Source: Desulfovibrio psychrotolerans
GTDB lineage: Bacteria > Desulfobacterota > Desulfovibrionia > Desulfovibrionales > Desulfovibrionaceae
Reading direction: 5' to 3'
DNA: 64,000 bases
Assembly: GCF_013340305.1 (NCBI RefSeq)
Contig: NZ_BLVP01000008.1
Span: 607,408 to 671,407 of the forward strand
Under the pieces are notes generated by a model. That model searched no databases. It worked only from the letters and a program-made list of their open reading frames with translations, and was not told where the DNA came from. The translations under genes and the position numbers were made by a program. Positions 1 through 64,000 of the stretch are shown here, in pieces (position 1 is the first letter of the stretch; each line of letters begins with the position of its first letter).

Positions 1-1
1 G

Positions 2-2197
2 GAACTGCAGGAGCGCATGCGCGAGAAGGTGCTTGCCCGGCGGGAAAAGGCCTTTCTGCAATGGCTGGACGAGGAGCATGCGCAGCGGCTGGCGACACAC
101 GGCGACGGAGCCATGCTGCTGGAGCCGAACCTGAAGGAGGGCGTGGGCGGGCTGCGCGATTACCACAGGCTGCTGTGGCTTGCACGGCTGCGCGGAGGCA
201 CGGGCGATGTATGCGGCGTGATGCGCCTCGCCGGATTCAGTGACGAGGATTACGCGCTGCTTGAGCGCAATGTGGATTTTCTGCACAGCGTGCGCAACCG
301 CCTGCATGTGCTCAGCCGTCGCAAGAGCGATCAACTGCACGTTGACCTGCAACCGGAAATCGCCACGCGCATGGGCTACGCCGACAGGGACGGTATGCTG
401 GCGGTGGAGCTTTTCCTGAGCGATCTGCACCGGTGTATGGGGGATATCAAGGCCCTTGCGGCAGCGTTCCGCTCTGTGGCAGGCGATGCGGACGAGGCTG
501 TTCTTGGCTGCGCGCCTGCGGCAGGAAGTGTGCATGTGCAGGGCAACGTGGTGCATGTATGCCCCCCTCAGGCACTTTTTGAACAGCCGCATCTCGCATT
601 GGAAGCGCTTACTCTTGCCGCCAATGTTCAGTGCGAAGGGATTCCCGTGCTGGCATGGGAAACGCGGCAGGTGCTGGCGCGTCTGGTGACAGAAGCCCCC
701 GCCAGGCTGGCGGAACTGAGCGGCATACGCAACGTGCTGGTGACCATTCTCACTTCGGGGCGTGCCTTTGATATTCTGGAGCAGATGGTGGGCGTGGGCA
801 TGCTCTCCGTGCTGCTGCCTGATTTTGGCAGAGTGCGCGACAGGGTGCAGTTTGACGGGTTTCATACCTATCCCGTGGGGCAGCATACCCTGTTTGCGCT
901 TCGCTATCTGGAAAGCCTGCCGGTGGACGGACATCCCAAATTCACCCCGCTCTGGAACGGGCTGCGGGATACTACCACCCTGATGCTGGGAGCCCTGTTC
1001 CATGACCTTGGCAAGGGCGGGGCGGATGCCTCGTCCCATTCCGCCAAGGGAGCGGAGATGGCCCGGTCACAGCTTACGGCGTGGGGTATGCCGGAGGCCG
1101 TGGTGGACGAAGTGGTCTTTCTGGTGGAGCACCATCTGCTGCTCGCCCGTACCGCGCACAGGCGCGACCTTTCGGATGAGTCTGTGGTGGCGCACTGCGC
1201 CGGGATTATAGGCACGCAGGAGCGGCTGGACCTGTTGTATCTGCTCACCTACGGAGATTCCCGGGCAACCGGACCCAAGGCGTGGAGTCAGTGGTCCGCT
1301 TCGCTGCTGGAGGAGCTGTATGGTAAGGTTGCCAACATGCTGCGCGACAACACCCTTGCCACGCCGCTTTCTGCCCGGACCATAAACGATACCCGCCGCC
1401 GGGTGGAAGCGCTGCTCGGTCAGGGCGGTGCGCCCGTATCCGGCGATGAAGGGATGGCGTTGCTGGAAATGCTGCCCACCCGGTATGCGCTGGTGGTGGA
1501 TCCGGAAGACATTCTTCGGCATATGGCCCTTGCCCGTGAACTGGCGCGTGAGATTACTGATGCGAAACGGCGGCTCAGCGAGGAGAGGGCGGCACGGGGT
1601 ATTGTGCTGCTTGATCCAAGACCGCTGGAAGGAAGACAGAGTGATGTGTGGGAGCTTGTGGTGGTGGCCCGTGATCAGCACGGCCTTTTTGCCACGGTGG
1701 CAGGCGTGCTGGCACTGCACAACCTGCGCGTGTACGCAGCGGATGCCTTTGTCTGGCGTGACGGGACCGTTGTGGATATCTTTCATGTCTCCGCGCCCCC
1801 GGACCCCCTGTACGCACGGGAATTCTGGGTCAAAGTACGCGGGTCCATCCAGTACGCGCTTACCGGTAAGCTCTCGCTGGAGTACCGTATTGACCAGAAA
1901 CGGAGCACCTTTCCCGTGCATACGGGCCATAACGATGTGGCGGTGAACATAGACAACGGCCTGTCGGACTTCCACACCGTCATCGAGATAGCCGCCCCTG
2001 ACCGGCCCGCGTTGCTGTATGACGTGGCGAGGACGCTTCAGGCCATGCGGCTGGATATTCTTTTTGCCAAGATTGCCACGCTGGGTTCCCGGACCAATGA
2101 CAGTTTTTCCGTGCGCGATACCTACGGGCAGAAACTGACGGATGCAGAGCAGGTGAGCGAGGTGCGCAACGCTCTTATGCATGCTCTGCGGCAGTGA
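2..2197 (+). CDS. glnD: [Protein-PII] uridylyltransferase / uridylyl-removing enzyme GlnD (5' truncated by window edge)
   Basis: Bifunctional nitrogen sensor that uridylylates PII proteins when glutamine is low and deuridylylates them when it is high. The frame is open to the first base of the window, so the start codon lies upstream. The visible part is about 731 residues, against roughly 850-900 for the family, so the N-terminal nucleotidyltransferase catalytic motifs are missing from view. Seen in order: the GlnD motif EPNLKEGVGGLRD; the central helical part (RNRLHVLSRRKSDQL); an HD phosphohydrolase domain with HTYPVGQHT and FHDLGKGG; then two C-terminal ACT domains (DQHGLFATVAGVLALHNLRV and DRPALLYDVARTLQAMRLDI), which bind glutamine in characterised members. 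No glnB, glnK or amtB is in view. Family assignment is secure. Confidence 0.95.
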   Translation, partial: ELQERMREKVLARREKAFLQWLDEEHAQRLATHGDGAMLLEPNLKEGVGGLRDYHRLLWLARLRGGTGDVCGVMRLAGFSDEDYALLERNVDFLHSVRNRLHVLSRRKSDQLHVDLQPEIATRMGYADRDGMLAVELFLSDLHRCMGDIKALAAAFRSVAGDADEAVLGCAPAAGSVHVQGNVVHVCPPQALFEQPHLALEALTLAANVQCEGIPVLAWETRQVLARLVTEAPARLAELSGIRNVLVTILTSGRAFDILEQMVGVGMLSVLLPDFGRVRDRVQFDGFHTYPVGQHTLFALRYLESLPVDGHPKFTPLWNGLRDTTTLMLGALFHDLGKGGADASSHSAKGAEMARSQLTAWGMPEAVVDEVVFLVEHHLLLARTAHRRDLSDESVVAHCAGIIGTQERLDLLYLLTYGDSRATGPKAWSQWSASLLEELYGKVANMLRDNTLATPLSARTINDTRRRVEALLGQGGAPVSGDEGMALLEMLPTRYALVVDPEDILRHMALARELAREITDAKRRLSEERAARGIVLLDPRPLEGRQSDVWELVVVARDQHGLFATVAGVLALHNLRVYAADAFVWRDGTVVDIFHVSAPPDPLYAREFWVKVRGSIQYALTGKLSLEYRIDQKRSTFPVHTGHNDVAVNIDNGLSDFHTVIEIAAPDRPALLYDVARTLQAMRLDILFAKIATLGSRTNDSFSVRDTYGQKLTDAEQVSEVRNALMHALRQ

Positions 2198-2209
2198 GCA
2201 ACCCGGTGC

Positions 2210-2233
2210 GCGGGAACGCATGTTGATTCCCGC
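2210..2233 (+). terminator. possible weak terminator after glnD
   Basis: Seven-base inverted repeat GCGGGAA / TTCCCGC with a 10-nt loop, 13 bases after the glnD stop, followed by a pyrimidine-rich TTCTCTC tract rather than a real T run. It may be an intrinsic terminator of modest strength. Confidence 0.3.
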
Positions 2234-2353
2234 TTCTCTCAGCGGAGCCGCTTATTTTGCCAGTCGGGTTGGGCACTTTGCGGTGCCTGCATTGCCAGCC
2301 TTTGCGTGCCTGTGTAGTATGCGTGTTTTTTAGAAGACAGGCGGGAGACGGGC

Positions 2354-3082
2354 ATGAACGAGTATATTATGACTGCCGCCGTTTACGCGGTTGCAGGGTT
2401 CCTGCAAGGCGTGACGGGGTTCGGGTCTGCGCTGGTGGCCATTCCTTTCATCACCATGTATCTGGATTTTCCTTCTGCGGTGGCAATGTCCGTATTGTGC
2501 GGTACTATGCTCAACGCACAACTGGGATGGAGCTACCGCAGGTTTGCGGACAGGAACCGGTTACGCCCGCTGTTTGTAGGGGCCTTGCCCGGTGTGCTGG
2601 TCGGGGTGGTGCTGCTGCGCCTTGTGCCCGGGCATGCCATGAAGACAGGGATGGGCGTGTTTTTGCTGGCCTATGCCGCATACGGCCTGTTCTGGGAGCG
2701 GGCAAGGCTGCGCGGCCTTTCGCAGTTATGGGGATACGTGGCCGGGTTTTGCTCCGGGGCCTTTGGCGCGGCTTTTGGCGCGGGCGGGCCACCTACGGTG
2801 GTTTATACCACGTTGTCCGGCTGGCCCAAGGATGCGGTGAAGGCCACGCTGGCCTGTTTTTTTCTCGCCGTGTGCGTTGTTTCCGCTCTGGCGCACATGG
2901 CCTCCGGCATGTGGAACATGCGGGTGATGCTGCTGGTGGCTGTTGCCGCTCCGGCAGTGTGGTTGGGAGCGCATACGGGCATTATTGTTTCGCGCCGCAT
3001 CGGGGAGCATTCCTACAGGCGTATGCTTTTTATCCTGCTTGCCGCTATGGGGGGCATGATGCTGTATTCTGCAGGAGCGTGA
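2354..3082 (+). CDS. TauE/SafE-family membrane permease (putative sulfite/organosulfonate-type anion exporter)
   Basis: A 242-residue, very hydrophobic protein with about seven or eight membrane segments. It carries the family hallmarks: an N-terminal glycine-rich repeat (GFLQGVTGFGSALVAIPF) and a second copy of the same type in the middle (GFCSGAFGAAFGAGGPP), reflecting the internal duplication of TauE/SafE (DUF81) proteins. Members export or import small anions such as sulfite, sulfoacetate or taurine-derived compounds, but the substrate cannot be read from sequence. In a sulfate reducer a sulfur oxyanion is a reasonable guess only. It is monocistronic: glnD ends 156 bases upstream, and a bidirectional terminator follows 35 bases after the stop. 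The ATG start has GGAGACGGGC before it. Confidence 0.85.
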   Translation: MNEYIMTAAVYAVAGFLQGVTGFGSALVAIPFITMYLDFPSAVAMSVLCGTMLNAQLGWSYRRFADRNRLRPLFVGALPGVLVGVVLLRLVPGHAMKTGMGVFLLAYAAYGLFWERARLRGLSQLWGYVAGFCSGAFGAAFGAGGPPTVVYTTLSGWPKDAVKATLACFFLAVCVVSALAHMASGMWNMRVMLLVAVAAPAVWLGAHTGIIVSRRIGEHSYRRMLFILLAAMGGMMLYSAGA

Positions 3083-3117
3083 AGCACGGCTGTCCCAGCT
3101 TCTTTCTGACATGGAAA

Positions 3118-3149
3118 AAGAGCCGCCTTTCATCCGGAAGGCGGCTCTT
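3118..3149. terminator. bidirectional intrinsic terminator between the TauE gene and the amino-acid ABC operon
   Basis: Perfect 12-bp stem AAGAGCCGCCTT / AAGGCGGCTCTT with an 8-nt loop. It lies between two convergent genes (stops at 3082 on plus and 3170 on minus). On the minus strand the stem is followed by CTTTTTCC, and on the plus strand by GTTGTCTTG, so it is a better terminator for the minus-strand operon. Confidence 0.85.
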
Positions 3150-3169
3150 GTTGTCTTGTGGTGTGCTGG

Positions 3170-3913
3170 CTACAGGATCTGTTCGAGGAATTTTTGCAGG
3201 CGGGGGTGTTCCGGTGCGGTGAAGAAGTGCTCCGGGGTGCCCACTTCCAGAACCTGCCCCTTATCCATGAACACGATGCGGTCCGCCACTTCACGGGCAA
3301 AGCCCATTTCGTGCGTTACGCAGACCATGGTCATGCCCTCCTTGGCGAGATTGACCATAACGTCCAGCACTTCGCCGATCATTTCCGGGTCCAGTGCGGA
3401 GGTGGGCTCGTCAAAGAGCATGATCTTGGGATTCATGGCCAGCGCGCGGGCAATGGCCACACGCTGCTGCTGCCCGCCGGAGAGATTGGAGGGGTACATG
3501 TTGGCCTTTTCGGATATGCCCACTTTCTTGAGCAGGGCCAGTGCGCGAGCCTCTGCTTCGTCCTTGGGCATTTTTTTCAGGCGCATGGGGGCCATGGTCA
3601 GGTTGCCCATGACGGTCTTGTGCGGGAAAAGGTTGAAGCTCTGAAACACCATGCCCAGCTCCTGCCGGATGGCGTTTATGTCGTTGGCGGGGTCGTTCAC
3701 ATCCTGCCCGTCTACGATTATTTTCCCTTTATTCACTGTTTCCAGCCGGTTGATGGAGCGCAGCATGGTGGACTTTCCCGAACCGGAAGGGCCGATGACC
3801 ACCACTTTTTCGCCGGGCTGGATATCCAGACACACGTCGTTGAGCGCGGTAAGCTGTCCGAAGAACTTGTAGACGTTTTGGATCTGTATGATGGGGGTAT
3901 TAGCGTTCGTCAT
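3170..3913 (-). CDS. polar amino-acid ABC transporter ATP-binding protein (GlnQ/HisP type)
   Basis: Cytoplasmic ATPase of a PAAT-family importer, 247 residues, the usual length. Walker [10 protein letters not shown] near residue 39, Q-loop in [11 protein letters not shown], signature LSGGQQQR, Walker [14 protein letters not shown] and switch histidine in CVTHEMGFA are all intact. Its start overlaps the end of the permease gene by 14 bases, so the two are translationally coupled. It is the last gene of a minus-strand binding protein-permease-ATPase operon that ends at the bidirectional terminator. GlnQ-like in sequence, but substrate specificity is set by the binding protein. Confidence 0.93.
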
Positions 3914-4691
3914 AGTAGTTCAGCCTGGCTTCCATGATGCTGACCGCCTTGGACAGCAGCAGGGTGATGAGAAGATAGATGAGGGCCACCATCAGGTAGG
4001 CCTCAAAATACTCAAAGGTAACGGAGGCGTATTCCCTGCCGCGGCGGAACAGCTCGGAAACCGCGAGGATGGAGACAAGGGAGGAGTCTTTGAGCAGGGC
4101 GATGAATTCGTTGCCCACGGGGGGCAGAATGGTGCGCCACGCCTGCGGCAGAACCACTAGGAACATAGTCTCGCGGGGGTTGAATCCCAGAGAGCGGGCT
4201 GCTTCAGTCTGTCCCTTGTCAATGGCGTCTATGCCGGCGCGGAATACTTCGCCCATATAGGCCCCGTAGCAGACACTCATGGCGATGACGGCGGAGGCGA
4301 GGTCCGGTAGCTGGAAGAACTCTCCGAGAGCGTAATAGATGAAAAAGAGCTGAACGAGCAGTGGGATGCCGCGGATGACTTCCACATACGTGGAGGCGAT
4401 GAGATTGATGGCCCTGTTTTTGGAGAGACGGCCCAGTCCGGTAACCAGACCTATGGGAATGGTGACGAATATGGCAGAGATGGTAACCTGAAAGGTGACA
4501 ATTATGCCATCCGGCAGGAATTTAAGAATTTCGTAGTATGGTTTGGGCTGCGTTATACATAGGTATAAAATTGTGCCGATGGCAAGGCATAGCGAAATGG
4601 TCCATGCGGAGACAAGGGTTTTGTCTTTGCTGGACGGGATGAGCATGCCATCCGTTACCGCTATGCGCACCTCTTTTTTTTCTACAGTCAT
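3900..4691 (-). CDS. polar amino-acid ABC transporter permease (HisM/GlnP family)
   Basis: Inner-membrane subunit of the importer, 263 residues from the ATG at 4691 (MTVEKKEV...). A GTG 57 bases upstream would add 19 unlikely residues (including KHPKDHNPPEQP) that overlap the attenuator-like hairpin region, so I prefer the ATG. The protein has a charged N-terminus, a first helix, then the typical HisMQ fold. The EAA loop that contacts the ATPase is visible ([18 protein letters not shown]). Only one permease is present, so the transporter would use a homodimer. It sits between the ATPase gene (14-base overlap) and the binding-protein gene (96-base gap holding a stem-loop). Confidence 0.92.
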
Positions 4692-4737
4692 GGGCTGCTC
4701 TGGGGGATTGTGGTCTTTTGGGTGCTTACAAAAGCAA

Positions 4738-4763
4738 GGGACTGGCACACCAGCACCAGTCCC
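4738..4763 (-). terminator. stem-loop between binding-protein and permease genes (partial terminator / mRNA stabiliser)
   Basis: Inverted repeat GGGACTGG / CCAGTCCC (8 bp, 10-nt loop), read on the minus strand 25 bases after the binding-protein stop and followed by TTGCTTTTGT. Such hairpins commonly separate highly expressed binding-protein genes from their permease genes and allow only partial read-through or protect the upstream mRNA. Confidence 0.6.
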
Positions 4764-4787
4764 GCTATATTCATGTATTCCGAAAGG

Positions 4788-5528
4788 TTATTTGCCGACC
4801 CACTTTTCGCGGAGTTCAGCTTCTATGCCCTTGGCCTTTACTGCTTCAATTCCCTTGTTCAGCAGGTTCAGCAGTTCGGTGTTACCCTTTTTAACAACAA
4901 AACCATAGTATTCCTTTTCGTCCGCTTCCACGATGAAGCCGACCTTCAGCTTTCCGGAATACTTTTCGTTGTTCAGCACGTAGTCGTATGCGGTTACGTC
5001 GTCGCAGATGGCTGCATCGATACGACCGGTGAACAGGGCTTCAACGGCGTGGCCCACTTCATCAAATTCCTTGGTGACAACGCCGCCGTCCTTTTTGGCC
5101 ACAAAGACGCCGGTGGTGCCTATCTGGCCACCGACGGTCTTGCCCTTGAGGTCGGCAAGGGTGGCAGCAGCGGAGTCGGCAGCAAGGATGACGGCCTGCT
5201 TCACTTCAAAGTAGGGGGTGGTGAAGTCGAACTTTTCTTTGCGCTCTTCGGTGATGGACACGGAAGAGGCGATCATGTCGTAGTTGCCGTTGGCAAGACC
5301 GGCGAAGATGCCGTCCCAGGCCACGTTCTTATGCTCAACCGTGATGCCCAGTTCCTTGGCGATGGCATCTGTGTAATCCACGGAGTAGCCAACGATCTGC
5401 TTTTCAGCATTGATGAACTCCATGGGCGGCCAAGTGGCGTCGTGGGCGATGACAATGGGCTTTGCGGCAAAGGCCAGATTGGCGGTCATAAGCACGGCCA
5501 GCAGTGTAAGCAGGGTCTTCTTCAGCAT
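4788..5528 (-). CDS. periplasmic amino-acid-binding protein of the ABC importer (SBP family 3)
   Basis: Periplasmic substrate-binding protein, 246 residues. The N-terminus MLKKTLLTLLAVLMTANLAFA is a clear Sec signal with signal peptidase I cleavage after AFA. The mature part begins KPIVIAHDATWPPMEF, and GYSVDYTDAIAKELG, WDGIFAGLANGNYDMIASSVSI and TTPYFE are typical of the GlnH/HisJ/ArtJ group. The residues binding the amino-acid backbone cannot be turned into a confident substrate call; glutamine or a basic amino acid is most likely. It is the first gene of the minus-strand operon, with a good Shine-Dalgarno (CAGGAGAGAC). Confidence 0.93.
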   Translation of the reverse strand: MLKKTLLTLLAVLMTANLAFAAKPIVIAHDATWPPMEFINAEKQIVGYSVDYTDAIAKELGITVEHKNVAWDGIFAGLANGNYDMIASSVSITEERKEKFDFTTPYFEVKQAVILAADSAAATLADLKGKTVGGQIGTTGVFVAKKDGGVVTKEFDEVGHAVEALFTGRIDAAICDDVTAYDYVLNNEKYSGKLKVGFIVEADEKEYYGFVVKKGNTELLNLLNKGIEAVKAKGIEAELREKWVGK

Positions 5529-5602
5529 CCTTGTCTCTCCTGAACTACTTGAATTATGTGGAAAATGGATACCTGTCTTTGTTGTACGCGAACAGGCAAA
5601 TT

Positions 5603-5633
5603 GTCAATGCAAATTCGTCAATTTCGTCAATTC
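5603..5633 (-). repeat. three GTCAA(T) direct repeats in the upstream region of the ABC operon
   Basis: GTCAAT occurs at 5603, 5617 and 5626; the last two lie in a 9-bp tandem duplication (CGTCAATTT / CGTCAATTC). Read on the minus strand these are TTGAC-type elements about 75-105 bases upstream of the binding-protein start. The innermost one gives a perfect TTGACA -35 hexamer, though no good -10 follows at 17 bp. They could be overlapping -35 elements or binding repeats for a regulator. Confidence 0.45.
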
Positions 5634-5707
5634 CGGTGCACTGGCGAGTGTTGTGACATCGATTTTTTGCATGACACCGGGGTGTTATCTCCGGGGCGTT
5701 TGCGCGG

Positions 5708-6307
5708 TCAACTGAAGATGAACGTGACCAGCAGGGGAACGGCAACAGTAAGGAACATGCCGCTGAACACGGCGATGATGCCGTAGCGTTCTCCGGAAAA
5801 GCGCACGATGATGGGCAGGCAGGTGTCCATGGATGTGGCACCCCCGGCAGCCACCGGGCCAAGCTTGCCGAAGTGCCGTGCAAGCAGGGGAGCGGCAAGC
5901 AGGGTGGTGAGTTCTCGTATGATGTTGGACAGCAGCGCCACAGAGCCAAGCACCGGGCTGACCATCTTGGATATCATGATGCTGGACAGGGAGTAGTAGC
6001 CGAATCCCGCCCCCACACCGAGGGCGTGGCGAAGAGGCATGTCGCCCAGAAAGGGCCAGATGGCGGCGGCCCCTGCAAAGGTTCCGGCCATGACGAACAG
6101 GGGCACAAGCAGCACCTTAACGTGCAGTTCCCGCAGGATGCGCCAGCTGCGGGTATCAAACCCCATGGACATGCCTACAAGGAAGAGCAGAGCGTAGAGG
6201 GCGTAGCTTGCGAGGGCGCCATCGGCGAGCCAGCCGGGCAGAAGGTCCAGCCTGCCGGACAGGCAGCCTGCCAGAAAGAACCCCAGAATGATGAGACTAC
6301 CTTTCAT
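5708..6307 (-). CDS. LysO-family exporter, C-terminal half as a separate gene (DUF340)
   Basis: A 199-residue integral membrane protein with about six hydrophobic segments. It matches the C-terminal part of LysO (YbjE), the lysine exporter of E. coli, including the conserved stretches GFGYYSLSSIMISKM and ATSMDTCLPIIVRF. The ATG at 6307 (MKGSLIILGFF) is preferred over an in-frame start 60 bases upstream, because that would be an implausible cysteine- and glycine-rich extension inside the previous gene. The gene overlaps the N-terminal-half gene by 11 bases, so the two are coupled and together equal one full-length LysO. Split versions are known in other anaerobes. Lysine as substrate is inferred from family membership only. 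Confidence 0.82.
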   Translation of the reverse strand: MKGSLIILGFFLAGCLSGRLDLLPGWLADGALASYALYALLFLVGMSMGFDTRSWRILRELHVKVLLVPLFVMAGTFAGAAAIWPFLGDMPLRHALGVGAGFGYYSLSSIMISKMVSPVLGSVALLSNIIRELTTLLAAPLLARHFGKLGPVAAGGATSMDTCLPIIVRFSGERYGIIAVFSGMFLTVAVPLLVTFIFS

Positions 6308-6581
6308 CCAGCCGCCCCCGCAGAATAAAGCGATCCAGCAACCATACGGCGGCAACGCTGCCTGCAAGGCAGCTCAGGCTTATGGCAAACGCCTGCGCGC
6401 CGATGGTGCCAAGCTGGCGAATGAGTTCCGCATCGGAGCCCAGAGAGACGCCCAGCAGGAAGAGCAGGCCGTATATGGCCCACATGGTCAGCTTGTCTAC
6501 GGTGTAAATCACCTTTTCCCGCCTGCGTAAGGCATAGCCAAGCGGGATGCCAGCGACAATGCAGCCTACTTCCAGAAACAC
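6297..6581 (-). CDS. LysO-family exporter, N-terminal half as a separate gene (DUF340)
   Basis: A 94-residue membrane protein with three hydrophobic segments, homologous to the first third of LysO. The motif WAIYGLLFLLGVSLGSD matches the repeat seen in the partner (YALLFLVGMSMGFD), showing the internal duplication of the family. The GTG start is supported by AAGGAG eight bases upstream. Its stop lies 11 bases inside the next gene. The two products must act together to make a complete transporter. Confidence 0.8.
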   Translation of the reverse strand: MFLEVGCIVAGIPLGYALRRREKVIYTVDKLTMWAIYGLLFLLGVSLGSDAELIRQLGTIGAQAFAISLSCLAGSVAAVWLLDRFILRGRLDER

Positions 6582-6695
6582 GCGGTTGCTCCTTGAATGT
6601 CGAATGGTGCAGGGAGGATGGCCGCATTTTTCTTTTGTGCAAGGCCCCCGGCCCTATCCGGTTCTGCTGCGGGTATACCGCATGGGCGGAGAAGT

Positions 6696-6720
6696 CAATC
6701 CGGGCAGCCTGCCCGGATTG
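6696..6720. repeat. perfect 11-bp hairpin between the divergent lysO-like and cupin genes
   Basis: CAATCCGGGCA / TGCCCGGATTG with a GCC loop. It lies 115 bases upstream of the lysO-like GTG and about 155 bases upstream of the cupin ATG. It has no adjoining T run on either strand, so it is more likely a leader or boundary structure than a simple terminator. Confidence 0.5.
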
Positions 6721-6754
6721 GGGACAGGAGGTTTTTTGCAAAGATGTGCCTTGT

Positions 6755-6770
6755 TGTGACCTTTATCACA
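6755..6770 (+). promoter_or_regulatory. CRP/FNR-family (HcpR-like) operator upstream of the cupin gene
   Basis: TGTGA-CCTTTA-TCACA is a perfect TGTGA-N6-TCACA palindrome, preceded by T (TTGTGA). A TATATT -10 element at 6791-6796 puts the transcription start near 6803, so the operator is centred at about -40.5, the class II activation position. HcpR of Desulfovibrio recognises TTGTGA-N6-TCACAA-like sites, as do CRP homologues; which protein binds here cannot be told from sequence. Confidence 0.7.
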
Positions 6771-6851
6771 TCCCCCTTGTTCCGAGTGACTATATTGGGG
6801 GTGCGGACGAAGTAAATCAGGTAACTAGGGCGTATGCCCGGGAGAATCATT

Positions 6852-7169
6852 ATGAAGAAGACGAGTCTTACGCAGGTACGTGACTACAGGGATACCGGAT
6901 TTCACAAGCATCTGGTGCATGAGTCCGAGAATTTTAAGATTCTGAATTTCAACTTCAAGGCGGGCCAGCAGTTGCCCATTCACAGCCACGATCTGGACGG
7001 AGAACTGTCCATTGTGGTTATCGCGGGGCGCGGCGAGTTTCTGGGAGACAATGGCGCGGTTATTCCCGCAGAAACAGGGGACGTGCTCATCTCTGAAATC
7101 CGCAAACCGCACGGAGTGCGCGCCATTACCGACATGAGTGTGCTGGTGACCATCGCTCCGCCCATCTAG
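6852..7169 (+). CDS. small single-domain cupin protein
   Basis: A 105-residue protein made of one cupin beta-barrel. The first cupin motif is visible as QQLPIHSHDLDGELSIVV, with metal-ligand candidates His-Ser-His and Glu, and the second as GDVLISEIRKPHGVRA with its histidine. Substrate and reaction are unknown; small cupins of this type serve as metal-binding enzymes or sensors. The ATG at 6852 has GGAGA six bases upstream and is preferred over an ATG 18 bases earlier. The gene is single, sits behind a CRP/HcpR-type site at a class II position, and ends in a strong terminator. This points to a stress- or redox-responsive role, which is inference. Confidence 0.8.
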   Translation: MKKTSLTQVRDYRDTGFHKHLVHESENFKILNFNFKAGQQLPIHSHDLDGELSIVVIAGRGEFLGDNGAVIPAETGDVLISEIRKPHGVRAITDMSVLVTIAPPI

Positions 7170-7238
7170 CAGCGGAAATGGCAGATGCAAAGAAGCAGCT
7201 GCCATAAAAAACCTATAGATAAAAATCCCATACACATA

Positions 7239-7270
7239 AAAGCCCGTCCGGTATGCTCCGGACGGGCTTT
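7239..7270. terminator. bidirectional terminator between cupin gene and mlaA
   Basis: Perfect 13-bp stem AAAGCCCGTCCGG / CCGGACGGGCTTT with a 6-nt loop, between convergent genes. Plus-strand tail is AACTTTTG. On the minus strand the stem is followed by a T then ATGTGTATGG, so it serves at least the cupin gene well. Confidence 0.85.
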
Positions 7271-7299
7271 AACTTTTGCAAAAAAGAACGCAGCTTCTG

Positions 7300-8142
7300 C
7301 TACTGCGCTACCCGTGAACGGCGCAACTGCACGTATGCGTTGCGGATGGCACTGTAGGGTTCCACGGCGGATTTCTTGATCTCTTCGTACTGGGCCAGCT
7401 GCTTGTCAAAGGAATTGAACTGGTCGTACACCTTGAGTCCCAGAGAGGAATGCCACGGCGTGACATAGCTGACGGGGTTGAGGAAGGAATCGCCCACCAT
7501 GCCCGTTGAGTCGCGCAGAGAGGAGGGACCGATGAAGGGCCACACAATGTAGAAGCCTTCTCCGAAGCCCCATACGCCCAAGGTTTGTCCCAGGTCTTCC
7601 TCATCCGGGCTGTATTCGATGAGTGCCTTCTTGTCTGCCGCCGGATTCATGAGTCCGCCGAATCCTGCCGTGGTGTTCACCACAAAGCGGGCGGTCTCTA
7701 CCGCAGCCTCATTGAATTTGCCCTGCAAGACAGAACTGACGAAGCGCACCGGGTAGAGCAGGTTGTGGAAGAAGTTGGAAACGCCCGCGCGCAGTTCCCA
7801 CGGAGTGACCGCGGAATAGCCCTTGTGCAGGGGCTTCAGGACGCCGAGGTAGAGCGTATCGTTGAATCCGAACCAGAAACGGTTCCAGCCCTCTAAGGGG
7901 TCGTTGATGCCGGGGGCTGTTTCGTGGTCGTATTCCGCATCGTCATCAAAGGTGGCAAGCCCGGAAGTCCGTGCGTGGAGCCTGCCCTGAGCCTGATCCG
8001 CAGAGGCAAGCAGGGGCATGCTGGCCAAAAGCTCCGGCATGGAGTAGGCAAGCGGAGGCTGGCGGTCTGCCATGGCGGGCTGCGCGAGGGTGAAGAGGAG
8101 TGCGCAGGTTGCCAGCAGGGGGGCGATTCGGTTCATAGACAT
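7300..8142 (-). CDS. mlaA: MlaA/VacJ-family outer-membrane lipid-asymmetry protein
   Basis: Component of the Mla system, which removes misplaced phospholipids from the outer leaflet of the outer membrane. About 280 residues; MlaA signatures NDPLEGWNRFWFGFND, RFVVNTTAGFGGLMNPA, WPFIGPSSLRDSTG and FLNPVSYV are all present. E. coli MlaA is a lipoprotein, but here the signal (MNRIAPLLATCALLFTLAQPAMA) has no convincing lipobox and looks like a signal peptidase I substrate cleaved after AMA. The start is uncertain: a GTG at 8148 and ATGs at 8142 and 8136 are all possible. It is the last gene of the mlaE-F-D-C-A operon, 12 bases after mlaC. Confidence 0.92.
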   Translation of the reverse strand: MSMNRIAPLLATCALLFTLAQPAMADRQPPLAYSMPELLASMPLLASADQAQGRLHARTSGLATFDDDAEYDHETAPGINDPLEGWNRFWFGFNDTLYLGVLKPLHKGYSAVTPWELRAGVSNFFHNLLYPVRFVSSVLQGKFNEAAVETARFVVNTTAGFGGLMNPAADKKALIEYSPDEEDLGQTLGVWGFGEGFYIVWPFIGPSSLRDSTGMVGDSFLNPVSYVTPWHSSLGLKVYDQFNSFDKQLAQYEEIKKSAVEPYSAIRNAYVQLRRSRVAQ

Positions 8143-8154
8143 GCTCACAGTGGC

Positions 8155-8808
8155 TTATTTTGTTGCGTTGTTCTGGCTGCGAACCTCGCCAGCCCGGTTG
8201 GCAACGCGGGTGATGAGCGTTTCCGCGTCATCCTTATCGCTCAGCAGTTCCTGGAACTGCGTACGGTAATTTTTGACCAGACTCACTCCCTCCACGATGA
8301 CATCGTAGATAACCCATTTTTCCTTGATTGCCATGCGATAGTCAATGGGAATGGATTTTCCGTCAAGGTCCAGCAGGGTACGCACTTCAACCTTGTCGCC
8401 CTTTGTGCTCATGCGTTCACCCACATATTGCGCTCCTTTGCCGTCATAGCCGCGTATGCGTTCAATGTAGGTGGCGCGCAGAAGGTCTGCAAAGGCGGCG
8501 GTGAAGCGCTTCTGCTGGTCGGGGGTAAAGCTGTGCCAGCGCTTGCCCACCGTGCGGGCGGAAAATTCTTCATAATCGAATATGGATTCGACAACATCCT
8601 CAATGCGTTCGTACATGATCTCCCGGTTGTCCGGGTTCTGATATTCGGGATCAGAAAGCATGGTGAACACAGTGTCGAGCGACAGCTTGAGCGTATCGCG
8701 CGCTTCTGCGGCAGGATTGGAGGCATAGGCCGCAGTGGCGACCAGACAGAGGCAGACCATCGCCGGAAGGCACAGAAATTTACACAGGGCGGGGAACAGA
8801 CAACGCAT
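8155..8808 (-). CDS. mlaC: MlaC-family periplasmic phospholipid carrier (Ttg2D)
   Basis: Periplasmic shuttle that carries phospholipid between the outer-membrane MlaA complex and the inner-membrane MlaFED complex. 217 residues with a Sec signal (PAMVCLCLVATAAYA, cleavage after AYA). Family features include FSARTVGKRWHSFTPDQQKRF and the later VEVRTLLDLDGKSIPIDYRM and WVIYDVIVEGVSLVKNYRTQF, characteristic of Ttg2D/MlaC. It lies 3 bases after mlaD and 12 bases before mlaA, a tightly packed operon. Confidence 0.93.
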   Translation of the reverse strand: MRCLFPALCKFLCLPAMVCLCLVATAAYASNPAAEARDTLKLSLDTVFTMLSDPEYQNPDNREIMYERIEDVVESIFDYEEFSARTVGKRWHSFTPDQQKRFTAAFADLLRATYIERIRGYDGKGAQYVGERMSTKGDKVEVRTLLDLDGKSIPIDYRMAIKEKWVIYDVIVEGVSLVKNYRTQFQELLSDKDDAETLITRVANRAGEVRSQNNATK

Positions 8809-8811
8809 GGA

Positions 8812-9258
8812 CTAGACGCCTCCGAACACGTATTTACTGATAAGTTCTTCAATATCCACAGCGGATTCAGTTTCTGTAATCTCGTCCCCGGGTTCCAGAA
8901 TATCCAGAGAGCCGCCGGGGGTGAGCTTGATGTACTTGTCGCCGATGAGCCCGCTGGTTTTTACCGAGGCGATCACATCTTCGGACAGTTGGATGTCTTT
9001 GCGGATGGCCAGAACCACCCGCGCGAGCGCTTCTTCATTGTCCAGCGAGATGGAGGCAACCTTGCCCACGGGCACGCCCGCTATTTCCACCTCTGCCCCG
9101 GAACGAAGGCCCGCCACGGAGGAAAACCGCGCGAAAAGGGGGTAGGTATTATCGCCCAGCACCTCCATTTTGCCCAGCTTGACGGTGAGGTAGCCCACAC
9201 ACAGCAGACAGATGAGGACAAAGACACCCACGGACGTTTCTTTGGAGTACTTTTTCAT
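8812..9258 (-). CDS. mlaD: MlaD-family MCE-domain protein
   Basis: Inner-membrane-anchored lipid-transfer subunit that forms a hexameric MCE ring on the MlaFE transporter. 148 residues: one N-terminal membrane helix (VGVFVLICLLCVGYLTV), then a single MCE domain with YPLFARFSSVAGLRSGAEVEIAGVPVG split over its start and TSGLIGDKYIKLTPGG at its end. Length matches single-MCE MlaD proteins. Located between mlaF (40-base gap) and mlaC (3-base gap). Confidence 0.94.
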   Translation of the reverse strand: MKKYSKETSVGVFVLICLLCVGYLTVKLGKMEVLGDNTYPLFARFSSVAGLRSGAEVEIAGVPVGKVASISLDNEEALARVVLAIRKDIQLSEDVIASVKTSGLIGDKYIKLTPGGSLDILEPGDEITETESAVDIEELISKYVFGGV

Positions 9259-9298
9259 CGCAGTTTCCCGTATCGTTTACGCTGCTACGTCTTAGCAG

Positions 9299-10120
9299 CT
9301 ACTTTTCAAGCCACTGTCTCAGGGCGCTTTTCACTTCTTCGCCCAATTCCAGAGCCTGTGTTGTCATCTCGCCGGGAGACCGATCGAGGAACTGCCGCAA
9401 ATAGGGGTCAGCTGTCTTGGTCAGTTCCTTCACATCGCCACTGAAAGCAACACCTTTATTGTGCAGCACCACGGCGTAGTCTGCAATGGTATACAGGCTT
9501 TCAAGGTCATGGCTCACGACCACGATGGTCATTTCCGGGAAATGGGTGCGCATGTCCATGAGCAGGCGGTCCATCTGCGCGGAATTGATGGGGTCCAGCC
9601 CGGATGTGGGCTCGTCGCACAGCAGGATGGGCGGGTCCATGACAATGGCGCGCGCCAGCCCTGCGCGCTTGCGCATACCGCCGGAAAGCTGGTTGGGAAA
9701 ATAATCCGCATATTGCTCCAGCCCGACAAGTTCCAGTTTGTGCAGCACAATCTTGCGTATGGTGGCCTTGTCCAGCCGGGTATGCTCCGTGAGGGGCAGG
9801 GCTACGTTTTCTCCCAGCGAAAGCGATCCGAGCAGTGCGCCATCCTGAAAAAGCACGCCCATGCGCCGCCTGACTTTGCGGAATACTTTGGAGGAAAGGC
9901 TGAACAGATCGTGCGGGCCAAGCAAAATCTTGCCGGACATGGGCCTTTTAAGCCCGAGGATGTGGCGCAGCAGGGTGGATTTTCCGCAGCCGGAACCGCC
10001 AAGAATGACGGATATTCTGCCTGAAGGCAGCGTAGTGGAAATGTCGTCCAGCACGATGTTGTCATCGTAGCCGAGGCGGAGCTTTTCCAGCCGTATGTCC
10101 CATCCCTTGGAGTCGGTCAT
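9299..10120 (-). CDS. mlaF: MlaF-family ABC transporter ATP-binding protein
   Basis: ATPase of the phospholipid transporter, 273 residues. Walker A GGSGCGKST, signature LSGGMRKRAGLAR (the M after LSGG is typical of MlaF) and Walker B ILLCDEPTSGLDP are intact. The C-terminus extends past the nucleotide-binding domain (SPGEMTTQALELGEEV...). In E. coli the STAS protein MlaB binds MlaF; no mlaB is present in this operon. It follows mlaE by 21 bases. Confidence 0.94.
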   Translation of the reverse strand: MTDSKGWDIRLEKLRLGYDDNIVLDDISTTLPSGRISVILGGSGCGKSTLLRHILGLKRPMSGKILLGPHDLFSLSSKVFRKVRRRMGVLFQDGALLGSLSLGENVALPLTEHTRLDKATIRKIVLHKLELVGLEQYADYFPNQLSGGMRKRAGLARAIVMDPPILLCDEPTSGLDPINSAQMDRLLMDMRTHFPEMTIVVVSHDLESLYTIADYAVVLHNKGVAFSGDVKELTKTADPYLRQFLDRSPGEMTTQALELGEEVKSALRQWLEK

Positions 10121-10141
10121 TATTCTTCCGGGGCTGCGTAA

Positions 10142-10948
10142 CTAAAGCAGAAAAGAGGTTACAATATAGTCCGTCACCAGAATCAGCACGCATGACATAA
10201 CCACGGCAGAGGTGGTGGAGTTGGAAACGCCTTCCGGCCCCACGCCATCCTTGCGCATGTGCGTGTAATAACCCTGATAGCAACTGACCGTAGCGACGAT
10301 AACCCCGAACAGCAGGGCCTTTGTAAAGCCTTCTGCAACATCGGACATGACGACGCTGGATTCAATGCGGTAGAAATAGATGCCGGAGTTGATGCCCAGC
10401 ATGGCGACGCCGGTAAGGTAGCCGCCGATGATGCCGATGACGTCGAACACCGCCGTGAGCAGGGGAAAACAGAGAATGGAGGCGGCAATGCGAGGGCTTA
10501 CCAGGTAGCTGATGGGGTTTATGTCCATGACCTCAAGCGCGTCAATCTGGTCTGTTATGCGCATGACCCCTATTTCCGCAGCCATGGAGGAACCTGCTCT
10601 GCCTGTGACCATGATGGCAGTGAGCACCGGGCCAAGTTCGCGGATGAGCGAAAGGGCAACGGCTGTTCCCAGCAGGCCTTCGGAACCGAATTTAATGAGC
10701 GTGTAGTAGCCCTGCAACCCGAGCACCATGCCCGTGAATAAGCCGATGAGACAGATGACCAGCAGCGACTTGGACCCGATGAAGTACATCTGGTACACGA
10801 TTTTGCGCAGTTGCTTGGGCGAGGTGAAAATGTGCCACAAACCGTGCAGCAGGAAGAGGAACATGGCCCCCATTTCGCCCAGCACAGCCAGTGTGCGTAT
10901 GCCTATTCTGGCGAAAAGATTCGGAGCGTGTTCGTGCGTGGTATTCAT
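10142..10948 (-). CDS. mlaE: MlaE-family phospholipid transporter permease
   Basis: Permease of the Mla ABC transporter, 268 residues with about five membrane helices. The MlaE core TGMVLGLQGYYTLIKFGSE and the conserved ELGPVLTAIMVTGRAGSSMAAE (shown in part) plus LEVMDINPISYLVSPR are diagnostic. First gene of the five-gene minus-strand operon. Upstream on the minus strand a TTGACT hexamer (complement of 11042-11047) could be its -35 element, but no clear -10 was found. Confidence 0.94.
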   Translation of the reverse strand: MNTTHEHAPNLFARIGIRTLAVLGEMGAMFLFLLHGLWHIFTSPKQLRKIVYQMYFIGSKSLLVICLIGLFTGMVLGLQGYYTLIKFGSEGLLGTAVALSLIRELGPVLTAIMVTGRAGSSMAAEIGVMRITDQIDALEVMDINPISYLVSPRIAASILCFPLLTAVFDVIGIIGGYLTGVAMLGINSGIYFYRIESSVVMSDVAEGFTKALLFGVIVATVSCYQGYYTHMRKDGVGPEGVSNSTTSAVVMSCVLILVTDYIVTSFLL

Positions 10949-11131
10949 TGTCTCTGTAGTCGGCCCGGGTGGGCTCTCTTGAGTGTGCGCTCAGAGCGCG
11001 GTTGGCCGTTCTCCATACCCTTTGTATGTGAATCGCATGAAAGTCAATACTCGCTCCGGGCGAGTCTCGGCCCCCAGTCACGGCAGGCTGCCTGAATATC
11101 TGTGGTGTACCGCTGTTGCGGCGGGCAGATG

Positions 11132-11965
11132 TTAACGCGCCAGCTGTTTGTCCTTGAGTAACGGTTTGCTTATGCCCAGAGGCAGCAGAGCATCCTTCAT
11201 CCGGCGCGTGTCTTCAGGCGTTCCCTGAAAAAGAACCTGAATCCGATACCATGTGGCATCGTTTGACGCAATGCTTTCTATTCTTGCCTTTAATCCGGAT
11301 GCTTCTATGCGTGATTTCAGTGATTCCGCCGCACCACGCTCACGGAAGGCCGCCACCTGATAGACATAATTATACACGGTGGCATCATCTGCGCCACCTT
11401 TGTTTTCTTTGGCCCCTGCGGTTATCTGGTCTGCCAGACTGCTGACTGAATCTTGCACGGGGGCTGTAGGCGGTACCGCATTGGCCTGTCTGGGCTGCTT
11501 TTGCGGCTGGAGGGCGGACACGGAAGGCTGTGCGGCAGAGGAAGGTATTTGTTCCACAATCTGGACAGGTTGCTGCGTTTGCGTAACGGTGGTCGGTTTG
11601 GGCTGGGGAACAGGAGCGCGCTTGGGAGATGGAGCCGCCTCTGTCTTCAGATGGTCATAGAACTTCAAATCTTCGGGCTTGATAATGCCTGCGGTGGCGT
11701 TGGCTTCCGGAGAGGGGGCGGGTGACGCCGTGCTGGCGTTGGACCCGGTCCGAGAGTCCGCCGTGGGCATAAAACGCTTAAGTTCGGGAATCGCCTCTTC
11801 CGGCTGGAATCCCCGGCCCACCAGAAGGCCGAACACGAAGACCCATATGAAAGAGAGCAGACATATCGCGCCCAGCCCCGCCATACCGGCGGGGCTGAGG
11901 CTTATGATGAATTTGCGTCTGCCGGATTCTCCGGCATCCTTTTCCCGTGTAAAGCGGATTCCCAT
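11132..11965 (-). CDS. SPOR-domain membrane protein
   Basis: A 277-residue bitopic protein: short cytoplasmic N-terminus, one membrane helix (GLGAICLLSFIWVFVFGLLV), a long Pro/Ala/Gln/Thr-rich periplasmic linker (about residues 70-180), and a C-terminal SPOR domain of about 75 residues (YVYQVAAFRERGAAESLKSR, ATWYRIQVLFQGTPEDTRRM). SPOR domains bind denuded peptidoglycan at the division septum, so a role in cell division or septal wall processing is likely, as for FtsN or DedD. It starts 12 bases after argS, on the same strand, so the two are probably co-transcribed. No enzymatic domain is visible. Confidence 0.88.
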   Translation of the reverse strand: MGIRFTREKDAGESGRRKFIISLSPAGMAGLGAICLLSFIWVFVFGLLVGRGFQPEEAIPELKRFMPTADSRTGSNASTASPAPSPEANATAGIIKPEDLKFYDHLKTEAAPSPKRAPVPQPKPTTVTQTQQPVQIVEQIPSSAAQPSVSALQPQKQPRQANAVPPTAPVQDSVSSLADQITAGAKENKGGADDATVYNYVYQVAAFRERGAAESLKSRIEASGLKARIESIASNDATWYRIQVLFQGTPEDTRRMKDALLPLGISKPLLKDKQLAR

Positions 11966-11977
11966 GGTTGTTCCGTA

Positions 11978-13633
11978 CTACATGGATTTGGGGGCGCTTA
12001 CCCCCAGAATGGACAGCCCGTTGCGGATGACACAGGCCACGCACTTGAGCAGGGCCAATCGGGCCGCAACCACGGTTTCATCGCCCGCATTCAGGATGGG
12101 GGTGTTGGCGTAAAAACGGTGCAGGGCGCTTGCCACTTCCTGCATGTAGAAGCTGATGTGGTGGGGAGCAAGTTGCCGCGCGGCGGACTCCACCACGTCT
12201 TCAAACTGTTCCAGCAGGCGGAGTATGTCCATTTCCTCGGGCGCGTTCAGGGCGGCAAGGAGTGCGGCGTCGGAAGTGGCAGGCAGGCGGATGCCGCGTT
12301 CTTCAGCCTTGCGCAGCACAGAGGCAATGCGCGCGTGGGCGTACTGGACATAATAGACCGGGTTGTCCATGGACTGGCGTTTTACCAGATCAAGGTCGAA
12401 ATCGAGGTGGCTGTCGCTCTTGCGGGAAAGGAACATGAACCGGGCGGCATCCCTGCCCACCTCCTTGACCACTTCCTCCAGCGTGTCGAACTGACCGGCG
12501 CGGGTGGACATGGCCACCTGTTCGCCGCCGCGCAGCAGGTTGACAAGTTGCACGAGAATGACCTCGAAGCTCTCTTTGGGCTTACCCAGCGCTTCCACAG
12601 CGGCGCGCATGCGCGGCACATAGCCGTGGTGGTCTGCTCCCCATATGTCGACACAGAGGTCAAATCCACGGTCGTATTTATTGTCGTGGTAGGCAATGTC
12701 TGAAGCGAAGTAGGTGAGAAGGCCATCTGATTTTTTCAGCACGCGGTCCTTGTCATCACCGAAATCGGTGGTGCGGAACCACAGTGCTCCGTCCTGATCG
12801 AAGGCAAGACCGGCCTTGCGCAGGCGGTCAAAGGTCTTGTCCACGGCTCCTTCTGCCAGCAGGGATTTTTCAGAAAACCAGACCTGATGCTCAACATTGA
12901 AGTCGGCAAGGTCTTTCTTGATGCCGTCCAGAATGGTGTTCAGGGCATAGTCCCGGCAGATATTCAGGGCCTCTTCTTCCGGCATGGACATGAGGCCGGG
13001 GTGCAGGTTGAGCACCTCTGCGGCTATATCCTTAATGTAGTCACCACGGTAGAAATCTTCCGGGTCGGGCAGGTTCTGGCTGGAAAGCTGGCGTGCCCGG
13101 AACAGGACGGAACTGCCCAGAATGAACATCTGCCGGCCGGCATCGTTGATGTAGTATTCCGTTTCAACTGTGTAGCCCGCGAAGCGGAGCAGGCGGGCAA
13201 GGCTGTCGCCCACTGCGGCCCCGCGTCCGTGACCGATGTGCAACGGCCCCGTTGGGTTGGCGGAAACATATTCCACCTGGGCTTTTTTTCCTGCGCCCAC
13301 CGTTACCGAGCCGTAGCGGTCGCCGCTCTGCTCAATGACGCGCATGGTCTGCCGCCAGAAATCCCGTGAGAAGGTTATGTTCAGGAAGCCGGGACCGGCA
13401 ATTTCTATGCGCTCGATGTGCGGATCGTTCTTTTGCAGTGCTCCGGCGATGCGGGCGGCAAGGTCGCGCGGGCTCATATGGGCCTGCTTTGCCAGAACCA
13501 TGGCTATGTTGGCGGCCATATCGCCGTGCTGCCTGTCTTTGGGCGGTTCTATGGTGGCCTTTTCCGGCCATGTGAGATCCATTTCCCTTACGATGGTCTG
13601 GAGGGACTGAAGCAGATGGTTCTTTGCGCGCAT
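11978..13633 (-). CDS. argS: arginyl-tRNA synthetase
   Basis: Class I aminoacyl-tRNA synthetase charging tRNA-Arg, 551 residues, normal length. N-terminal ArgRS add-1 domain ([15 protein letters not shown]), HIGH motif in [20 protein letters not shown], and an ArgRS-type end of the catalytic domain with [15 protein letters not shown] replacing a canonical KMSKS, as usual in the enzyme. The C-terminal DALR anticodon-binding domain follows ([38 protein letters not shown]). ATG start at 13633 lacks a strong Shine-Dalgarno. Followed by the SPOR-domain gene. Confidence 0.97.
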
Positions 13634-14024
13634 CGGTATGTACTCTGAATGGTGGTTATTTGTATGATGTGGAATAAACGGGCGGAGAGCCGGTTATTGA
13701 GGCCCGCCCGGCCTGGTGTTCCGCTCCGCCGGTGCCCGTTGTTTGTTCATAATACTTGTCCGGAACGTTTTGGAGCAGACGTCCCGGCCTGAACTTTTCT
13801 ACATAGCCGAATTACTCCCGGATGAAAAGATGCCCTGCCGTGAAGGCCGTGAGCGGCATCTCTCTGCGGGGGCTTTCTGCCTTCAGGCGAACCTGATTAC
13901 CCGACTGCCAGTTTATCCGCCAGCAGACGCCAGGTTATCCGTCGGTTCATCCGATCAGGTGTCAAGCCGGTTTGCAGCAAGAGCCATCTGCCGTTTCACG
14001 GACCGGCGAACGCTCTGCCGGCCG
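13634..14024. other. 391-base non-coding stretch between fabD and argS (both minus)
   Basis: No convincing gene. It holds a GC-rich hairpin at 13680-13711, which I take as the fabD terminator, followed on the minus strand by the presumed argS promoter region. The remaining 310 bases downstream of fabD carry no RNA gene or repeat I can identify. Confidence 0.5.
13680..13711 (-). terminator. probable terminator of fabD
   Basis: CGGGCGG / CCGCCCG stem (7 bp) around an 18-nt loop, followed on the minus strand by TTTATTCC. It lies about 310 bases after the fabD stop and just before argS. The distance from fabD makes the assignment uncertain. Confidence 0.5.
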
Positions 14025-14984
14025 CTATGCCTGAGCAGTGAGGCAGGCTTCTGCAGCGGCGAGATTGCCCACGGAGGTGCCGGTCCATTCCGAGGGATCG
14101 GCAACAGGGGCGAGAATCTGGCCGAGCATCTTGCCGAGAACACCCTTGGGGCCTACCTCCATCCACGAACGAACCCCTGCGGCGTGTTGGTTGCGGATGG
14201 TGTCTATCCACTGCACGGAGGATGTCATCTGCTGCGGCATGATGTCCCGCAGCGAGGCTGCGTCTGTAACCGCCTTGCCGTGCACGTTGCAGAAAACAGG
14301 AAATTTGGGCTTGTTCCACTGCACGGAAGCAAGATGCTTGGCAAGTTCCTTGGCTGCTTCCGCCATGAGCGGGCTGTGGAAGGCGCCGGAAACGGCCAGC
14401 GGCAGGGCGCGGCCCTTGAGAGCCTTGACCCTTTCCGAAGCGTCGGCAATGGCGGCGCGGGTGCCGGAAAGCACAAATTGGCCGGGGGTGTTATAGTTTG
14501 CCACCCGGATCATTTCGCCCACAGCCTGTTCGGACTCGCGTACAACCGTTTCCACGTCTGCCAGCTGCAGTTTCAGAACGGCAGCCATGGCACCGGTGCC
14601 CTGCGGGTCCGCTTCCGCCATGAGTCTGCCGCGCAGGGAGACGGTTTCCAGCACCTCATTGGGGGACAATGCGCCTGCCGCAGCCAAGGCACTGAATTCG
14701 CCGAGGCTGTGTCCGGAGGTACAGGCAGGGGCAACCTTGCCCGCAAGCCGCATCCATAGGCCGAGATTGACCACGGTGAGAGCGGGCTGCAGGTAGCGGG
14801 TGTTGGCCATTTCCGCTTCTTCGCCATCCCAGTATATGCCGCGCAGGTCCGCGCCGCTTATGGCTTCTGCCTTCTTCCACAGGTTCATGACATCGGAATC
14901 CGCCTCGGCGGCGTCCCTGCCCATGCCCGGCTCCTGCGAGCCCTGGCCGGGGAAGAGAATGGAAAGAACGGTGGGGTGGGACAT
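14025..14984 (-). CDS. fabD: malonyl-CoA:ACP transacylase
   Basis: Loads malonyl groups from CoA onto acyl carrier protein for fatty-acid synthesis. 319 residues from the ATG at 14984 (MSHPTVLSILFPGQGSQ). GGAGAG sits six bases upstream, and the open frame further upstream encodes unrelated low-quality sequence, so this start is firm. The family motif FPGQGSQ, the catalytic GHSLGEFSAL (active-site Ser), the histidine in SGAFHSPLM and VGPKGVLGKML are all present. fabD stands apart from other fab genes here; it is divergent from rsmG. Confidence 0.95.
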   Translation of the reverse strand: MSHPTVLSILFPGQGSQEPGMGRDAAEADSDVMNLWKKAEAISGADLRGIYWDGEEAEMANTRYLQPALTVVNLGLWMRLAGKVAPACTSGHSLGEFSALAAAGALSPNEVLETVSLRGRLMAEADPQGTGAMAAVLKLQLADVETVVRESEQAVGEMIRVANYNTPGQFVLSGTRAAIADASERVKALKGRALPLAVSGAFHSPLMAEAAKELAKHLASVQWNKPKFPVFCNVHGKAVTDAASLRDIMPQQMTSSVQWIDTIRNQHAAGVRSWMEVGPKGVLGKMLGQILAPVADPSEWTGTSVGNLAAAEACLTAQA

Positions 14985-15150
14985 GCAAACTCTCCGCATA
15001 GTGAATGTTTGGTGCATGGACTCATGCGTGGAGAGGTAATAGGGTATAAGCGGGGAGCTTGCAAGTGCCGCCATCGTACAGTAGAGCTTGTTCCCTGCCG
15101 CACTGTGGCCGCATGGTACGGCGTGAAAGACAAATGCCAGCGAGGACAGG

Positions 15151-15810
15151 TTGTTGAAGCAGAACATTCCTTTGGGTATCCCGGCAGTGGCCGGAATAGT
15201 GCGGGAGCAGGGCTTTGCGCAGTCGGAAGAGGAAACGCGGGCATTGACCGAGTATCTTGAACTGCTGATGAAGTGGAACAAGGCCATGAACCTTGTGGGG
15301 CCGTATGGATGGGAGGCGGCCCTGCGGATTTTGATAATGGACAGCCTGCACCTTGCCCGGTTTCTGGAAGGGCTGCAGTTGCCGCACGCCCCCCGGTGCT
15401 GGGATCTGGGGGCAGGGGCGGGGCTGCCGGGCATTCCCCTGCGCATTGTCTGGAAGGCGGGTGAGTATCATCTGGTTGAAGTGCGGGAGAAGCGTACCCT
15501 GTTCATGCAACAGGTTGTGACTCGCCTGAAGCTGGCGGATACCCATGTTTTCCGTGGCCGTGCAGAGGACTTTATGCGCGACAGGCAGCCCGCAGACGTG
15601 ATTTTGAGCAGGGCGTTTATGCCCTGGGAGAAACTGCTGGATTTTGTTCGCCCCCATGTGGACCCGCAGGGACGGGTTGTGGTGCTGGCTCTTGAGTCCG
15701 CTCCGGCAAGTCTGCCCGCAGGCTGGTCCGCCGAGGTGCAGCAGGAGTATGCCGTGGGCCGCGACCGCCGTTATTTCTGGTCGCTCAGGCCGAGCAGCGT
15801 TCCCATCTGA
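15151..15810 (+). CDS. rsmG: 16S rRNA (guanine527-N7)-methyltransferase
   Basis: SAM-dependent methyltransferase modifying G527 of 16S rRNA. 219 residues, with the family motifs KWNKAMNLVGP, DSLHLARFL, the SAM-binding CWDLGAGAGLPGIPLRI and SRAF. Two adjacent TTG codons (15151 and 15154) follow GAGGA; the second has the better spacing, so the exact start is uncertain and a TTG start is required either way. The last 40 bases overlap the 3' end of the convergent 74-codon gene. Confidence 0.92.
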   Translation: MLKQNIPLGIPAVAGIVREQGFAQSEEETRALTEYLELLMKWNKAMNLVGPYGWEAALRILIMDSLHLARFLEGLQLPHAPRCWDLGAGAGLPGIPLRIVWKAGEYHLVEVREKRTLFMQQVVTRLKLADTHVFRGRAEDFMRDRQPADVILSRAFMPWEKLLDFVRPHVDPQGRVVVLALESAPASLPAGWSAEVQQEYAVGRDRRYFWSLRPSSVPI

Positions 15811-15995
15811 GAATTTTTGAAGATCATTTTGGTAGCAGTTTCATCCGCCAGTTCGGCGATGTCCATGAGGGTTTCCAGAAATTCAAGCATCTCGTGCCGA
15901 CGTTCTTCGGGAGAATTTTCAAAGTCCTCAAGCATGTTGCCGGACGACATGTATTCACCGAGTTGCTGAAGATATTGCAGATTGAGTGCGGCCAT
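15771..15995 (-). CDS. small acidic conserved-type hypothetical protein
   Basis: A 74-residue, all-helical, acidic protein (MAALNLQYLQQLGEYMSSGN...). I do not recognise the family. It is rich in Glu, Leu and Met, has no cysteine, no signal peptide and no membrane segment, and ends KNSQMGTLLGLSDQK. A GAGG eight bases before the ATG and an amphipathic pattern support translation. Its 3' end runs 40 bases into rsmG on the opposite strand. Similar small helical proteins are often protein-interaction adaptors, but no function should be assigned. Confidence 0.6.
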   Translation of the reverse strand: MAALNLQYLQQLGEYMSSGNMLEDFENSPEERRHEMLEFLETLMDIAELADETATKMIFKNSQMGTLLGLSDQK

Positions 15996-16510
15996 GGGGT
16001 AATCCTCGCAGGAGTTGGTTTTTATGCCGTGTGCGGTTAGGGGACCTGTTGGAGACCCTGTTGCGGATGCCGGATGCGGTGAGCGGTCTTGGTGTCCGTC
16101 ATGTGGGCACTCTGCGCCAATGCAATCCGGGGCAGGTGTACCTGAAATTTTGTTGTCCGGGAAGAGGGGAATTGCTGGGTTGGTCCGCAGTGTTTCCAGC
16201 CGGGAAGGGGCTGGGGCTCTTCGGCTCCCGGAGGGGATTTGTGTTTGAATATCCGCCTGTCACCATGTACAGTACGCGCAGCATGAAACATGACCATGCC
16301 GGATTCTCCGCATGTGAGACGGCGGTCGTTCTGAAAGGCCGCTGAAGCCGGATGGCTGCCCGTTTATGAAGAATCAGCCTTTGCATGTGGATTCTTTGCG
16401 GTGGCGCTGAAAATTTTCAGCGCACTGCCTTTTCTCTTTTTGCTGGTCTGCGGGAGCGCGTTTCAATAGGCCGCCAAGTGTAAACCATTAAACCCTGTCC
16501 GGGTGTCCGC
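15996..16510. other. 515-base non-coding stretch before pglB
   Basis: Divergent upstream region of the small acidic gene (minus) and pglB (plus). Open frames here have no Shine-Dalgarno and no recognisable product. The one clear feature is the 20-bp palindrome at 16404-16423. Confidence 0.55.
16404..16423. promoter_or_regulatory. perfect 20-bp palindrome upstream of pglB (operator-like)
   Basis: GCGCTGAAAATTTTCAGCGC is self-complementary over all 20 bases, with an A/T core and GC ends, centred 97 bases upstream of the pglB ATG. With no spacer it is better suited to binding a dimeric regulator than to forming an RNA hairpin. A T-rich stretch (CCTTTTCTCTTTTTG) begins six bases later, so a terminator role is not excluded. 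Confidence 0.5.
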
Positions 16511-18676
16511 ATGAAAATTGCCTACCGTTCCTTCGACTGGAAGCTGAGCCTGCTGTACGGGCTGCTTGCCTATGCCGTGGTTTTGGGGGTGCGTTTCCTG
16601 CAGCCCTTTCCGTTGTCCGATGCCGCGACCATGGTGGACGGAGAGCGTCTGCTGGCCACGCATGACGCCTACAACTGGGTGGTGCGTGCCATTGACCCGG
16701 CAACGTTCGGGAGAGACGCTTTTGCTTCTCTGACCTCTGTGCTTAAATCGTCGACAGGCCTTTCCTATGATACGCTGGCGTTCTGGTCACCCGCCGTGCT
16801 GGCAAGTCTGGTGGCAGTGGCCATGTTGTGCCTTTGTGTTGCAGTGGGGTGTGCAGAACTGGGTGTAGCGGCCGCCGTGATAACTGCGCTTAGCCCGAGT
16901 TTTCTGTACCGCACCCTGCACGGGTTCTATGATACCGACCTTGTGACCCTGCTCTGTCCCCTTCTGCTGGTTATAGCGCCCATCTATCTGCTGCACGGGC
17001 GTATTCTTACGCCGGGTGAAGCGTTGCGGGTGTGGCTGGGCAAGGAGCAGCAGGGGCGTTCCTCCGGCAGAAAGCAAGACCGCGAAAATGTGGAAGACCG
17101 CGAAGCGGGCATGGTTCTATGGGCGATGCTGCTGCTCACCGGCATAGCCGGATGGATGATGCGCGACCTGCACGTCTTTTTCGATTATCTTTCCAAAATT
17201 TTCCCTATTACTGCTCTTGGGCTTGTGCTGGTGCTCGGGCGTTCCGGCAGGCGGCTGCCGCTGCTCGCCGGTGTTGCGTTGTATGCCCTGCCCATGGGGG
17301 GAGAACTGTTTGGTACGCTGCTGGCGCTGCTGCTTTTTGCGGCTTTGGTTCGCCCCTCCGCATGGGCAGAGCGGTTTCTGGCAGCACGCTACTGCGCCCC
17401 TCTGCTGGCGGCGGGTATTGTTCTCATCGGGGTGGACGGGGAACTTATCCATTCCGTTATCACCCGTGTTGAACTGTATTTGAAGCCGGAAGCGACAGGC
17501 GGGGATGCGGAAAGAGGCTTCAGTCTGGCTGTTTCCTTCCCCGCGGTGGTGCAGAGCGTTATCGAAGCACAGAACCTGCGATGGATGGAGATGTTCCAGT
17601 ATTTCTACCCGCTGGCCATCGTCTCCATTCTGGGATGTGCCGGATACCTCGTGGCACTGTGGTTTGCGCCTTCGCTCGCCATGTTGCTGCCCCTGTTTGC
17701 GCTGGGCCTGCTCAGTCCTAAGCTGGGCGGACGTATGGCCATGTTTGCCGCCCCCGCAATGGCTGCGGGGCTGATGGTGCCATTGCACCTGCTGCTGCGG
17801 TATTTCTGGCAGTCAGGATACGGCCGGAGAGCGGTGCGGGTGGGGCTTGCCGCCGCGCTGACGGGTCTGCTGATTATTCCGGTGGTCAACCAGATGCCTC
17901 AGTTGCCCGTTGTGCCGTTCATATCCGTGCCGCACGTCCAGGTGCTTAAGGCTGCCAAGCCCAAGCTCACTCCCGGCGGCACGATATGGACCTGGTGGGA
18001 TTGGGGATTTGCCTCGCAGTATTTTACCGGGCTGCGCACCTTTGCGGACGGCGCACGGCACAACTCAGACAGGCTGTACCCCTCTGCAGCGGTGTATGCG
18101 ACGGATAATCCCCGGTTTGCCAACCAGCTTATTCGCTATACTATGGCCCATGGCGAGAGCATGTATCCTGCCATTGAAGGCCAGAGCCGGGAAGAGGTGC
18201 TGCAGCTCATGCAGGACCTGCGGGAAAAGGATATGGATATTCCCCTGCGGCGTCCGCAGTATCTGGTTGTCAGTGTGGACTCACTTAAGCTGGGGGCGTG
18301 GATTTCACGCTTTGGGACGTGGGATTTTGCCACCGCCAGCATGACGGGGTATAATCTTACCAAACTCGGACAGATTTCCCTGAACCTGCAGATGGGAGCT
18401 TTTGCGGAAACCAGCGGAAGTATCCGTACTCCCATGGCGGTGGACAGCGTGGACATTATCACTACCTCTGGCGTGCAGCACCGGGAGTTTTTCCGCTTCA
18501 ACGGGGTGCATCTTGTCATCGACGACCTGACTGACACCCGTTACATCATGGATACCAACATGTATCGGAGCATGATGGTGCGGTTGCTTGTCGGCAATCC
18601 CGAAGCTGAGGATATTGCTCCCTATTTCCGTCTTGTGCATGGGAATGCCCACACCCGTGTGTACGAGGTGCTGTAG
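16511..18676 (+). CDS. pglB: STT3/PglB/AglB-type oligosaccharyltransferase
   Basis: Integral membrane enzyme that transfers a lipid-linked glycan to asparagine of acceptor proteins in the periplasm. 721 residues: about 11-13 membrane helices in the first 460 residues, then a soluble C-terminal domain. Catalytic features seen: the first acidic motif region near residue 50 (ATHDAYNW), the second DxD motif in LHGFYDTDLVTLL, and the signature WWDWG in TIWTWWDWGFASQYF, a variant of the canonical WWDYG. A PglB homologue of Desulfovibrio desulfuricans has been shown to be an active oligosaccharyltransferase with relaxed glycan specificity. No glycan-assembly genes adjoin it; the GT2 gene at 25.9 kb is 7 kb away. 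Confidence 0.88.
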   Translation: MKIAYRSFDWKLSLLYGLLAYAVVLGVRFLQPFPLSDAATMVDGERLLATHDAYNWVVRAIDPATFGRDAFASLTSVLKSSTGLSYDTLAFWSPAVLASLVAVAMLCLCVAVGCAELGVAAAVITALSPSFLYRTLHGFYDTDLVTLLCPLLLVIAPIYLLHGRILTPGEALRVWLGKEQQGRSSGRKQDRENVEDREAGMVLWAMLLLTGIAGWMMRDLHVFFDYLSKIFPITALGLVLVLGRSGRRLPLLAGVALYALPMGGELFGTLLALLLFAALVRPSAWAERFLAARYCAPLLAAGIVLIGVDGELIHSVITRVELYLKPEATGGDAERGFSLAVSFPAVVQSVIEAQNLRWMEMFQYFYPLAIVSILGCAGYLVALWFAPSLAMLLPLFALGLLSPKLGGRMAMFAAPAMAAGLMVPLHLLLRYFWQSGYGRRAVRVGLAAALTGLLIIPVVNQMPQLPVVPFISVPHVQVLKAAKPKLTPGGTIWTWWDWGFASQYFTGLRTFADGARHNSDRLYPSAAVYATDNPRFANQLIRYTMAHGESMYPAIEGQSREEVLQLMQDLREKDMDIPLRRPQYLVVSVDSLKLGAWISRFGTWDFATASMTGYNLTKLGQISLNLQMGAFAETSGSIRTPMAVDSVDIITTSGVQHREFFRFNGVHLVIDDLTDTRYIMDTNMYRSMMVRLLVGNPEAEDIAPYFRLVHGNAHTRVYEVL

Positions 18677-18750
18677 CTGGTAATTCCCGTAAAGCCAGTT
18701 GCAGGGGAAATGCCCGTAAGATTTTGGCGGATATTGCGTGCCCGGTTGGG

Positions 18751-19221
18751 TCACTCGTGGTGGTAGGGGCTGCCCCGCAGAATGGAATCGGCCCTGTACA
18801 GCTGCTCCAGCAGGAGCACGCGGGCCATCTCGTGGGTAAAGGTCATGGGGGAGAGGCTGATCTTGTGGCGGCATGCTTCCAGCACGGGGGCGGAAAGGCC
18901 GAATGCGCCGCCGATGATGAAGCATGGCGTGCGGTTGCCGTCCAGTAATGCGTCTTCCAGAAACCGGGCAAACTGCACTGATGTGCGGGTTTTGCCGTGT
19001 TCGTCCATGCATATGGGAATATCCGTGGGCAGCAGGGCGGCAAGTATGCGTTCGCCTTCTTCAGCGGAACGGGCTTCGGTGGACATGCGGGCGTTGCCGT
19101 CTTTGACTATGACCTCTAGAACCTTCATCGAATGGCTCAGGCGTTTGAGATAGTGCCCGGCAGCCTGTGCCCAGAAAGGTTCCCTGATTTTTCCCACTGC
19201 GATGATGCGTATCTGTTTCAT
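18751..19221 (-). CDS. rlmH: 23S rRNA (pseudouridine1915-N3)-methyltransferase
   Basis: SPOUT-fold methyltransferase acting on pseudouridine 1915 of 23S rRNA. 156 residues from the ATG at 19221 (MKQIRIIAVGKIREPF), the usual RlmH length; an open frame 13 codons longer overlaps the divergent gene's leader and is not needed. The trefoil-knot SAM site is visible as CFIIGGAFGLSAPV, and the C-terminal HEMARVLLLEQLYRADSILR and the ending PYHHE are diagnostic. Confidence 0.95.
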   Translation of the reverse strand: MKQIRIIAVGKIREPFWAQAAGHYLKRLSHSMKVLEVIVKDGNARMSTEARSAEEGERILAALLPTDIPICMDEHGKTRTSVQFARFLEDALLDGNRTPCFIIGGAFGLSAPVLEACRHKISLSPMTFTHEMARVLLLEQLYRADSILRGSPYHHE

Positions 19222-19333
19222 TCTTGCCTTGCGCTGTGCTACGGTGTGGATGCTGCTCAAAGGTGAGCGGCGGGCGCGCAGATGTCAACCCGCAAGTGCC
19301 GGAACAGAGCGCAGTTTGAGAGGAGGTGCAGCC

Positions 19334-20026
19334 ATGACGCATGATAAGATTCCAGTAACGCCTTGCCAGCCAGGCATACCCGGCCTTTCAGCCGTTTCCG
19401 CCGCACCCGGTTCTGCCTTGGATGTGGCTGCTGCCGCACGGCTGCTGCGCGAGGGGGCACTGGTCTGCTACCCCACGGAGACCTTTTTCGCGGTGGGATG
19501 CTCAGCCTTTGACGTGTTTGCCATCAATCAGATTTTTGCCGTCAAGAAACGGGCGGAAGCCATGCCCCTGCCGGTGATTATCGGGGATATGGAGCAACTC
19601 GCCATGCTTACCGATACCGGTTCGCGTACGGTGGAAGCCCTTGCAAAGGCCTTCTGGCCGGGGCCGCTTTCTGTGCTTGTAACCGCATCCGTGCGGGTGC
19701 CCGCCGTGCTCACGGGAGAATCCGGCCGGGTTGCCGTGCGGCTCACCCCGCATCCCGTGGCGCGGGAACTGTGCCGTGAGGTGTGCGGACCGCTTGTTTC
19801 CACAAGTGCCAACATAAGCGGGCGAGCTCCGGTTACGGCTGCGCAGTCGCTTGATCCCGAACTGGTGGCGGCAACAGGGGGCGTGCTGGACATGCCTCCG
19901 GCCCCGGCGGGCGGAAAGGCATCCACCCTTGTGGAAATTGCAGGGCAGAAGACGGTGCGCATCGTGCGCCATGGTGCTGTGGACGAAGAGGCCCTGCGCG
20001 CGGCAGGGTTTGCCGTGGTGATTTGA
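19334..20026 (+). CDS. tsaC: L-threonylcarbamoyladenylate synthase (YrdC/TsaC)
   Basis: Makes threonylcarbamoyl-AMP from Thr, bicarbonate and ATP for the t6A37 modification of ANN-decoding tRNAs. 230 residues from the ATG at 19334, which has a perfect AGGAGGTG five bases upstream; this rules out the longer frame starting at 19202. YrdC-fold motifs: ALVCYPTETFFAVGCSAFD, VKKRAEAMPLPVII, WPGPLSVLV, VAVRLTPHPVA and PLVSTSANISGRAP. Length fits TsaC rather than the longer Sua5. Divergent from rlmH. Confidence 0.93.
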   Translation: MTHDKIPVTPCQPGIPGLSAVSAAPGSALDVAAAARLLREGALVCYPTETFFAVGCSAFDVFAINQIFAVKKRAEAMPLPVIIGDMEQLAMLTDTGSRTVEALAKAFWPGPLSVLVTASVRVPAVLTGESGRVAVRLTPHPVARELCREVCGPLVSTSANISGRAPVTAAQSLDPELVAATGGVLDMPPAPAGGKASTLVEIAGQKTVRIVRHGAVDEEALRAAGFAVVI

Positions 20027-20087
20027 CATACCCTTATCCGGTGAAAAGCCTTATATGATGCAGACGGTGCAGACTTTTCAGGCCTTG

Positions 20088-20105
20088 GCGCGTGCTAGCA
20101 TGCGC
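20088..20105 (+). terminator. near-perfect palindrome after tsaC, possible terminator
   Basis: GCGCGTGCT / AGCATGCGC, 8 of 9 pairs, 61 bases after the tsaC stop. GGGGTCTGATTTTTTG follows. The T run is 12 bases away, which weakens the terminator reading. An operator for the downstream sigma54 promoter is possible but it lies 320 bases upstream of it. Confidence 0.4.
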
Positions 20106-20424
20106 GGGGTCTGATTTTTTGTACCTTCCCGTTGGTTATGGTGCAGCGTGCGGGAACGGTACCCTTGTCCGGCTTCCGAAAGAGCGCGCGGAGGGCAGGG
20201 GGACTGCAGGTTTGCTGCGTTTCCGGGGCATTGTCGCGCGCGTTTTGGTTCAAGAAGTTGAATCCGCAGGCATTGGGGCACAGGCGTTTCTTTCCGGCGG
20301 TTCAGTTTTTTACACGGGCGGTACGCGTCAAAGCGCGGCATTGCACGATGGGCTTTGTGGTAAAGTTTTTTTATTGCGAGTAGATAGGTGCGAGATGAAA
20401 AGGGCGGATGTGTGCGGTGGGAGG

Positions 20425-20440
20425 TTGGCACAATTTCTGC
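20425..20440 (+). promoter_or_regulatory. sigma54 (RpoN) -24/-12 promoter
   Basis: TTGGCACAATTTCTGC: the invariant GG (20427-20428) and GC (20439-20440) are exactly 10 bases apart, within a TTGGCAC-N5-TGC context that closely follows the TTGGCACg-N4-TTGCa consensus. Transcription would start near 20451-20452. Confidence 0.65.
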
Positions 20441-20450
20441 TTAAAGAGAT

Positions 20451-20512
20451 ATACCTTCTTTCTTTTGCAAAAAACGGCCGTACGGGGTGGCACCCGATAC
20501 GGCCGTTTTTTT
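20451..20512 (+). ncRNA. candidate ~60-nt small RNA (or attenuator leader) from the sigma54 promoter
   Basis: The predicted transcript begins about 12 bases after the -12 element. It has an unpaired pyrimidine-rich 5' segment (CCTTCTTTCTTTTGC, able to pair with purine-rich Shine-Dalgarno sequences) and ends in a strong terminator: 12-bp stem AAAACGGCCGTA / TACGGCCGTTTT with an inner CGGG/CCCG pairing and a T run to 20512. No open frame fits inside. The alternative is that this is an attenuator in the leader of the Nudix gene 58 bases further on. Confidence 0.45.
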
Positions 20513-20569
20513 GTACACCTTGTCCGCATATTGCGGTATGCTGGCATCATACCGGAAAAAGAGGACCGC

Positions 20570-21025
20570 ATGCAGCACTCCATTCCCTGCCCCGCCTGCG
20601 GGGCGGCAGTTCCCACATGGCGTAATCCCGTTCCCACCGTGGATATCCTGGTTCATGAACCGAGGCTGGGTGTTCTGCTCATTGAGCGGAAGAACCCGCC
20701 TTTGGGCTGGGCGCTGCCCGGAGGATTTGTGGACTACGGCGAGACGGTGGAGCACGCAGCCGTTCGTGAGGCGCGGGAGGAGACGGGACTGGATGTGCGG
20801 CTTACAGGATTGCTTGGCGTGTATTCCGACCCTGCCCGTGATGCCCGGTTGCACACCATAAGTTGTGTGTTTACGGCTGAGGCGGAGGACCTTTCGCGGT
20901 TGCGCGCGGGGGACGACGCAGGGCGGGCGAGGTTTTTCCCGCTCTCCGACCTGCCGGGGCTTTGTTTTGACCATGCCCGCATTCTCCGGGATTTTGAGCG
21001 GAGCCTGAACAGGCTGAAGCGGTAA
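20570..21025 (+). CDS. Nudix hydrolase with N-terminal zinc-ribbon-like motif
   Basis: Hydrolyses a nucleoside diphosphate linked to another moiety; the substrate is not predictable. 151 residues from the ATG at 20570 (GAGGA five bases upstream). The Nudix box G-x5-E-x7-REUxEExGU is complete: [20 protein letters not shown] continuing ETGL. The N-terminus [14 protein letters not shown] carries a CPAC pair, suggesting half of a zinc ribbon, as in ADP-ribose- or NADH-type Nudix relatives. A terminator and a second hairpin lie between it and the sigma54 promoter, so it may have a separate promoter or be controlled by attenuation. Confidence 0.9.
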
Positions 21026-21086
21026 GCGTGGAGACGGTAAGGGCGGTGGCTGGCGCAGTACGTCGGGCGGATTCCGGAAATAATTG

Positions 21087-21116
21087 TTGAGAGACTTTTT
21101 GCCCCGGTACTATAGA
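21087..21116 (+). promoter_or_regulatory. candidate sigma70 promoter of glgA
   Basis: TTGAGA (21087-21092) and TATAGA (21111-21116) separated by 18 bases. Would give a leader of about 305 nt before the glgA ATG. Confidence 0.4.
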
Positions 21117-21155
21117 GCGGATTTAATTTCTTTTTGCTGTGTGTGCGGGGAGCTT

Positions 21156-21210
21156 CCGGTCATGTATGATATGGTGCGGTCTGCAGGCCATGTATCATGG
21201 TTGTGACCGG
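21156..21210 (+). repeat. long imperfect inverted repeat in the glgA leader
   Basis: Outer arms CCGGTCA / TGACCGG pair perfectly; inside them TGATATGG faces CCATGTATCA, extending the stem imperfectly. Spans 55 bases. It is a possible leader RNA structure, with no T run to suggest termination. Confidence 0.45.
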
Positions 21211-21232
21211 ATGATGTTTCCGCAGACTGAGC

Positions 21233-21301
21233 GGACAGGTGGGAAGGTTGGGCGAGAAATTTGGGCGAGAGCTTTGGGTGGACAGGCGAGAAAGTTGGGC
21301 G
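21233..21301 (+). repeat. degenerate 22-base direct repeat, 47-base period, purine-rich
   Basis: Two copies at 21233-21254 and 21280-21301 agree at 19 of 22 positions, both beginning GGACAGG and ending GTTGGGCG; shorter TTTGGGCGAGA and TTTGGGTGG units lie between them. Four or more GGG runs lie on one strand, though loops of 6-10 nt make a stable quadruplex uncertain. Confidence 0.5.
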
Positions 21302-21429
21302 GGCAGGCGGAAAGGGCGGGTTGAACGGTAGGGCCGGAGCGGCAACAGGGCACACGTGTCGCTGCCTTGTGAGCGGCTACATTCCGGGAGTGTCGCGAGC
21401 CGTTCATGAACGGAGGAGAAGACAGACAG

Positions 21430-22881
21430 ATGAGACCACAGGTTGTCTTTGTCACATCGGAAATTTATCCCTTTTCCAAGACGGGCGGGCTTGGAGATGT
21501 TCTGGGGGCACTGCCGCTTACCCTGCACCGCATGGGTATACGAACGGCCGTTGTCACGCCGTTTTACGGCAGGCTGGGTTCGGCACAGTTTGGCGTGCAT
21601 CTGGCATGGTCCGACTGCCATGTGGGGTATCCGTGGGGGCCCATAACAGCCGACATTTTTCAGGCGAATTTTCACGGCATGCCGGTGTACTTTGTTCACC
21701 GCAGCGAGTTTTTCGACCGGCGGTTCTATTACAACGACCACAAGGGCGATTACTTTGATAATGCCGAACGCTTTATCTTTTTCAACCGCGCGGTCATGGA
21801 ATTTTTGAAGCGGCTCGGACCCGCGCCGCATATCCTGCATGCCCATGACTGGCAGGCATCGCTGGTTCCCGCCTATCTGCACTACTGGCGGCAGCACGAT
21901 CCGTTCTGGCAGGATACGCGCAGTGTCATGACCATTCACAATCTGGCCTTTCAAGGGCGTTTTTCTTCGCGTCTGTTTGAAAACTGCGGATTGCCGCCGC
22001 AAGCGTGGTCGCCCGAGGGGGTGGAGTTTTACGGAGACTTCAATTTCCTGAAGGGCGGCATTGCCTGTGCGGACAAGATAACAACGGTTTCGCCGAGCTA
22101 CGCATCGGAAATCCTTACCGATGAATTCGGCTGCGGATTGCAGGGAGTTTTGCGGGCGCGGCGGCACAAGCTGCACGGCATTCTGAACGGGGCGGACTAT
22201 TCCATATGGAATCCCGGCGACAACAAGTTTATTTCATGCAACTACGGAGCCAACGCCCTGAAGGGCAAGCGCAGTTGCAAGGCGGACCTCATCAGCGAAC
22301 TGCGTCTGAACCCCGCGCTGAAGGAAAGACCTCTGCTCGGGTTCATCGGGCGGCTGCGGCGGCAGAAGGGTGTGGACCTGCTCATAGATATTCTGCCCCG
22401 GCTGATGCAGCAGGATGTGGGCGTGGTGGTGCTGGGCGAGGGGAATCTGGAAAAGGAAGCCCGTCTGCTGGCCATGATGGAAGATTACCCGGGACGTCTT
22501 GCCACGCTGGTGAGCTATACCGAGGATTTGGCCCACCGCATTCAGGCCGGGTGCGACATATTTCTCATGCCTTCCACCTACGAACCGTGCGGGCTTACAC
22601 AGATGTACGCGCTGCGGTTCGGCACGCCCCCGGTGGCAACCGCTGTGGGCGGCCTTAAGGACACCATCATCCCATGGCCGGACAAGCAGGCCACGGGGTT
22701 CATCTTCGAGCAGCCCACACCACAGGCTTTTTACGAGGCGATCATGCTTGCCGTTTCCGTCTGGCGTACCATGCCGGACGCATGGCAGGCCATGGTGCGC
22801 AGGGCCATGCAGCAGGCGTTCACATGGGAGCACTCAGGAGCCGAATACATAGAACTCTACCGCGAATTGGGCATGCAGTAG
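21430..22881 (+). CDS. glgA: glycogen synthase (ADP-glucose type, GT5)
   Basis: Elongates alpha-1,4-glucan from ADP-glucose. 483 residues from the ATG at 21430, which follows GGAGGAGAA by eight bases; an ATG 24 bases upstream lies within that region and is less likely. Family motifs: the nucleotide-sugar loop [14 protein letters not shown] near residue 16, [50 protein letters not shown] and the E-x7-E type [18 protein letters not shown]. Followed 22 bases later by glgB, with which it forms a glycogen operon. No glgC or glgP is in view. Confidence 0.95.
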
Positions 22882-22903
22882 CCGGATATCGCAAGGACAG
22901 CGC

Positions 22904-24814
22904 ATGCACACCATACCGACCTTCATTGAGCCGTTTGATCTGTACCTCTTCGGAAAGGGCGAACACTGGGACCTGTACCGTATTCTGGGGGCGCACCCCG
23001 TGGAACAGGAGGGGGAGGCCGGATACCGCTTTGCCGTGTGGGCTCCCAATGCCAAAGAAGTTCATCTGACAGGGCCGTTTAATGACTGGCGATACGGCGA
23101 TTTGCCGTTATACCCCGTGGGGTCTTCAGGCATATGGGCGGCGTTTGTGCCGCATATGGAGCGCGGAACCCTCTACAAGTTCGGTGTGATGGGCGGAGAC
23201 GGGCGGATTGTGTACAAGACTGACCCCCTTGCCCTGTATGCGGAATTGCGGCCGGGCATTGCTGCGGTGACGTGGGATGTGGACAATTACAAGTGGCAGG
23301 ACGCAGACTGGATGGCCCGCAGGCGTGAGACAGGGCCGCCGCTGGCCTCTCCCATTTCCATCTATGAGGTGCATCTGGGGTCGTGGATGCGCAGGCCCAA
23401 CGGGTACGAGGGGCAGGCGCCGTTCCTCTCCTACGGGGAGCTTGCCGACAGGCTCATTCCGTACCTGCTGGACATGGGGTTCACGCATCTGGAACTGCTG
23501 CCTGTGGCCGAGCATCCTCTGGACGAGTCATGGGGATATCAGACCAGCCATTACTATGCGCCTACCTCGCGGTTCGGTACGCCGGAAGAACTGAAGTCTT
23601 TTGTGGACCGCTGCCATCAGGCGGGCATAGGCGTTCTGCTGGACTGGGTGCCCGCGCATTTTCCCAAGGATGAGTGGTGCCTGGGCCGGTTTGACGGCAG
23701 TGCCCTGTACGAGCACATGGACCCCCGCAAAGGCGAACACCCGGACTGGGGCACCTACATTTTTAACTACGGGCGGCATGAGGTGCGCAACTTCCTGTTC
23801 GCCAACGCCCTGTACTGGCTGCGGGAATTCCATTTTGACGGACTGCGCATAGACGCGGTGGCCTCCATGCTCTATCTGGACTACTCGCGGGAAGGGGACG
23901 ATTGGGTGCCCAACGAGCATGGCGGCAAGGAGAATCTGGACGCCATCTCCTTTCTCTGCGAACTGAACCGGGTGGTTCATGCGGAGTTTCCCGGCGCGAG
24001 CATCATTGCGGAGGAGTCCACGTCGTGGCCGGGGGTTTCGCGTCCCCTCTATACGGGCGGTCTGGGGTTCACGTTCAAATGGAACATGGGCTGGATGCAC
24101 GACATGCTGGACTACATGCGCAAGGACCCCATCTACCGGCCGCACCACCACAACAGCCTTACCTTTTCCATGCTTTACGCGTTCTCGGAAAATTTTGTTC
24201 TGCCGCTTTCTCATGATGAGGTAGTGCACGGTAAGGGCGCCCTGCTCTCCAAGATGCCGGGCGACATGTGGCAGCAACAGGCCAACCTGCGCCTGCTGTA
24301 TGCCTACATGTGGGCACACCCCGGCAAGAAACTGCTCTTCATGGGAGGCGAGTTCGGGCAGTGGAACGAGTGGAATGCCTCGCGGGAACTGGACTGGTGC
24401 CTCAGGCAGTTTCCTGCCCATGAAGGGATACGCAGCCTTGTGCGGGAGCTTAACCGTCTGTTGGTGCGTGAACCGGCACTGCATAGGTGCGATCATGACT
24501 GGTCCGGGTTCCGCTGGGTGGATGTTACGGACTATGCGGCTTCGGTCATCAGCTTTATACGTATGGCTCCCGGCGCAAAACCGCTGCTGTGGGTCTTTAA
24601 CTTTACTCCCGTGGTGCGCACGCACTATCGCATAGCCGCCCCGCAGGGAGGGCTGTGGTCGGAACTGCTCAATTCTGACAGCGAGCTTTACGGCGGCTCC
24701 AATGTAGGCAATAACGGCGCGGTTACGGCGGAACGGGACCACTTCAGCGGGGACCACTATCTGGAACTCACCCTGCCGCCGCTGGGTGCGCTGTGCCTGT
24801 GCCCTGCGGGGTAA
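22904..24814 (+). CDS. glgB: 1,4-alpha-glucan branching enzyme (GH13)
   Basis: Introduces alpha-1,6 branches into glycogen. 636 residues, at the short end for GlgB, consistent with one N-terminal CBM48 domain (FAVWAPNAKEVHLTGPFNDW) and no extra N1 domain. Catalytic GH13 regions are intact: LLDWVPAHFP, DGLRIDAVASMLY (nucleophile Asp), IIAEESTSWPG (acid/base Glu) and PLSHDEVVHGKG. C-terminal beta domain at the end. Directly downstream of glgA. Confidence 0.96.
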   Translation: MHTIPTFIEPFDLYLFGKGEHWDLYRILGAHPVEQEGEAGYRFAVWAPNAKEVHLTGPFNDWRYGDLPLYPVGSSGIWAAFVPHMERGTLYKFGVMGGDGRIVYKTDPLALYAELRPGIAAVTWDVDNYKWQDADWMARRRETGPPLASPISIYEVHLGSWMRRPNGYEGQAPFLSYGELADRLIPYLLDMGFTHLELLPVAEHPLDESWGYQTSHYYAPTSRFGTPEELKSFVDRCHQAGIGVLLDWVPAHFPKDEWCLGRFDGSALYEHMDPRKGEHPDWGTYIFNYGRHEVRNFLFANALYWLREFHFDGLRIDAVASMLYLDYSREGDDWVPNEHGGKENLDAISFLCELNRVVHAEFPGASIIAEESTSWPGVSRPLYTGGLGFTFKWNMGWMHDMLDYMRKDPIYRPHHHNSLTFSMLYAFSENFVLPLSHDEVVHGKGALLSKMPGDMWQQQANLRLLYAYMWAHPGKKLLFMGGEFGQWNEWNASRELDWCLRQFPAHEGIRSLVRELNRLLVREPALHRCDHDWSGFRWVDVTDYAASVISFIRMAPGAKPLLWVFNFTPVVRTHYRIAAPQGGLWSELLNSDSELYGGSNVGNNGAVTAERDHFSGDHYLELTLPPLGALCLCPAG

Positions 24815-24858
24815 CGGGCCGGGCCATTTTGTGCAACATTCAAACACTGTGGAATTTC

Positions 24859-25764
24859 ATGGAACCGAAGATTATTGTGCACGGCGGAGCGTGGACCATT
24901 CCGCCCGAGCGCCAGAAGGCGCATATTGACGGATGCCGCGAGGCGGTGGAGCGCGCATGGCCCATGCTGCAACGCGGGGCAAGTGCGCTGGACGCCGTGC
25001 AGACGGCGGTGAACGTGCTGGAGATGGACCCTACCTTTGACTCGGGCAGAGGTGCGGTGCTCAACAGCGACGGGCAGATAGAGCTGGATGCCTCTATCAT
25101 GGACGGGCGCGATCTTAATTTTGGCGCGGTGGCGGCGGTGCGGCGGTTCATGACACCCGTGGATATTGCCCGCAAGCTTATGGAAACGGAGTTCTGCTTT
25201 CTGGTGGGTGAAGGAGCTGAGCGGTTTGCCCGTGAACAGGGGCTGAAGGAATGCGACCCTCGCGCTCTGGTGACAGAACGGGAGCTCAAGCTTTTTGAAA
25301 CCATATGCAACCAGCAGGGCTACTGCACGCACGATGCCTTTAAGCCTGTGCCGCAGGGCACGGTGGGGGCGGTGGCCATAGACCGGTACGGCAACATGGC
25401 TGCGGCTACCTCCACCGGAGGAACGCCGGGCAAGCGTCCCGGCCGGGTGGGCGATGCGCCCATCTGCGGGGCCGGTGTCTATTGTGATAATTTGCTGGGC
25501 GGGGCCTCTGCCACCGGCTTCGGGGAGGGGATCATCCGTACGCTCATGTGCCGTTCCGCCTGTGATTATCTGGCACAGCACGATGCCATGACCGCCGCGC
25601 GCATGGGTATAGAGCTGCTGCATGCCCGCGTGCAGGGTCATGCAGGGCTGATTATGCTGAACAGCAAGGGCGAGTACGGCCTGTTCCACAACACGGACCA
25701 TATGGCTCACGCCTACGTGCTGCCGGACGGCAGCGTGCACGCCTCTGTGCACAGGGATGCGTAA
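24859..25764 (+). CDS. iaaA: isoaspartyl peptidase / type III L-asparaginase (Ntn hydrolase)
   Basis: Cleaves isoaspartyl dipeptides and asparagine. 301 residues from the ATG at 24859. Opening EPKIIVHGGAW, MEDP-like EMDPTFDSGRGAVLNSDG, and the autoproteolysis site in VPQGTVGAVAIDRYGN, where cleavage before Thr frees the nucleophilic threonine of the beta subunit, are all present, followed by TSTGGTPGKRPGRVGDAPI, typical of plant-type asparaginases. A longer frame starting inside glgB is not needed. It lies 44 bases after glgB, probably transcribed with it, and ends in a terminator. Confidence 0.93.
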   Translation: MEPKIIVHGGAWTIPPERQKAHIDGCREAVERAWPMLQRGASALDAVQTAVNVLEMDPTFDSGRGAVLNSDGQIELDASIMDGRDLNFGAVAAVRRFMTPVDIARKLMETEFCFLVGEGAERFAREQGLKECDPRALVTERELKLFETICNQQGYCTHDAFKPVPQGTVGAVAIDRYGNMAAATSTGGTPGKRPGRVGDAPICGAGVYCDNLLGGASATGFGEGIIRTLMCRSACDYLAQHDAMTAARMGIELLHARVQGHAGLIMLNSKGEYGLFHNTDHMAHAYVLPDGSVHASVHRDA

Positions 25765-25819
25765 GGGGCTGCGGGTAATTTTCAGCGGCAGTCCGGTGAA
25801 CGGAATGTTCGGAACAGAG

Positions 25820-25853
25820 AAGGGCGGAATGCATGCGCATCCCGCCCTTTTTC
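25820..25853 (+). terminator. terminator after iaaA
   Basis: AAGGGCGG / CCGCCCTT stem with a 14-nt loop followed by TTTTCC, 56 bases after the iaaA stop and 38 bases before the convergent glycosyltransferase gene. Confidence 0.75.
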
Positions 25854-25886
25854 CGTTTCCGGCTTGGGAAAACAGCCCGGAGGCTG

Positions 25887-26846
25887 CTACCAAGGCTTGG
25901 TGGGGAACTGGCTGCCGAGCTGGGTATCCAGCATGGCATTAGACGTTTCACGCACCACGGCGCAATGGTAGGCTCGTTTGTCGGCATCGCCTATGCGGGG
26001 CAGCAGATTGATGCCGTACCGCACGGAGTGGACGGCGATGTCCGTAAGGGCAAAGAAGAGCACGGTGAGAGAGCAATAGTGCTTCCAGAAATACATCTGC
26101 TCGCTGCGGGTGCGGGCGCGCACCACGCCTTCGCCGTAGAGGGCGAAGTCTGCCGGTTCTGCCTTCATGGCAAAGCGGTCGAGCACACGGGCACTTGCCT
26201 GCGGCACATAGGCCACCTTCCATGTGGGATTGAGGGCTTTATGGGCGCGGCGGCAGAGGTCCATGTCTGCATGGGTGCCGAAGAACCGCTCGTCCAGTTT
26301 GCCGATGTTGCAGAAGAGAGCCTTGCGCACCACGGTAAAGGAAAAGTCGACGGCGCAGACTTCCTTGGGCTGGGAGATGGTTGCCTTGCAGCGGCACCGT
26401 ATGCCCAGCGCGGAAGCCATTTTGGAAACAAATCCGGGAAGGCGGCGCGAAGCCTTGAGCGCGAAGCCCTTCGGGTCCACTATCTTGCCGCCTGCTATGC
26501 CGCAGGCGGTGTTGGTTTCCATGTAATCCAGCAGGCGGCGTGCGGAACCGGGTTCCAGCGCAAGCTGCGGATCAACGAAGAAAATCAGGTCGCCCGCAGC
26601 AGCGGCAATGCCCTGATTGGCAGCGGCGGCGTAGCCCCTGTTGTCTGCGTTGCGGATGAGGGTGATCTGGGGGCAGGCGCTTTTGGCGGTATCGGCTGTG
26701 CCGTCTGCAGAGGCGTTATCCACGACCACCACATCGGTTTTCACATCCGCGCCTTCCAGTTCAGCGGCGGTTTCGAAAATGGACTCCAGACAGTTGCCGA
26801 TTAACTTTTTCACGTTGCTCGTGACGATGACAAAGGAGATGTTCAT
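25887..26846 (-). CDS. family 2 glycosyltransferase (rhamnosyltransferase-like)
   Basis: A 319-residue GT2-like protein. N-terminal GT-A fold: SFVIVTSNVKKLIGNCLESI, VVVVDNASADGTADTA, RNADNRGYAAAANQGIAAA. The usual DDD/DxD metal site is replaced by FFVDPQLALEPG, as in many WbbL-type rhamnosyltransferases, and the acceptor-side motif is THADMDLCRRAHK. The C-terminal 90 residues include one hydrophobic segment (SLTVLFFALTDIAVHSV), consistent with membrane association. Donor and acceptor sugars are unknown. It starts 21 bases after the stop of the HD-domain gene (27428-26868), so the two form a minus-strand pair. Confidence 0.85.
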   Translation of the reverse strand: MNISFVIVTSNVKKLIGNCLESIFETAAELEGADVKTDVVVVDNASADGTADTAKSACPQITLIRNADNRGYAAAANQGIAAAAGDLIFFVDPQLALEPGSARRLLDYMETNTACGIAGGKIVDPKGFALKASRRLPGFVSKMASALGIRCRCKATISQPKEVCAVDFSFTVVRKALFCNIGKLDERFFGTHADMDLCRRAHKALNPTWKVAYVPQASARVLDRFAMKAEPADFALYGEGVVRARTRSEQMYFWKHYCSLTVLFFALTDIAVHSVRYGINLLPRIGDADKRAYHCAVVRETSNAMLDTQLGSQFPTKPW

Positions 26847-26867
26847 TGTGCGCTGTTCCTTGCGGTC

Positions 26868-27428
26868 TTAACGTTTTGCCAGCCCCACATTGCCGGCAAT
26901 GGGTGTGATCGCGTCAATCGCAATCTGGAAGAAATCACCAAGTTCCAGTCCAACCTGTTCACACTCCCGTATCCGGTCTCTGTTCACGCTGGCGGCAAAT
27001 GCCTTGTCTTTCATTTTCTTTTTCAGGCTTTTGGGCTGCATCCCGTCCATTCCTTCCGGGCGGACAAGGGCATTGGTGGAGACAAGGCCGGTAACGCTCT
27101 CTGCGCAGCGCAGCGCGTGATCAAGGCGGGAAGACGGCTCGTGGCCGGTATATTCCGAGTTGTGGGCACGGATGGCCTGCAGCATGGCTGCGGGCAGTGT
27201 GTCCGGCAGCAGCTCGGCGGCCATGATTCCGTGGCGTTCGGGAGAATCCTTGGTGTAGGGGAAGTCGATGTCGTGAAGAAGGCCGGTCAGACCCCACAGG
27301 TCGGCGTCCTCGCCAAATGACTGTGCCAGATGGCGCATGACGGCTTCTGATGCGAGGGCGTGGTGGACAAGGTGCTCTTCCGGGTTGTGACCGAGCAGCA
27401 ATTGCAGGGCTTCTTCGCGCGGTATCAT
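26868..27428 (-). CDS. HD/HDIG-domain putative phosphohydrolase
   Basis: 186 residues from the ATG at 27428, chosen because AGGAG lies five bases upstream; an 18-codon longer frame exists. The HD superfamily metal site is seen as VHHALASEAVMRHLA, GLLHDIDFPY (the HD pair), RHGIMAAELLP and AIRAHNSEYTG. The C-terminal part (FQIAIDAITPIAGNVGLAKR) is not a known domain to me. Members hydrolyse phosphates of nucleotides or related compounds. The substrate is unknown. Divergent from ricT across 228 bases, and upstream of the glycosyltransferase gene on the same strand. Confidence 0.82.
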   Translation of the reverse strand: MIPREEALQLLLGHNPEEHLVHHALASEAVMRHLAQSFGEDADLWGLTGLLHDIDFPYTKDSPERHGIMAAELLPDTLPAAMLQAIRAHNSEYTGHEPSSRLDHALRCAESVTGLVSTNALVRPEGMDGMQPKSLKKKMKDKAFAASVNRDRIRECEQVGLELGDFFQIAIDAITPIAGNVGLAKR

Positions 27429-27656
27429 GGCTTCTCCTGATGCGTGGAGGGGAACCCCCTGTGAAAGATTTCTCATAATCATGTTCGGTCAGGTTGACAA
27501 CCACATATTCACCGTGTCGCCTTTGTTGACACAGACGCCATAAAAGTCGAAAAGAAGAGGTTACGAATGCGCGATTCTACCTGCCTGCGCGCCGCGTGCG
27601 TGCGGGACAGCATACCATATACACCGCCTGCCGCGCGGTGAGTAAAGAGAATACAG

Positions 27657-29339
27657 ATGGCATTGATATTGGGTATTAAGTTCCGTGAATACGGGCAGAT
27701 TTATTATTTTGAAAAAAGTTCTTTTGAGGTGAATGTCGGCGACAGGGTCATTGTGAAGACCGAACAGGGGCAGGGGCTGGGAAAGGTGGTTTCCGAGCAC
27801 GAAGTTCTGCCGGACGACGCCGAGGTGGATGAGATAAAACCAGTGCACCGCCTTGCCGTGAGCGAGGATCTGGAGCGTGAGCAGGAAAACGAACTGCTGG
27901 CGCGGGAAGCCCGTCAGTATTGTGTTGACTGCATCCGAAGCCGCAAGCTGGAAATGAAGCTGGTGGATGTGGAAGTCTACTTTGACCGCAGCAAAATCGT
28001 TTTCTACTTCACGGCACCCGCGCGTATAGACTTTCGTGAACTGGTCAAGGATCTGGTCAAGACCTATCGCACGCGGATTGAACTGCGGCAGATAGGGGTG
28101 CGGCATGAAACGCAGATGATAGGTGCCGTGGGCAACTGCGGCATGGTGTGCTGCTGCCGCCAGTTTTTGCGTACCTTTGCCCCTGTGACCATAAAGATGG
28201 CCAAGGAACAGAACCTGTTCCTTAATCCGGCCAAGATTTCCGGCATATGCGGTCGCCTTTTGTGCTGCCTTTCCTATGAGCAGCATAACTATGAAGAATT
28301 TCACAGAGCCTGCCCCAAGCTGGGCAAGAAATATCAGACCAAAGAGGGCGCGGTGAAGGTGCTGCGGGCAAACATGTTCCGCAACAGCATTGCCGTGCTG
28401 ACCGAAGCCAACGAGGAAAAGGAATTTACGCTGGAGGAGTGGGAAACGCTCAAACCTTCGCGTCCTGATCAGGCCAAACAGGATGCGGCAAGAGCGGCTG
28501 CCAAGCGTGCGATTGTTGAAGGCGCGGAACGCGATGCGGGGGAGACAGGCTCCGGGTCGGATATTCCGGCATCTCAGGAGCTTTCTTCCGGCCCGGCACG
28601 TGGCGGCATTGTGCTGCCCCAGTACGCGGTTGTCTCCGGGGCGGTGCAGGGGGATGATGGCGAACCCGTATTTGCCATGGGGCCCGAGGATGCTGAACCT
28701 GTGGAGGCTCTGCTGGGTGAAGAAGCCGATGTGGTTGCACAGGCGGAGTTCGGACCCGAAGACATAATCGGAGAATTGGACGGACAGGCTGTTGCCGCTG
28801 TTCTGCCTGTGCGTAGCGAAGAGGCAGGTGTTCCATCTTTTTCCGCAGGTCCGGCGCGCACCGGATTACCGCCCTTTATCACCGCCGGGCTGGACAGTGA
28901 CGGAGAGGACGAGGAAGTGCCCGCCGATGCCGGAGGTGCCCCGTCTGTGGCCCACGGCGATGCCCGTATGGCACCGGACGAAGCACAAGCCGGACAAGCG
29001 TATGCAGAGCCGTCAGAGCCTGCTGCACCGGAGAGGGCCTTGTCTTCCGATGCAACCGCTGAACAGGTGCAGGCTGTTGCTGGGGAGTCTTTCGCCCGTT
29101 CCGTGCAGGTCGGGGACTCGGGAGTATCGGGTGAACCGCTCGGATCTGGTGGATCGGGTGGCTCGGGTGAACCGGTTGAGCCGGAACAGCAGAACCAGCC
29201 GGATCAGCCTGCCCACAATCCCAAGATTGCCCGGCTGACGCCCCTGCGTAAGCCCGTGAAGAGTGCAGAACCCGGTTCGCGCAAGACCAGCCGGGGCAGG
29301 CGCAAGCGCAAGCGCAAGCCTGCCGGGGAAGACGCCTAG
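27657..29339 (+). CDS. ricT: PSP1-domain protein RicT/YaaT family with long low-complexity C-terminal extension
   Basis: 560 residues. The first ~275 residues are a full RicT/PSP1 domain: LGIKFREYGQIYYFE, NVGDRVIVKTEQG, YRTRIELRQIGVRHETQMIG, then the cysteine-rich GNCGMVCCCRQFL and SGICGRLLCCLSYEQ that in Bacillus RicT participate in binding iron-sulfur clusters. In Bacillus, RicT works with RicA and RicF on RNase Y and RNA processing; partners are not visible here. The remaining ~285 residues are Ala/Gly/Glu/Pro-rich and disordered, ending in a basic tail (GRRKRKRKPAG), far beyond the usual length. Followed by metG 102 bases on, an arrangement common in related bacteria. Confidence 0.85.
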   Translation: MALILGIKFREYGQIYYFEKSSFEVNVGDRVIVKTEQGQGLGKVVSEHEVLPDDAEVDEIKPVHRLAVSEDLEREQENELLAREARQYCVDCIRSRKLEMKLVDVEVYFDRSKIVFYFTAPARIDFRELVKDLVKTYRTRIELRQIGVRHETQMIGAVGNCGMVCCCRQFLRTFAPVTIKMAKEQNLFLNPAKISGICGRLLCCLSYEQHNYEEFHRACPKLGKKYQTKEGAVKVLRANMFRNSIAVLTEANEEKEFTLEEWETLKPSRPDQAKQDAARAAAKRAIVEGAERDAGETGSGSDIPASQELSSGPARGGIVLPQYAVVSGAVQGDDGEPVFAMGPEDAEPVEALLGEEADVVAQAEFGPEDIIGELDGQAVAAVLPVRSEEAGVPSFSAGPARTGLPPFITAGLDSDGEDEEVPADAGGAPSVAHGDARMAPDEAQAGQAYAEPSEPAAPERALSSDATAEQVQAVAGESFARSVQVGDSGVSGEPLGSGGSGGSGEPVEPEQQNQPDQPAHNPKIARLTPLRKPVKSAEPGSRKTSRGRRKRKRKPAGEDA

Positions 29340-29396
29340 TCCCGATCTTTGCATTTTGTGAGTAGGCACCCTTGCGGTGCGTTATGCAGTAATCCA

Positions 29397-29421
29397 CGCC
29401 CGGCGGCCCATCCGCCGGGCG
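29397..29421 (+). repeat. perfect 10-bp hairpin immediately before metG
   Basis: CGCCCGGCGG / CCGCCGGGCG with a 5-nt loop, very GC-rich, ending eight bases before the metG Shine-Dalgarno. Without a T run it is unlikely to be a terminator; it could limit ribosome access or act in an attenuation switch. Confidence 0.6.
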
Positions 29422-29441
29422 AAGCAATGAGGAGCATCCCC

Positions 29442-31409
29442 TTGCAACCGTTTTATATAACAACGCCCATCTATTACGTAAACGCCAAGCCCCATCTGGG
29501 GCATGCCTACACCACCGTCATTGCCGATACCATGCGCCGTTTCCATTCCCTTATGGGGCGGGATACCTATTTTCTGACAGGAACAGACGAGCATGGCGAC
29601 AAGATCGTGCAGGCGGCGGAAAAGAATGGCTGCAGCCCGCAGGAATACGTGGACAGCATAAGCCAGTTGTTCCGTGATTTGTGGCCGCACCTGAATATCT
29701 CCAACGATGATTTCATCCGCACCACGGAGCCCCGGCACAAGCAGGTGGTTCAGGCCGTTCTGCAAAAGGTTTATGACAGCGGTGACATCTATTTCGGGGA
29801 ATACGGCGGGCATTACTGCTATGGCTGCGAGCGGTTTTATCCTGAAAAGGAACTGGAAAACGGCCTGTGCCCGCAGCACCAGACCAAGCCGGAATACATT
29901 GCGGAGAAGAACTATTTCTTCCGCATGTCCAAGTATCAGGACTGGCTCAGGCAGCACATTCTGGACAACCGGGATTTCATACGCCCGGAGCGGTACCGTA
30001 ACGAGGTGCTTGCGCTGCTGGACAGCGGTGCGCTGGAAGACCTGTGCATATCGCGGCCTAAATCCCGTCTGGAGTGGGGCATAGAACTGCCCTTTGACAG
30101 CAATTTTGTTACCTACGTATGGTTTGACGCGCTGCTCAACTACGTGACCGCGCTGGACTGGCCCGACGGGGAAAAGTTCTCCCGCTTCTGGCCGGGAGTG
30201 CAGCACCTTGTTGCCAAGGACATTCTCAAGCCCCACGCCATTTTCTGGCCTACCATGCTCAAGGCGGCGGGTTTTGAGCCGTACAACCATCTGAACGTCC
30301 ACGGATACTGGCTGGTGCGGGACACCAAGATGTCCAAGTCCATCGGTAACGTGGTGGAACCGTTGGAGATGGTGCACCGTTACGGGCTGGATGCCTTCCG
30401 GTATTTTATGCTGCGCGAGATGCACTTCGGCAGCGATGCCAGCTTTTCGGAAGAGGCGCTGGTGGCCCGGCTGAATGCCGATCTTGCCAATGATCTGGGC
30501 AATCTGTTCAGCCGCGTTCTCTCCATGAATACCAAATACTTTGGCGGGGTTGTGCCTGCACCCGGCGCGGAAGGGCCGGAAGAGGCTGCTATCCGTGAAC
30601 TGGCAGCCAACGCCCAGCGCAACTTCCAGCAGTTGTTTGAGAACGTGCGGTTTTCCAACGGGCTGGAATCGCTGTGGGAACTGGTACGCGCCTTGAACAA
30701 GTATGTGGATACCTGCCAGCCGTGGACCCTGTTCAAGGAAGGCAATATGGAGCGGCTGGGAACGGTTATGTATACGTTGCTGGAATCCATGCGCAAGGTG
30801 GCGTTGCACCTGTGGCCTGTGATGCCCGAAGCGGCGGAGAAGATGGTGGCACAGTTGGGCATTCCCTTCGACGCTGCGCGTACGGACCTTCGGGCGGAAG
30901 TGGATTCTTGGGGGGGGATGCCTGCGGGTATTGCGCCTGCGCTGGGGTCTAACCTTTTCCCCCGTGTGGATATGGAGGCGCTGCGCAAAACGGAAGCTCC
31001 TGCTGCCGCCAAGCAACCCCAGGCTGCCAAGGAAACTGCTGCTGTGGCAAAGCCTGCACCTGAGAAGGTTGAGGCTGAGATTGCCGCCATAGAATTTGAA
31101 GATTTCCAGAAGCTGGACCTGCGGGTAGGCACCGTGCTGGTGGTGGAGAACCATCCCAAGGCAGACCGCCTGTACCGCGTGGAAGTGGACCTTGGCGAAG
31201 AGAAGCCGCGTCAGGTGTGTGCGGGCATTAAGGAATTTTTCACACCGGAGCAGCTTGTAGGCAGACAGGTCGTGGTTGTAGCCAACCTTAAGCCGCGTAT
31301 GCTGCGTGGGCTGGAATCCCACGGCATGATTCTGGCGCTTAAGACGCCGGCGGGCATGGAACTGCTGACCGGTTCCGGCACGGTTCCCGACGGCACCAAA
31401 GCTTCGTAG
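29442..31409 (+). CDS. metG: methionyl-tRNA synthetase
   Basis: Charges tRNA-Met. 655 residues if started at TTG 29442 (MQPFYITTPIYYVN), which has AGGAG seven bases upstream; an ATG at 29427 would put that AGGAG inside the coding sequence and has no Shine-Dalgarno of its own, so I favour the TTG. Class I motifs: HIGH variant in KPHLGHAYT, zinc-binding cysteines in CYGCERFYPEKELENGLCP, and KMSKS in DTKMSKSIGN. The C-terminus carries a fused EMAP/Trbp111 tRNA-binding domain (FQKLDLRVGTVLVVENHPKA). Ends at a bidirectional terminator shared with the dsr operon. Confidence 0.95.
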   Translation: MQPFYITTPIYYVNAKPHLGHAYTTVIADTMRRFHSLMGRDTYFLTGTDEHGDKIVQAAEKNGCSPQEYVDSISQLFRDLWPHLNISNDDFIRTTEPRHKQVVQAVLQKVYDSGDIYFGEYGGHYCYGCERFYPEKELENGLCPQHQTKPEYIAEKNYFFRMSKYQDWLRQHILDNRDFIRPERYRNEVLALLDSGALEDLCISRPKSRLEWGIELPFDSNFVTYVWFDALLNYVTALDWPDGEKFSRFWPGVQHLVAKDILKPHAIFWPTMLKAAGFEPYNHLNVHGYWLVRDTKMSKSIGNVVEPLEMVHRYGLDAFRYFMLREMHFGSDASFSEEALVARLNADLANDLGNLFSRVLSMNTKYFGGVVPAPGAEGPEEAAIRELAANAQRNFQQLFENVRFSNGLESLWELVRALNKYVDTCQPWTLFKEGNMERLGTVMYTLLESMRKVALHLWPVMPEAAEKMVAQLGIPFDAARTDLRAEVDSWGGMPAGIAPALGSNLFPRVDMEALRKTEAPAAAKQPQAAKETAAVAKPAPEKVEAEIAAIEFEDFQKLDLRVGTVLVVENHPKADRLYRVEVDLGEEKPRQVCAGIKEFFTPEQLVGRQVVVVANLKPRMLRGLESHGMILALKTPAGMELLTGSGTVPDGTKAS

Positions 31410-31520
31410 CTGCTTTGGAGTGGAGTGCGGGAGCTTGGCTGCCGGCAACTGCCTGTTACTGCCGGTTGCTGCGTTACTGTCGGTTACGATCTGATCTTGA
31501 TTAAAGAGCATGCAAAAAAG

Positions 31521-31551
31521 AACGGGCCTGTCCGCCAAGGACAGGCCCGTT
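31521..31551. terminator. strong bidirectional terminator between metG and dsrP
   Basis: Perfect 13-bp stem AACGGGCCTGTCC / GGACAGGCCCGTT with a 5-nt loop. Plus tail TCATTTTA; minus tail CTTTTTTGC. Lies between the convergent metG (stop 31409) and dsrP (stop 31572). Confidence 0.92.
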
Positions 31552-31571
31552 TCATTTTACGGCAGGGGCGG

Positions 31572-32735
31572 CTAGAAGTGGCCGGCTTCCTTCTTCACAT
31601 CAAGCGCGATCTTCCAGAGGACGGAGATCACGAAGAAGCCCACGGCGAAGATGCCCAGCGAGATGAGCAGTTCCGGCACGGTGGGGGTGTATACCGTCAC
31701 CTTCTCGAAGGGGTTGGGCGTAAAGCCACCGATGATGAGGCCGAGGCCCTTGTCTATCCACGTGGCCAGCACGAGGATACCCAGCGACCAGGGCAGCAGC
31801 TGCTCGTTGTCGCGCAGGCTCGGGGGAATGAGCAGTGCGAGGCTGAGCAGCGCAAGGGTTGCGCCAATCCACATGGCACCGGTAATCCAGTCCACATGCC
31901 CGTCATGCCCTGCGAACAGGTAGGCAATGGGATGCGCGTGGCCGGGAATGCCGCTGTAGAAGGCCGTGAACACTTCCAGCAGGAAGAAGAACACGTTAAT
32001 GGCCATGGCATACGTGATGATCTTCGTCAGGGTCTGCACCGCTTCGCGGCCGGGGTTGAATCCGGTGAGCTTGCGGACAAGGAAGACCAGCAGCAGCAGA
32101 ATGGCGGGACCCGCACAGAATGCCGAGCTGAGGAAGCGGGCTGCCATGATGGCCGTGAGGAAGTAGTGGCGGCCGGGCAGACCGGAGTACAGGAATGCCG
32201 TAACCGTGTGGATGCTGAATGCCCAGATGATGGACAGGTAAATCATGGGCTTGATCCACTTGGGCGGTTCCACGTCGTGACGTTCACACTCAAGCGTTAC
32301 CCAGCCGATGATGGCGTTCAGAACCAGATAGCCCATCAGCACCAGCATGTCATAGAACATGACGGAGTTGAGGGTGGGGTGGAGCATCACGTTGAGCATG
32401 CGCTGGGGCTGACCCATGTCTGCCACGATGAAGAGCATGCACATGAGCACAGCACCTATGGCCATGAACTCGCCCAGGATGATGATCTTTTTGAACTTTT
32501 TATAGTGGTGGAAGTACGCGGGCAGCACGAGCATAACGGCGGATGCAGCCACACCGACCAGATAGGTGAACTGGGCGATGTAGAAGCCCCACGATACGTC
32601 GCGGCTCATGCCGGTAATGGCCAGACCGTACTTCATCTGGAACAGGTAGGTGAAGGCGCCCAGACCTATGAGGCTGCCCAGAAAGGCGAGCCACACATAG
32701 TACTTGGGAGAACCTTTGAGTACTTTTTCAATCAT
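31572..32735 (-). CDS. dsrP: DsrP, NrfD-like quinone-interacting membrane subunit
   Basis: Integral membrane subunit of the DsrMKJOP complex, 387 residues with ten predicted helices, NrfD/PsrC family (AFLGSLIGLGAFTYLFQMKYG near the start shows the first helices). It exchanges electrons with the menaquinone pool and works with the periplasmic ferredoxin-like DsrO. Motifs HPTLNSVMFYDMLVLMGYL and GRHYFLTAIMAARFLSSAFC are typical. Last gene of the operon, 9 bases after dsrO. Confidence 0.95.
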   Translation of the reverse strand: MIEKVLKGSPKYYVWLAFLGSLIGLGAFTYLFQMKYGLAITGMSRDVSWGFYIAQFTYLVGVAASAVMLVLPAYFHHYKKFKKIIILGEFMAIGAVLMCMLFIVADMGQPQRMLNVMLHPTLNSVMFYDMLVLMGYLVLNAIIGWVTLECERHDVEPPKWIKPMIYLSIIWAFSIHTVTAFLYSGLPGRHYFLTAIMAARFLSSAFCAGPAILLLLVFLVRKLTGFNPGREAVQTLTKIITYAMAINVFFFLLEVFTAFYSGIPGHAHPIAYLFAGHDGHVDWITGAMWIGATLALLSLALLIPPSLRDNEQLLPWSLGILVLATWIDKGLGLIIGGFTPNPFEKVTVYTPTVPELLISLGIFAVGFFVISVLWKIALDVKKEAGHF

Positions 32736-32744
32736 GTCCGCCTC

Positions 32745-33521
32745 CTAAATGATGTAGTACACGCCGGGCTGCGTACCCAGGGAGGGCTTGCGGCGGATGG
32801 TGAAGTTTTCTGCCAGTGCCTTCCGTACCTCGGATTCGGGGTCGGAAAGGTCGCCGAAGAGAATCCTGCCTTCCGAAGCTTCTACGCACAAGGGCAGCTG
32901 GCCCTTGGCAAGCCTTTCCACACAGAAGGTGCACTTTTCAACAACGCCCATCATGCGGGTGGGATACTCGGCATTGATGGCCCCCATGTCCAGATACCTG
33001 CGGGGGTTGGCGAAGTTGAAGGAGCGTGCGCCGTAGGGGCAGCCGGCCATGCAGAAGCGGCAGCCGATGCAGCGGTGGTAGTCCATGGTCACGATGCCGT
33101 CGGGCTTCTTGTAGGTAGCCTTGGTGGGGCACACGCGGACACAGGGCGGATTTTCGCAATGGTTGCACAGTACAAAGTAATCGCGCGAGCGGACGGATTC
33201 CGAGAGGTGCTCGTTCACATCGTCCGGGAACACGTATTCATACTTGTCTGTCCACAGCCACTTCACTTCCTGATTGTTCGGGATGTTCGGTACGTTGTGG
33301 TACTGGTGACAGGCCTTTATGCACGCCTCAAAGTCAGCAGCGGTTTCGAATCCGCGGGTATCTATTACCATGGCCCAGCGTCCGGCCTTAAGGCCGCCTT
33401 CGTTGGGCTGGTAGGCAGGTGCTTCCGCGGCGCTGACAATGGCACCACCGGCAAGCTGCGCGCTCAGTCCAAGCACGGAGAGGCTGGCAACCTTGAGGAA
33501 TTGTCTTCTGCTACGTTTCAT
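32745..33521 (-). CDS. dsrO: DsrO, periplasmic iron-sulfur subunit with Tat signal
   Basis: 258 residues. Twin-arginine signal MKRSRRQFLKVASLSVLGL directs export of the folded protein. Ferredoxin-like motifs are seen: CNHCENPPCVRVCP, CIGCRFCMAGCPYGA and CTFCVERLAKGQLPLCVEAS. In the last motif the position normally occupied by Cys of a CVEACP-type sequence is Ser (codon TCG), so one cluster may lack a standard ligand. Partner of DsrP; transfers electrons between periplasmic DsrJ and the membrane. Overlaps the dsrJ stop by one base (TAATG), so translation is coupled. Confidence 0.94.
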   Translation of the reverse strand: MKRSRRQFLKVASLSVLGLSAQLAGGAIVSAAEAPAYQPNEGGLKAGRWAMVIDTRGFETAADFEACIKACHQYHNVPNIPNNQEVKWLWTDKYEYVFPDDVNEHLSESVRSRDYFVLCNHCENPPCVRVCPTKATYKKPDGIVTMDYHRCIGCRFCMAGCPYGARSFNFANPRRYLDMGAINAEYPTRMMGVVEKCTFCVERLAKGQLPLCVEASEGRILFGDLSDPESEVRKALAENFTIRRKPSLGTQPGVYYII

Positions 33522-33901
33522 TATTGATTCCCCTTCGGCTCAACGTGGCAATCCCAACAATAGACGTTCACGCTATTGGTCGTATGGCACTTGTCGCAGA
33601 AATCGGCCTTGTTGGCGTGGCATTTCATGCAGGTGTTCTGCAGGCTGACATTCCATACCTTGCCGTCGGTTGCCACGTAGGTGCGCTTGCCTTCGCGCAG
33701 TGCCTGGTCGCGCCATGTGTCCAGAATCTGCATATGCTCGGCGCGCATGTAGTCGACCGGCTCTATGCATTCCTTGGCATCGGCGGGCAGGGCAAGTTCC
33801 GGACGCTGGTACGATGCCTTACCCATGTTCAGCCAGAAGGGAGAGGTGAACAGGGCCAGAAAGACAACCAGTCCGGCGATGACGTATTTGGTGTTATACA
33901 T
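33521..33901 (-). CDS. dsrJ: DsrJ, periplasmic trihaem cytochrome c
   Basis: 126 residues with an uncleaved-looking N-terminal membrane anchor (VIAGLVVFLALFTSPFWL) and three haem c sites in the C-terminal third: CMKCH, CDKCH and CWDCH. Known DsrJ has three haems with unusual axial ligation, one His/Cys. Two bases separate it from dsrK. Sits in the periplasm as part of DsrMKJOP. Confidence 0.95.
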   Translation of the reverse strand: MYNTKYVIAGLVVFLALFTSPFWLNMGKASYQRPELALPADAKECIEPVDYMRAEHMQILDTWRDQALREGKRTYVATDGKVWNVSLQNTCMKCHANKADFCDKCHTTNSVNVYCWDCHVEPKGNQ

Positions 33902-33903
33902 GG

Positions 33904-35514
33904 TTATTCGTCCTCCATCCCGGGCAGGTCATTTTGCCGGATATCCAGAGTGCGCTTCTTTTCGCCCTTCATGACCAGCGCGTTGGCCACCAGTTCGTGC
34001 GTGCCGTAAACGGATACGCCGGGTGCCCAGTAGTCTGCCAGCGGGGGCAGGGTGGCGCGGTCGATGGCGCAGATGCATGCCAGCGTGTCCACGCCGTGCT
34101 TTTCCTGCACGTAGCGCAGGGCGTTGCCTCTGGGCAGTGCTCCGCGCATGCGGATTTCCATGATCTCGTCGGTATTCAGACCGGAACCCGCGCCGCAGCA
34201 GAAGGTCTGCTCGCGGATGGTGTTCTCGGGCATTTCGTAGAAGTTGTTGCACACGGCCTTGAGCACTTCGCGCGGCTCTTCCAGCAGACCCATGGCCCGT
34301 GCGGGGTTGCACGAATCGTGGAAGGTGACCGTGAGATGGTCGTTGCGGGAAGGATCGAGCCGCAGCTTGTCATGCTTGATGAGGTCTGCGGTGAACTCGG
34401 TGATGTGCACCATCTTGGTTTCCGCAGCATTGTGGAACACCGTGCCCGTGATGGGGCTGACCGGGGTTTCCATGCAGGCGGGAGTGGGGCCGTTCATGGT
34501 GGACATGTACTGGTTGATCACGCGCCACATATGGCCGCATTCGCCGCCCAGAATCCACTTGGAGCCAAGGCGTTCCGCTTCGGCGTACATCTTGGCGTTC
34601 AGCTTCTTCATCACCTTTGCGGAGGTGAAGAGGCCGAAGTTGCCGCCTTCTGAGGCATAGGTGGACAGGGTGTAGTCCAGCCCGATTTCCTCGAAGAGCA
34701 TGAGGTAGCCCATGAAGGTGTATATACCCGGGTCGGCGAAGGCATCGCCGGAGGGGGTGATGAACAGCACTTCGTGACCGGGCTCGTTAAAGGGCGGGTT
34801 AATGCGCACACCGGTGATTTCTTCGATGTCATCACACAGGAATTCCACGATTTCCTTGAAGGCGTGGGGGGTGATGCCAAGGTGGTTACCGGTGCGGTTG
34901 CAGTTGCTCACGGGGTCCATGATCCAGTGCAGACCAAGGCCCAGTTCGTGCAGCAGTTCGCGCGCCATCATGGTTACTTCCGCCGTGTCTATGCCGTAGG
35001 GGCAGAAGAGCGAGCAGCGGCGGCATTCCGTACACTGATAGAAGTAGTAGAACCACTCCTTGATGACTTCCTTGTCCAGCTTGCGGGCACCCGCGAGCTT
35101 GCCGAGAATCTTCCCGGCGGTGGTGAAGTCTTTGCGGTAGACGGAGCGGAGCAGTTCTGCACGCAAAACGGGCATGTTTTTGGGGTCGCCGGAGCCGATG
35201 TAGTAATGACACTTGTCGGCGCAGGCTCCACAGCGCACACAGATATCCATGAACAGCTTGAAGGAGCGGTATTTCTCAAGGCGTTCCTTCAGTCCGTTGT
35301 AGATGATCTCTTCCCAGTTTTCAGGAAGATTCCAGTCTTCCTCAAAGGGGTTCCATGTGTGCGGATTGGGCATATGCAGGCCTTCCATGGTTTCCTGCTT
35401 GGCAGGATAAGCCACGGCGCCAGGGACAATTTCCGGTTTGGTGTCCATCCAGGACTCGACCGGAGTATTGTAGCTGATGCTAATCAACTCTTCAGGGGTA
35501 GGCAGTTTGGACAT
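33904..35514 (-). CDS. dsrK: DsrK, HdrD-like iron-sulfur subunit
   Basis: 536 residues, cytoplasmic catalytic subunit of DsrMKJOP, related to heterodisulfide reductase HdrD. Two [4Fe-4S] motifs are seen (CVRCGACADKCHY and CTECRRCSLFCPYGID). The CCG-domain cysteines follow (HDSCNPARAMGL and QTFCCGAGSGLN), which hold the special catalytic cluster. It is thought to reduce the DsrC trisulfide using electrons from the quinone pool via DsrM. Nine bases after dsrM. Confidence 0.96.
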   Translation of the reverse strand: MSKLPTPEELISISYNTPVESWMDTKPEIVPGAVAYPAKQETMEGLHMPNPHTWNPFEEDWNLPENWEEIIYNGLKERLEKYRSFKLFMDICVRCGACADKCHYYIGSGDPKNMPVLRAELLRSVYRKDFTTAGKILGKLAGARKLDKEVIKEWFYYFYQCTECRRCSLFCPYGIDTAEVTMMARELLHELGLGLHWIMDPVSNCNRTGNHLGITPHAFKEIVEFLCDDIEEITGVRINPPFNEPGHEVLFITPSGDAFADPGIYTFMGYLMLFEEIGLDYTLSTYASEGGNFGLFTSAKVMKKLNAKMYAEAERLGSKWILGGECGHMWRVINQYMSTMNGPTPACMETPVSPITGTVFHNAAETKMVHITEFTADLIKHDKLRLDPSRNDHLTVTFHDSCNPARAMGLLEEPREVLKAVCNNFYEMPENTIREQTFCCGAGSGLNTDEIMEIRMRGALPRGNALRYVQEKHGVDTLACICAIDRATLPPLADYWAPGVSVYGTHELVANALVMKGEKKRTLDIRQNDLPGMEDE

Positions 35515-35523
35515 GGCTGCTCC

Positions 35524-36531
35524 TTATTCCTCTGCGTCTTCCGGCAGTTTAACGACAGGGAGACCCGCTTCATACATTGCATCCCTGAATTCATCTTCAT
35601 ACTCTTCGTATGTGCGGTATTCCTTGGCCGGGTTCCAGGGGTTGACGTGGAGCTTGGCTCTGCTGTCGTTGGGGAGGTTACGCGTGGGGCTCATGAATAC
35701 CCCGCCCATGTGCATGAGCTTGCTGAAGGGGAAGTACATCAGGAGCACGGAGAGGAAGAACAGATGGACGAAGAACATGGGACCAATGTTGGCCAGTATT
35801 TCCGTGTTGGGCTGAAGCGTCACAAGGCTCATGACGAAAGCCTTGACGGAAGCCACGTCCACCTTGGTGAAGTAGCGCATCATGATGCCGCTGCCCACCA
35901 GCCCGAGGATGAGGAGCAGAGGGAAGTAATCGTTCGCCAGAGAGATGTAGCGCACCTTCTGGTTGAACAGCCTGCGGCCGAGCAGATACAGGACCGCCAG
36001 AACCACAAGGGCATCCGTCATGAACAGGCGGGGAACACCGATCTGCATGATGCCGTCCAGAATTTCCAGAGCACTGATGACAAACGGAACAGGCTCAAGG
36101 AAGAACCGGAAGTGACGGATGAAAATGACCAGGAAACAGTAATGGAAGGCGAGGGCAAACAACCACAGGAACTTGCTGGACCAGTAGACGACCCGGTTGC
36201 CGTTCTCAATGGTGACCTCTGTGTTTCTGAACAGGGATCTGAACAGCAACACTTCCAGAAGCATGCGGATGACCACACCCTTGGAATCGGACGGGTTGTC
36301 CAGCGGTGCGGGCTTGATCCACGGCAGAGACTTTTGCTGGCCTCCGGTGGTCGGGATGCGGAAAGGAACAGGACGGCGCGCCCAATCCATGATCCGCCAT
36401 GCAAACCCGATCAGGAAGACGGCCAATGCAGTGTAGGGAAGCCATGCCCCGAAGAGAATCTGAAAGCCCGATTGGGCTCCCAGCCAGGCAATGACCCCTA
36501 ATGCTGTGACCGCGAGAAGTGAAATAATCAT
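35524..36531 (-). CDS. dsrM: DsrM, membrane cytochrome b (NarI-like)
   Basis: 335 residues from the ATG at 36531 (MIISLLAVTALGV), with GAGG six bases upstream; the frame continues 16 codons further but that would overlap the previous gene's end. NarI-type di-haem b subunit: several helices with histidines such as FALAFHYCFLVIFIRHFRFF and HLFFLSVLLMYFPFSKLMHM, which supply haem ligands. It oxidises menaquinol and passes electrons to DsrK. Second gene in the operon, 19 bases after the RsbRD_N gene. Confidence 0.94.
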   Translation of the reverse strand: MIISLLAVTALGVIAWLGAQSGFQILFGAWLPYTALAVFLIGFAWRIMDWARRPVPFRIPTTGGQQKSLPWIKPAPLDNPSDSKGVVIRMLLEVLLFRSLFRNTEVTIENGNRVVYWSSKFLWLFALAFHYCFLVIFIRHFRFFLEPVPFVISALEILDGIMQIGVPRLFMTDALVVLAVLYLLGRRLFNQKVRYISLANDYFPLLLILGLVGSGIMMRYFTKVDVASVKAFVMSLVTLQPNTEILANIGPMFFVHLFFLSVLLMYFPFSKLMHMGGVFMSPTRNLPNDSRAKLHVNPWNPAKEYRTYEEYEDEFRDAMYEAGLPVVKLPEDAEE

Positions 36532-36550
36532 TCCGTACCTCGCTGCTAGG

Positions 36551-37090
36551 CTATCGGTTTTCGTTATCCGGTTCCCCAACCGGTTTTTCCAATATACGCT
36601 CAGCTCTACGTAAGAGCTGGGAGTGCTGGCGCTTGAATTCGTCCACGCGCATTTGCTGTACCTTGTCGCGGCATTCGGAATATACCCGGAAGCCGAGCAG
36701 GGCCATAGAGTCTATGTTTGATTCGATTTCCAGAAGCCGCTGGTAGGCAGCTGTGGAGGTGAGGGAAGGTTTGGCGTGCCGGCGCAATATGGTCTTCAGG
36801 AAGAAGAGGATGGACATGGCGGCATCGGCCTGAAATTTTTGGATGGCGCGTACGCGGATAAGCTCGTCTATGGCAGGAGCTATGGCTTCCGAGTCCATGT
36901 CGCTTTCCAGCAGGGCGTTTACGATGGTAGTGGCCGCTTTGCGAGTCTTTGCGCCCACGGGGTTGGAAAAGGCATTGGACTGGCTGCGCAGAAAGCCTAC
37001 GGTGTCGAAGGGGTAGGTGCCGAAGATGGTTTCTACCCATTCTTTAATGATGGCTTCGCGATGTTCCTGCAAACTTTCCAGAATGTTCAT
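36551..37090 (-). CDS. RsbRD N-terminal-domain protein at the head of the dsr operon
   Basis: 179 residues, soluble, all-helical, resembling the N-terminal sensor half of RsbR-type proteins (MNILESLQEHREAIIKEWVE). The rest of an RsbR (STAS domain) is absent. No catalytic residues are visible. It is the first gene of the operon, followed 19 bases later by dsrM, so it is expressed with DsrMKJOP. I infer a sensory or assembly role linked to dissimilatory sulfite reduction, without direct evidence. The C-terminus is charged (RAERILEKPVGEPDNENR). Confidence 0.75.
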   Translation of the reverse strand: MNILESLQEHREAIIKEWVETIFGTYPFDTVGFLRSQSNAFSNPVGAKTRKAATTIVNALLESDMDSEAIAPAIDELIRVRAIQKFQADAAMSILFFLKTILRRHAKPSLTSTAAYQRLLEIESNIDSMALLGFRVYSECRDKVQQMRVDEFKRQHSQLLRRAERILEKPVGEPDNENR

Positions 37091-37382
37091 TATGTGTATC
37101 TTCGGTTAGTGAGTTTGGAGCAACTTAAATCCTGCAGCAATGGCCTTGCCACCGGTTCCGGTCGGCGGAGTCGGCGGATAATCCCCTTTCTGAGGCGGCG
37201 CTGGCAAACTCCTGTCAGTCCTTCCTGCGATCACTCCTGTCCGGTTCCCGCGAAGGATGAACATGATGATCGCCTGAATTGTGCAGTGCAGCCAACGCAT
37301 GCGACCGATTTGTCACATCCTATCGCTCAGTCAACCCGCAAGGCGCACCGGGCCTGCTCTCAGAGCATTGGCAGCGGAACAC

Positions 37383-37411
37383 CCTATAATGTGTTTTCAG
37401 GGCATTGTCCA
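37383..37411 (-). promoter_or_regulatory. candidate promoter of the dsrMKJOP operon
   Basis: On the minus strand TGGACA (37411-37406), 17-base spacer, TATAGG (37388-37383). Best promoter match in the gap; transcription start near 37376. Confidence 0.5.
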
Positions 37412-37479
37412 AATGAAATCGCATAGTAATCGCATGCGGGTTGTACCATTGCAGACCCCCCGTTCGGAAAGCCAAGAAA

Positions 37480-37495
37480 AATGATTTTTTTCACA
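37480..37495 (-). promoter_or_regulatory. CRP/HcpR-like site upstream of the dsr promoter
   Basis: AATGA-TTTTTT-TCACA on plus, that is TGTGA-N6-TCATT on minus: 8 of 10 conserved positions of the TGTGA-N6-TCACA palindrome. Centred about 110 bases upstream of the predicted start, so only a distant activation site if real. Confidence 0.3.
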
Positions 37496-37590
37496 TAGTC
37501 CGAAAACGGGAAAACGTCAACAATTTCACCGGATTCTGAGCGCCCAAACAGTATTTTGCATGATGCTGAATTATAAGAAGAATGTCTTTG

Positions 37591-38592
37591 TCAGGGGCGC
37601 GCTTCGGGCTCGTCGCAGGGTTCCGGGGCGGATTGGCCGCATCCGGAAAACGCATCAAGCCCGGGGAGCAGTTGCTCTGCTCCTGGGGCGTCTGTTGCGG
37701 GCCGTTCCGCAGGCTTGGGGATTGCCGCCGGAACCGGAGACGGAGCGGTGAGCGCGTTCAGCAGGTTGCCGGATACCCCGTTGGTGAGGATGGCCGGAAT
37801 GGTATCTACTCCCATGGCGTGCAGGTGTGCCTTGTTACGGAATATCTTCCAGCGCATGAACAGGTCGGGCCAGCCTGCGGGGGAGGTTAGTGCATCGGGG
37901 TCGCGGGTGCCGCGTCGGAAGGCCACCAGAAAGGATGTGCCCTTGGCAAGGGATTCTTCCATCGCTGCCAGCGATGCCCGGTCCGACTCTTTTTCGGCCA
38001 CGGGATAGAAGGCGATGGCTGCTGCGGGGTCCTTGGCAAGGGCTTCTACAGCCATGACGCATACCGGACAACTGGGGGAGAAGAAGACCCGTATGTCCGC
38101 CCGTTCCGGGCCGTGTATCTTCCATGTTCCCATGAGTTCGCTGGTTGTTGCGAACAGGTTGGGGCAGAGCGCGATGAGCCACGCCAGCATGAGTATGCTC
38201 ATTGTGCGGTTGCGTGAATACTGGGCACGGTGGAGCACGGTGAAGAGCAGGGCCATAAAAACGGCAACACCGAGGCAGGGCAGGCAAGGAACGGTAAAAG
38301 CCATGAACAGCAGGAGCAGTGTGTCTGCCAGCAGGCCGAAGCCGGCAATGGCCAGAGCAATGGAGCGTCTGCCCAGAAGACAGGGCAGCAGAACGATGCT
38401 GAAAAAAGCGACACCGGCCCACCAGAGGGAGTATCCCTTATACGTCATGGCTTCATTAAAAAGATCGCAGCCGCTGGTAACGCACAGGGCATCTGCCTTG
38501 CCCAGTGCATTGGTCAACGAGAACGCCAATCCGGCAAGGGCGATGAAAACCGCGGGCCATACGGGGGCGTTGCGGCGCGAAATTTCAAACAT
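37591..38592 (-). CDS. VKOR-like membrane domain fused to a thioredoxin-like domain
   Basis: 333 residues from the ATG at 38592 (GGAG eight bases upstream). The N-terminal ~150 residues form a four- or five-helix bundle with the vitamin K epoxide reductase pattern: loop cysteines CVTSGCDLF and the redox pair CLPC at the end of a helix (FTVPCLPCLGVAVFM). The next ~130 residues are a thioredoxin-like fold with FFSPSCPVCVMAVEAL. The tail is proline-rich and ends with Cys residues. Bacterial VKOR-Trx fusions make disulfide bonds in the periplasm, passing electrons to quinone, replacing DsbB-DsbA. It lies upstream of, and on the same strand as, the dsr operon. Confidence 0.82.
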   Translation of the reverse strand: MFEISRRNAPVWPAVFIALAGLAFSLTNALGKADALCVTSGCDLFNEAMTYKGYSLWWAGVAFFSIVLLPCLLGRRSIALAIAGFGLLADTLLLLFMAFTVPCLPCLGVAVFMALLFTVLHRAQYSRNRTMSILMLAWLIALCPNLFATTSELMGTWKIHGPERADIRVFFSPSCPVCVMAVEALAKDPAAAIAFYPVAEKESDRASLAAMEESLAKGTSFLVAFRRGTRDPDALTSPAGWPDLFMRWKIFRNKAHLHAMGVDTIPAILTNGVSGNLLNALTAPSPVPAAIPKPAERPATDAPGAEQLLPGLDAFSGCGQSAPEPCDEPEARP

Positions 38593-38666
38593 GCTCAGGC
38601 TCCAAAGGGCGAAAGGCCGCAACGCATGACGGCAGGCGGCGCTTTTCTTAAGCTAACTATTGGCGG

Positions 38667-38682
38667 TTGTTTCGCAAAACAA
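38667..38682. repeat. TTGTTT-N4-AAACAA inverted repeat in a divergent promoter region
   Basis: TTGTTTCGCAAAACAA between the divergent VKOR-Trx and metalloprotease genes, 75 bases from the former start. Resembles a dimeric regulator site but does not match a known operator spacing that I can name. Confidence 0.3.
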
Positions 38683-38758
38683 GAAGACGCTCGGCGGTAC
38701 TGTACTGTGTATCCCTTTCAGGGTAAAGAGGCGGACAAACCTTCTTGTGGATTGACGA

Positions 38759-39490
38759 ATGCATTGTTTCCATCTTTCAGCGGAAGAATCTATCCCGTAC
38801 GCTATTGCCGAGAGTGCCCGTGCCCGTAGGGTGACGTTGAAGTTCTCCGCCCTTGGCGGACTTGTCGTTGTGGTGCCTGCCGGGTTTGATACGAGCAGGG
38901 TGCCGGAAATTGTAGACGGTAAGCGGGCATGGATTGCCCGGGTTGCACGCAGGCTCATGCCGCGCATGAATCGCATGGAATCCGAACCGGAGTTGCCGGA
39001 TACGGTCATGCTGCGAGCTGCAGGAAAGACTGTGCGCGTTGTGTACGCTTTTTCCGTGCGGCCTTTTTCTGTGCGGGAGAAGGACGATATTCTGGAATTA
39101 TGCGGGCGGTATGACGCTGCGCGTGTTCATGCGGTGCTGCGCGACTGGCTGCGCCACAGAGCGAGGCATGTTCTGGTGCCTATGTTGCTCTCGCTGGCCA
39201 AAGAGTATCGCATTTCCGTGCAGGCCGTGCACATACGCCTTCAGCGTTCGCGGTGGGGAAGCTGTTCTGCGGCGGGCAGCATCAATCTGAATGCACGCCT
39301 GTTGTTTCTGCCGGAAGAGTTAGCGCGTTATGTCTGCGCGCACGAACTGGCGCACCGGGTGTACCACAACCACTCTCCCGCATTCTGGGCACATCTTGAA
39401 TCGCTCATGCCCGGAGCGGGGAGGCTGGATCGGGAACTGCGAGACGCGGGAGATTTTGTGCCGCGTTGGGCGTTTGTTCCTGCGGAGTAG
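38759..39490 (+). CDS. YgjP/M48-like zinc metallopeptidase (DUF45)
   Basis: 243 residues, YgjP-like. Hallmarks are the HELAHRVYHNHSPAFW motif near residue 195, giving the HExxH zinc ligands and the conserved NHSxxFW, preceded by RLQRSRWGSCSAAGSINLN, also diagnostic. The N-terminal beta-rich part (ARRVTLKFSALGGLVVVVP) fits. No signal peptide or membrane segment, so cytoplasmic. Physiological substrate unknown. Its stop is 4 bases before the ATG of the REC-Hpt gene, whose Shine-Dalgarno (GGAG) lies inside this gene's last codons, so the two are coupled. Confidence 0.85.
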   Translation: MHCFHLSAEESIPYAIAESARARRVTLKFSALGGLVVVVPAGFDTSRVPEIVDGKRAWIARVARRLMPRMNRMESEPELPDTVMLRAAGKTVRVVYAFSVRPFSVREKDDILELCGRYDAARVHAVLRDWLRHRARHVLVPMLLSLAKEYRISVQAVHIRLQRSRWGSCSAAGSINLNARLLFLPEELARYVCAHELAHRVYHNHSPAFWAHLESLMPGAGRLDRELRDAGDFVPRWAFVPAE

Positions 39491-39494
39491 CGGC

Positions 39495-40346
39495 ATGACC
39501 GTATCAACTATCTGTTCCGGTGTGAGAGGGGGCGACTGTCTTACGGAAACGCCCTTGGCGGGTATGTCCGTGCTGCTTGTGGAAGACAGCAGGCTGAGCG
39601 CACAGGCAGCACTGTGCGTGCTTAGGCGGGCGGGTGCCGATACCGAGTGGACGGATAGCGGCAAAGCGGCGTTGGATGCCTTTCGGCTTCGTGAGTTTGA
39701 TATGGTGATCATGGATCTTTCTCTGCCGGATATGGATGGCTATGCAGTGGCCCGGCGTATGCGCGCCCAGCGGTCCAAGGTTTTTTTGCTGGCCTGTACC
39801 GCAAGTCGTAAGGATGCTGTGCACGATGCCTGTCTGCAGGCAGGATTTGAAGACGTTCTTGGCAAGCCCCTTACGCGATCGGCGTTGGAGCGGGTGCTGC
39901 GGCAGATGGCCGGGCTTTCCGGCGGTCAGGACACCGTGGACGGCCCTGTTGGTGACGTTCCGCTTGGAGCTTCAGAAACATCGGGCACTTCAGGCACATC
40001 AGACAAATCAGGCGCGGTATGTGATGTGGAAGCGATCATGCGGGAGATGGGAATCTCGCGGGATGAGTACGGAAGCCTGCTGGGTGCGGTGAGTGATGTT
40101 CTGAAGCATTACCGGGAGGAGGTGCTCCGGCTGTATGAGCAAGGTGCGATCAGCGCTCTTGTCGGGAGTGCTCACAGGATAAAGGGGGAGTGTGCAGCCG
40201 TGGGTGCTTTCCGTGCCAATGGGTATGCCGGTCTTGTGGAGGAGGCGGCAGGGCGGAATGATGATGCCCCTGCCTTGCAGGATGCGGTTGCCGGTCTTGT
40301 TGCTGCGCTGGATGAACTGGCTGATTTTGCCCGGTCCTGGCGGTAG
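39495..40346 (+). CDS. response-regulator receiver + Hpt phosphotransfer protein
   Basis: 283 residues from the ATG at 39495. Receiver domain at about residues 24-140 with acidic pocket VEDSRL, phosphoacceptor Asp74 in VIMDLSLPDMDG, Thr102 and Lys124 (VLGKPLT). A Gly/Ser/Thr linker (SETSGTSGTSDKSG, residues 161-173) joins it to a helical Hpt domain at about 176-283 with phosphoacceptor His227 in SAHRIKGECAAVGA. No kinase or output domain, so it is a phosphorelay intermediate for an unseen hybrid histidine kinase. It is convergent with sat across a shared terminator. Confidence 0.9.
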   Translation: MTVSTICSGVRGGDCLTETPLAGMSVLLVEDSRLSAQAALCVLRRAGADTEWTDSGKAALDAFRLREFDMVIMDLSLPDMDGYAVARRMRAQRSKVFLLACTASRKDAVHDACLQAGFEDVLGKPLTRSALERVLRQMAGLSGGQDTVDGPVGDVPLGASETSGTSGTSDKSGAVCDVEAIMREMGISRDEYGSLLGAVSDVLKHYREEVLRLYEQGAISALVGSAHRIKGECAAVGAFRANGYAGLVEEAAGRNDDAPALQDAVAGLVAALDELADFARSWR

Positions 40347-40405
40347 TCGGAGCTGCCTGCGGCGGCAGGACAATCAGTTGCCGAAAAGGTGGTATATATA
40401 ATGAT

Positions 40406-40434
40406 GAGGGGGAGACGCATTGCGTCTCCCCCTC
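40406..40434. terminator. bidirectional terminator between the REC-Hpt gene and sat
   Basis: GAGGGGGAGACGC / GCGTCTCCCCCTC stem (13-14 bp, minimal loop ATTG) between convergent stops at 40346 and 40474. T-rich tail TTTCAATT on plus; ATCATTATATATACC on minus. Confidence 0.9.
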
Positions 40435-40473
40435 TTTCAATTACAGGCAGTCAATCAGCGGCGTAAGCCGTGA

Positions 40474-41751
40474 TTACATGGCTGCGCCGGAAGCGGCACC
40501 CTGCATCTTAACGGCGACCTTCTCGGTGAGGCCTTCGTAGTAAGCGCGGAGGATGTCGAGAACTTCGTCGCGGCCGAAGTGGTCAACGATAGGCTGGTTT
40601 TCGGACAGAGCCTTACGCAGCTTGGTGCCGGAGAGGATGACGCGGTCTTCCTTGGTGTGCGGGCAGGTACGCAGGGAAGCCATGCCGTCGCACTTGTAGC
40701 AGTAGAAGGTCCAGTCAATCTTCATGGGCTTGCAGAGCAGAGCCTTGCCGGGATCGGCAGGAGTGGGGATCTTGTCGAAAATGGTCTGTGCTTCGAACAG
40801 GCCGTAGAAGTCACCCACACCGGCGTGGTCACGGCCGATGAGCATGTTGTTCACGCCATAGTTCTGGCGGAAGGTGGCGTGCAGCAGGCCTTCGCGGGGG
40901 CCGGCATAACGCATGTCGAGGGGGTAGCCGGCCTGAATGACGTTGGCCTTCACGAAGTAGTGCTCAACGAGGCAGTCAATGGCCTTCACGCGAACGTCTG
41001 CGGGAATGTCGCCAGCCTTCAGGTTGCCGATCAGGGAGTGGATCAGCACGCCGTCACATACTTCGATGGCGATCTTGGCGAGGAACTCATGCGAACGGTG
41101 CATGGGGTTACGCAGCTGCAGAGCGGCAACGTTGGCCCAGCCGCGCTCTTCGAACATGGCGCGCACTTCTGCGGGACGCAGGTAAACGCCCTTGTATTCT
41201 GCGGGGTATTCGCCTTCGGAAAGAACCTTAACGGGACCGGCAAGGTTAACTTCCTTCTGAGCCATAACCATCTGAACGCCGGGATGGTCTTCCAGAGCAA
41301 CGGCCCAGAACTTATCGTCAGCAGAGTCAGCGCCTTCGCCCTTGAAGACCTTCTCGCATTCCCACTTCTTGTCGGCTTCGGTCATTTCGAACTTTTCGGT
41401 GACCTTCATGGTGGCGAACACTTCGCCCTTGCGCACGAGAGCGATTTCTTCGCCCACGGCAACGGTGTCGGCAAAGGACTTGTCGGCATCCAGGGTAACG
41501 GGCACGGGCCAGAAAGTGCCGTCAGCCATGGTGAATTTTTCGCATACGCCCTTCCAGTCGGCCTTGCCCATGAAGCCATTCAGCGGAGAGAAGCCGCCGA
41601 TGCCCATCATGATAAGGTCGCCCTTGGCGCGGGCGGTGATTTCAAGCTGCTTCAGGCCAGCGGCCTTCTTCAGTTCAGCTTCACGTTCGGCACCTTCAAG
41701 AAGGCAGCATACGAGGCCTTTTCCACCATGCGGGGGGACCAGCTTGGACAT
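40474..41751 (-). CDS. sat: sulfate adenylyltransferase (ATP sulfurylase), dissimilatory type
   Basis: First enzyme of sulfate reduction: ATP + sulfate to APS + PPi, in the cytoplasm. 425 residues, homo-oligomeric Sat type without an APS-kinase domain. Active-site motifs: [11 protein letters not shown] (QxRNP..H..HE), [12 protein letters not shown], and [20 protein letters not shown]-like N-terminal domain at residues 1-160. Strong Shine-Dalgarno GGAGGAAGG before the ATG. Monocistronic, with a Rex-like box about 190 bases upstream. In D. vulgaris the NADH-sensing repressor Rex controls sat. Confidence 0.97.
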
Positions 41752-41930
41752 AATTCCTTCCTCCGAAATATAATGAGTTGTTTCCCGTGGGATTCAGTGC
41801 AGTGTGAGCACGCAAATCCGTAAATGCCATAAGGAAAATCTTAGGGGCAGAACTGGTCAGGTAGCCTTCCGGTTGTGACTGCACCGGCTTGGGGCCTCTT
41901 CACCGTAGTTCTTGCCACGTGTGAAAGGTC

Positions 41931-41948
41931 TTGTGAAAAAATAGACAA
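41931..41948 (-). promoter_or_regulatory. Rex-type operator of sat
   Basis: TTGTGAAAAAATAGACAA: matches the palindrome TTGTGA-N6-TCACAA except at two positions in the right half. Centred 188 bases upstream of the sat ATG in an A/T-rich stretch that could hold the promoter. Rex (NADH/NAD+ sensor) is an experimentally shown repressor of sat in D. vulgaris; HcpR sites share the same half-site, so the binder is inferred. Confidence 0.6.
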
Positions 41949-42125
41949 AAAGTCAAGTGCAAAAACTTTGCTTTTTATTAGCAGTAAAAACAGTGAGTTG
42001 CTGAGGTGAGTGTTTGTCAAGTGTTTTCTTGAATTGGCTGAGTTTGATGCATGCCGTTGCCAAAGCGGGTGTAATAGGATCTGCGGCGAGGGTGCTATGC
42101 TTGCGGTGCATGGTGTTTGCGGGCA

Positions 42126-42141
42126 TGTGAGAAAAATCGCA
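42126..42141. promoter_or_regulatory. second CRP/HcpR/Rex-like site in the sat-rpsL region
   Basis: TGTGA-GAAAAA-TCGCA: 9 of 10 conserved positions of TGTGA-N6-TCACA. Lies about 380 bases from the sat start and 320 from rpsL. Confidence 0.35.
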
Positions 42142-42366
42142 AACCGGTGACGGTTTGTGTTCAACGATGATATTCTGCCGGTGTGTGTAAAAAATGCTTG
42201 AACAGGTTTTGAAAAAGGCTTAATGGATTCTGTTGCATTTTCACGGGTCTGATTTTCGATGCCAAGCGGGCTGCTGGGCTGCATCGATGTCCCCGTTTGG
42301 AGTGACGCAGGACATGGCCCGCCCCGGACATGCTGGCCGGGGAGTGGAGCGTGGATACGGCTTTGC

Positions 42367-42395
42367 TTGACATGATGTCGGCGGAGGCGTATTGC
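42367..42395 (+). promoter_or_regulatory. promoter of the rpsL-rpsG-fusA operon
   Basis: TTGACA (42367-42372), 17 bases, TATTGC (42390-42395). Transcription start near 42402 gives a short leader of about 44 nt. Confidence 0.7.
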
Positions 42396-42445
42396 CGTGC
42401 GTCTTAACTGAGCGCAAGACTTTGATACTTTCCTACGGAGGAAAA

Positions 42446-42817
42446 ATGCCCACTATTAACCAGCTCATTCGCAAAGAGCGCAAGGCTGTGGCCAAGCGGA
42501 GAAAGACTCCCGCTCTTCAGGCCTGCCCGCAGCGCCGCGGTGTTTGTACCCGCGTGTACACCACCACCCCCAAGAAGCCCAACTCCGCTCTTCGTAAGGT
42601 TGCCCGTGTGCGCCTCACCAACGGCATGGAAGTTACCGCTTATATTCCCGGTGAAGGTCACAACCTTCAGGAGCATTCTGTTGTAATGATCCGTGGCGGC
42701 CGCGTGAAAGACCTTCCCGGTGTCCGCTACCACATCGTTCGCGGTACCCTCGACACCTCCGGCGTAAGCGATCGCCGTCAGGGTCGTTCCAAGTACGGTG
42801 CCAAGCGGCCCAAGTAG
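42446..42817 (+). CDS. rpsL: 30S ribosomal protein S12
   Basis: 123 residues from the ATG at 42446, behind ACGGAGGA. S12 contributes to decoding accuracy; the streptomycin-related loop [18 protein letters not shown] is wild-type-like, as is [13 protein letters not shown], which contains the Asp that RimO methylthiolates. First gene of the str operon, 18 bases before rpsG. Confidence 0.98.
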
Positions 42818-42829
42818 ACATTGGAGTAA

Positions 42830-43306
<477 letters not shown>

Positions 43307-43321
43307 TGCTGGAGAAGTAGC

Positions 43322-45397
43322 GTGGCAAGAAAAGTAGCTATTCCCATGCAGAGGAACATCGGCATCATGGCCCACATTGATGCCGGCAAGACGACGACCA
43401 CGGAACGAATCCTGTTCTACACTGGCGTGTCCCATAAGCTGGGCGAAGTGCACGACGGTCAGGCCACCATGGACTGGATGGAGCAGGAGCAGGAGCGTGG
43501 CATCACCATTACTTCCGCCGCGACCACCTGTTTCTGGAATGAGCACCGTGTCAACATCATCGACACCCCCGGGCACGTGGACTTCACTATGGAAGTGGAA
43601 CGTTCCCTGCGCGTGCTTGATGGTGCCGTGTGTGTGTTCGACTCTGTTGCCGGCGTTGAGCCGCAGTCCGAAACGGTGTGGCGTCAGGCCGACCGCTACG
43701 GCGTGCCGCGCATATGCTTTGTGAACAAGATGGACCGCATCGGCGCCAACTTCTGGCGTTGCGTATCCATGATCAAGGACCGCCTTGGCGCTAAGCCCAT
43801 TCCGCTGCAGTTGCCCATAGGTTCCGAAGACCATTATGAAGGTATCGTGGATCTCATTGAGGGCCATGCTATCTATTATGATAAGGCATCCAAGGGTGCC
43901 GAGTTTGAAATCAAGCCTGTTCCGGCTGACATGCAGGACATGTTTGATGAAAAGCGCTTTGAGATGATCGAAGCCGTGGCGGAAGAAGACGAAGCACTGC
44001 TCGAAAAATACCTCGGCGGAGAGGAACTCTCCGTAGCGGAAATTAAGAGCGCTGTGCGTCTTGCCACCATACGCCGTACCATCGTGCCTGTACTGTGCGG
44101 TTCCGCATTCCGTAACATGGGCGTTCAGCCCCTGCTGGATGCGGTTATCGACTTTCTGCCCAGCCCTGTGGACATTGCGGCCATGGTGGGTACCGACCCC
44201 GACAAGGAAGATGTGAAGTACGAATGCCCTTGCAAGGACAGCGAACCACTGGCCGCGCTGGTATTCAAGCTTATGTCCGACCCCTATATCGGCCATCTCT
44301 CCTTTGTGCGCATCTATTCCGGCTTCATCGAATCCGGCATGACCATCCTGAACGCCAACACCGGCAAGAAGGAACGCGTGGGCCGTCTGCTGAAGATGCA
44401 CGCTAACAAGCGTGAGGAAATCAAGTGGGCAGGCGCAGGCGATATCGTGGCCGTGGTGGGTATGAAGAACGTTTCCACCGGTGATACGGCGTGTTCCGTG
44501 GATCGCCCTGTGCGTCTGGAATCGCTTGATATCCCCGAGCCGGTTATCGAAGTGGCCATTGAGCCCAAGACCAAGGCAGACCGCGATGCGCTTTCTGCAG
44601 CTCTTGCAAAGCTTGCCAAGGAAGACCCGTCCTTCCGCGTGAAGGGTGACGATGAAACCGGGCAGACCCTTATCGCCGGTATGGGCGAGCTGCATCTTGA
44701 AATCATCGTGGACCGCCTTACCCGTGAGTTCAGCGTGAACGCCAACGTGGGCAAGCCCCAGGTTGCGTACCGCGAAACCATCACCAAGGCAGCCAAGGAA
44801 GACCACAAGTATGCCAAGCAGTCCGGTGGTCGCGGGCAGTACGGCCATGTTGTCATTGAAGTGGAGCCGAACCCCGAAAAGGGCTACGAGTTCGTCAATG
44901 CCATCAGCGGCGGTGTTATTCCCAAGGAATACATCCCGGCTGTCGACAAGGGCATTCAGGAAGCGCTCAAGAGCGGCGTTTCCGCCGGATTCCCCACTGT
45001 GGACGTAAAGGTGAAGCTTGTGTTCGGTTCCTACCATGATGTGGACTCTTCCGAGCAGGCCTTCTACATTGCCGGTTCTATGGCAGTGAAGGAAGCTATG
45101 CGTAAGGCCGGTCCCCAGATTCTGGAACCCATCATGTCTGTTGAAGTTGTCACCCCCGACGAGTATCTCGGCGATGTGATGGGTGACCTGAACGGTCGTC
45201 GTGGCCGGGTGCAGGGTATGGAAGGCCGTGCAGGCGCCCAGGTGGTGAGCTGCATGGTTCCGCTGAGCGAAATGTTCGGCTATGCCACTGACCTGCGTTC
45301 CAAGACGCAGGGCCGGGCTACCTTCACCATGCAGTTTGACCATTACGAGCCGGTTCCTGTATCCATCGCAGAAGGCATCAAGGCCAAGAACGCCTAG
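43322..45397 (+). CDS. fusA: elongation factor G
   Basis: Translocation GTPase, 691 residues, GTG start behind GGAG. G1 [13 protein letters not shown]2 [12 protein letters not shown]3 DTPGHVDF and G4 NKMDR are intact, followed by domains II-V ([11 protein letters not shown] in domain IV). Ends at a strong terminator; tuf, which follows fusA in the E. coli str operon, is not present here. Confidence 0.98.
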
Positions 45398-45420
45398 TTG
45401 CCCGATTAAGCAGACCCTCG

Positions 45421-45455
45421 ACCCGGCATCCGATCAGGATGCCGGGTTTTTTTTT
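45421..45455 (+). terminator. terminator of the str operon
   Basis: Perfect 11-bp stem ACCCGGCATCC / GGATGCCGGGT, 5-nt loop, followed by an uninterrupted run of nine T. Begins 24 bases after the fusA stop. Confidence 0.95.
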
Positions 45456-45484
45456 GAAAGTCGGCAAAAAATCACGTTTTCGAC

Positions 45485-45513
45485 TTGACGCCCAATCCGG
45501 GCGGCTGTATACA
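45485..45513 (+). promoter_or_regulatory. promoter of the S10/spc ribosomal protein operon
   Basis: TTGACG (45485-45490), 17-base spacer, TATACA (45508-45513). Close to consensus. A second perfect TTGACA at 45607 has no matching -10. Confidence 0.75.
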
Positions 45514-46101
45514 TCTCCTTCGCTGCACGGACGGATCCCGTTCGTCAGTAGTCTCCTCCTTACCCTGGGAGGAACAAAGGGCAGATCGAGTCTGTCCTGC
45601 TGTTGTTTGACATTTGCAGGCGTTACTAAATGCTGCATGAATGTCGTGCCGATCCGCGAGCTTGCTCACGGGAGGCGCACATACAACAAGAAGGTGCGTA
45701 TGCACCTGCATTTAGGAAGCCTGTTGGACCACCTGTCCGGAAGAATACTTTCCGGACCAGGCTGGCGACAACGTGGGCGTTCTTCGCGAAAGGCGGAGGG
45801 AAGTACAAAAGGTGTTGCCGGGCTGGAAACAAGGTCCGCGTCAACTCCCACCATCCTCTCTCCATCCTCCTCAAAAGAACGCATGATTTCGCAAGCGAAG
45901 TCGTGGCCACCCTCGTTTTCGTCGGACCGCAAGGCCAGCAAAGCCAAGGCGCGCGCGACCGTTACACGCGGGCGTGAGTCCGGCGAGCAGCCATCGTTTG
46001 TGAGGAATTTACTGCCTATCGCCTGAAAGGCAGGGAGCGTTCCACCTCACGGAACGCCCAGAGGCAAGGGTACTGTTTCCCGAATCATGGAGTAATAAAC
46101 T

Positions 46102-46419
46102 ATGACGACTGTTAGCAGTGATCGTATCAGGATCAAGCTGAAAGCTTACGATTACCGCATCCTGGACAAGGCTGTGGCTGAAATCGTAGATACGGCGCGC
46201 AACACGGGCGCTGGGGTTGCGGGGCCTATCCCCCTCCCCACCAACATCCACAAGTACACGGTCAACCGTTCCGTTCACGTAGACAAGAAGTCTCGCGAAC
46301 AGTTCGAAATGCGCATTCACAAGCGGCTCATGGATATCCTTGAGCCCACCCAGCAGACCGTGGACGCACTTGGTAAGCTGAGTCTGCCCGCTGGCGTGGA
46401 CGTAGAAATCAAACTCTAG
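46102..46419 (+). CDS. rpsJ: 30S ribosomal protein S10 (NusE)
   Basis: 105 residues; 30S head protein, also NusE of antitermination complexes. Motifs [29 protein letters not shown] and [17 protein letters not shown] are standard. GGAG lies ten bases upstream of the ATG. First gene of the long cluster, after the long leader. Confidence 0.98.
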
Positions 46420-46431
46420 CGAGAGGTAGTC

Positions 46432-47061
46432 ATGGCTGAGAATATGGGAATCCTGGGCCGCAAGTTGGGCATGACGCGCATCTTCGTGAATGATGGTTCG
46501 GCAGTAGCCTGTACCGTCATCGAAGCTGGCCCCTGCCCCGTCATCCAAGTCAAGGATGCGGCCTCTGATGGATATAACGCCGTGCAGATTGCCTTTGGTG
46601 TAGCCAAGGAAAAGCACGTTTCCAAGCCAATGCGCGGCCATTTTGAAAAGGCAAGCGCAGGCTTGTACCGCAACACTCGCGAAATCCGCCTTGAAAACGC
46701 CCCCGAGCTTGAAGTGGGCCAGGCCGTCACCGTTGGGATTTTTACTCCCGGCGACAAGGTGAAGGTTACCGGCACCTCCATAGGTAAGGGGTTCCAGGGC
46801 GTCATGAAGCGTTGGAACTTCGGCGGTATGCCCGCGAGCCACGGTCACGAGAAGGTACATCGTTCCCCCGGTTCCATCGGTAACAACACCGAGCCCGGCA
46901 AGATCATCAAGGGCAAGAAGATGGCAGGCCACATGGGCGACGAGCGTACAACCGTCATCAACCTCGAAGTCGTCGCTGTGCGCGCCGATGAAAACCTGAT
47001 CCTGATCAAGGGTGCCGTTCCCGGTCCCAAGAATGGTCTGGTAATGGTTCGCAAGCAGTAA
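46432..47061 (+). CDS. rplC: 50S ribosomal protein L3
   Basis: 209 residues. Recognised by [14 protein letters not shown] at the start and the loop that reaches the peptidyl-transferase centre, [20 protein letters not shown], ending [13 protein letters not shown]. The glutamine methylated by PrmB in other bacteria lies in the region after this loop. 12 bases after rpsJ. Confidence 0.98.
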
Positions 47062-47073
47062 AGGGGTACTACA

Positions 47074-47694
47074 GTGGCTGTTGTAAAAGTATACGATCAG
47101 AACAAAACGGAAGCCGGTGACATCACCTTGGCTCCCGAAGTGTTCGAGGTCGAGGTAAAGCCGGAAATACTGAACCTTGTGGTTCGTGCACATCGTGCCG
47201 CCATGCGTGCAGGCACCCATGCCGTAAAGACCCGCGCCGACGTAAGCGGCGGTGGCGCCAAGCCTTGGCGTCAGAAGGGTACCGGTCGTGCCCGTTCCGG
47301 CTCCTCACGTTCGCCCATCTGGCGTGGCGGTGCCATCATTTTCGGACCGCAGCCCCGCGACTACAGCTTCAAGGTGAACAAGAAAGTGCGCCGCCTTGCC
47401 ATGCGCATGGCCCTTTCTTCCCGCCTTGCTGCCGAATCGCTGATGGTGGTGAAGAGCATTGACCTGCCCGAAGTAAAGACCAAGCTCATGGCCGATGTGG
47501 TGAGCAAGCTCGGTTTGGGCAAGACACTGATCATCGCCAACGGTGCGGATGAAAAGCTCACGCTTTCTGCTCGCAACCTGCCCGGCATTACCGTGCAGAA
47601 CGTCGAACAGCTGAACGTCTATGACGTGCTTCGCCATAAGCAGCTCGTGCTGCTGGAGAGCGCCGTGGAACCCGTTCAGGAACGACTGAAGTAA
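47074..47694 (+). CDS. rplD: 50S ribosomal protein L4
   Basis: 206 residues, GTG start. Contains the exit-tunnel loop GGGAKPWRQKGTGRARSGSS and the C-terminal LNVYDVLRHKQLVLLESAVE. In E. coli L4 represses the S10 operon by acting on its leader; the 580-nt leader here may be the analogous target, but no matching structure is identified. Confidence 0.97.
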   Translation: MAVVKVYDQNKTEAGDITLAPEVFEVEVKPEILNLVVRAHRAAMRAGTHAVKTRADVSGGGAKPWRQKGTGRARSGSSRSPIWRGGAIIFGPQPRDYSFKVNKKVRRLAMRMALSSRLAAESLMVVKSIDLPEVKTKLMADVVSKLGLGKTLIIANGADEKLTLSARNLPGITVQNVEQLNVYDVLRHKQLVLLESAVEPVQERLK

Positions 47695-47706
47695 GAGGGT
47701 TATGAT

Positions 47707-47997
47707 ATGAACTACACACAGATCCTTATCAAGCCTCTTATCTCTGAAAAGGCGACCTTCCTGAAGGAAGCCGACGAGCAGGTGACGTTCTTTGTCGATC
47801 CCCGCGCGAACAAGATTGAGATAAAGAAGGCAGTTGAAGAAGCCTACAATGTAAAGGTTGCAGGCGTTAACGTGGTGAAGCACAGCCCTCAGGCTCGTGT
47901 ACGACAGGGACGCACCGTCGGCCAGATATCCGGGTACAAGAAGGCGTATGTGACGCTGGCACCCGGAGAAAAAATCGATTTCTTCGAGGGAGTGTAA
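47707..47997 (+). CDS. rplW: 50S ribosomal protein L23
   Basis: 96 residues; sits at the tunnel exit and docks trigger factor and SRP. Recognised by LIKPLISEKATFLKE, DPRANKIEIKKAVEEAYNVKV and KKAYVTLAPGEKIDFFEGV. Note that tig, encoding trigger factor, is at the other end of this window. Confidence 0.97.
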   Translation: MNYTQILIKPLISEKATFLKEADEQVTFFVDPRANKIEIKKAVEEAYNVKVAGVNVVKHSPQARVRQGRTVGQISGYKKAYVTLAPGEKIDFFEGV

Positions 47998-48000
47998 GCA

Positions 48001-48831
48001 ATGGCAGTTCGCAAGCTTAAGCCTACTTCTCCGGGTCGTCGCTTCCAGACCGTCTCCGACTTTGAGGAAGTAACGCGCAGCACCCCTGAGAAGTCTCTTA
48101 CTGTCGGCCTTACCAGTAAGGCAGGCCGTAACAGCTATGGTCGTGTCACCATGCGTCGCCGTGGCGGCGGGCACAAACGCCTGTACCGTATCGTCGACTT
48201 CAAGCGTGACAAGGTGGGTATTCCGGCTACCGTGGCCCACATTGAATACGACCCCAACCGTACCGCACGCATCGCCCTGCTGCATTATGCAGACGGCGAA
48301 AAGCGTTACATACTGGCTCCGCTGGGCATCCAGCAGGGCGATAAGGTGGAAGCCGGTGATACCGTGGACATCAAGCCCGGCAACGCGTTGCCGATGGGTA
48401 AGATTCCTGTGGGTACCGTCATCCACAACATTGAGCTGGCACCCGGCCGTGGCGGTCAGTTCTGCCGCGCCGCTGGTTCCTATGCCCAGCTCATTGCAAA
48501 GGAAGGCAAGTACGCACTGCTGCGTATGCCCTCCGGCGAAGTTCGTAAGGTTCTGCTTTCCTGCATCGCAACCGTGGGGCAGGTAGGCAACGTGAACCAT
48601 GAGAACATCTCTCTGGGCAAGGCAGGGCGCAACCGTTGGCTCGGTCGTCGTCCCAAGGTTCGCGGCGTAGCCATGAACCCGGTTGACCATCCCCTTGGTG
48701 GTGGTGAAGGCCGCAGTTCCGGTGGTCGTCATCCGGTTACCCCTTGGGGTATTCCCACCAAGGGCTACAAGACCCGCGACAAGAAGAAGGCTTCTTCCAA
48801 GCTTATCATCAAGCGTCGCGGTCAGAAGTAG
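48001..48831 (+). CDS. rplB: 50S ribosomal protein L2
   Basis: 276 residues. RNA-binding and inter-subunit contact protein. Motifs [17 protein letters not shown] and the near-invariant [20 protein letters not shown] with its active-site-region His are intact. Three bases after rplW. Confidence 0.98.
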
Positions 48832-48840
48832 GAGTAGAAT

Positions 48841-49122
48841 ATGCCAAGGTCTCTTAAAAAAGGTCCCTTCGTGGACGACCATCTGATGAAGAAGGTCGAG
48901 AAGGCACAGGAATCCGGCGACCGCCGCGTCATTAAGACATGGTCCCGCCGTTCCACCATCCTTCCTGAAATGGTGGGCCTTACCTTCGCGGTACATAACG
49001 GCAAGAAGTTCATTCCTGTTTTCGTTACTGAAAACATGGTAGGGCACAAAGTGGGTGAGTTTTCTCCCACACGTACCTACTACGGCCATGCCGCCGACAA
49101 GAAGAGCAAGGCCAAGCGATAG
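48841..49122 (+). CDS. rpsS: 30S ribosomal protein S19
   Basis: 93 residues; 30S head protein near the A-site finger. [33 protein letters not shown] and [20 protein letters not shown] identify it. ATG behind TAGGAGTAG. Confidence 0.98.
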
Positions 49123-49135
49123 GTAGGTGAGTATT

Positions 49136-49468
49136 ATGCAAGCCCAAGCTACTGCAAAGTTTATCCGCGTTTCTCCGCGTAAGACGCGCCTGGTGGCCCG
49201 TAATGTAAACGGACTGCCTGTGGAAGACGCGCTGAACATCCTGAAACTCACCCCGCAGAAGGCTGCCGGAATCATCTATAAGGTGCTTCATTCCGCAGTG
49301 GCAAACGCAGAGCAGATGCCCGGCGTTGATGTGGACGCGATGGTGGTCAAGCAGGTTATCGTTAACGAAGGCCCCACCTGGAAACGTTTTCTTCCCCGAG
49401 CACAGGGCCGCGCCACAAGCGTGAAGAAGCGTACCAGCCACATCACTGTAATTCTTGAAGCTAAATAG
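49136..49468 (+). CDS. rplV: 50S ribosomal protein L22
   Basis: 110 residues from the ATG at 49136, with AGGTGAG just upstream; a GTG nine bases earlier lies in that Shine-Dalgarno and is rejected. AKFIRVSPRKTRLVARNV and the tunnel-loop region RAQGRATSVKKRTSHITV are standard. Confidence 0.97.
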   Translation: MQAQATAKFIRVSPRKTRLVARNVNGLPVEDALNILKLTPQKAAGIIYKVLHSAVANAEQMPGVDVDAMVVKQVIVNEGPTWKRFLPRAQGRATSVKKRTSHITVILEAK

Positions 49469-49477
49469 GATACAGTT

Positions 49478-50119
49478 ATGGGTCAGAAAGTACATCCGTT
49501 CGGGTTCCGGCTCGGGTACAACAAGAATTGGAAGTCCCGGTGGTTCAGCAACAAGGAATACCCTGCCTTCGTTTACGAAGACGACAAGATTCGCAAATAC
49601 GTGAAGAAGGCTCTGTTCCACGCCGGTATTGCCAACATTGAACTCGAACGCGCCGGTGGTAAGGTTCGCCTGATTCTTTCCACCGCTCGTCCCGGTATAG
49701 TCATTGGTCGTAAGGGTGTTGAGATTGAAAAGCTGCGTGCCGACCTGCGCAAGAAGTTCGGTCGCGAGTTTTCCATCGAAGTCAACGAGATTCGTCGCCC
49801 TGAAACCGATGCCCAGTTGGTCGCCGAAAGCATTGCTCAGCAGTTGGAACGCCGCGTGGCTTTCCGCCGTGCCATGAAGCGCACCGTTTCCATGGCGCGC
49901 AAGTTCGGCGCGGAAGGTATTAAGGTCGGTTGTGCCGGTCGTCTGGCCGGAGCCGAAATCGCCCGCAGCGAGTGGTACCGCGAAGGTCGCGTGCCGCTGC
50001 AGACTTTGCGTGCCGATATCGACTACGGCTTTGCCGAAGCAACCACCACGTACGGCATCATCGGCGTCAAGGTCTGGATCTTCAAAGGTGAAATCCTTGA
50101 CAGTGAGGTAACGCAGTAA
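49478..50119 (+). CDS. rpsC: 30S ribosomal protein S3
   Basis: 213 residues; mRNA entry-site protein with a KH domain. [20 protein letters not shown], the KH GxxG in [16 protein letters not shown], and [19 protein letters not shown] are clear. The stop overlaps the rplP start by one base (TAATG). Confidence 0.98.
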
Positions 50120-50532
50120 TGCTGATGCCCAAGAGATCGAAATTCCGCAAGCACCAGACGGGTCGCCTGAAGGGCAAGGCTCTTCGCGGCAACAGCGTGG
50201 CTTTCGGTGATGTTGGCCTGAAGGCTCTGGAACATGGCAAGCTCTCCAATCAGCAGATTGAAGCAGCCCGTATCGCCATGATCCGTCACATCAAGCGTGG
50301 CGGCAAGGTCTGGATTCGTGTCTTCCCCGACCGTGTTAAGACCAGTAAGCCTCTTGAAGTTCGTCAGGGTAAGGGTAAGGGCGCTCCCTGCGGGTGGTTT
50401 GCCCCGGTGAAGCCCGGTCGTATTCTGTACGAAATCAAGGGTGTTGACATTGAACTTGCCAAGGAGGCACTTTCCCGTGCCGCCTATAAGCTCCCCATCA
50501 AGACCGCTATCGTCGTGAAGGAGGGGGTATAA
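50119..50532 (+). CDS. rplP: 50S ribosomal protein L16
   Basis: 137 residues, [19 protein letters not shown] at the start, [20 protein letters not shown] in the middle. Helps position the A-site tRNA. One-base overlap with rpsC and immediate junction with rpmC imply translational coupling. Confidence 0.98.
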
Positions 50533-50721
50533 ATGAACTCTGAAGAATTGAGAAAGCTCAGTGCCGAAGAGCTGAAGACCAAGCTTGAAGAATCGCGCAA
50601 GGAACTGTTTGACCTGCGCTTCAAGCATGCGACTGCACAGCTGAAGAGCACTGCCAGCCTCCCGGAAACCAAGCGCAACATTGCGCGTATACTGACTATC
50701 CTGAAGGAAAAGGGAGCGTAG
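50533..50721 (+). CDS. rpmC: 50S ribosomal protein L29
   Basis: 62 residues, two-helix protein near the tunnel exit. [20 protein letters not shown] and [16 protein letters not shown] identify it; ATG directly follows the rplP stop, with GGAGG inside the rplP 3' end. Confidence 0.96.
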
Positions 50722-50722
50722 T

Positions 50723-50989
50723 ATGTCCGAAGCTATTGTAAAGCATAACGGCAGAACGCTCGTCGGCACTGTTGTAAGCGACAAGAACGACAAGACCATT
50801 GTTGTTCGCGTTGAAACGCTGGTCAAGCATCCTCTGCTGAAGAAGTATATCCGCCGCAGGAAGAAGTTCACCGCCCACGACCCCAACAATGAGTGTGGCA
50901 TGGGTGACAAGGTGAAGATCGTGGAGTTTCGCCCGCTGAGCCGCAACAAGCGCTGGCATCTGGTATCCATTTTGGAAAAAGCCGTTTAG
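50723..50989 (+). CDS. rpsQ: 30S ribosomal protein S17
   Basis: 88 residues, OB-fold 16S rRNA binder. [20 protein letters not shown] and [20 protein letters not shown] are typical. One base after rpmC. Confidence 0.97.
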
Positions 50990-50998
50990 GGGTTTACG

Positions 50999-51367
50999 AT
51001 GATCCAGGTAGAATCTACTCTTGAAGTAGCCGACAATTCCGGTGCCAAGAAGGTTGCCTGCATCAAGGTACTCGGCGGTTCACATCGCCGTTATGCCTCG
51101 GTGGGCGATATCATCGTTGTCTCCGTGAAAGAGGCTATGCCTCATGCAAAGGTAAAGAAAGGGGATGTGATGAAGGCTGTTATCGTACGCACGAAGAAAG
51201 AAATTCGTCGTGCCGATGGCTCCTACATCAAGTTCGATTCCAATGCCGCCGTTGTGCTTTCCAAGCAAGGCGAGCCCGTTGGAACCCGCATCTTCGGACC
51301 TGTTGCCCGTGAACTGCGTGGCAAGGGGTTCATGAAGATTGTATCCCTCGCACCCGAGGTTCTGTAG
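50999..51367 (+). CDS. rplN: 50S ribosomal protein L14
   Basis: 122 residues, [20 protein letters not shown] at the start, and [20 protein letters not shown] near the end. Inter-subunit bridge protein and contact for silencing factor RsfS. Confidence 0.98.
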
Positions 51368-51376
51368 GAGATGACC

Positions 51377-51700
51377 ATGAAACAGTATCGTGTACACAAA
51401 GACGACAAGGTTATGGTTGTCTCCGGTAAGGATAAGGGCAAGATCGGCAAGGTGCTCAAGGTGCTTCGTAAGAAGGATCGTGTACTTGTCGAGCAGGTGA
51501 ACATGGTTAAGCGCCACACCAAGGCCAACCCTTACCAGCAACAGCCCGGCGGAATTGTCGAAAAAGAAACGCCCATACACGTATCCAACGTGATGGTCAT
51601 GTGTGACGCATGCGCCAATCCTACCAAGATTGGCTACCGTTACACCGAAGACGGCAAAAAAGTCCGCTTCTGCAAAAAGTGCAACGAAATCATTGGGTAG
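51377..51700 (+). CDS. rplX: 50S ribosomal protein L24
   Basis: 107 residues from the ATG at 51377, six bases after GTAGGAG; an ATG at 51371 directly abuts the Shine-Dalgarno and is not favoured. KOW motif [20 protein letters not shown]-terminal [20 protein letters not shown] with a CxxC and a later CKKC, suggesting a zinc-binding form. Confidence 0.96.
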
Positions 51701-51712
51701 GGTGAAAAGACG

Positions 51713-52252
51713 ATGAACCGTCTGCAAAAGATCTATAATGAAACTGTGGTGCCGGCCCTGCAGAAGGAGTTCCAGTACAAGAGCTCCATGCAGGTTCCCG
51801 GGCTGGAAAAGATCTCACTGAACATCGGTCTTGGCGAGGCGAGCACCAATAACAAGCTTCTTGAAGAAGCCGTTAAGGAACTCACCGTCATTGCCGGGCA
51901 GAAGGCCGTAGTCACCCGTGCCAAGAAGTCCATCGCCGCGTTCAAGCTGCGTGAAGGCATGCCTATCGGCTGCCGGGTGACGCTTCGCAAGGACATGATG
52001 TGGGATTTTCTTGACAAGCTGGTAAACTTCGCGCTGCCCCGAGTCCGTGACTTCCGCGGGATTCCGGATCGTGGCTTTGATGGCCGTGGGAACTTTACCC
52101 TCGGTATCAAGGAACACACCATTTTCCCCGAACTTGAAGTGGACCGCGTGGACAACCCGAAGGGTATGAACATTACCATCGTAACCACTGCGACCACTGA
52201 CAAAGAAGGCAAGTTCCTGCTGGATCAGCTGGGCATGCCCTTCAAGAAGTAA
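51713..52252 (+). CDS. rplE: 50S ribosomal protein L5
   Basis: 179 residues; binds 5S r[43 protein letters not shown] and [20 protein letters not shown] are standard. Confidence 0.98.
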
Positions 52253-52264
52253 GGAGGAACAGCT

Positions 52265-52450
52265 GTGTCCCGTACATCGCTTGAAGTTAAAGCAACGCGC
52301 AAGCCTAAGTTCAGTGCACGCGCGTACAACCGTTGTCCCATTTGCGGGCGTCCCCGCGCATACATGCGTAAGTTCGGCATCTGCCGTATCTGCTTCCGCA
52401 ACATGTCCCTGCGTGGCGAACTGCCCGGTGTTCGTAAGTCGAGCTGGTAA
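52265..52450 (+). CDS. rpsN: 30S ribosomal protein S14, type Z (zinc-binding)
   Basis: 61 residues with a GTG start after AAGGAGGAA. Short C+ form with a four-cysteine zinc site in [20 protein letters not shown], as in bacteria that have kept the zinc-binding S14. Confidence 0.97.
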
Positions 52451-52468
52451 AGTCACAAGGAGAATTAC

Positions 52469-52849
52469 ATGCTGACTGATCCTATTGCAGATATGCTTAC
52501 GCGTATCCGCAACGCACACTTGGCCCTGCACCAGGAAGTGAGTGTGCCGCGCTCGAAGATGAAGGAAGCTATTGCCCTCATCCTCAAGGCAGAAGGTTAC
52601 GTGGAAGACTATTCGGTAGCTGAACGTGAGATCAAGATCGCCCTCAAGTATCTTAAGGGCAAGCCGGTTATTGCCGGTCTTAAGAAGATCTCCAAGCCCG
52701 GTCGTCGTGTCTACGTCGGTGCTCAGGATATTCCCAAGGTTCAGAACGGCCTTGGAATCTGCATCCTGTCCACCTCCCGCGGTTTGCTCGAAGGTGGCGC
52801 CGCTAAGGACGCCAATACCGGCGGCGAACTTCTTTGTGAAATCTGGTAG
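52469..52849 (+). CDS. rpsH: 30S ribosomal protein S8
   Basis: 126 residues. MLTDPIADMLTRIRNAHLAL and GLGICILSTSRGLLEGGAAK are diagnostic. In E. coli S8 represses the spc operon by binding the rplX-rplE junction; no such test is possible here by eye. Confidence 0.98.
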   Translation: MLTDPIADMLTRIRNAHLALHQEVSVPRSKMKEAIALILKAEGYVEDYSVAEREIKIALKYLKGKPVIAGLKKISKPGRRVYVGAQDIPKVQNGLGICILSTSRGLLEGGAAKDANTGGELLCEIW

Positions 52850-52860
52850 CAGGTGCAGTC

Positions 52861-53397
52861 ATGTCTCGAATCGGAAAACAGCCTATCCCGATCCCTTCCG
52901 GCGTTGAAGTGAAGATCGGTGCGGACGTTGTTGAGGTAAAAGGTCCCAAGGGAAGCCTTACCACCCCTGTCGAAGCGTGCCTGAACTACGAATTGGCCGA
53001 TGGCCAAGTCGTGATCACCCGCAAGAATGACAGCCGCCAGGCAAGTGCACAGCACGGCCTGCGTCGCACACTGCTTGCGAACTGCATCGAAGGCGTATCC
53101 AAGGGTTTTTCCAAGACCATGGAAGTCATCGGGGTTGGTTTCAAGGTAGCCGTGAAGGGTAACGTAATCGAACTTGCCGTCGGGTATTCCCATCCCGTGA
53201 ACATGCAGCTTCCCGCCGGGCTCGAAGCGAAGGCCGAAGGGAACAAGCTGACCGTTTCCGGCGCAGACAAGCAGATGGTTGGCGAATTTGCCGCCTCCCT
53301 GCGTCGCGTGCGTCAGCCTGAACCGTACAAGGGCAAGGGCATCAAGTACGAAAACGAGCAGATTCGTCGCAAGTCCGGCAAGTCTGCGGGTAAATAG
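52861..53397 (+). CDS. rplF: 50S ribosomal protein L6
   Basis: 178 residues. [20 protein letters not shown], the repeat [16 protein letters not shown]-like segment, and [20 protein letters not shown] near the C-terminus are standard. Confidence 0.98.
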
Positions 53398-53411
53398 GCA
53401 GGTATAGACAA

Positions 53412-53768
53412 ATGAAGTCCAAGAACGATAAAAGGTTGCGCCGCAAGGTTCGCATCCGTAAAAAAGTCTCCGGCTCTGCGGAGCGTCCGCGTCTGGTCGT
53501 CTTCAGGTCTAACCTGCACATATACGCCCAGTTGGTGGATGATCAGGTAGGTGCGACGCTTGCCGCCGCCTCCACCCTGAATCTTGGCAAGAGCGGCGAG
53601 GCCCTTAAGGCAAACATCGCCGGTGCCGGAAAGGTCGGCACCGAGATTGCCCGCCTTGCCAAGGAAAAGAACATTGACCGCGTGGTGTTCGACCGCAACG
53701 GCTACATCTATCACGGAAGCATTAAGGCCATAGCCGAAGCCGCCCGTGAAGCTGGCCTGGATTTCTAA
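53412..53768 (+). CDS. rplR: 50S ribosomal protein L18
   Basis: 118 residues; 5S rRNA binder. Basic N-terminus [20 protein letters not shown], then [18 protein letters not shown] and [20 protein letters not shown]. Confidence 0.98.
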
Positions 53769-53787
53769 CAGGTAGTAGGTTATTGGC

Positions 53788-54279
53788 ATGGAACAGAACG
53801 AACTCGGCTATATAGAAAAGATTGTCTCTCTCAACCGCGTTGCAAAGGTTGTGAAAGGCGGCCGTCGTTTCAGCTTCAGCGCCCTTGTAGTCGTTGGGGA
53901 TGGTAAGGGTGCTGTAGGTTTCGGACTGGGCAAGGCCCAGGAAGTGCCGGAAGCCCTCCGCAAGGCCACTGAGCGCGCGAAGAAGGACATGGTTGACATT
54001 CCCTTGGTTGACGGCACTCTGCCGTATGAAGTGCTTGGTGCGTTCGGCGCTGGCCGCGTGCTGCTCAAGCCTGCTTCCAAGGGTACCGGCATCATCGCCG
54101 GCGGTGCCGTGCGCGCCGTGATGGAAGCTGTTGGTGTACATGACGTGCTTGCAAAGGCCATCGGCACCAACAACCCCCACAACGTACTGCGCGCCGCCAT
54201 GGCCGGTCTGACCTCCCTGCGCAGCGCCGAGCACGTGAGCGAGCTGCGCGGCAAGAAGCTGGAAGCTCCCAGGAAGTAA
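53788..54279 (+). CDS. rpsE: 30S ribosomal protein S5
   Basis: 163 residues. Double-stranded-RNA-binding N-terminal part with [20 protein letters not shown] and [20 protein letters not shown]; the C-terminal [20 protein letters not shown] is diagnostic. Confidence 0.98.
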
Positions 54280-54290
54280 GGGTTACGACC

Positions 54291-54461
54291 ATGATTAAGG
54301 TTACGCTTGTACGCAGCCGGATCTGCACCACCCCCAAGCAGCGCAAGGTTCTTGATGCGCTTGGGCTGAAGCGGATCCGTCAGGAAAAGCAGTTTGAGGA
54401 CAATGCCGCCGTGCGTGGCAATATTGCCAAGGTTTCCCATCTGGTGGAGGTCACGGAGTAA
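54291..54461 (+). CDS. rpmD: 50S ribosomal protein L30
   Basis: 56 residues ([20 protein letters not shown]...), ending VSHLVEVTE. Ferredoxin-like fold of L30 with the typical LGLKRI segment. Overlaps the rplO start by one base (TAATG). In canonical position between rpsE and rplO. Confidence 0.96.
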
Positions 54462-54910
54462 TGCAGCTTCACGAACTCTATCCCTTTGCTGAAGAACGCA
54501 AGTCCCGCAAGCGCGTGGGCCGCGGCTCCGGCTCCGGTATGGGCAAGACGGCATGTAAGGGCCATAAAGGCCAGAACGCCCGCGCCGGCGGCGGTGTACG
54601 CCCCGGTTTTGAAGGCGGCCAGATGCCCCTGCAGCGTCGCCTGCCCAAGCGCGGCTTCTCCAACTACCTCTTCAGGAACGACTACGACGTGGTCAATCTT
54701 GATCGGTTGGTGGAAGTGTTTGCCGGCAAGGCAGAAGTGTCTCTGGAAGACATCTACGCCAGCGGTCTGGCAACGAACGGTGCTGCCGTCAAGGTTCTCG
54801 GCCGTGGAGACATTTCCGTGGCCCTGAAGGTGGAGGCGCACAAGTTCAGTGCGTCCGCCATTGAGAAAATCCAAAACGCCGGTGGCGAAGCCAAGGCGCT
54901 TGAAGGGTAG
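54461..54910 (+). CDS. rplO: 50S ribosomal protein L15
   Basis: 149 residues. [20 protein letters not shown], the glycine/arginine-rich [20 protein letters not shown] and [20 protein letters not shown] are diagnostic. One-base overlap with rpmD. Confidence 0.98.
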
Positions 54911-54917
54911 GTAAAAC

Positions 54918-56234
54918 GTGGCGCTCAGTGGTGTTGAGAACCTGGCCAGAATGCCAGAACTGAAGAAGAAGTTGTTGTGGACCTTCCTGTTGCTTGCCGT
55001 TTACCGCCTCGGCATCCATGTGCCGGTGCCGGGTGTGGATACCGCATCACTGTCCGAATTCTTCGCCAGCGTCGAAAACACCCTGTTCGGCATGCTCGAC
55101 ATGTTTTCCGGGGGCGGACTTCGAACCCTTTCGATTTTCGCCCTCGGAATTATGCCTTACATCTCCGCCTCCATTATCATGCAGCTTCTTCAGGTGGTTT
55201 CGCCCGACCTGAAGCGGATTGCCAAGGAGGAGGGGGCTGCCGGGCGTAAAAAGATTACGCAGTGGACCCGCTATGCGACGGTGCTTATCACCGTTGTGCA
55301 GGGGTTCGGCATTGCCGTGGGTCTGGAGAGTATGACCAGCCCCACGGGTGCCCCAATCGTGTTGAGTGCCGGGTGGGGCTTCCGTCTCATCACTATCCTC
55401 ACGCTTACTGCCGGAACCGTGTTCATCATGTGGATTGGTGAGCAGATAACCGCAAAGGGCATTGGGAACGGAATTTCCCTTATCATCTTTGCGGGTATCG
55501 TTGCCGGGTTGCCCGGCGCGATTATGAACTCCTTCAGCCTCATCGGCGCTGGCGAGCTTTCCGTCTTTGTCGGACTGCTCATCCTTGCGTTTATGGCGGC
55601 AGTTCTGGTGTTCATCGTGTTCATGGAGCGTGGGCAGCGTCGCATACCCATCCATTATGCCAAGCGGCAGATGGGTCGCAAAATGTTTGGCGGTCAGACC
55701 ACGCATCTGCCGTTGCGGATTAACACCGCCGGTGTCATTCCGCCCATCTTCGCCTCCAGCCTGCTGATGTTCCCCGCGACCATCGGCTCTTTTGCGCAGG
55801 GGTCGGAGATACTGCAGCAGATTACCGCGTTGTTCTCGCCGAACTCCTTGCTGTACAATGTGCTCTTTGTGGCACTGATCATCTTCTTCTGCTTCTTCTA
55901 CACCGCCATTATCTTTGACCCCAAGGATATTGCGGAGAATCTGAAGAACGCCGGAGGATTTATCCCCGGTATCCGCCCCGGCGGAAAGACCAGGGAGTAC
56001 ATAGACAGGGTGCTCAGCCGCATTACGCTGTGGGGCTCCTTCTATATCGCCGCAATCTGCGTACTTCCCATGTTGCTTATTGCCAACCTGAATGTCCCGT
56101 TTTACTTCGGAGGCACAAGTTTGCTTATCGTTGTAGGCGTGGCCATGGACTTTATGTCTCAGGTTGAATCGCACATGATTTCCCGCCAATACGAAGGACT
56201 GATGAATCGGTCCAAGGGTAAGGTCAGGAAGTAG
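54918..56234 (+). CDS. secY: protein translocase subunit SecY
   Basis: Channel subunit of the Sec translocon, 438 residues with ten membrane helices. GTG start. Plug/TM2 region GMLDMFSGGGLRTLSIFALG, IMPYISASIIMQLL, cytoplasmic loop ERGQRRIPIHYAKRQMGRKM and C-terminal KYEG-like QYEGLMNRSKGKVRK match the family. 7 bases after rplO and 3 before map. Confidence 0.98.
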   Translation: MALSGVENLARMPELKKKLLWTFLLLAVYRLGIHVPVPGVDTASLSEFFASVENTLFGMLDMFSGGGLRTLSIFALGIMPYISASIIMQLLQVVSPDLKRIAKEEGAAGRKKITQWTRYATVLITVVQGFGIAVGLESMTSPTGAPIVLSAGWGFRLITILTLTAGTVFIMWIGEQITAKGIGNGISLIIFAGIVAGLPGAIMNSFSLIGAGELSVFVGLLILAFMAAVLVFIVFMERGQRRIPIHYAKRQMGRKMFGGQTTHLPLRINTAGVIPPIFASSLLMFPATIGSFAQGSEILQQITALFSPNSLLYNVLFVALIIFFCFFYTAIIFDPKDIAENLKNAGGFIPGIRPGGKTREYIDRVLSRITLWGSFYIAAICVLPMLLIANLNVPFYFGGTSLLIVVGVAMDFMSQVESHMISRQYEGLMNRSKGKVRK

Positions 56235-56237
56235 GCA

Positions 56238-57005
56238 GTGAAGAAATTCCGCGGTGTATTTCTGAAAAATGACAAAGAGATTGGCCTCCTGCGGGAGGCC
56301 AATCGAATTGTGGCAACAATTCTTGACGTGCTGGGCGAGCATGTTCGCCCGGGGGTCAAGACCATGTTTTTTGAGGACATAACGCAGAATCTGTGCAAAC
56401 AGTTCGGTGTGCGTCCTGCGTTTCAGGGGTATTGCGGTTTTCCGTTTGCCCTTTGCTGTTCGGTGAACGAAGAGATCGTCCACGGGTTTCCGTCCGAGCG
56501 TGTGCTGCAGGAAGGTGACATTGTCAGCTTTGACATGGGTGTCATCTATCAGGGGTTCTTCGGAGATTCTGCCAGAACCTTTGCTGTGGGTACTGTTTCG
56601 GAAGAGGCTGCCCGGCTCATGGACGTGACACGGCAATCGCTGATGCTGGGAATAGAACAGGCCCGTTCCGGGAACAGCCTGTATGACATATCCCGTGCGG
56701 TGCAGCAGCATGTGGAATCTAACGGATTCGGCGTGGTGCGGCGTTTCGTGGGGCATGGCATAGGTACCCGGCTGCATGAGCGGCCGGAGATTCCCAACTT
56801 CGTTCCGCCCGGACTGCCAGGGGTGCCCCTGAAGGTAGGCATGGTGCTTGCCATTGAGCCGATGGTGACGGTTGGTTCCTACGAGGTGGACGTGCTGGAA
56901 GACAACTGGACCGCCGTGACGCGGGACAGAAAGCTTTCTGCCCACTTCGAGCACAGTGTCGCCATCACGTCCAACGGACCAGAGATACTTAGTCGGTCCG
57001 AATAA
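56238..57005 (+). CDS. map: methionine aminopeptidase type I
   Basis: Removes N-terminal Met from nascent proteins. 255 residues, GTG start. Metal ligands visible: Asp pair in SFDMGVIYQGFFGDSARTF, His in RFVGHGIGTRLHE, Glu in LAIEPMVTVG and Glu in HFEHSVAIT. The adk gene often found between secY and map in Gram-positives is absent. Confidence 0.96.
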   Translation: MKKFRGVFLKNDKEIGLLREANRIVATILDVLGEHVRPGVKTMFFEDITQNLCKQFGVRPAFQGYCGFPFALCCSVNEEIVHGFPSERVLQEGDIVSFDMGVIYQGFFGDSARTFAVGTVSEEAARLMDVTRQSLMLGIEQARSGNSLYDISRAVQQHVESNGFGVVRRFVGHGIGTRLHERPEIPNFVPPGLPGVPLKVGMVLAIEPMVTVGSYEVDVLEDNWTAVTRDRKLSAHFEHSVAITSNGPEILSRSE

Positions 57006-57010
57006 ATAAC

Positions 57011-57036
57011 GTCAATACAGTGAGAATTGTATTGAC
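57011..57036. repeat. 9-bp perfect inverted repeat upstream of rpmJ
   Basis: GTCAATACA / TGTATTGAC with an 8-nt loop, 6 bases after the map stop, A/T-rich against its surroundings. Its right arm contains TTGACT, a possible -35, but no good -10 follows. Could be an operator, or an mRNA hairpin separating map from rpmJ. Confidence 0.5.
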
Positions 57037-57133
57037 TGCTTACGGAACGGGATGGTACTCACCTCCGTTCTGGTAGCCGGAGTGCTTCCGGAGTGTGATG
57101 TGTCAGAACGATCCCAGACTTATGGAGTCTATC

Positions 57134-57247
57134 ATGAAAGTCAGGCCTTCTGTCAAAAAGATGTGCCCTAAGTGCAAGGTGATTCGGCGCAAGGGCATCC
57201 TTAGAGTCATTTGCGAAAACCCCCGGCATAAACAGCGCCAGGGCTAA
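57134..57247 (+). CDS. rpmJ: 50S ribosomal protein L36 (zinc-binding form)
   Basis: 37 residues, [20 protein letters not shown] onward, with the zinc ligands CPKC, a later Cys (VICENP) and His (RHKQRQG). Canonical position before rpsM. infA, which commonly lies between map and rpmJ, is missing. Confidence 0.96.
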
Positions 57248-57265
57248 GCGAAGCAGGAGTAGATT

Positions 57266-57637
57266 GTGGCTCGAATTGCTGGTGTTGACCTCCCCAGAGG
57301 CAAGCGGGTGGATATCGCCCTGACTTACATCTTCGGTATTGGACGTTACGCTGCGCTCCAGATCCTTGACGCCACCGGCGTCGACTGGACCCGTAATGCG
57401 GACGATCTTACCGCGGAAGAAGTCAACGAAATCCGCAAGGAAATCGAAACCAACTACAAGGTTGAAGGCGATCTTCGCCGCGAGGTTTCCTCTAACATCA
57501 AGCGTCTGATGGACATTGGTTGCTATCGTGGCCTGCGCCACCGCCGTGGACTGCCTGTTCACGGTCAGCGCAGCAAGACCAATGCACGTACCCGTAAGGG
57601 TCCCCGTCGCGCTGTTGTCGGCAAGAAGAAGAAGTAA
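57266..57637 (+). CDS. rpsM: 30S ribosomal protein S13
   Basis: 123 residues, GTG start after [47 protein letters not shown] and the basic tail [15 protein letters not shown] are standard. Contacts the P-site tRNA. Confidence 0.98.
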
Positions 57638-57791
57638 GTTCCTACAACGGATCTCCGGATCAGGCGTGGAATCTCTCCCGAGCCACAGAGAAAGAAAATT
57701 TCCTGTGCCCGGCGTTCACGGCTTAGTCATGACTAGGCTCGTACGAGGTTCCAACCCCGTCCATCAATCATTCAGTTGAGAGAGTATAGTT
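57638..57791 (+). other. 154-base palindrome-rich gap between rpsM and rpsK
   Basis: Unusually long for this cluster. Contains a GTGG/CCAC hairpin (57668-57688), a perfect 12-bp palindrome TAGTCATGACTA (57724-57735), a perfect 10-bp palindrome CTCGTACGAG (57738-57747) and GGTT/AACC (57747-57756). Part of it superficially resembles a T-arm. Possibly the control site for S4, S11 or the alpha operon; no known motif recognised. Confidence 0.5.
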
Positions 57792-58181
57792 ATGGCAAGA
57801 CCCAAACGCGCGGGCAAGAAGAAAGAAAAAAAGAACATTCCCGTAGGGATCGCCCATATCCAGGCTACCTTCAACAACACCATTATCACCTTTACGGACA
57901 CAAGGGGTAATGCGGTAAGCTGGTCTTCCGCAGGACAGAGCGGCTTTAAGGGCTCGCGTAAGTCTACCCCGTTCGCCGCACAGGTTGCTGCAGAAACTGC
58001 CGCCAAAAAGGCGCAGGAAAACGGCATGCGTACCGTCGGCATTTACGTCAAGGGTCCCGGTTCCGGTCGTGAAGCCGCCATGCGCGCCGTCAATGCCGCC
58101 GGCTTCAAGGTCGCGTTCATTCGTGACGTAACCCCCATCCCCCACAACGGTTGCCGCCCCCCCAAGCGTCGCCGCGTTTAG
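57792..58181 (+). CDS. rpsK: 30S ribosomal protein S11
   Basis: 129 residues. [38 protein letters not shown] and the C-terminal [18 protein letters not shown] with the conserved NGCRPPK are diagnostic. Platform protein of the 30S subunit. Confidence 0.98.
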
Positions 58182-58196
58182 TAGGAGGATAGTGTC

Positions 58197-58823
58197 TTGG
58201 CTAAGTATAATGGTTCCAAGTGCCGCATGTGTCGGCGTGAAGGTTCTAAGCTGTTTTTGAAGGGTGATCGCTGTTACACCGACAAGTGCGCATTTGATCG
58301 TCGTCCGTACGCCCCCGGCGCAGCGGGCCGTGCGCGCAAGAAGGTGAGCGACTATGCGTTGCAGCTTCGTGAAAAGCAGAAGGTTCGCCGCATGTACGGC
58401 GTGCTGGAAAAGCAGTTCCGCGGCTACTTTGAAAAGGCCGACATGCAGAAGGGTGTGACCGGCTTCAACCTGTTGGCACTGCTTGAGCGTCGTCTCGACA
58501 ACGTCGTGTACCGCCTGGGCTTTGCAAACTCCCGCCAGCAGGCACGCCAGATGGTTCGCCACGGTGTGTTTTCCCTCAACAACCACAAGGCTAACATTCC
58601 CTCCATGCAGGTGAAGGTAGGCGATGTGCTTGTTGTGAATGAAAAGCATCGTAAGAACCCGGTTCTGGCAGAAGCGCAGGACGTAACTGCCCGTCGCGGC
58701 TGCCCGACCTGGCTGGAAGTGGACGGTCCCAACTTCACCGGCACCGTCAAGGCTCTGCCTCAGCGCGAAGACATTCAGTTCCCCATCAACGAACAGCTGA
58801 TTGTCGAGCTTTACTCCAAATAA
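58197..58823 (+). CDS. rpsD: 30S ribosomal protein S4 (zinc-binding form)
   Basis: 208 residues with a TTG start (58197) after AGGAGGAT, unusual for a ribosomal protein and possibly tied to autoregulation. Zinc ligands Cys9, Cys12, Cys26, Cys31 are intact; S4 RNA-binding domain with [20 protein letters not shown]. In E. coli S4 is the repressor of the alpha operon. Confidence 0.97.
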
Positions 58824-58836
58824 GCGGGTATAAAGC

Positions 58837-59869
<1,033 letters not shown>

Positions 59870-59880
<11 letters not shown>

Positions 59881-60373
59881 CAATTCCGGAAAGAAGTTGA
59901 GCAGGACTCCCGCTCATCGCAAAGCCATGTTTCGTAACATGGCAAAGTCCCTGCTGACTCATTACCAGCTTCGTACCACTGAAGTTAAGGCCAAAAACCT
60001 TCGCAGCGTTGTAGAGCCCCTGATCACTCTGGCCCTTCGCAACGACCTGCACGCACGCCGTCAGGCTTACAGCGTTCTTGGCAATCACCAGCTGGTGAAG
60101 AAGCTCTTTGATGAAATCGGCCCCCTGTACGTGGGCGTTCCCGGCGGCTACACCCGCGTTTTGAAGCTCGGCGCAACCCGCCGTGGTGATAACGCACCCA
60201 TGGCCGTTATTGAACTGACCCGCAAGCCCGGCGAAGCCGCTGCGCAAACCTCGGCTCCCGAAGCCAAGGTTGCCAAGGCTGAAGCCGTGAAGCAGGCTGT
60301 GGCAGCGGCAGAAGCCGCCGCCAAGACCGCTGCGGAACCCGTGGCGGAAGAGGCTGAAAAGAAGGCGGAGTAA
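59870..60373 (+). CDS. rplQ: 50S ribosomal protein L17 with C-terminal Ala/Glu/Lys-rich extension
   Basis: 167 residues: normal L17 over the first ~120 ([40 protein letters not shown]), then a ~45-residue low-complexity tail ([20 protein letters not shown]...) absent from short L17s. Overlaps rpoA by 11 bases. Last gene of the cluster before a terminator. Confidence 0.96.
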
Positions 60374-60405
60374 TCTGCTTTTTTCCAGCACCTGTTGAGA
60401 CTATG

Positions 60406-60438
60406 GAAGGCCGTTGCACATGCAACGGCCTTCTTTTT
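60406..60438 (+). terminator. terminator of the ribosomal/rpoA cluster
   Basis: GAAGGCCGTTGCA / TGCAACGGCCTTC, 13-bp perfect arms with a minimal loop, followed by TTTTT. 32 bases after the rplQ stop. Confidence 0.93.
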
Positions 60439-60517
60439 ATGTGTATTGTTTTTGCAAATCTGCACTCGGCATAGTCTCGCGCTTGCCGTATTGCTGTTTT
60501 CGATGTATGGCATTGTC

Positions 60518-61429
60518 ATGATTGATTTCAGAAAACTTGAAGCCTTTTGCAAGGTTTACGAACTCAAGAGCTTTTCTCTTGCAGGAAAGGATCTGTTTCT
60601 TTCGCAGCCCACGATCAGCGCGCACGTCCTTTCCTTGGAAAAAGAACTGGGCGTGCAGTTGCTGGATAGGATGGGGCGCGTTGTGCTGCCTACCGCCGCC
60701 GGAGAAGTGCTGTATCAGTATGCCCGGCAGGCCTTTGCCAGTCTGGATGCCGCCAAGGCGGAGATTACCCTGCTGCAGGATGAAGTGACCGGCCACTTTG
60801 CCATAGGCGGCAGCACCATTCCCGCGTATTTTCTTATTCCGCCGCTCATTGCCGGATTCAGAAAGCGCCATCCCGGCGTTACCATGGAGATGCGGGTGGG
60901 AGATACCAGCCGCATCATAGAAATGGTCAATGAAGGGGAACTGGCGCTGGCAGTTGTGGGCGCGCGTGATGCCCAGCCGGAATTGACCTATACCCCCCTT
61001 GTCGATGATGAGCTGGTGCTCATTGCTCCGCCGGAAATGTTTCCTGCAGGCACAATCCTGAACAGCTCCCAGCTGGCCCAGTATCCGTGGATCATGCGGG
61101 AGCCGGGATCCGGTACGCGTAAGACCTTTGCGCGCGCCTTTGCGGACAAGGGCGTGGATATACGCCGTTTTGCCTCGGCCATTACCGTGGATTCCACGCA
61201 GGCAGTGTTGCAGTGTGTGCGCTCCGGGCTTGGTGTGAGTATGACGTCGCGCCTCGCTGTGGCCGATATGGTGGAACGGGGCGAGTTGAGCATTGTTCCG
61301 CTGGATGATGTGGTGGCAAGCCGTCAGTTCTACAGCGTGTACCACACCAAGCGGCATTTTTTCCCCGCTGTTACGGGGTTTATTTACTACCTCAACGAGA
61401 ACACGCAGCATCTGCGGAGCGTGATATAG
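60518..61429 (+). CDS. LysR-family regulator associated with selenium metabolism
   Basis: 303 residues from the ATG at 60518 (MIDFRKLEAFCKVYELKSFS); an ATG 15 bases upstream is also possible and neither has a strong Shine-Dalgarno. N-terminal winged helix (AGKDLFLSQPTISAHVLSLE), C-terminal LysR substrate domain (IAPPEMFPAGTI, RSGLGVSMTSRLAV). It is two bases upstream of the Sec-encoding selD, matching the 'selenium metabolism-associated LysR' family, which is found next to selenium genes in anaerobes. Effector unknown. Confidence 0.85.
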   Translation: MIDFRKLEAFCKVYELKSFSLAGKDLFLSQPTISAHVLSLEKELGVQLLDRMGRVVLPTAAGEVLYQYARQAFASLDAAKAEITLLQDEVTGHFAIGGSTIPAYFLIPPLIAGFRKRHPGVTMEMRVGDTSRIIEMVNEGELALAVVGARDAQPELTYTPLVDDELVLIAPPEMFPAGTILNSSQLAQYPWIMREPGSGTRKTFARAFADKGVDIRRFASAITVDSTQAVLQCVRSGLGVSMTSRLAVADMVERGELSIVPLDDVVASRQFYSVYHTKRHFFPAVTGFIYYLNENTQHLRSVI

Positions 61430-61431
61430 GT

Positions 61432-62493
61432 ATGACCCTCCCTAAGTTTACGATGGTAGATAAGGTCAAGGCCGCCGGCTGAGCTGCCAAGATCGCTCCG
61501 GGGGACCTGGAGCACATTCTGGCTTCGCTGCCCCACGATCCCACTGCAGGGCAGGGGAGGCTGCTTTCCGGCACCGGTACGAACGAGGATGCGGCTATTC
61601 TGCGTTTCCCGCCCGGTAAGGCGCTGGTGCAGACGCTGGATTTTTTTACACCCATTGTGAATGATCCTTACAGGTTCGGGCAGATTGCCGCCGCCAACTC
61701 CCTTTCCGATGTCTATGCCATGGGCGGTGAACCATGGTGTGCCATGAACATTGTCTGCTTCCCTGTAAAGGAGCTTCCGCGCGATGTGTTGCGCGACATC
61801 ATTCTCGGCGGGTTCGATAAAATCCGCGAGGCGGGGGCCGTACTGGCAGGCGGTCACAGTGTGGAGGATGCAGAGATCAAGTATGGTCTTTCTGTGTCCG
61901 GCATTGTGGACCCCGACGGCTTTGCCTCCAACAGCGGGCTTGTTCCCGGCGACCAGATTATTCTCACCAAGCCGCTGGGCACCGGTGTCATCGCCACGGC
62001 GGTGAAAGCACAGTGGGAGGGCAGCGATGCCCTTGAGGATGTGCTGTACCACTGGGCGGCCCGTCTGAACAACCATAGCGGCCGCGTGCTGCGCGAAATG
62101 GGCCTGAAGGCGGCAACCGATATCACAGGGTTCGGTTTTGGCGGTCACCTGCTGGAAATGGCCCGGGCTTCCCGCTGTGCCGTTTCTGTGTGGTCTTCGT
62201 CCGTACCATATCTTGAACAAGCCGTGGAACTGGCCGCTGTGGGCATGGTTCCGGCGGGCAGTTACGCCAACAGGCGGTTCTGTGAATCGCACGTGACCAT
62301 TGACGCAGCCGTGCCTCCTGTGCACGCAGACCTGCTTTTTGACGCCCAGACCTCCGGGGGGCTTCTGCTTGCCGTGCCGCAGGCACGCCTTGCAGAGGCT
62401 GTCACCCGTCTGGAAGATGCCGGAGAACTCGCCGCCCATGTGGGCGAGGTGACCGGCCCTCATTCCTGCGGGCACCTTCATCTGCTCGCTTAG
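61432..62493 (+). CDS. selD: selenide, water dikinase (selenophosphate synthetase) with in-frame UGA selenocysteine
   Basis: Makes selenophosphate from selenide and ATP for selenocysteine synthesis. The gene runs from ATG 61432 to 62493 (353 codons), with a TGA at 61480-61482, codon 17, exactly where E. coli SelD has Cys17; the following AAK supplies the conserved Lys20. An automatic call would start at 61627 and lose the first 65 codons. Downstream features: STGTNEDAAILRF-type ATP loop (SGTGTNEDAAILRF), ANSLSDVYAMGGEP, GHSVEDAEIKYGLSVSG, DITGFGFGGHLLEMA. A bacterial SECIS-like hairpin follows the TGA. In an operon with the LysR gene. Confidence 0.94.
61495..61513 (+). promoter_or_regulatory. 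bacterial SECIS-like hairpin in selD
   Basis: GCTCCGG-GGGA-CC-T-GGAGC: stem of seven pairs with a bulged U on the 3' side and a G-rich loop, beginning 12 bases after the UGA codon. Bacterial SECIS elements are short hairpins just downstream of UGA, bound by SelB, with a G-containing apical loop and a bulged U. Consistent in position and form. Confidence 0.6.
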
Positions 62494-62602
62494 AACCCGT
62501 TGCCGTTTTTCGCAACTCCGTGCGCCGCAATTGAAAAATGGTGCATGGCGGCTCTTGAACTCTGCGGCGACTAATGGTACATCAACGCGCCTTCCGTACG
62601 TT

Positions 62603-62631
62603 GACAGCGGCATGTGCGGCACGTAGGTTCT
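62603..62631 (+). promoter_or_regulatory. promoter of tRNA-Leu
   Basis: TTGACA (62603-62608), 17 bases, TAGGTT (62626-62631); start near 62638, 40 bases before the tRNA. Confidence 0.65.
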
Positions 62632-62677
62632 TGCCTGTTCCGTGCAGGCGCACACCGGATTCAGCAGGACATATTCT

Positions 62678-62761
62678 GCGAGAGTGGCGGAATTGGTAGA
62701 CGCACTAGACTTAGGATCTAGCGGCCTAGCCGTGGGAGTTCGAGTCTCCCCTTTCGCACCA
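62678..62761 (+). tRNA. tRNA-Leu (UAG anticodon)
   Basis: 84-base class II tRNA. Acceptor arms GCGAGAG / CTTTCGC pair with one G-U; discriminator A; CCA is encoded. Anticodon stem CTAGA/TCTAG encloses a 7-base loop with anticodon TAG at 62712-62714, so it reads CUN (Leu). Long variable arm (CGGCCTAGCCGTG region) as expected for Leu; T-loop GAGTTCGAGTC. Confidence 0.97.
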
Positions 62762-62862
62762 GATATTGACCGGCAGGGCGGGGCCGATGCTTTATCGGTT
62801 CTCGCTTCCGGTACTATTCATATTTCGAGATTTTGCCAGCAGGCAAGGAGGAGTTATTCACC

Positions 62863-64000
62863 ATGGAATATACCGTTGAAGACCTTTCCCCGGTAAAGAA
62901 GAAAGTTTCCGTCACCGTTCCGGTTGAAGAGGTCAACGCCTCTCTTTCCGCCACCATCGCCATGTACCGCACCAGCGTGGACCTGAAGGGCTTCCGCAAG
63001 GGCAAGGTGCCGTCCAGCGTCATCGAATCCCGCTTCAGGAAAGAGGTATATTCCGAGGCCACTCAGGACCTTGTGAACGTGCACATCAACGAAATCATCG
63101 GCGAGTTGAACGTAAATCCCGTTTCCCGCATCGATTTTGACGGCGGCGAACTGGTGCGTGACGAGGCGTTTTCCTACGCGCTCTCCTTTGAAGTGCTGCC
63201 CGAGTTCGAACTGCCCAACTACGAGGGCATGGATGTGGAGCAGGAGCAGGTGGTGGTGAAGGATGACGAGGTTGACGAAGTGATCAACCGCATCCGCGGC
63301 AACATGGCAGAGATAATCACCCTTGCCGAAAACCGCCCCGCAAAAGATGGCGAAATTGCCGTGATCGATTTCGCTGCCTACGAGAATGGCGAACCCATAG
63401 AAGGCATTGCCGCGCAGAACTTCCAGATGACCCTTGGCGAAAAGCAGGCTCTGGAAGACTTTGAAAATCTGGTCAAGACGGTCGCCCCCGGCGAAGAAAA
63501 GGAAGGCGAAGTCACCTTCCCCGCCGACTTCATCAATACCGAGTTTGCTGGCAAGACCGTGACCATGAAGGTGACCGTGCACTCCATTCAGGAGCGTCGC
63601 CTGCCCGAGCTGGACGACGAGATGGCCCGCAAGGCCGGCGGATTTGACTCCGTGGAAAAGATGCGCGAAGCCGTGGTGCAGTCCTACAAGAAAAGCCGTG
63701 GCGACCTGTGTAAGTCGCAGGCACAGACCTCCATGCTGGAGCGTCTGCTGAAGACGGTGGACTACCCCCTGCCGGAATCCATGGTAGAAATGTACATGGA
63801 TAACCTGCTCATGGAAAAGAAGAACCGTCTGGAGCGTCAGGGCAAGTCTCTGGAATCTCTGGGCAAGTCCATGGAAGAGCTGCGCGACGAAGTACGCCCA
63901 GAAGCGGAGAAGATCGCCAAGACTCAGATCTTCCTTGTTGCCGCCGCCCGTAAGGAAGGCGTGGAAGTTACCGAGCAGGAAGTGGACATGCAGCTGCATC
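62863..64000 (+). CDS. tig: trigger factor (3' truncated by window edge)
   Basis: Ribosome-associated chaperone and peptidyl-prolyl isomerase. ATG at 62863 after AAGGAGGAG. 379 codons are visible without a stop (family ~430), so the end lies beyond the window. N-terminal ribosome-binding motif GFRKGKVPSSVIESRF, FKBP-like domain (ENGEPIEGIAAQNFQMTLGE), then the helical chaperone domain. Lies 101 bases after the tRNA; clpP-clpX usually follow tig in related genomes. Confidence 0.96.
   Translation, partial: MEYTVEDLSPVKKKVSVTVPVEEVNASLSATIAMYRTSVDLKGFRKGKVPSSVIESRFRKEVYSEATQDLVNVHINEIIGELNVNPVSRIDFDGGELVRDEAFSYALSFEVLPEFELPNYEGMDVEQEQVVVKDDEVDEVINRIRGNMAEIITLAENRPAKDGEIAVIDFAAYENGEPIEGIAAQNFQMTLGEKQALEDFENLVKTVAPGEEKEGEVTFPADFINTEFAGKTVTMKVTVHSIQERRLPELDDEMARKAGGFDSVEKMREAVVQSYKKSRGDLCKSQAQTSMLERLLKTVDYPLPESMVEMYMDNLLMEKKNRLERQGKSLESLGKSMEELRDEVRPEAEKIAKTQIFLVAAARKEGVEVTEQEVDMQLH

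Follow-up and report, generated by a model that had tools for sequence, protein, structure and literature searches.

A candidate sigma54-dependent small RNA family of Desulfovibrionales with a 5' end antisense to porin Shine-Dalgarno regions

What is made from a sigma54 promoter that is followed almost at once by a transcription terminator? Such an arrangement exists at positions 20425 to 20512 of a 64,000-nucleotide stretch of the Desulfovibrio psychrotolerans genome (contig NZ_BLVP01000008.1), called the window here at its full length. The gene order is sua5/yrdC (19292-20026, forward strand; PF01300, 8e-46), the element, a Nudix hydrolase gene (20570-21025, forward strand; PF00293, 3e-25), and glgA, which is followed by a gene that we take to be glgB from the likeness of its translation. 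Two answers were proposed in the original prediction: an activator-dependent small RNA (sRNA) with an unpaired segment that could pair with Shine-Dalgarno (SD) sequences, or an attenuator for the Nudix gene. Comparative data (conservation of the promoter, enhancer, and seed) favor the sRNA, and the segment can now be assigned a probable target, outer-membrane porin mRNAs, to whose SD region the 5' end is antisense.

The element and its relatives

The putative sigma54 promoter, TTGGCACAATTTCTGC, is located at 20425-20440 on the forward strand and is assigned from sequence and conservation. Its GG and GC doublets (-24/-12) are 10 bases apart as first read, although the spacer is N6 (TTGGCAC-N6-TGC) and not N5. 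The predicted RNA of about 60 nt (20453-20512, forward strand; from the fold and model R1, described below) starts at a conserved A, which is 13 nt past the C of TGC, is found in 114 of the 123 promoter-bearing copies of the element, and sits two bases off the start near 20451 that had been proposed. From 20453 the sequence reads ACCTTCTTTCTTTTGC, followed by the hairpin and a T run ending at 20512. The unpaired 5' part, ACCUUCUUUCUUUUGC (20453-20468, forward strand), is the predicted seed. The remainder (20469-20512, forward strand) is a Rho-independent terminator, consisting of a hairpin at 20469-20511, with the apical part GGGGUGGCACCC, and the T run. The hairpin, originally described as a perfect one of 12 bp, is stronger than that, with a stem of 18 bp and a one-base bulge (fold of 20451-20512). 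The fold energy of -29.6 kcal/mol (z = -5.7) was equalled by none of 200 shuffled sequences, and R1 scores 20453-20512 at 67.4 bits. In the 15-sequence seed alignment, 13 of the 15 predicted pairs have changed on both sides with the pairing kept. A simple terminator scan of the window did not list the hairpin at 20469-20511. In Rfam covariance scans of the window and of six loci, only tRNA reaches the gathering score; the weak matches below threshold are to cis-regulatory motifs, miRNAs, and an Enterococcus RNA, and include no sRNA family.

The promoter pattern alone is near chance. TGGCACN6TGC occurs 78 times in the window's genome, barely above the 68 occurrences of the reversed pattern, so that the site alone is unconvincing and comparison had to decide. 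On the minus strand the left arm of the hairpin (20469-20512) is A-rich, and the hairpin could therefore also terminate minus-strand transcription. A near-background pattern and a hairpin that is terminator-like on both strands would both be in keeping with a chance promoter match beside an ordinary bidirectional terminator between yrdC and the Nudix gene. However, promoter spacing, enhancer motif, and seed are conserved in six families, and we count this reading as refuted, with almost no probability left to it.

A search at the DNA level found relatives in four of 59 genomes, the window's own included, and loci retrieved through the Nudix gene contained the same element. R1 is an RNA-only covariance model built from 15 aligned sequences with the promoter excluded; its seed sequences were picked with the promoter in view and are not independent. 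R1 matches are found in at least 93 of 149 genomes and at least 33 of 44 genera of the window's taxonomic family (E <= 0.1). Across the order, 90 of 150 genomes and 27 of 36 genera have matches (E <= 0.01), and all six families sampled are represented. In a sample of the phylum, matches are limited to five of 198: the window's own genome, one member of the same family, and three outside the order, which have neither GG-N10-GC nor enhancer sites. Note that R1 gives a lower bound, as true-looking copies found otherwise score weakly. The copy on contig C43 of the window's genome has 25.8 bits, and those of G072 and G001 have 24.2 and 15.1 bits, while the G009 copy is unmatched; in the family search, G072 and G009 have R1 matches only near E 0.08.

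The promoter was scored in the 75 nt before the RNA in 129 fetched R1 matches. TGG[CT]-N8-TGC is present in 123 of them, compared with 111 of 4249 control windows on the same strand and 76 of 4249 on the opposite strand (2-3%). At the corresponding position of the opposite strand, none of the 129 has it. Among other spacings, N5-N7 and N10-N12 are found in none and N9 in one. The distance from TGC to CTTC is 14-15 nt in 108 of the 123 copies. The six matches without a sigma54 element may be false. When 13 seed-like matches of 147 are removed, the element is still present in 127 of 134 (92 genomes). The -24/-12 element is kept in the close relatives G005 and G006 as well as at loci of the five other families of the order, where 17 loci include 16 with TGGY-N8-TGC and 17 with GG-N10-GC. 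It is this comparative evidence, and not the promoter pattern alone, that makes the site significant, and judged from it, 20425-20512 is one copy of a predicted sRNA family of the whole order. Two to four copies are present in 32 of 79 genomes among the fetched copies, and G006 has five including those found with the enhancer profile. The window's genome has at least three: the window's copy, C7:266390-266459, and one near C43:208147.

The genomic position of these copies bears on the second of the two readings, a cis-acting attenuator or leader that would control the downstream Nudix gene (and glgA). In the window, 57 nt separate the T run from the Nudix ATG at 20570. Among the 123 promoter-bearing copies (79 genomes), 63 are within 1.5 kb upstream of a Nudix gene and 12 elsewhere in the yrdC-glg region, and the yrdC-Nudix-glg region is the commonest home (75 of 123). 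While all this agrees with an attenuator, the other 48 copies are at other loci, the distance between sRNA and Nudix gene can be as short as 56 nt or exceed 1000 nt, and in several genomes tandem copies exist in between. Because of the variable position and the tandem copies, the attenuator is rejected as extremely unlikely. The small hairpin noticed before the Nudix SD adds nothing to it, as it lacks significance (z = -1.05; 29 of 200 shuffled sequences fold as well). As a target in trans the Nudix gene fares no better: the duplex between an sRNA copy and its start has only -11.3 kcal/mol, against a background mean of -13.3, and it stands here, as does sua5/yrdC, as context. The glgA start was also considered and dropped; its duplex (-19.1 kcal/mol) is not outstanding, the tested window being displaced by 6 nt from the probable ATG at 21430. 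Another home in which the sRNA recurs is next to an AMP-binding enzyme gene (L264, which is the C7 copy of the window's genome, L228, and loci of genus g50). This home is found in nine genomes by sequence clustering, in which the clusters mix shadow ORFs, and PF00501 is found there in the window's genome.

Upstream palindromes and the candidate activator

It had been suggested that an upstream enhancer site be looked for, and two were found. Upstream of the promoters of the family there is a palindrome, GGTWCAA-N4-TTGWACC. In the window, predicted activator site 1, GGTTCAAGAAGTTGAATC, an imperfect palindrome, is located at 20247-20264 (forward strand, matrix score 15.4) and precedes the promoter TGG by 179 bp. 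Predicted site 2, GGTTCAGTTTTTTACACG, is located at 20299-20316 (forward strand, 14.8), which is 52 bp or about five helical turns from site 1, so that the two are at -179 and -127 relative to the promoter. A third, weaker palindrome of this kind is seen at 20108-20125 (score 12.8), 318 bp before the promoter.

The training set of the matrix consisted of upstream regions of the sRNA family, the window's copy included, and the following counts are in-sample. Within the 300 bp upstream, 139 of 141 loci have the motif with a score above 8 bits, as compared with four of 141 shuffled ones, and 132 loci have two or more sites. In 41 of these 132 loci the best two sites are separated by 40-43 bp and in 72 by 51-54 bp, while the remaining 19 are spaced differently. 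The two main classes (113 of 132) correspond to about four and five helical turns, as expected of sites for an enhancer-binding protein (EBP), which the paired and phased palindromes would be. Downstream flanks score as well in 48 of 141 loci; 15 of these are the next tandem copy, one is an unlisted copy, and the rest are single sites. A single palindrome is seen about 114-125 nt after the sRNA in L196, L197, L200, L205, L207, and L212, and at about +120 in genus g25. No promoter was found behind the downstream single palindromes, and they are perhaps a further, downstream enhancer.

As an out-of-sample test, profile R2, made from the enhancer pair alone, was applied to 22 genomes. It matches at E <= 1 in 21 of them, the one with no match being G039, a genome that bears the sRNA. 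In the window's genome R2 has six matches at three places, all of which are sRNA genes, including the previously unseen copy on C43. R2 also led to sRNA copies in G005, G006, G001, G009, G173, and G072. Among the weak matches inspected (E > 0.1), one in G173:C3 is a single palindrome with no sigma54 match behind it.

An activator gene is not generally found beside the sRNA. An EBP gene is present in the flanks (up to 3 kb) of only one of the 123 copies. The open frame at this locus (L220, G076:C2:184511-190569) has 475 aa, contains GAFTGA, and on visual inspection includes a receiver domain, which makes it a candidate regulator. An autoregulated activator was likewise considered. The window's genome has 32 EBP genes with PF00158, and in the 30 with flanks, taken as 1.5 kb around the domain with part of the promoters lying outside, no convincing site was found. 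Two of the genes have a single palindrome (scores 12.6 and 15.1), neither convincingly positioned.

Porin ribosome-binding sites as predicted targets

One further R2 match, G173:C1:912401 (E 0.2), has no sRNA and lies upstream of outer-membrane porin genes. These porins belong to DESULF_POR1 (NF033939) and have the ribosome-binding sites (RBSs) GCAAAAGGAAGGAUU and GCAAAAGAAGGAAGGAUU, the second of which is fully complementary to the sRNA consensus UCCUUCCUUCUUUUGC. In a survey of 24 genomes, DESULF_POR1 was found in 23 with 78 matches; G045 has the sRNA and no DESULF_POR1 match. Of 77 of these porins, 13 were left out because the profile match does not begin at position 1 and the start codon is uncertain. 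The 64 porins used include 58 in the 21 genomes with an sRNA sequence.

The longest Watson-Crick run with the sRNA of the same genome is at least 10 in 34 of these 58 porins, and 38 have either such a run or one of at least 14 with G-U pairs. Counted by genome, 20 of the 21 have one or more porin RBSs whose Watson-Crick run reaches at least 10; the run in the 21st, G061, is 8, or 16 with G-U. A run of 10 is not found in 24 of the 58 porins (e.g., the run is 6 in G001:C31 and 4 in G009:C5:126625). Five of the six porins of G072 are unmatched, and the 78th porin (G148) has a run of 5. Genus g25 has a seed altered in its second half, which leaves at most 10-11 nt of pairing.

The window's seed (20453-20468) pairs at 16 of 16 positions, two of them G-U, with the RBS of the porin at C8:132130-133734 (minus strand) in the same genome. 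Among the three sRNA copies the best duplex with this RBS has -27.7 kcal/mol, a value that is equalled in none of 1003 SD-start windows taken from the full 64 kb. The duplex with the genome's C7 porin has -22.7 kcal/mol, equalled or beaten by nine of the 1003. An extended complement of the seed is found before an ATG at three places in the genome, namely the two porins and a 71-aa ORF. The extended pattern is found at four places in G005 and three in G006, which are the own porin, a binding-protein gene, and ORFs of 4-24 codons. The binding-protein genes (L404:748-1503 in G005 and L405:748-1503 in G006, both minus strand) encode amino-acid-type ABC substrate-binding proteins and have the RBS AAAGGAAGAAGG, which, judged by eye, can pair with the seed of the sRNA with a single G-U (12-nt match). 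They are a possible second target in these two genomes.

Where the seed differs between genera, the porin RBS differs with it. G001 and G009 have the deviant seed CUUCUUAAAUUCACUAA, and their best porins pair with it over 17 and 15 nt; in G001 the partner is UUAGUGAAUUUAAGAAG and the 17 nt include non-SD bases. The best cognate runs elsewhere are 16 nt in G043, 15 in G005, 14 in G006, G035, and G039, and 13 in G060 and G091. In the window's genome, copies 2 and 3 have CUUUUAC and the porins GUAAAAG. G072 provides a fair test, as its porin RBS GCAAAAGAAAGGAAGG was seen before the sRNA was located; the seed, ACCUUCCUUUCUUUUGC, pairs with it perfectly over 16 nt. For 13 chosen genomes, the mean run is 13.1 with cognate and 9.3 with permuted partners, and the mean duplex energy is -27.0 versus -21.0 kcal/mol. 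None of 20,000 partner permutations was as good in run or in energy, the genomes being not phylogenetically independent. Some non-cognate pairs are as good or better because the seeds are often similar to one another and rich in pyrimidines. The porins compared come from four families (f1, f2, f5, and f6), and the compensatory changes between genera imply that seed and porin SD have probably co-evolved there.

Could the RNA be directed to SD sequences in general? As a sigma54-dependent decoy resembling the 3' end of 16S rRNA, it would damp many mRNAs, and porins would stand out merely by their strong SDs. The seed core in families f2, f3, f4, and f5 is CUUCCUCCUUUUGC, close to the 16S 3' end, which we take to be CACCUCCUUUCU. 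Purine-rich starts of other genes score too (the best of the 1003 background windows has -24.4 kcal/mol), and the 12-nt match of the amino-acid-binding protein gene in G005 and G006 points the same way. However, a generic decoy has no need of genus-specific complementarity beyond the SD core, such as the 17 nt of G001 or GUAAAAG/CUUUUAC in the window's genome, where moreover the extended pattern before an ATG is confined to the two porins and one ORF mentioned above. We consider a broad decoy improbable, with a small share of the probability remaining to it, and pairing with porin mRNAs the better account of the seed.

A proposed circuit and its known counterparts

The reading that we prefer, with a probability of roughly 0.86, is a sigma54-driven trans-acting antisense RNA that lowers porin synthesis by pairing with the porin SD. 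A sigma54 activator would bind the two helically phased palindromes 110-180 bp upstream and open the -24/-12 promoter. The RNA of about 60 nt made from it would have a single-stranded 5' end of 16 nt and a stable terminator as its 3' part. Its 5' end would pair with the SD region of DESULF_POR1 mRNAs and block ribosome binding, and less porin would be made when the activator is on. The promoter, enhancer motif, hairpin, family-wide conservation, and complementarity with compensatory changes were computed from the genomes. From these we infer transcription from the promoter at 20425-20440, together with a signal and an activator to set it off. Repression by the pairing would be expected because the pairing covers the porin SD. 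PF17209 (Hfq) was found in none of 39 genomes, in a search whose control was positive in five of 14 known genomes. With no Hfq found, the RNA would have to pair by virtue of the length and near-perfect match of its duplex, or with the help of another chaperone.

The palindrome is found at the porin promoters as well. With a matrix trained on sRNA loci only, a palindrome scoring above 11 is present within 300 nt upstream of 37 of the 64 porins, where 1.5 are expected from shuffles. For none of these 37 was a sigma54 element found nearby. Of 60 porin-upstream sites, 40 start 81-160 nt before the ATG. In upstream regions such as L330 (C8 porin), L312, and L298, the palindromes are sometimes paired, 17 nt apart, and by eye they are often just upstream of TTGCMA, a -35-like hexamer. 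The excess over shuffles suggests an extension of the antisense reading, in which the same regulator would also bind porin promoters and the RNA would be the second arm of a coherent feed-forward loop. On the other hand, the porin motif has a higher AT content and may instead be an UP element or the site of another factor, its position cannot tell activation from repression, and 27 of the 64 porins, like the 78th porin (G148), have no palindrome. The extension is tentative and its odds are somewhat below even. The same holds for the fuller circuit that may be drawn for the order, Hfq-free, in which one activator would drive one to five copies of the porin-antisense RNA and bind porin promoters, stopping transcription and translation together; we give it a little less than an even chance.

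Control of porins by sRNAs is known mainly from Hfq-bearing bacteria. MicF, MicC, RybB, and OmrA/B are short trans-acting RNAs antisense to the initiation regions of porin mRNAs, and MicF shares its regulator, OmpR, with its porin in the feed-forward loop OmpR-MicF-OmpF. The predicted RNA resembles all of them in being short and trans-acting with a seed antisense to a porin translation-initiation region, and resembles MicF-OmpR in that the palindromes are also present at porin promoters. Binding of one protein at both sRNA and porin promoters would make the circuit a feed-forward loop of the OmpR-MicF-OmpF type. Unlike the enterobacterial porin sRNAs, it appears to depend on sigma54 and enhancers and not on sigma70 or sigmaE, no Hfq was found in the 39 genomes, and the pairing is unbroken over up to 17 nt. 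There is no Rfam match to MicF, MicC, RybB, or OmrA, and no sequence relation to them was found. Qrr of Vibrio, GlmY, and CrcZ are sigma54-dependent sRNAs, and Qrr exists in several copies per genome. They share with the present family the sigma54 promoter and an activator with upstream sites, as well as several copies in the case of Qrr, but they differ in targets and in sequence, compared here by Rfam scans alone.

The nearest porin sRNA that we found is NcS25 of Burkholderia cenocepacia, a conserved sRNA that is reported to repress an outer-membrane porin, of whose SD 7 nt are perfectly complementary to it in all genera having NcS25 (PMC10117139). The same paper reports that no sigma54-like motif is present upstream of ncS25, such a motif being found at the porin instead, and that Burkholderia has two Hfq homologues and encodes ncS25 next to a porin gene (PMC10117139). 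NcS25 shares the porin SD complementarity with the present family and differs in having no sigma54 site. Within the same order, four sigma54-controlled ncRNAs including Dv_sRNA2 are reported in D. vulgaris Hildenborough by Kazakov 2015, with individual activators assigned (PMC4641369). Dv_sRNA2 is listed as of unknown function in Rajeev 2011 (PMC3333781). Two of the ncRNAs are said to be downstream of an activator gene, and the activator gene of a third is divergent from the sigma54 promoter (PMC4641369, PMC3333781). They resemble the present family in belonging to the same order and in their predicted sigma54 promoters, and differ in the activator gene, which is beside only one of 123 copies here. 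The D. vulgaris ncRNAs could include members of the window's sRNA family. In the main text of an ncRNA prediction for O. alaskensis G20 there is no mention of porin, sigma54, RpoN, or Nudix (PMC11124144). A literature search, with most subscription papers outside its coverage, turned up nothing on porin sRNAs driven by sigma54 in Desulfovibrionales, nor any published sulfate-reducer sRNA whose target has support from comparative genomics.

The present family would give sulfate reducers such an sRNA. Since seed and target co-vary across genera and four families, the pairing is directly testable by point mutations, and the family would offer a natural test of trans-acting antisense without Hfq. 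The recurrence of the arrangement across Desulfovibrionales suggests a long-kept way to turn pores down. Its logic is most likely that of MicF and RybB, in which a sigma54 activator would induce the RNA and the RNA would block porin translation, and an independent route to it under sigma54, in an order in which the Hfq search came up empty, would amount to convergence on that wiring.
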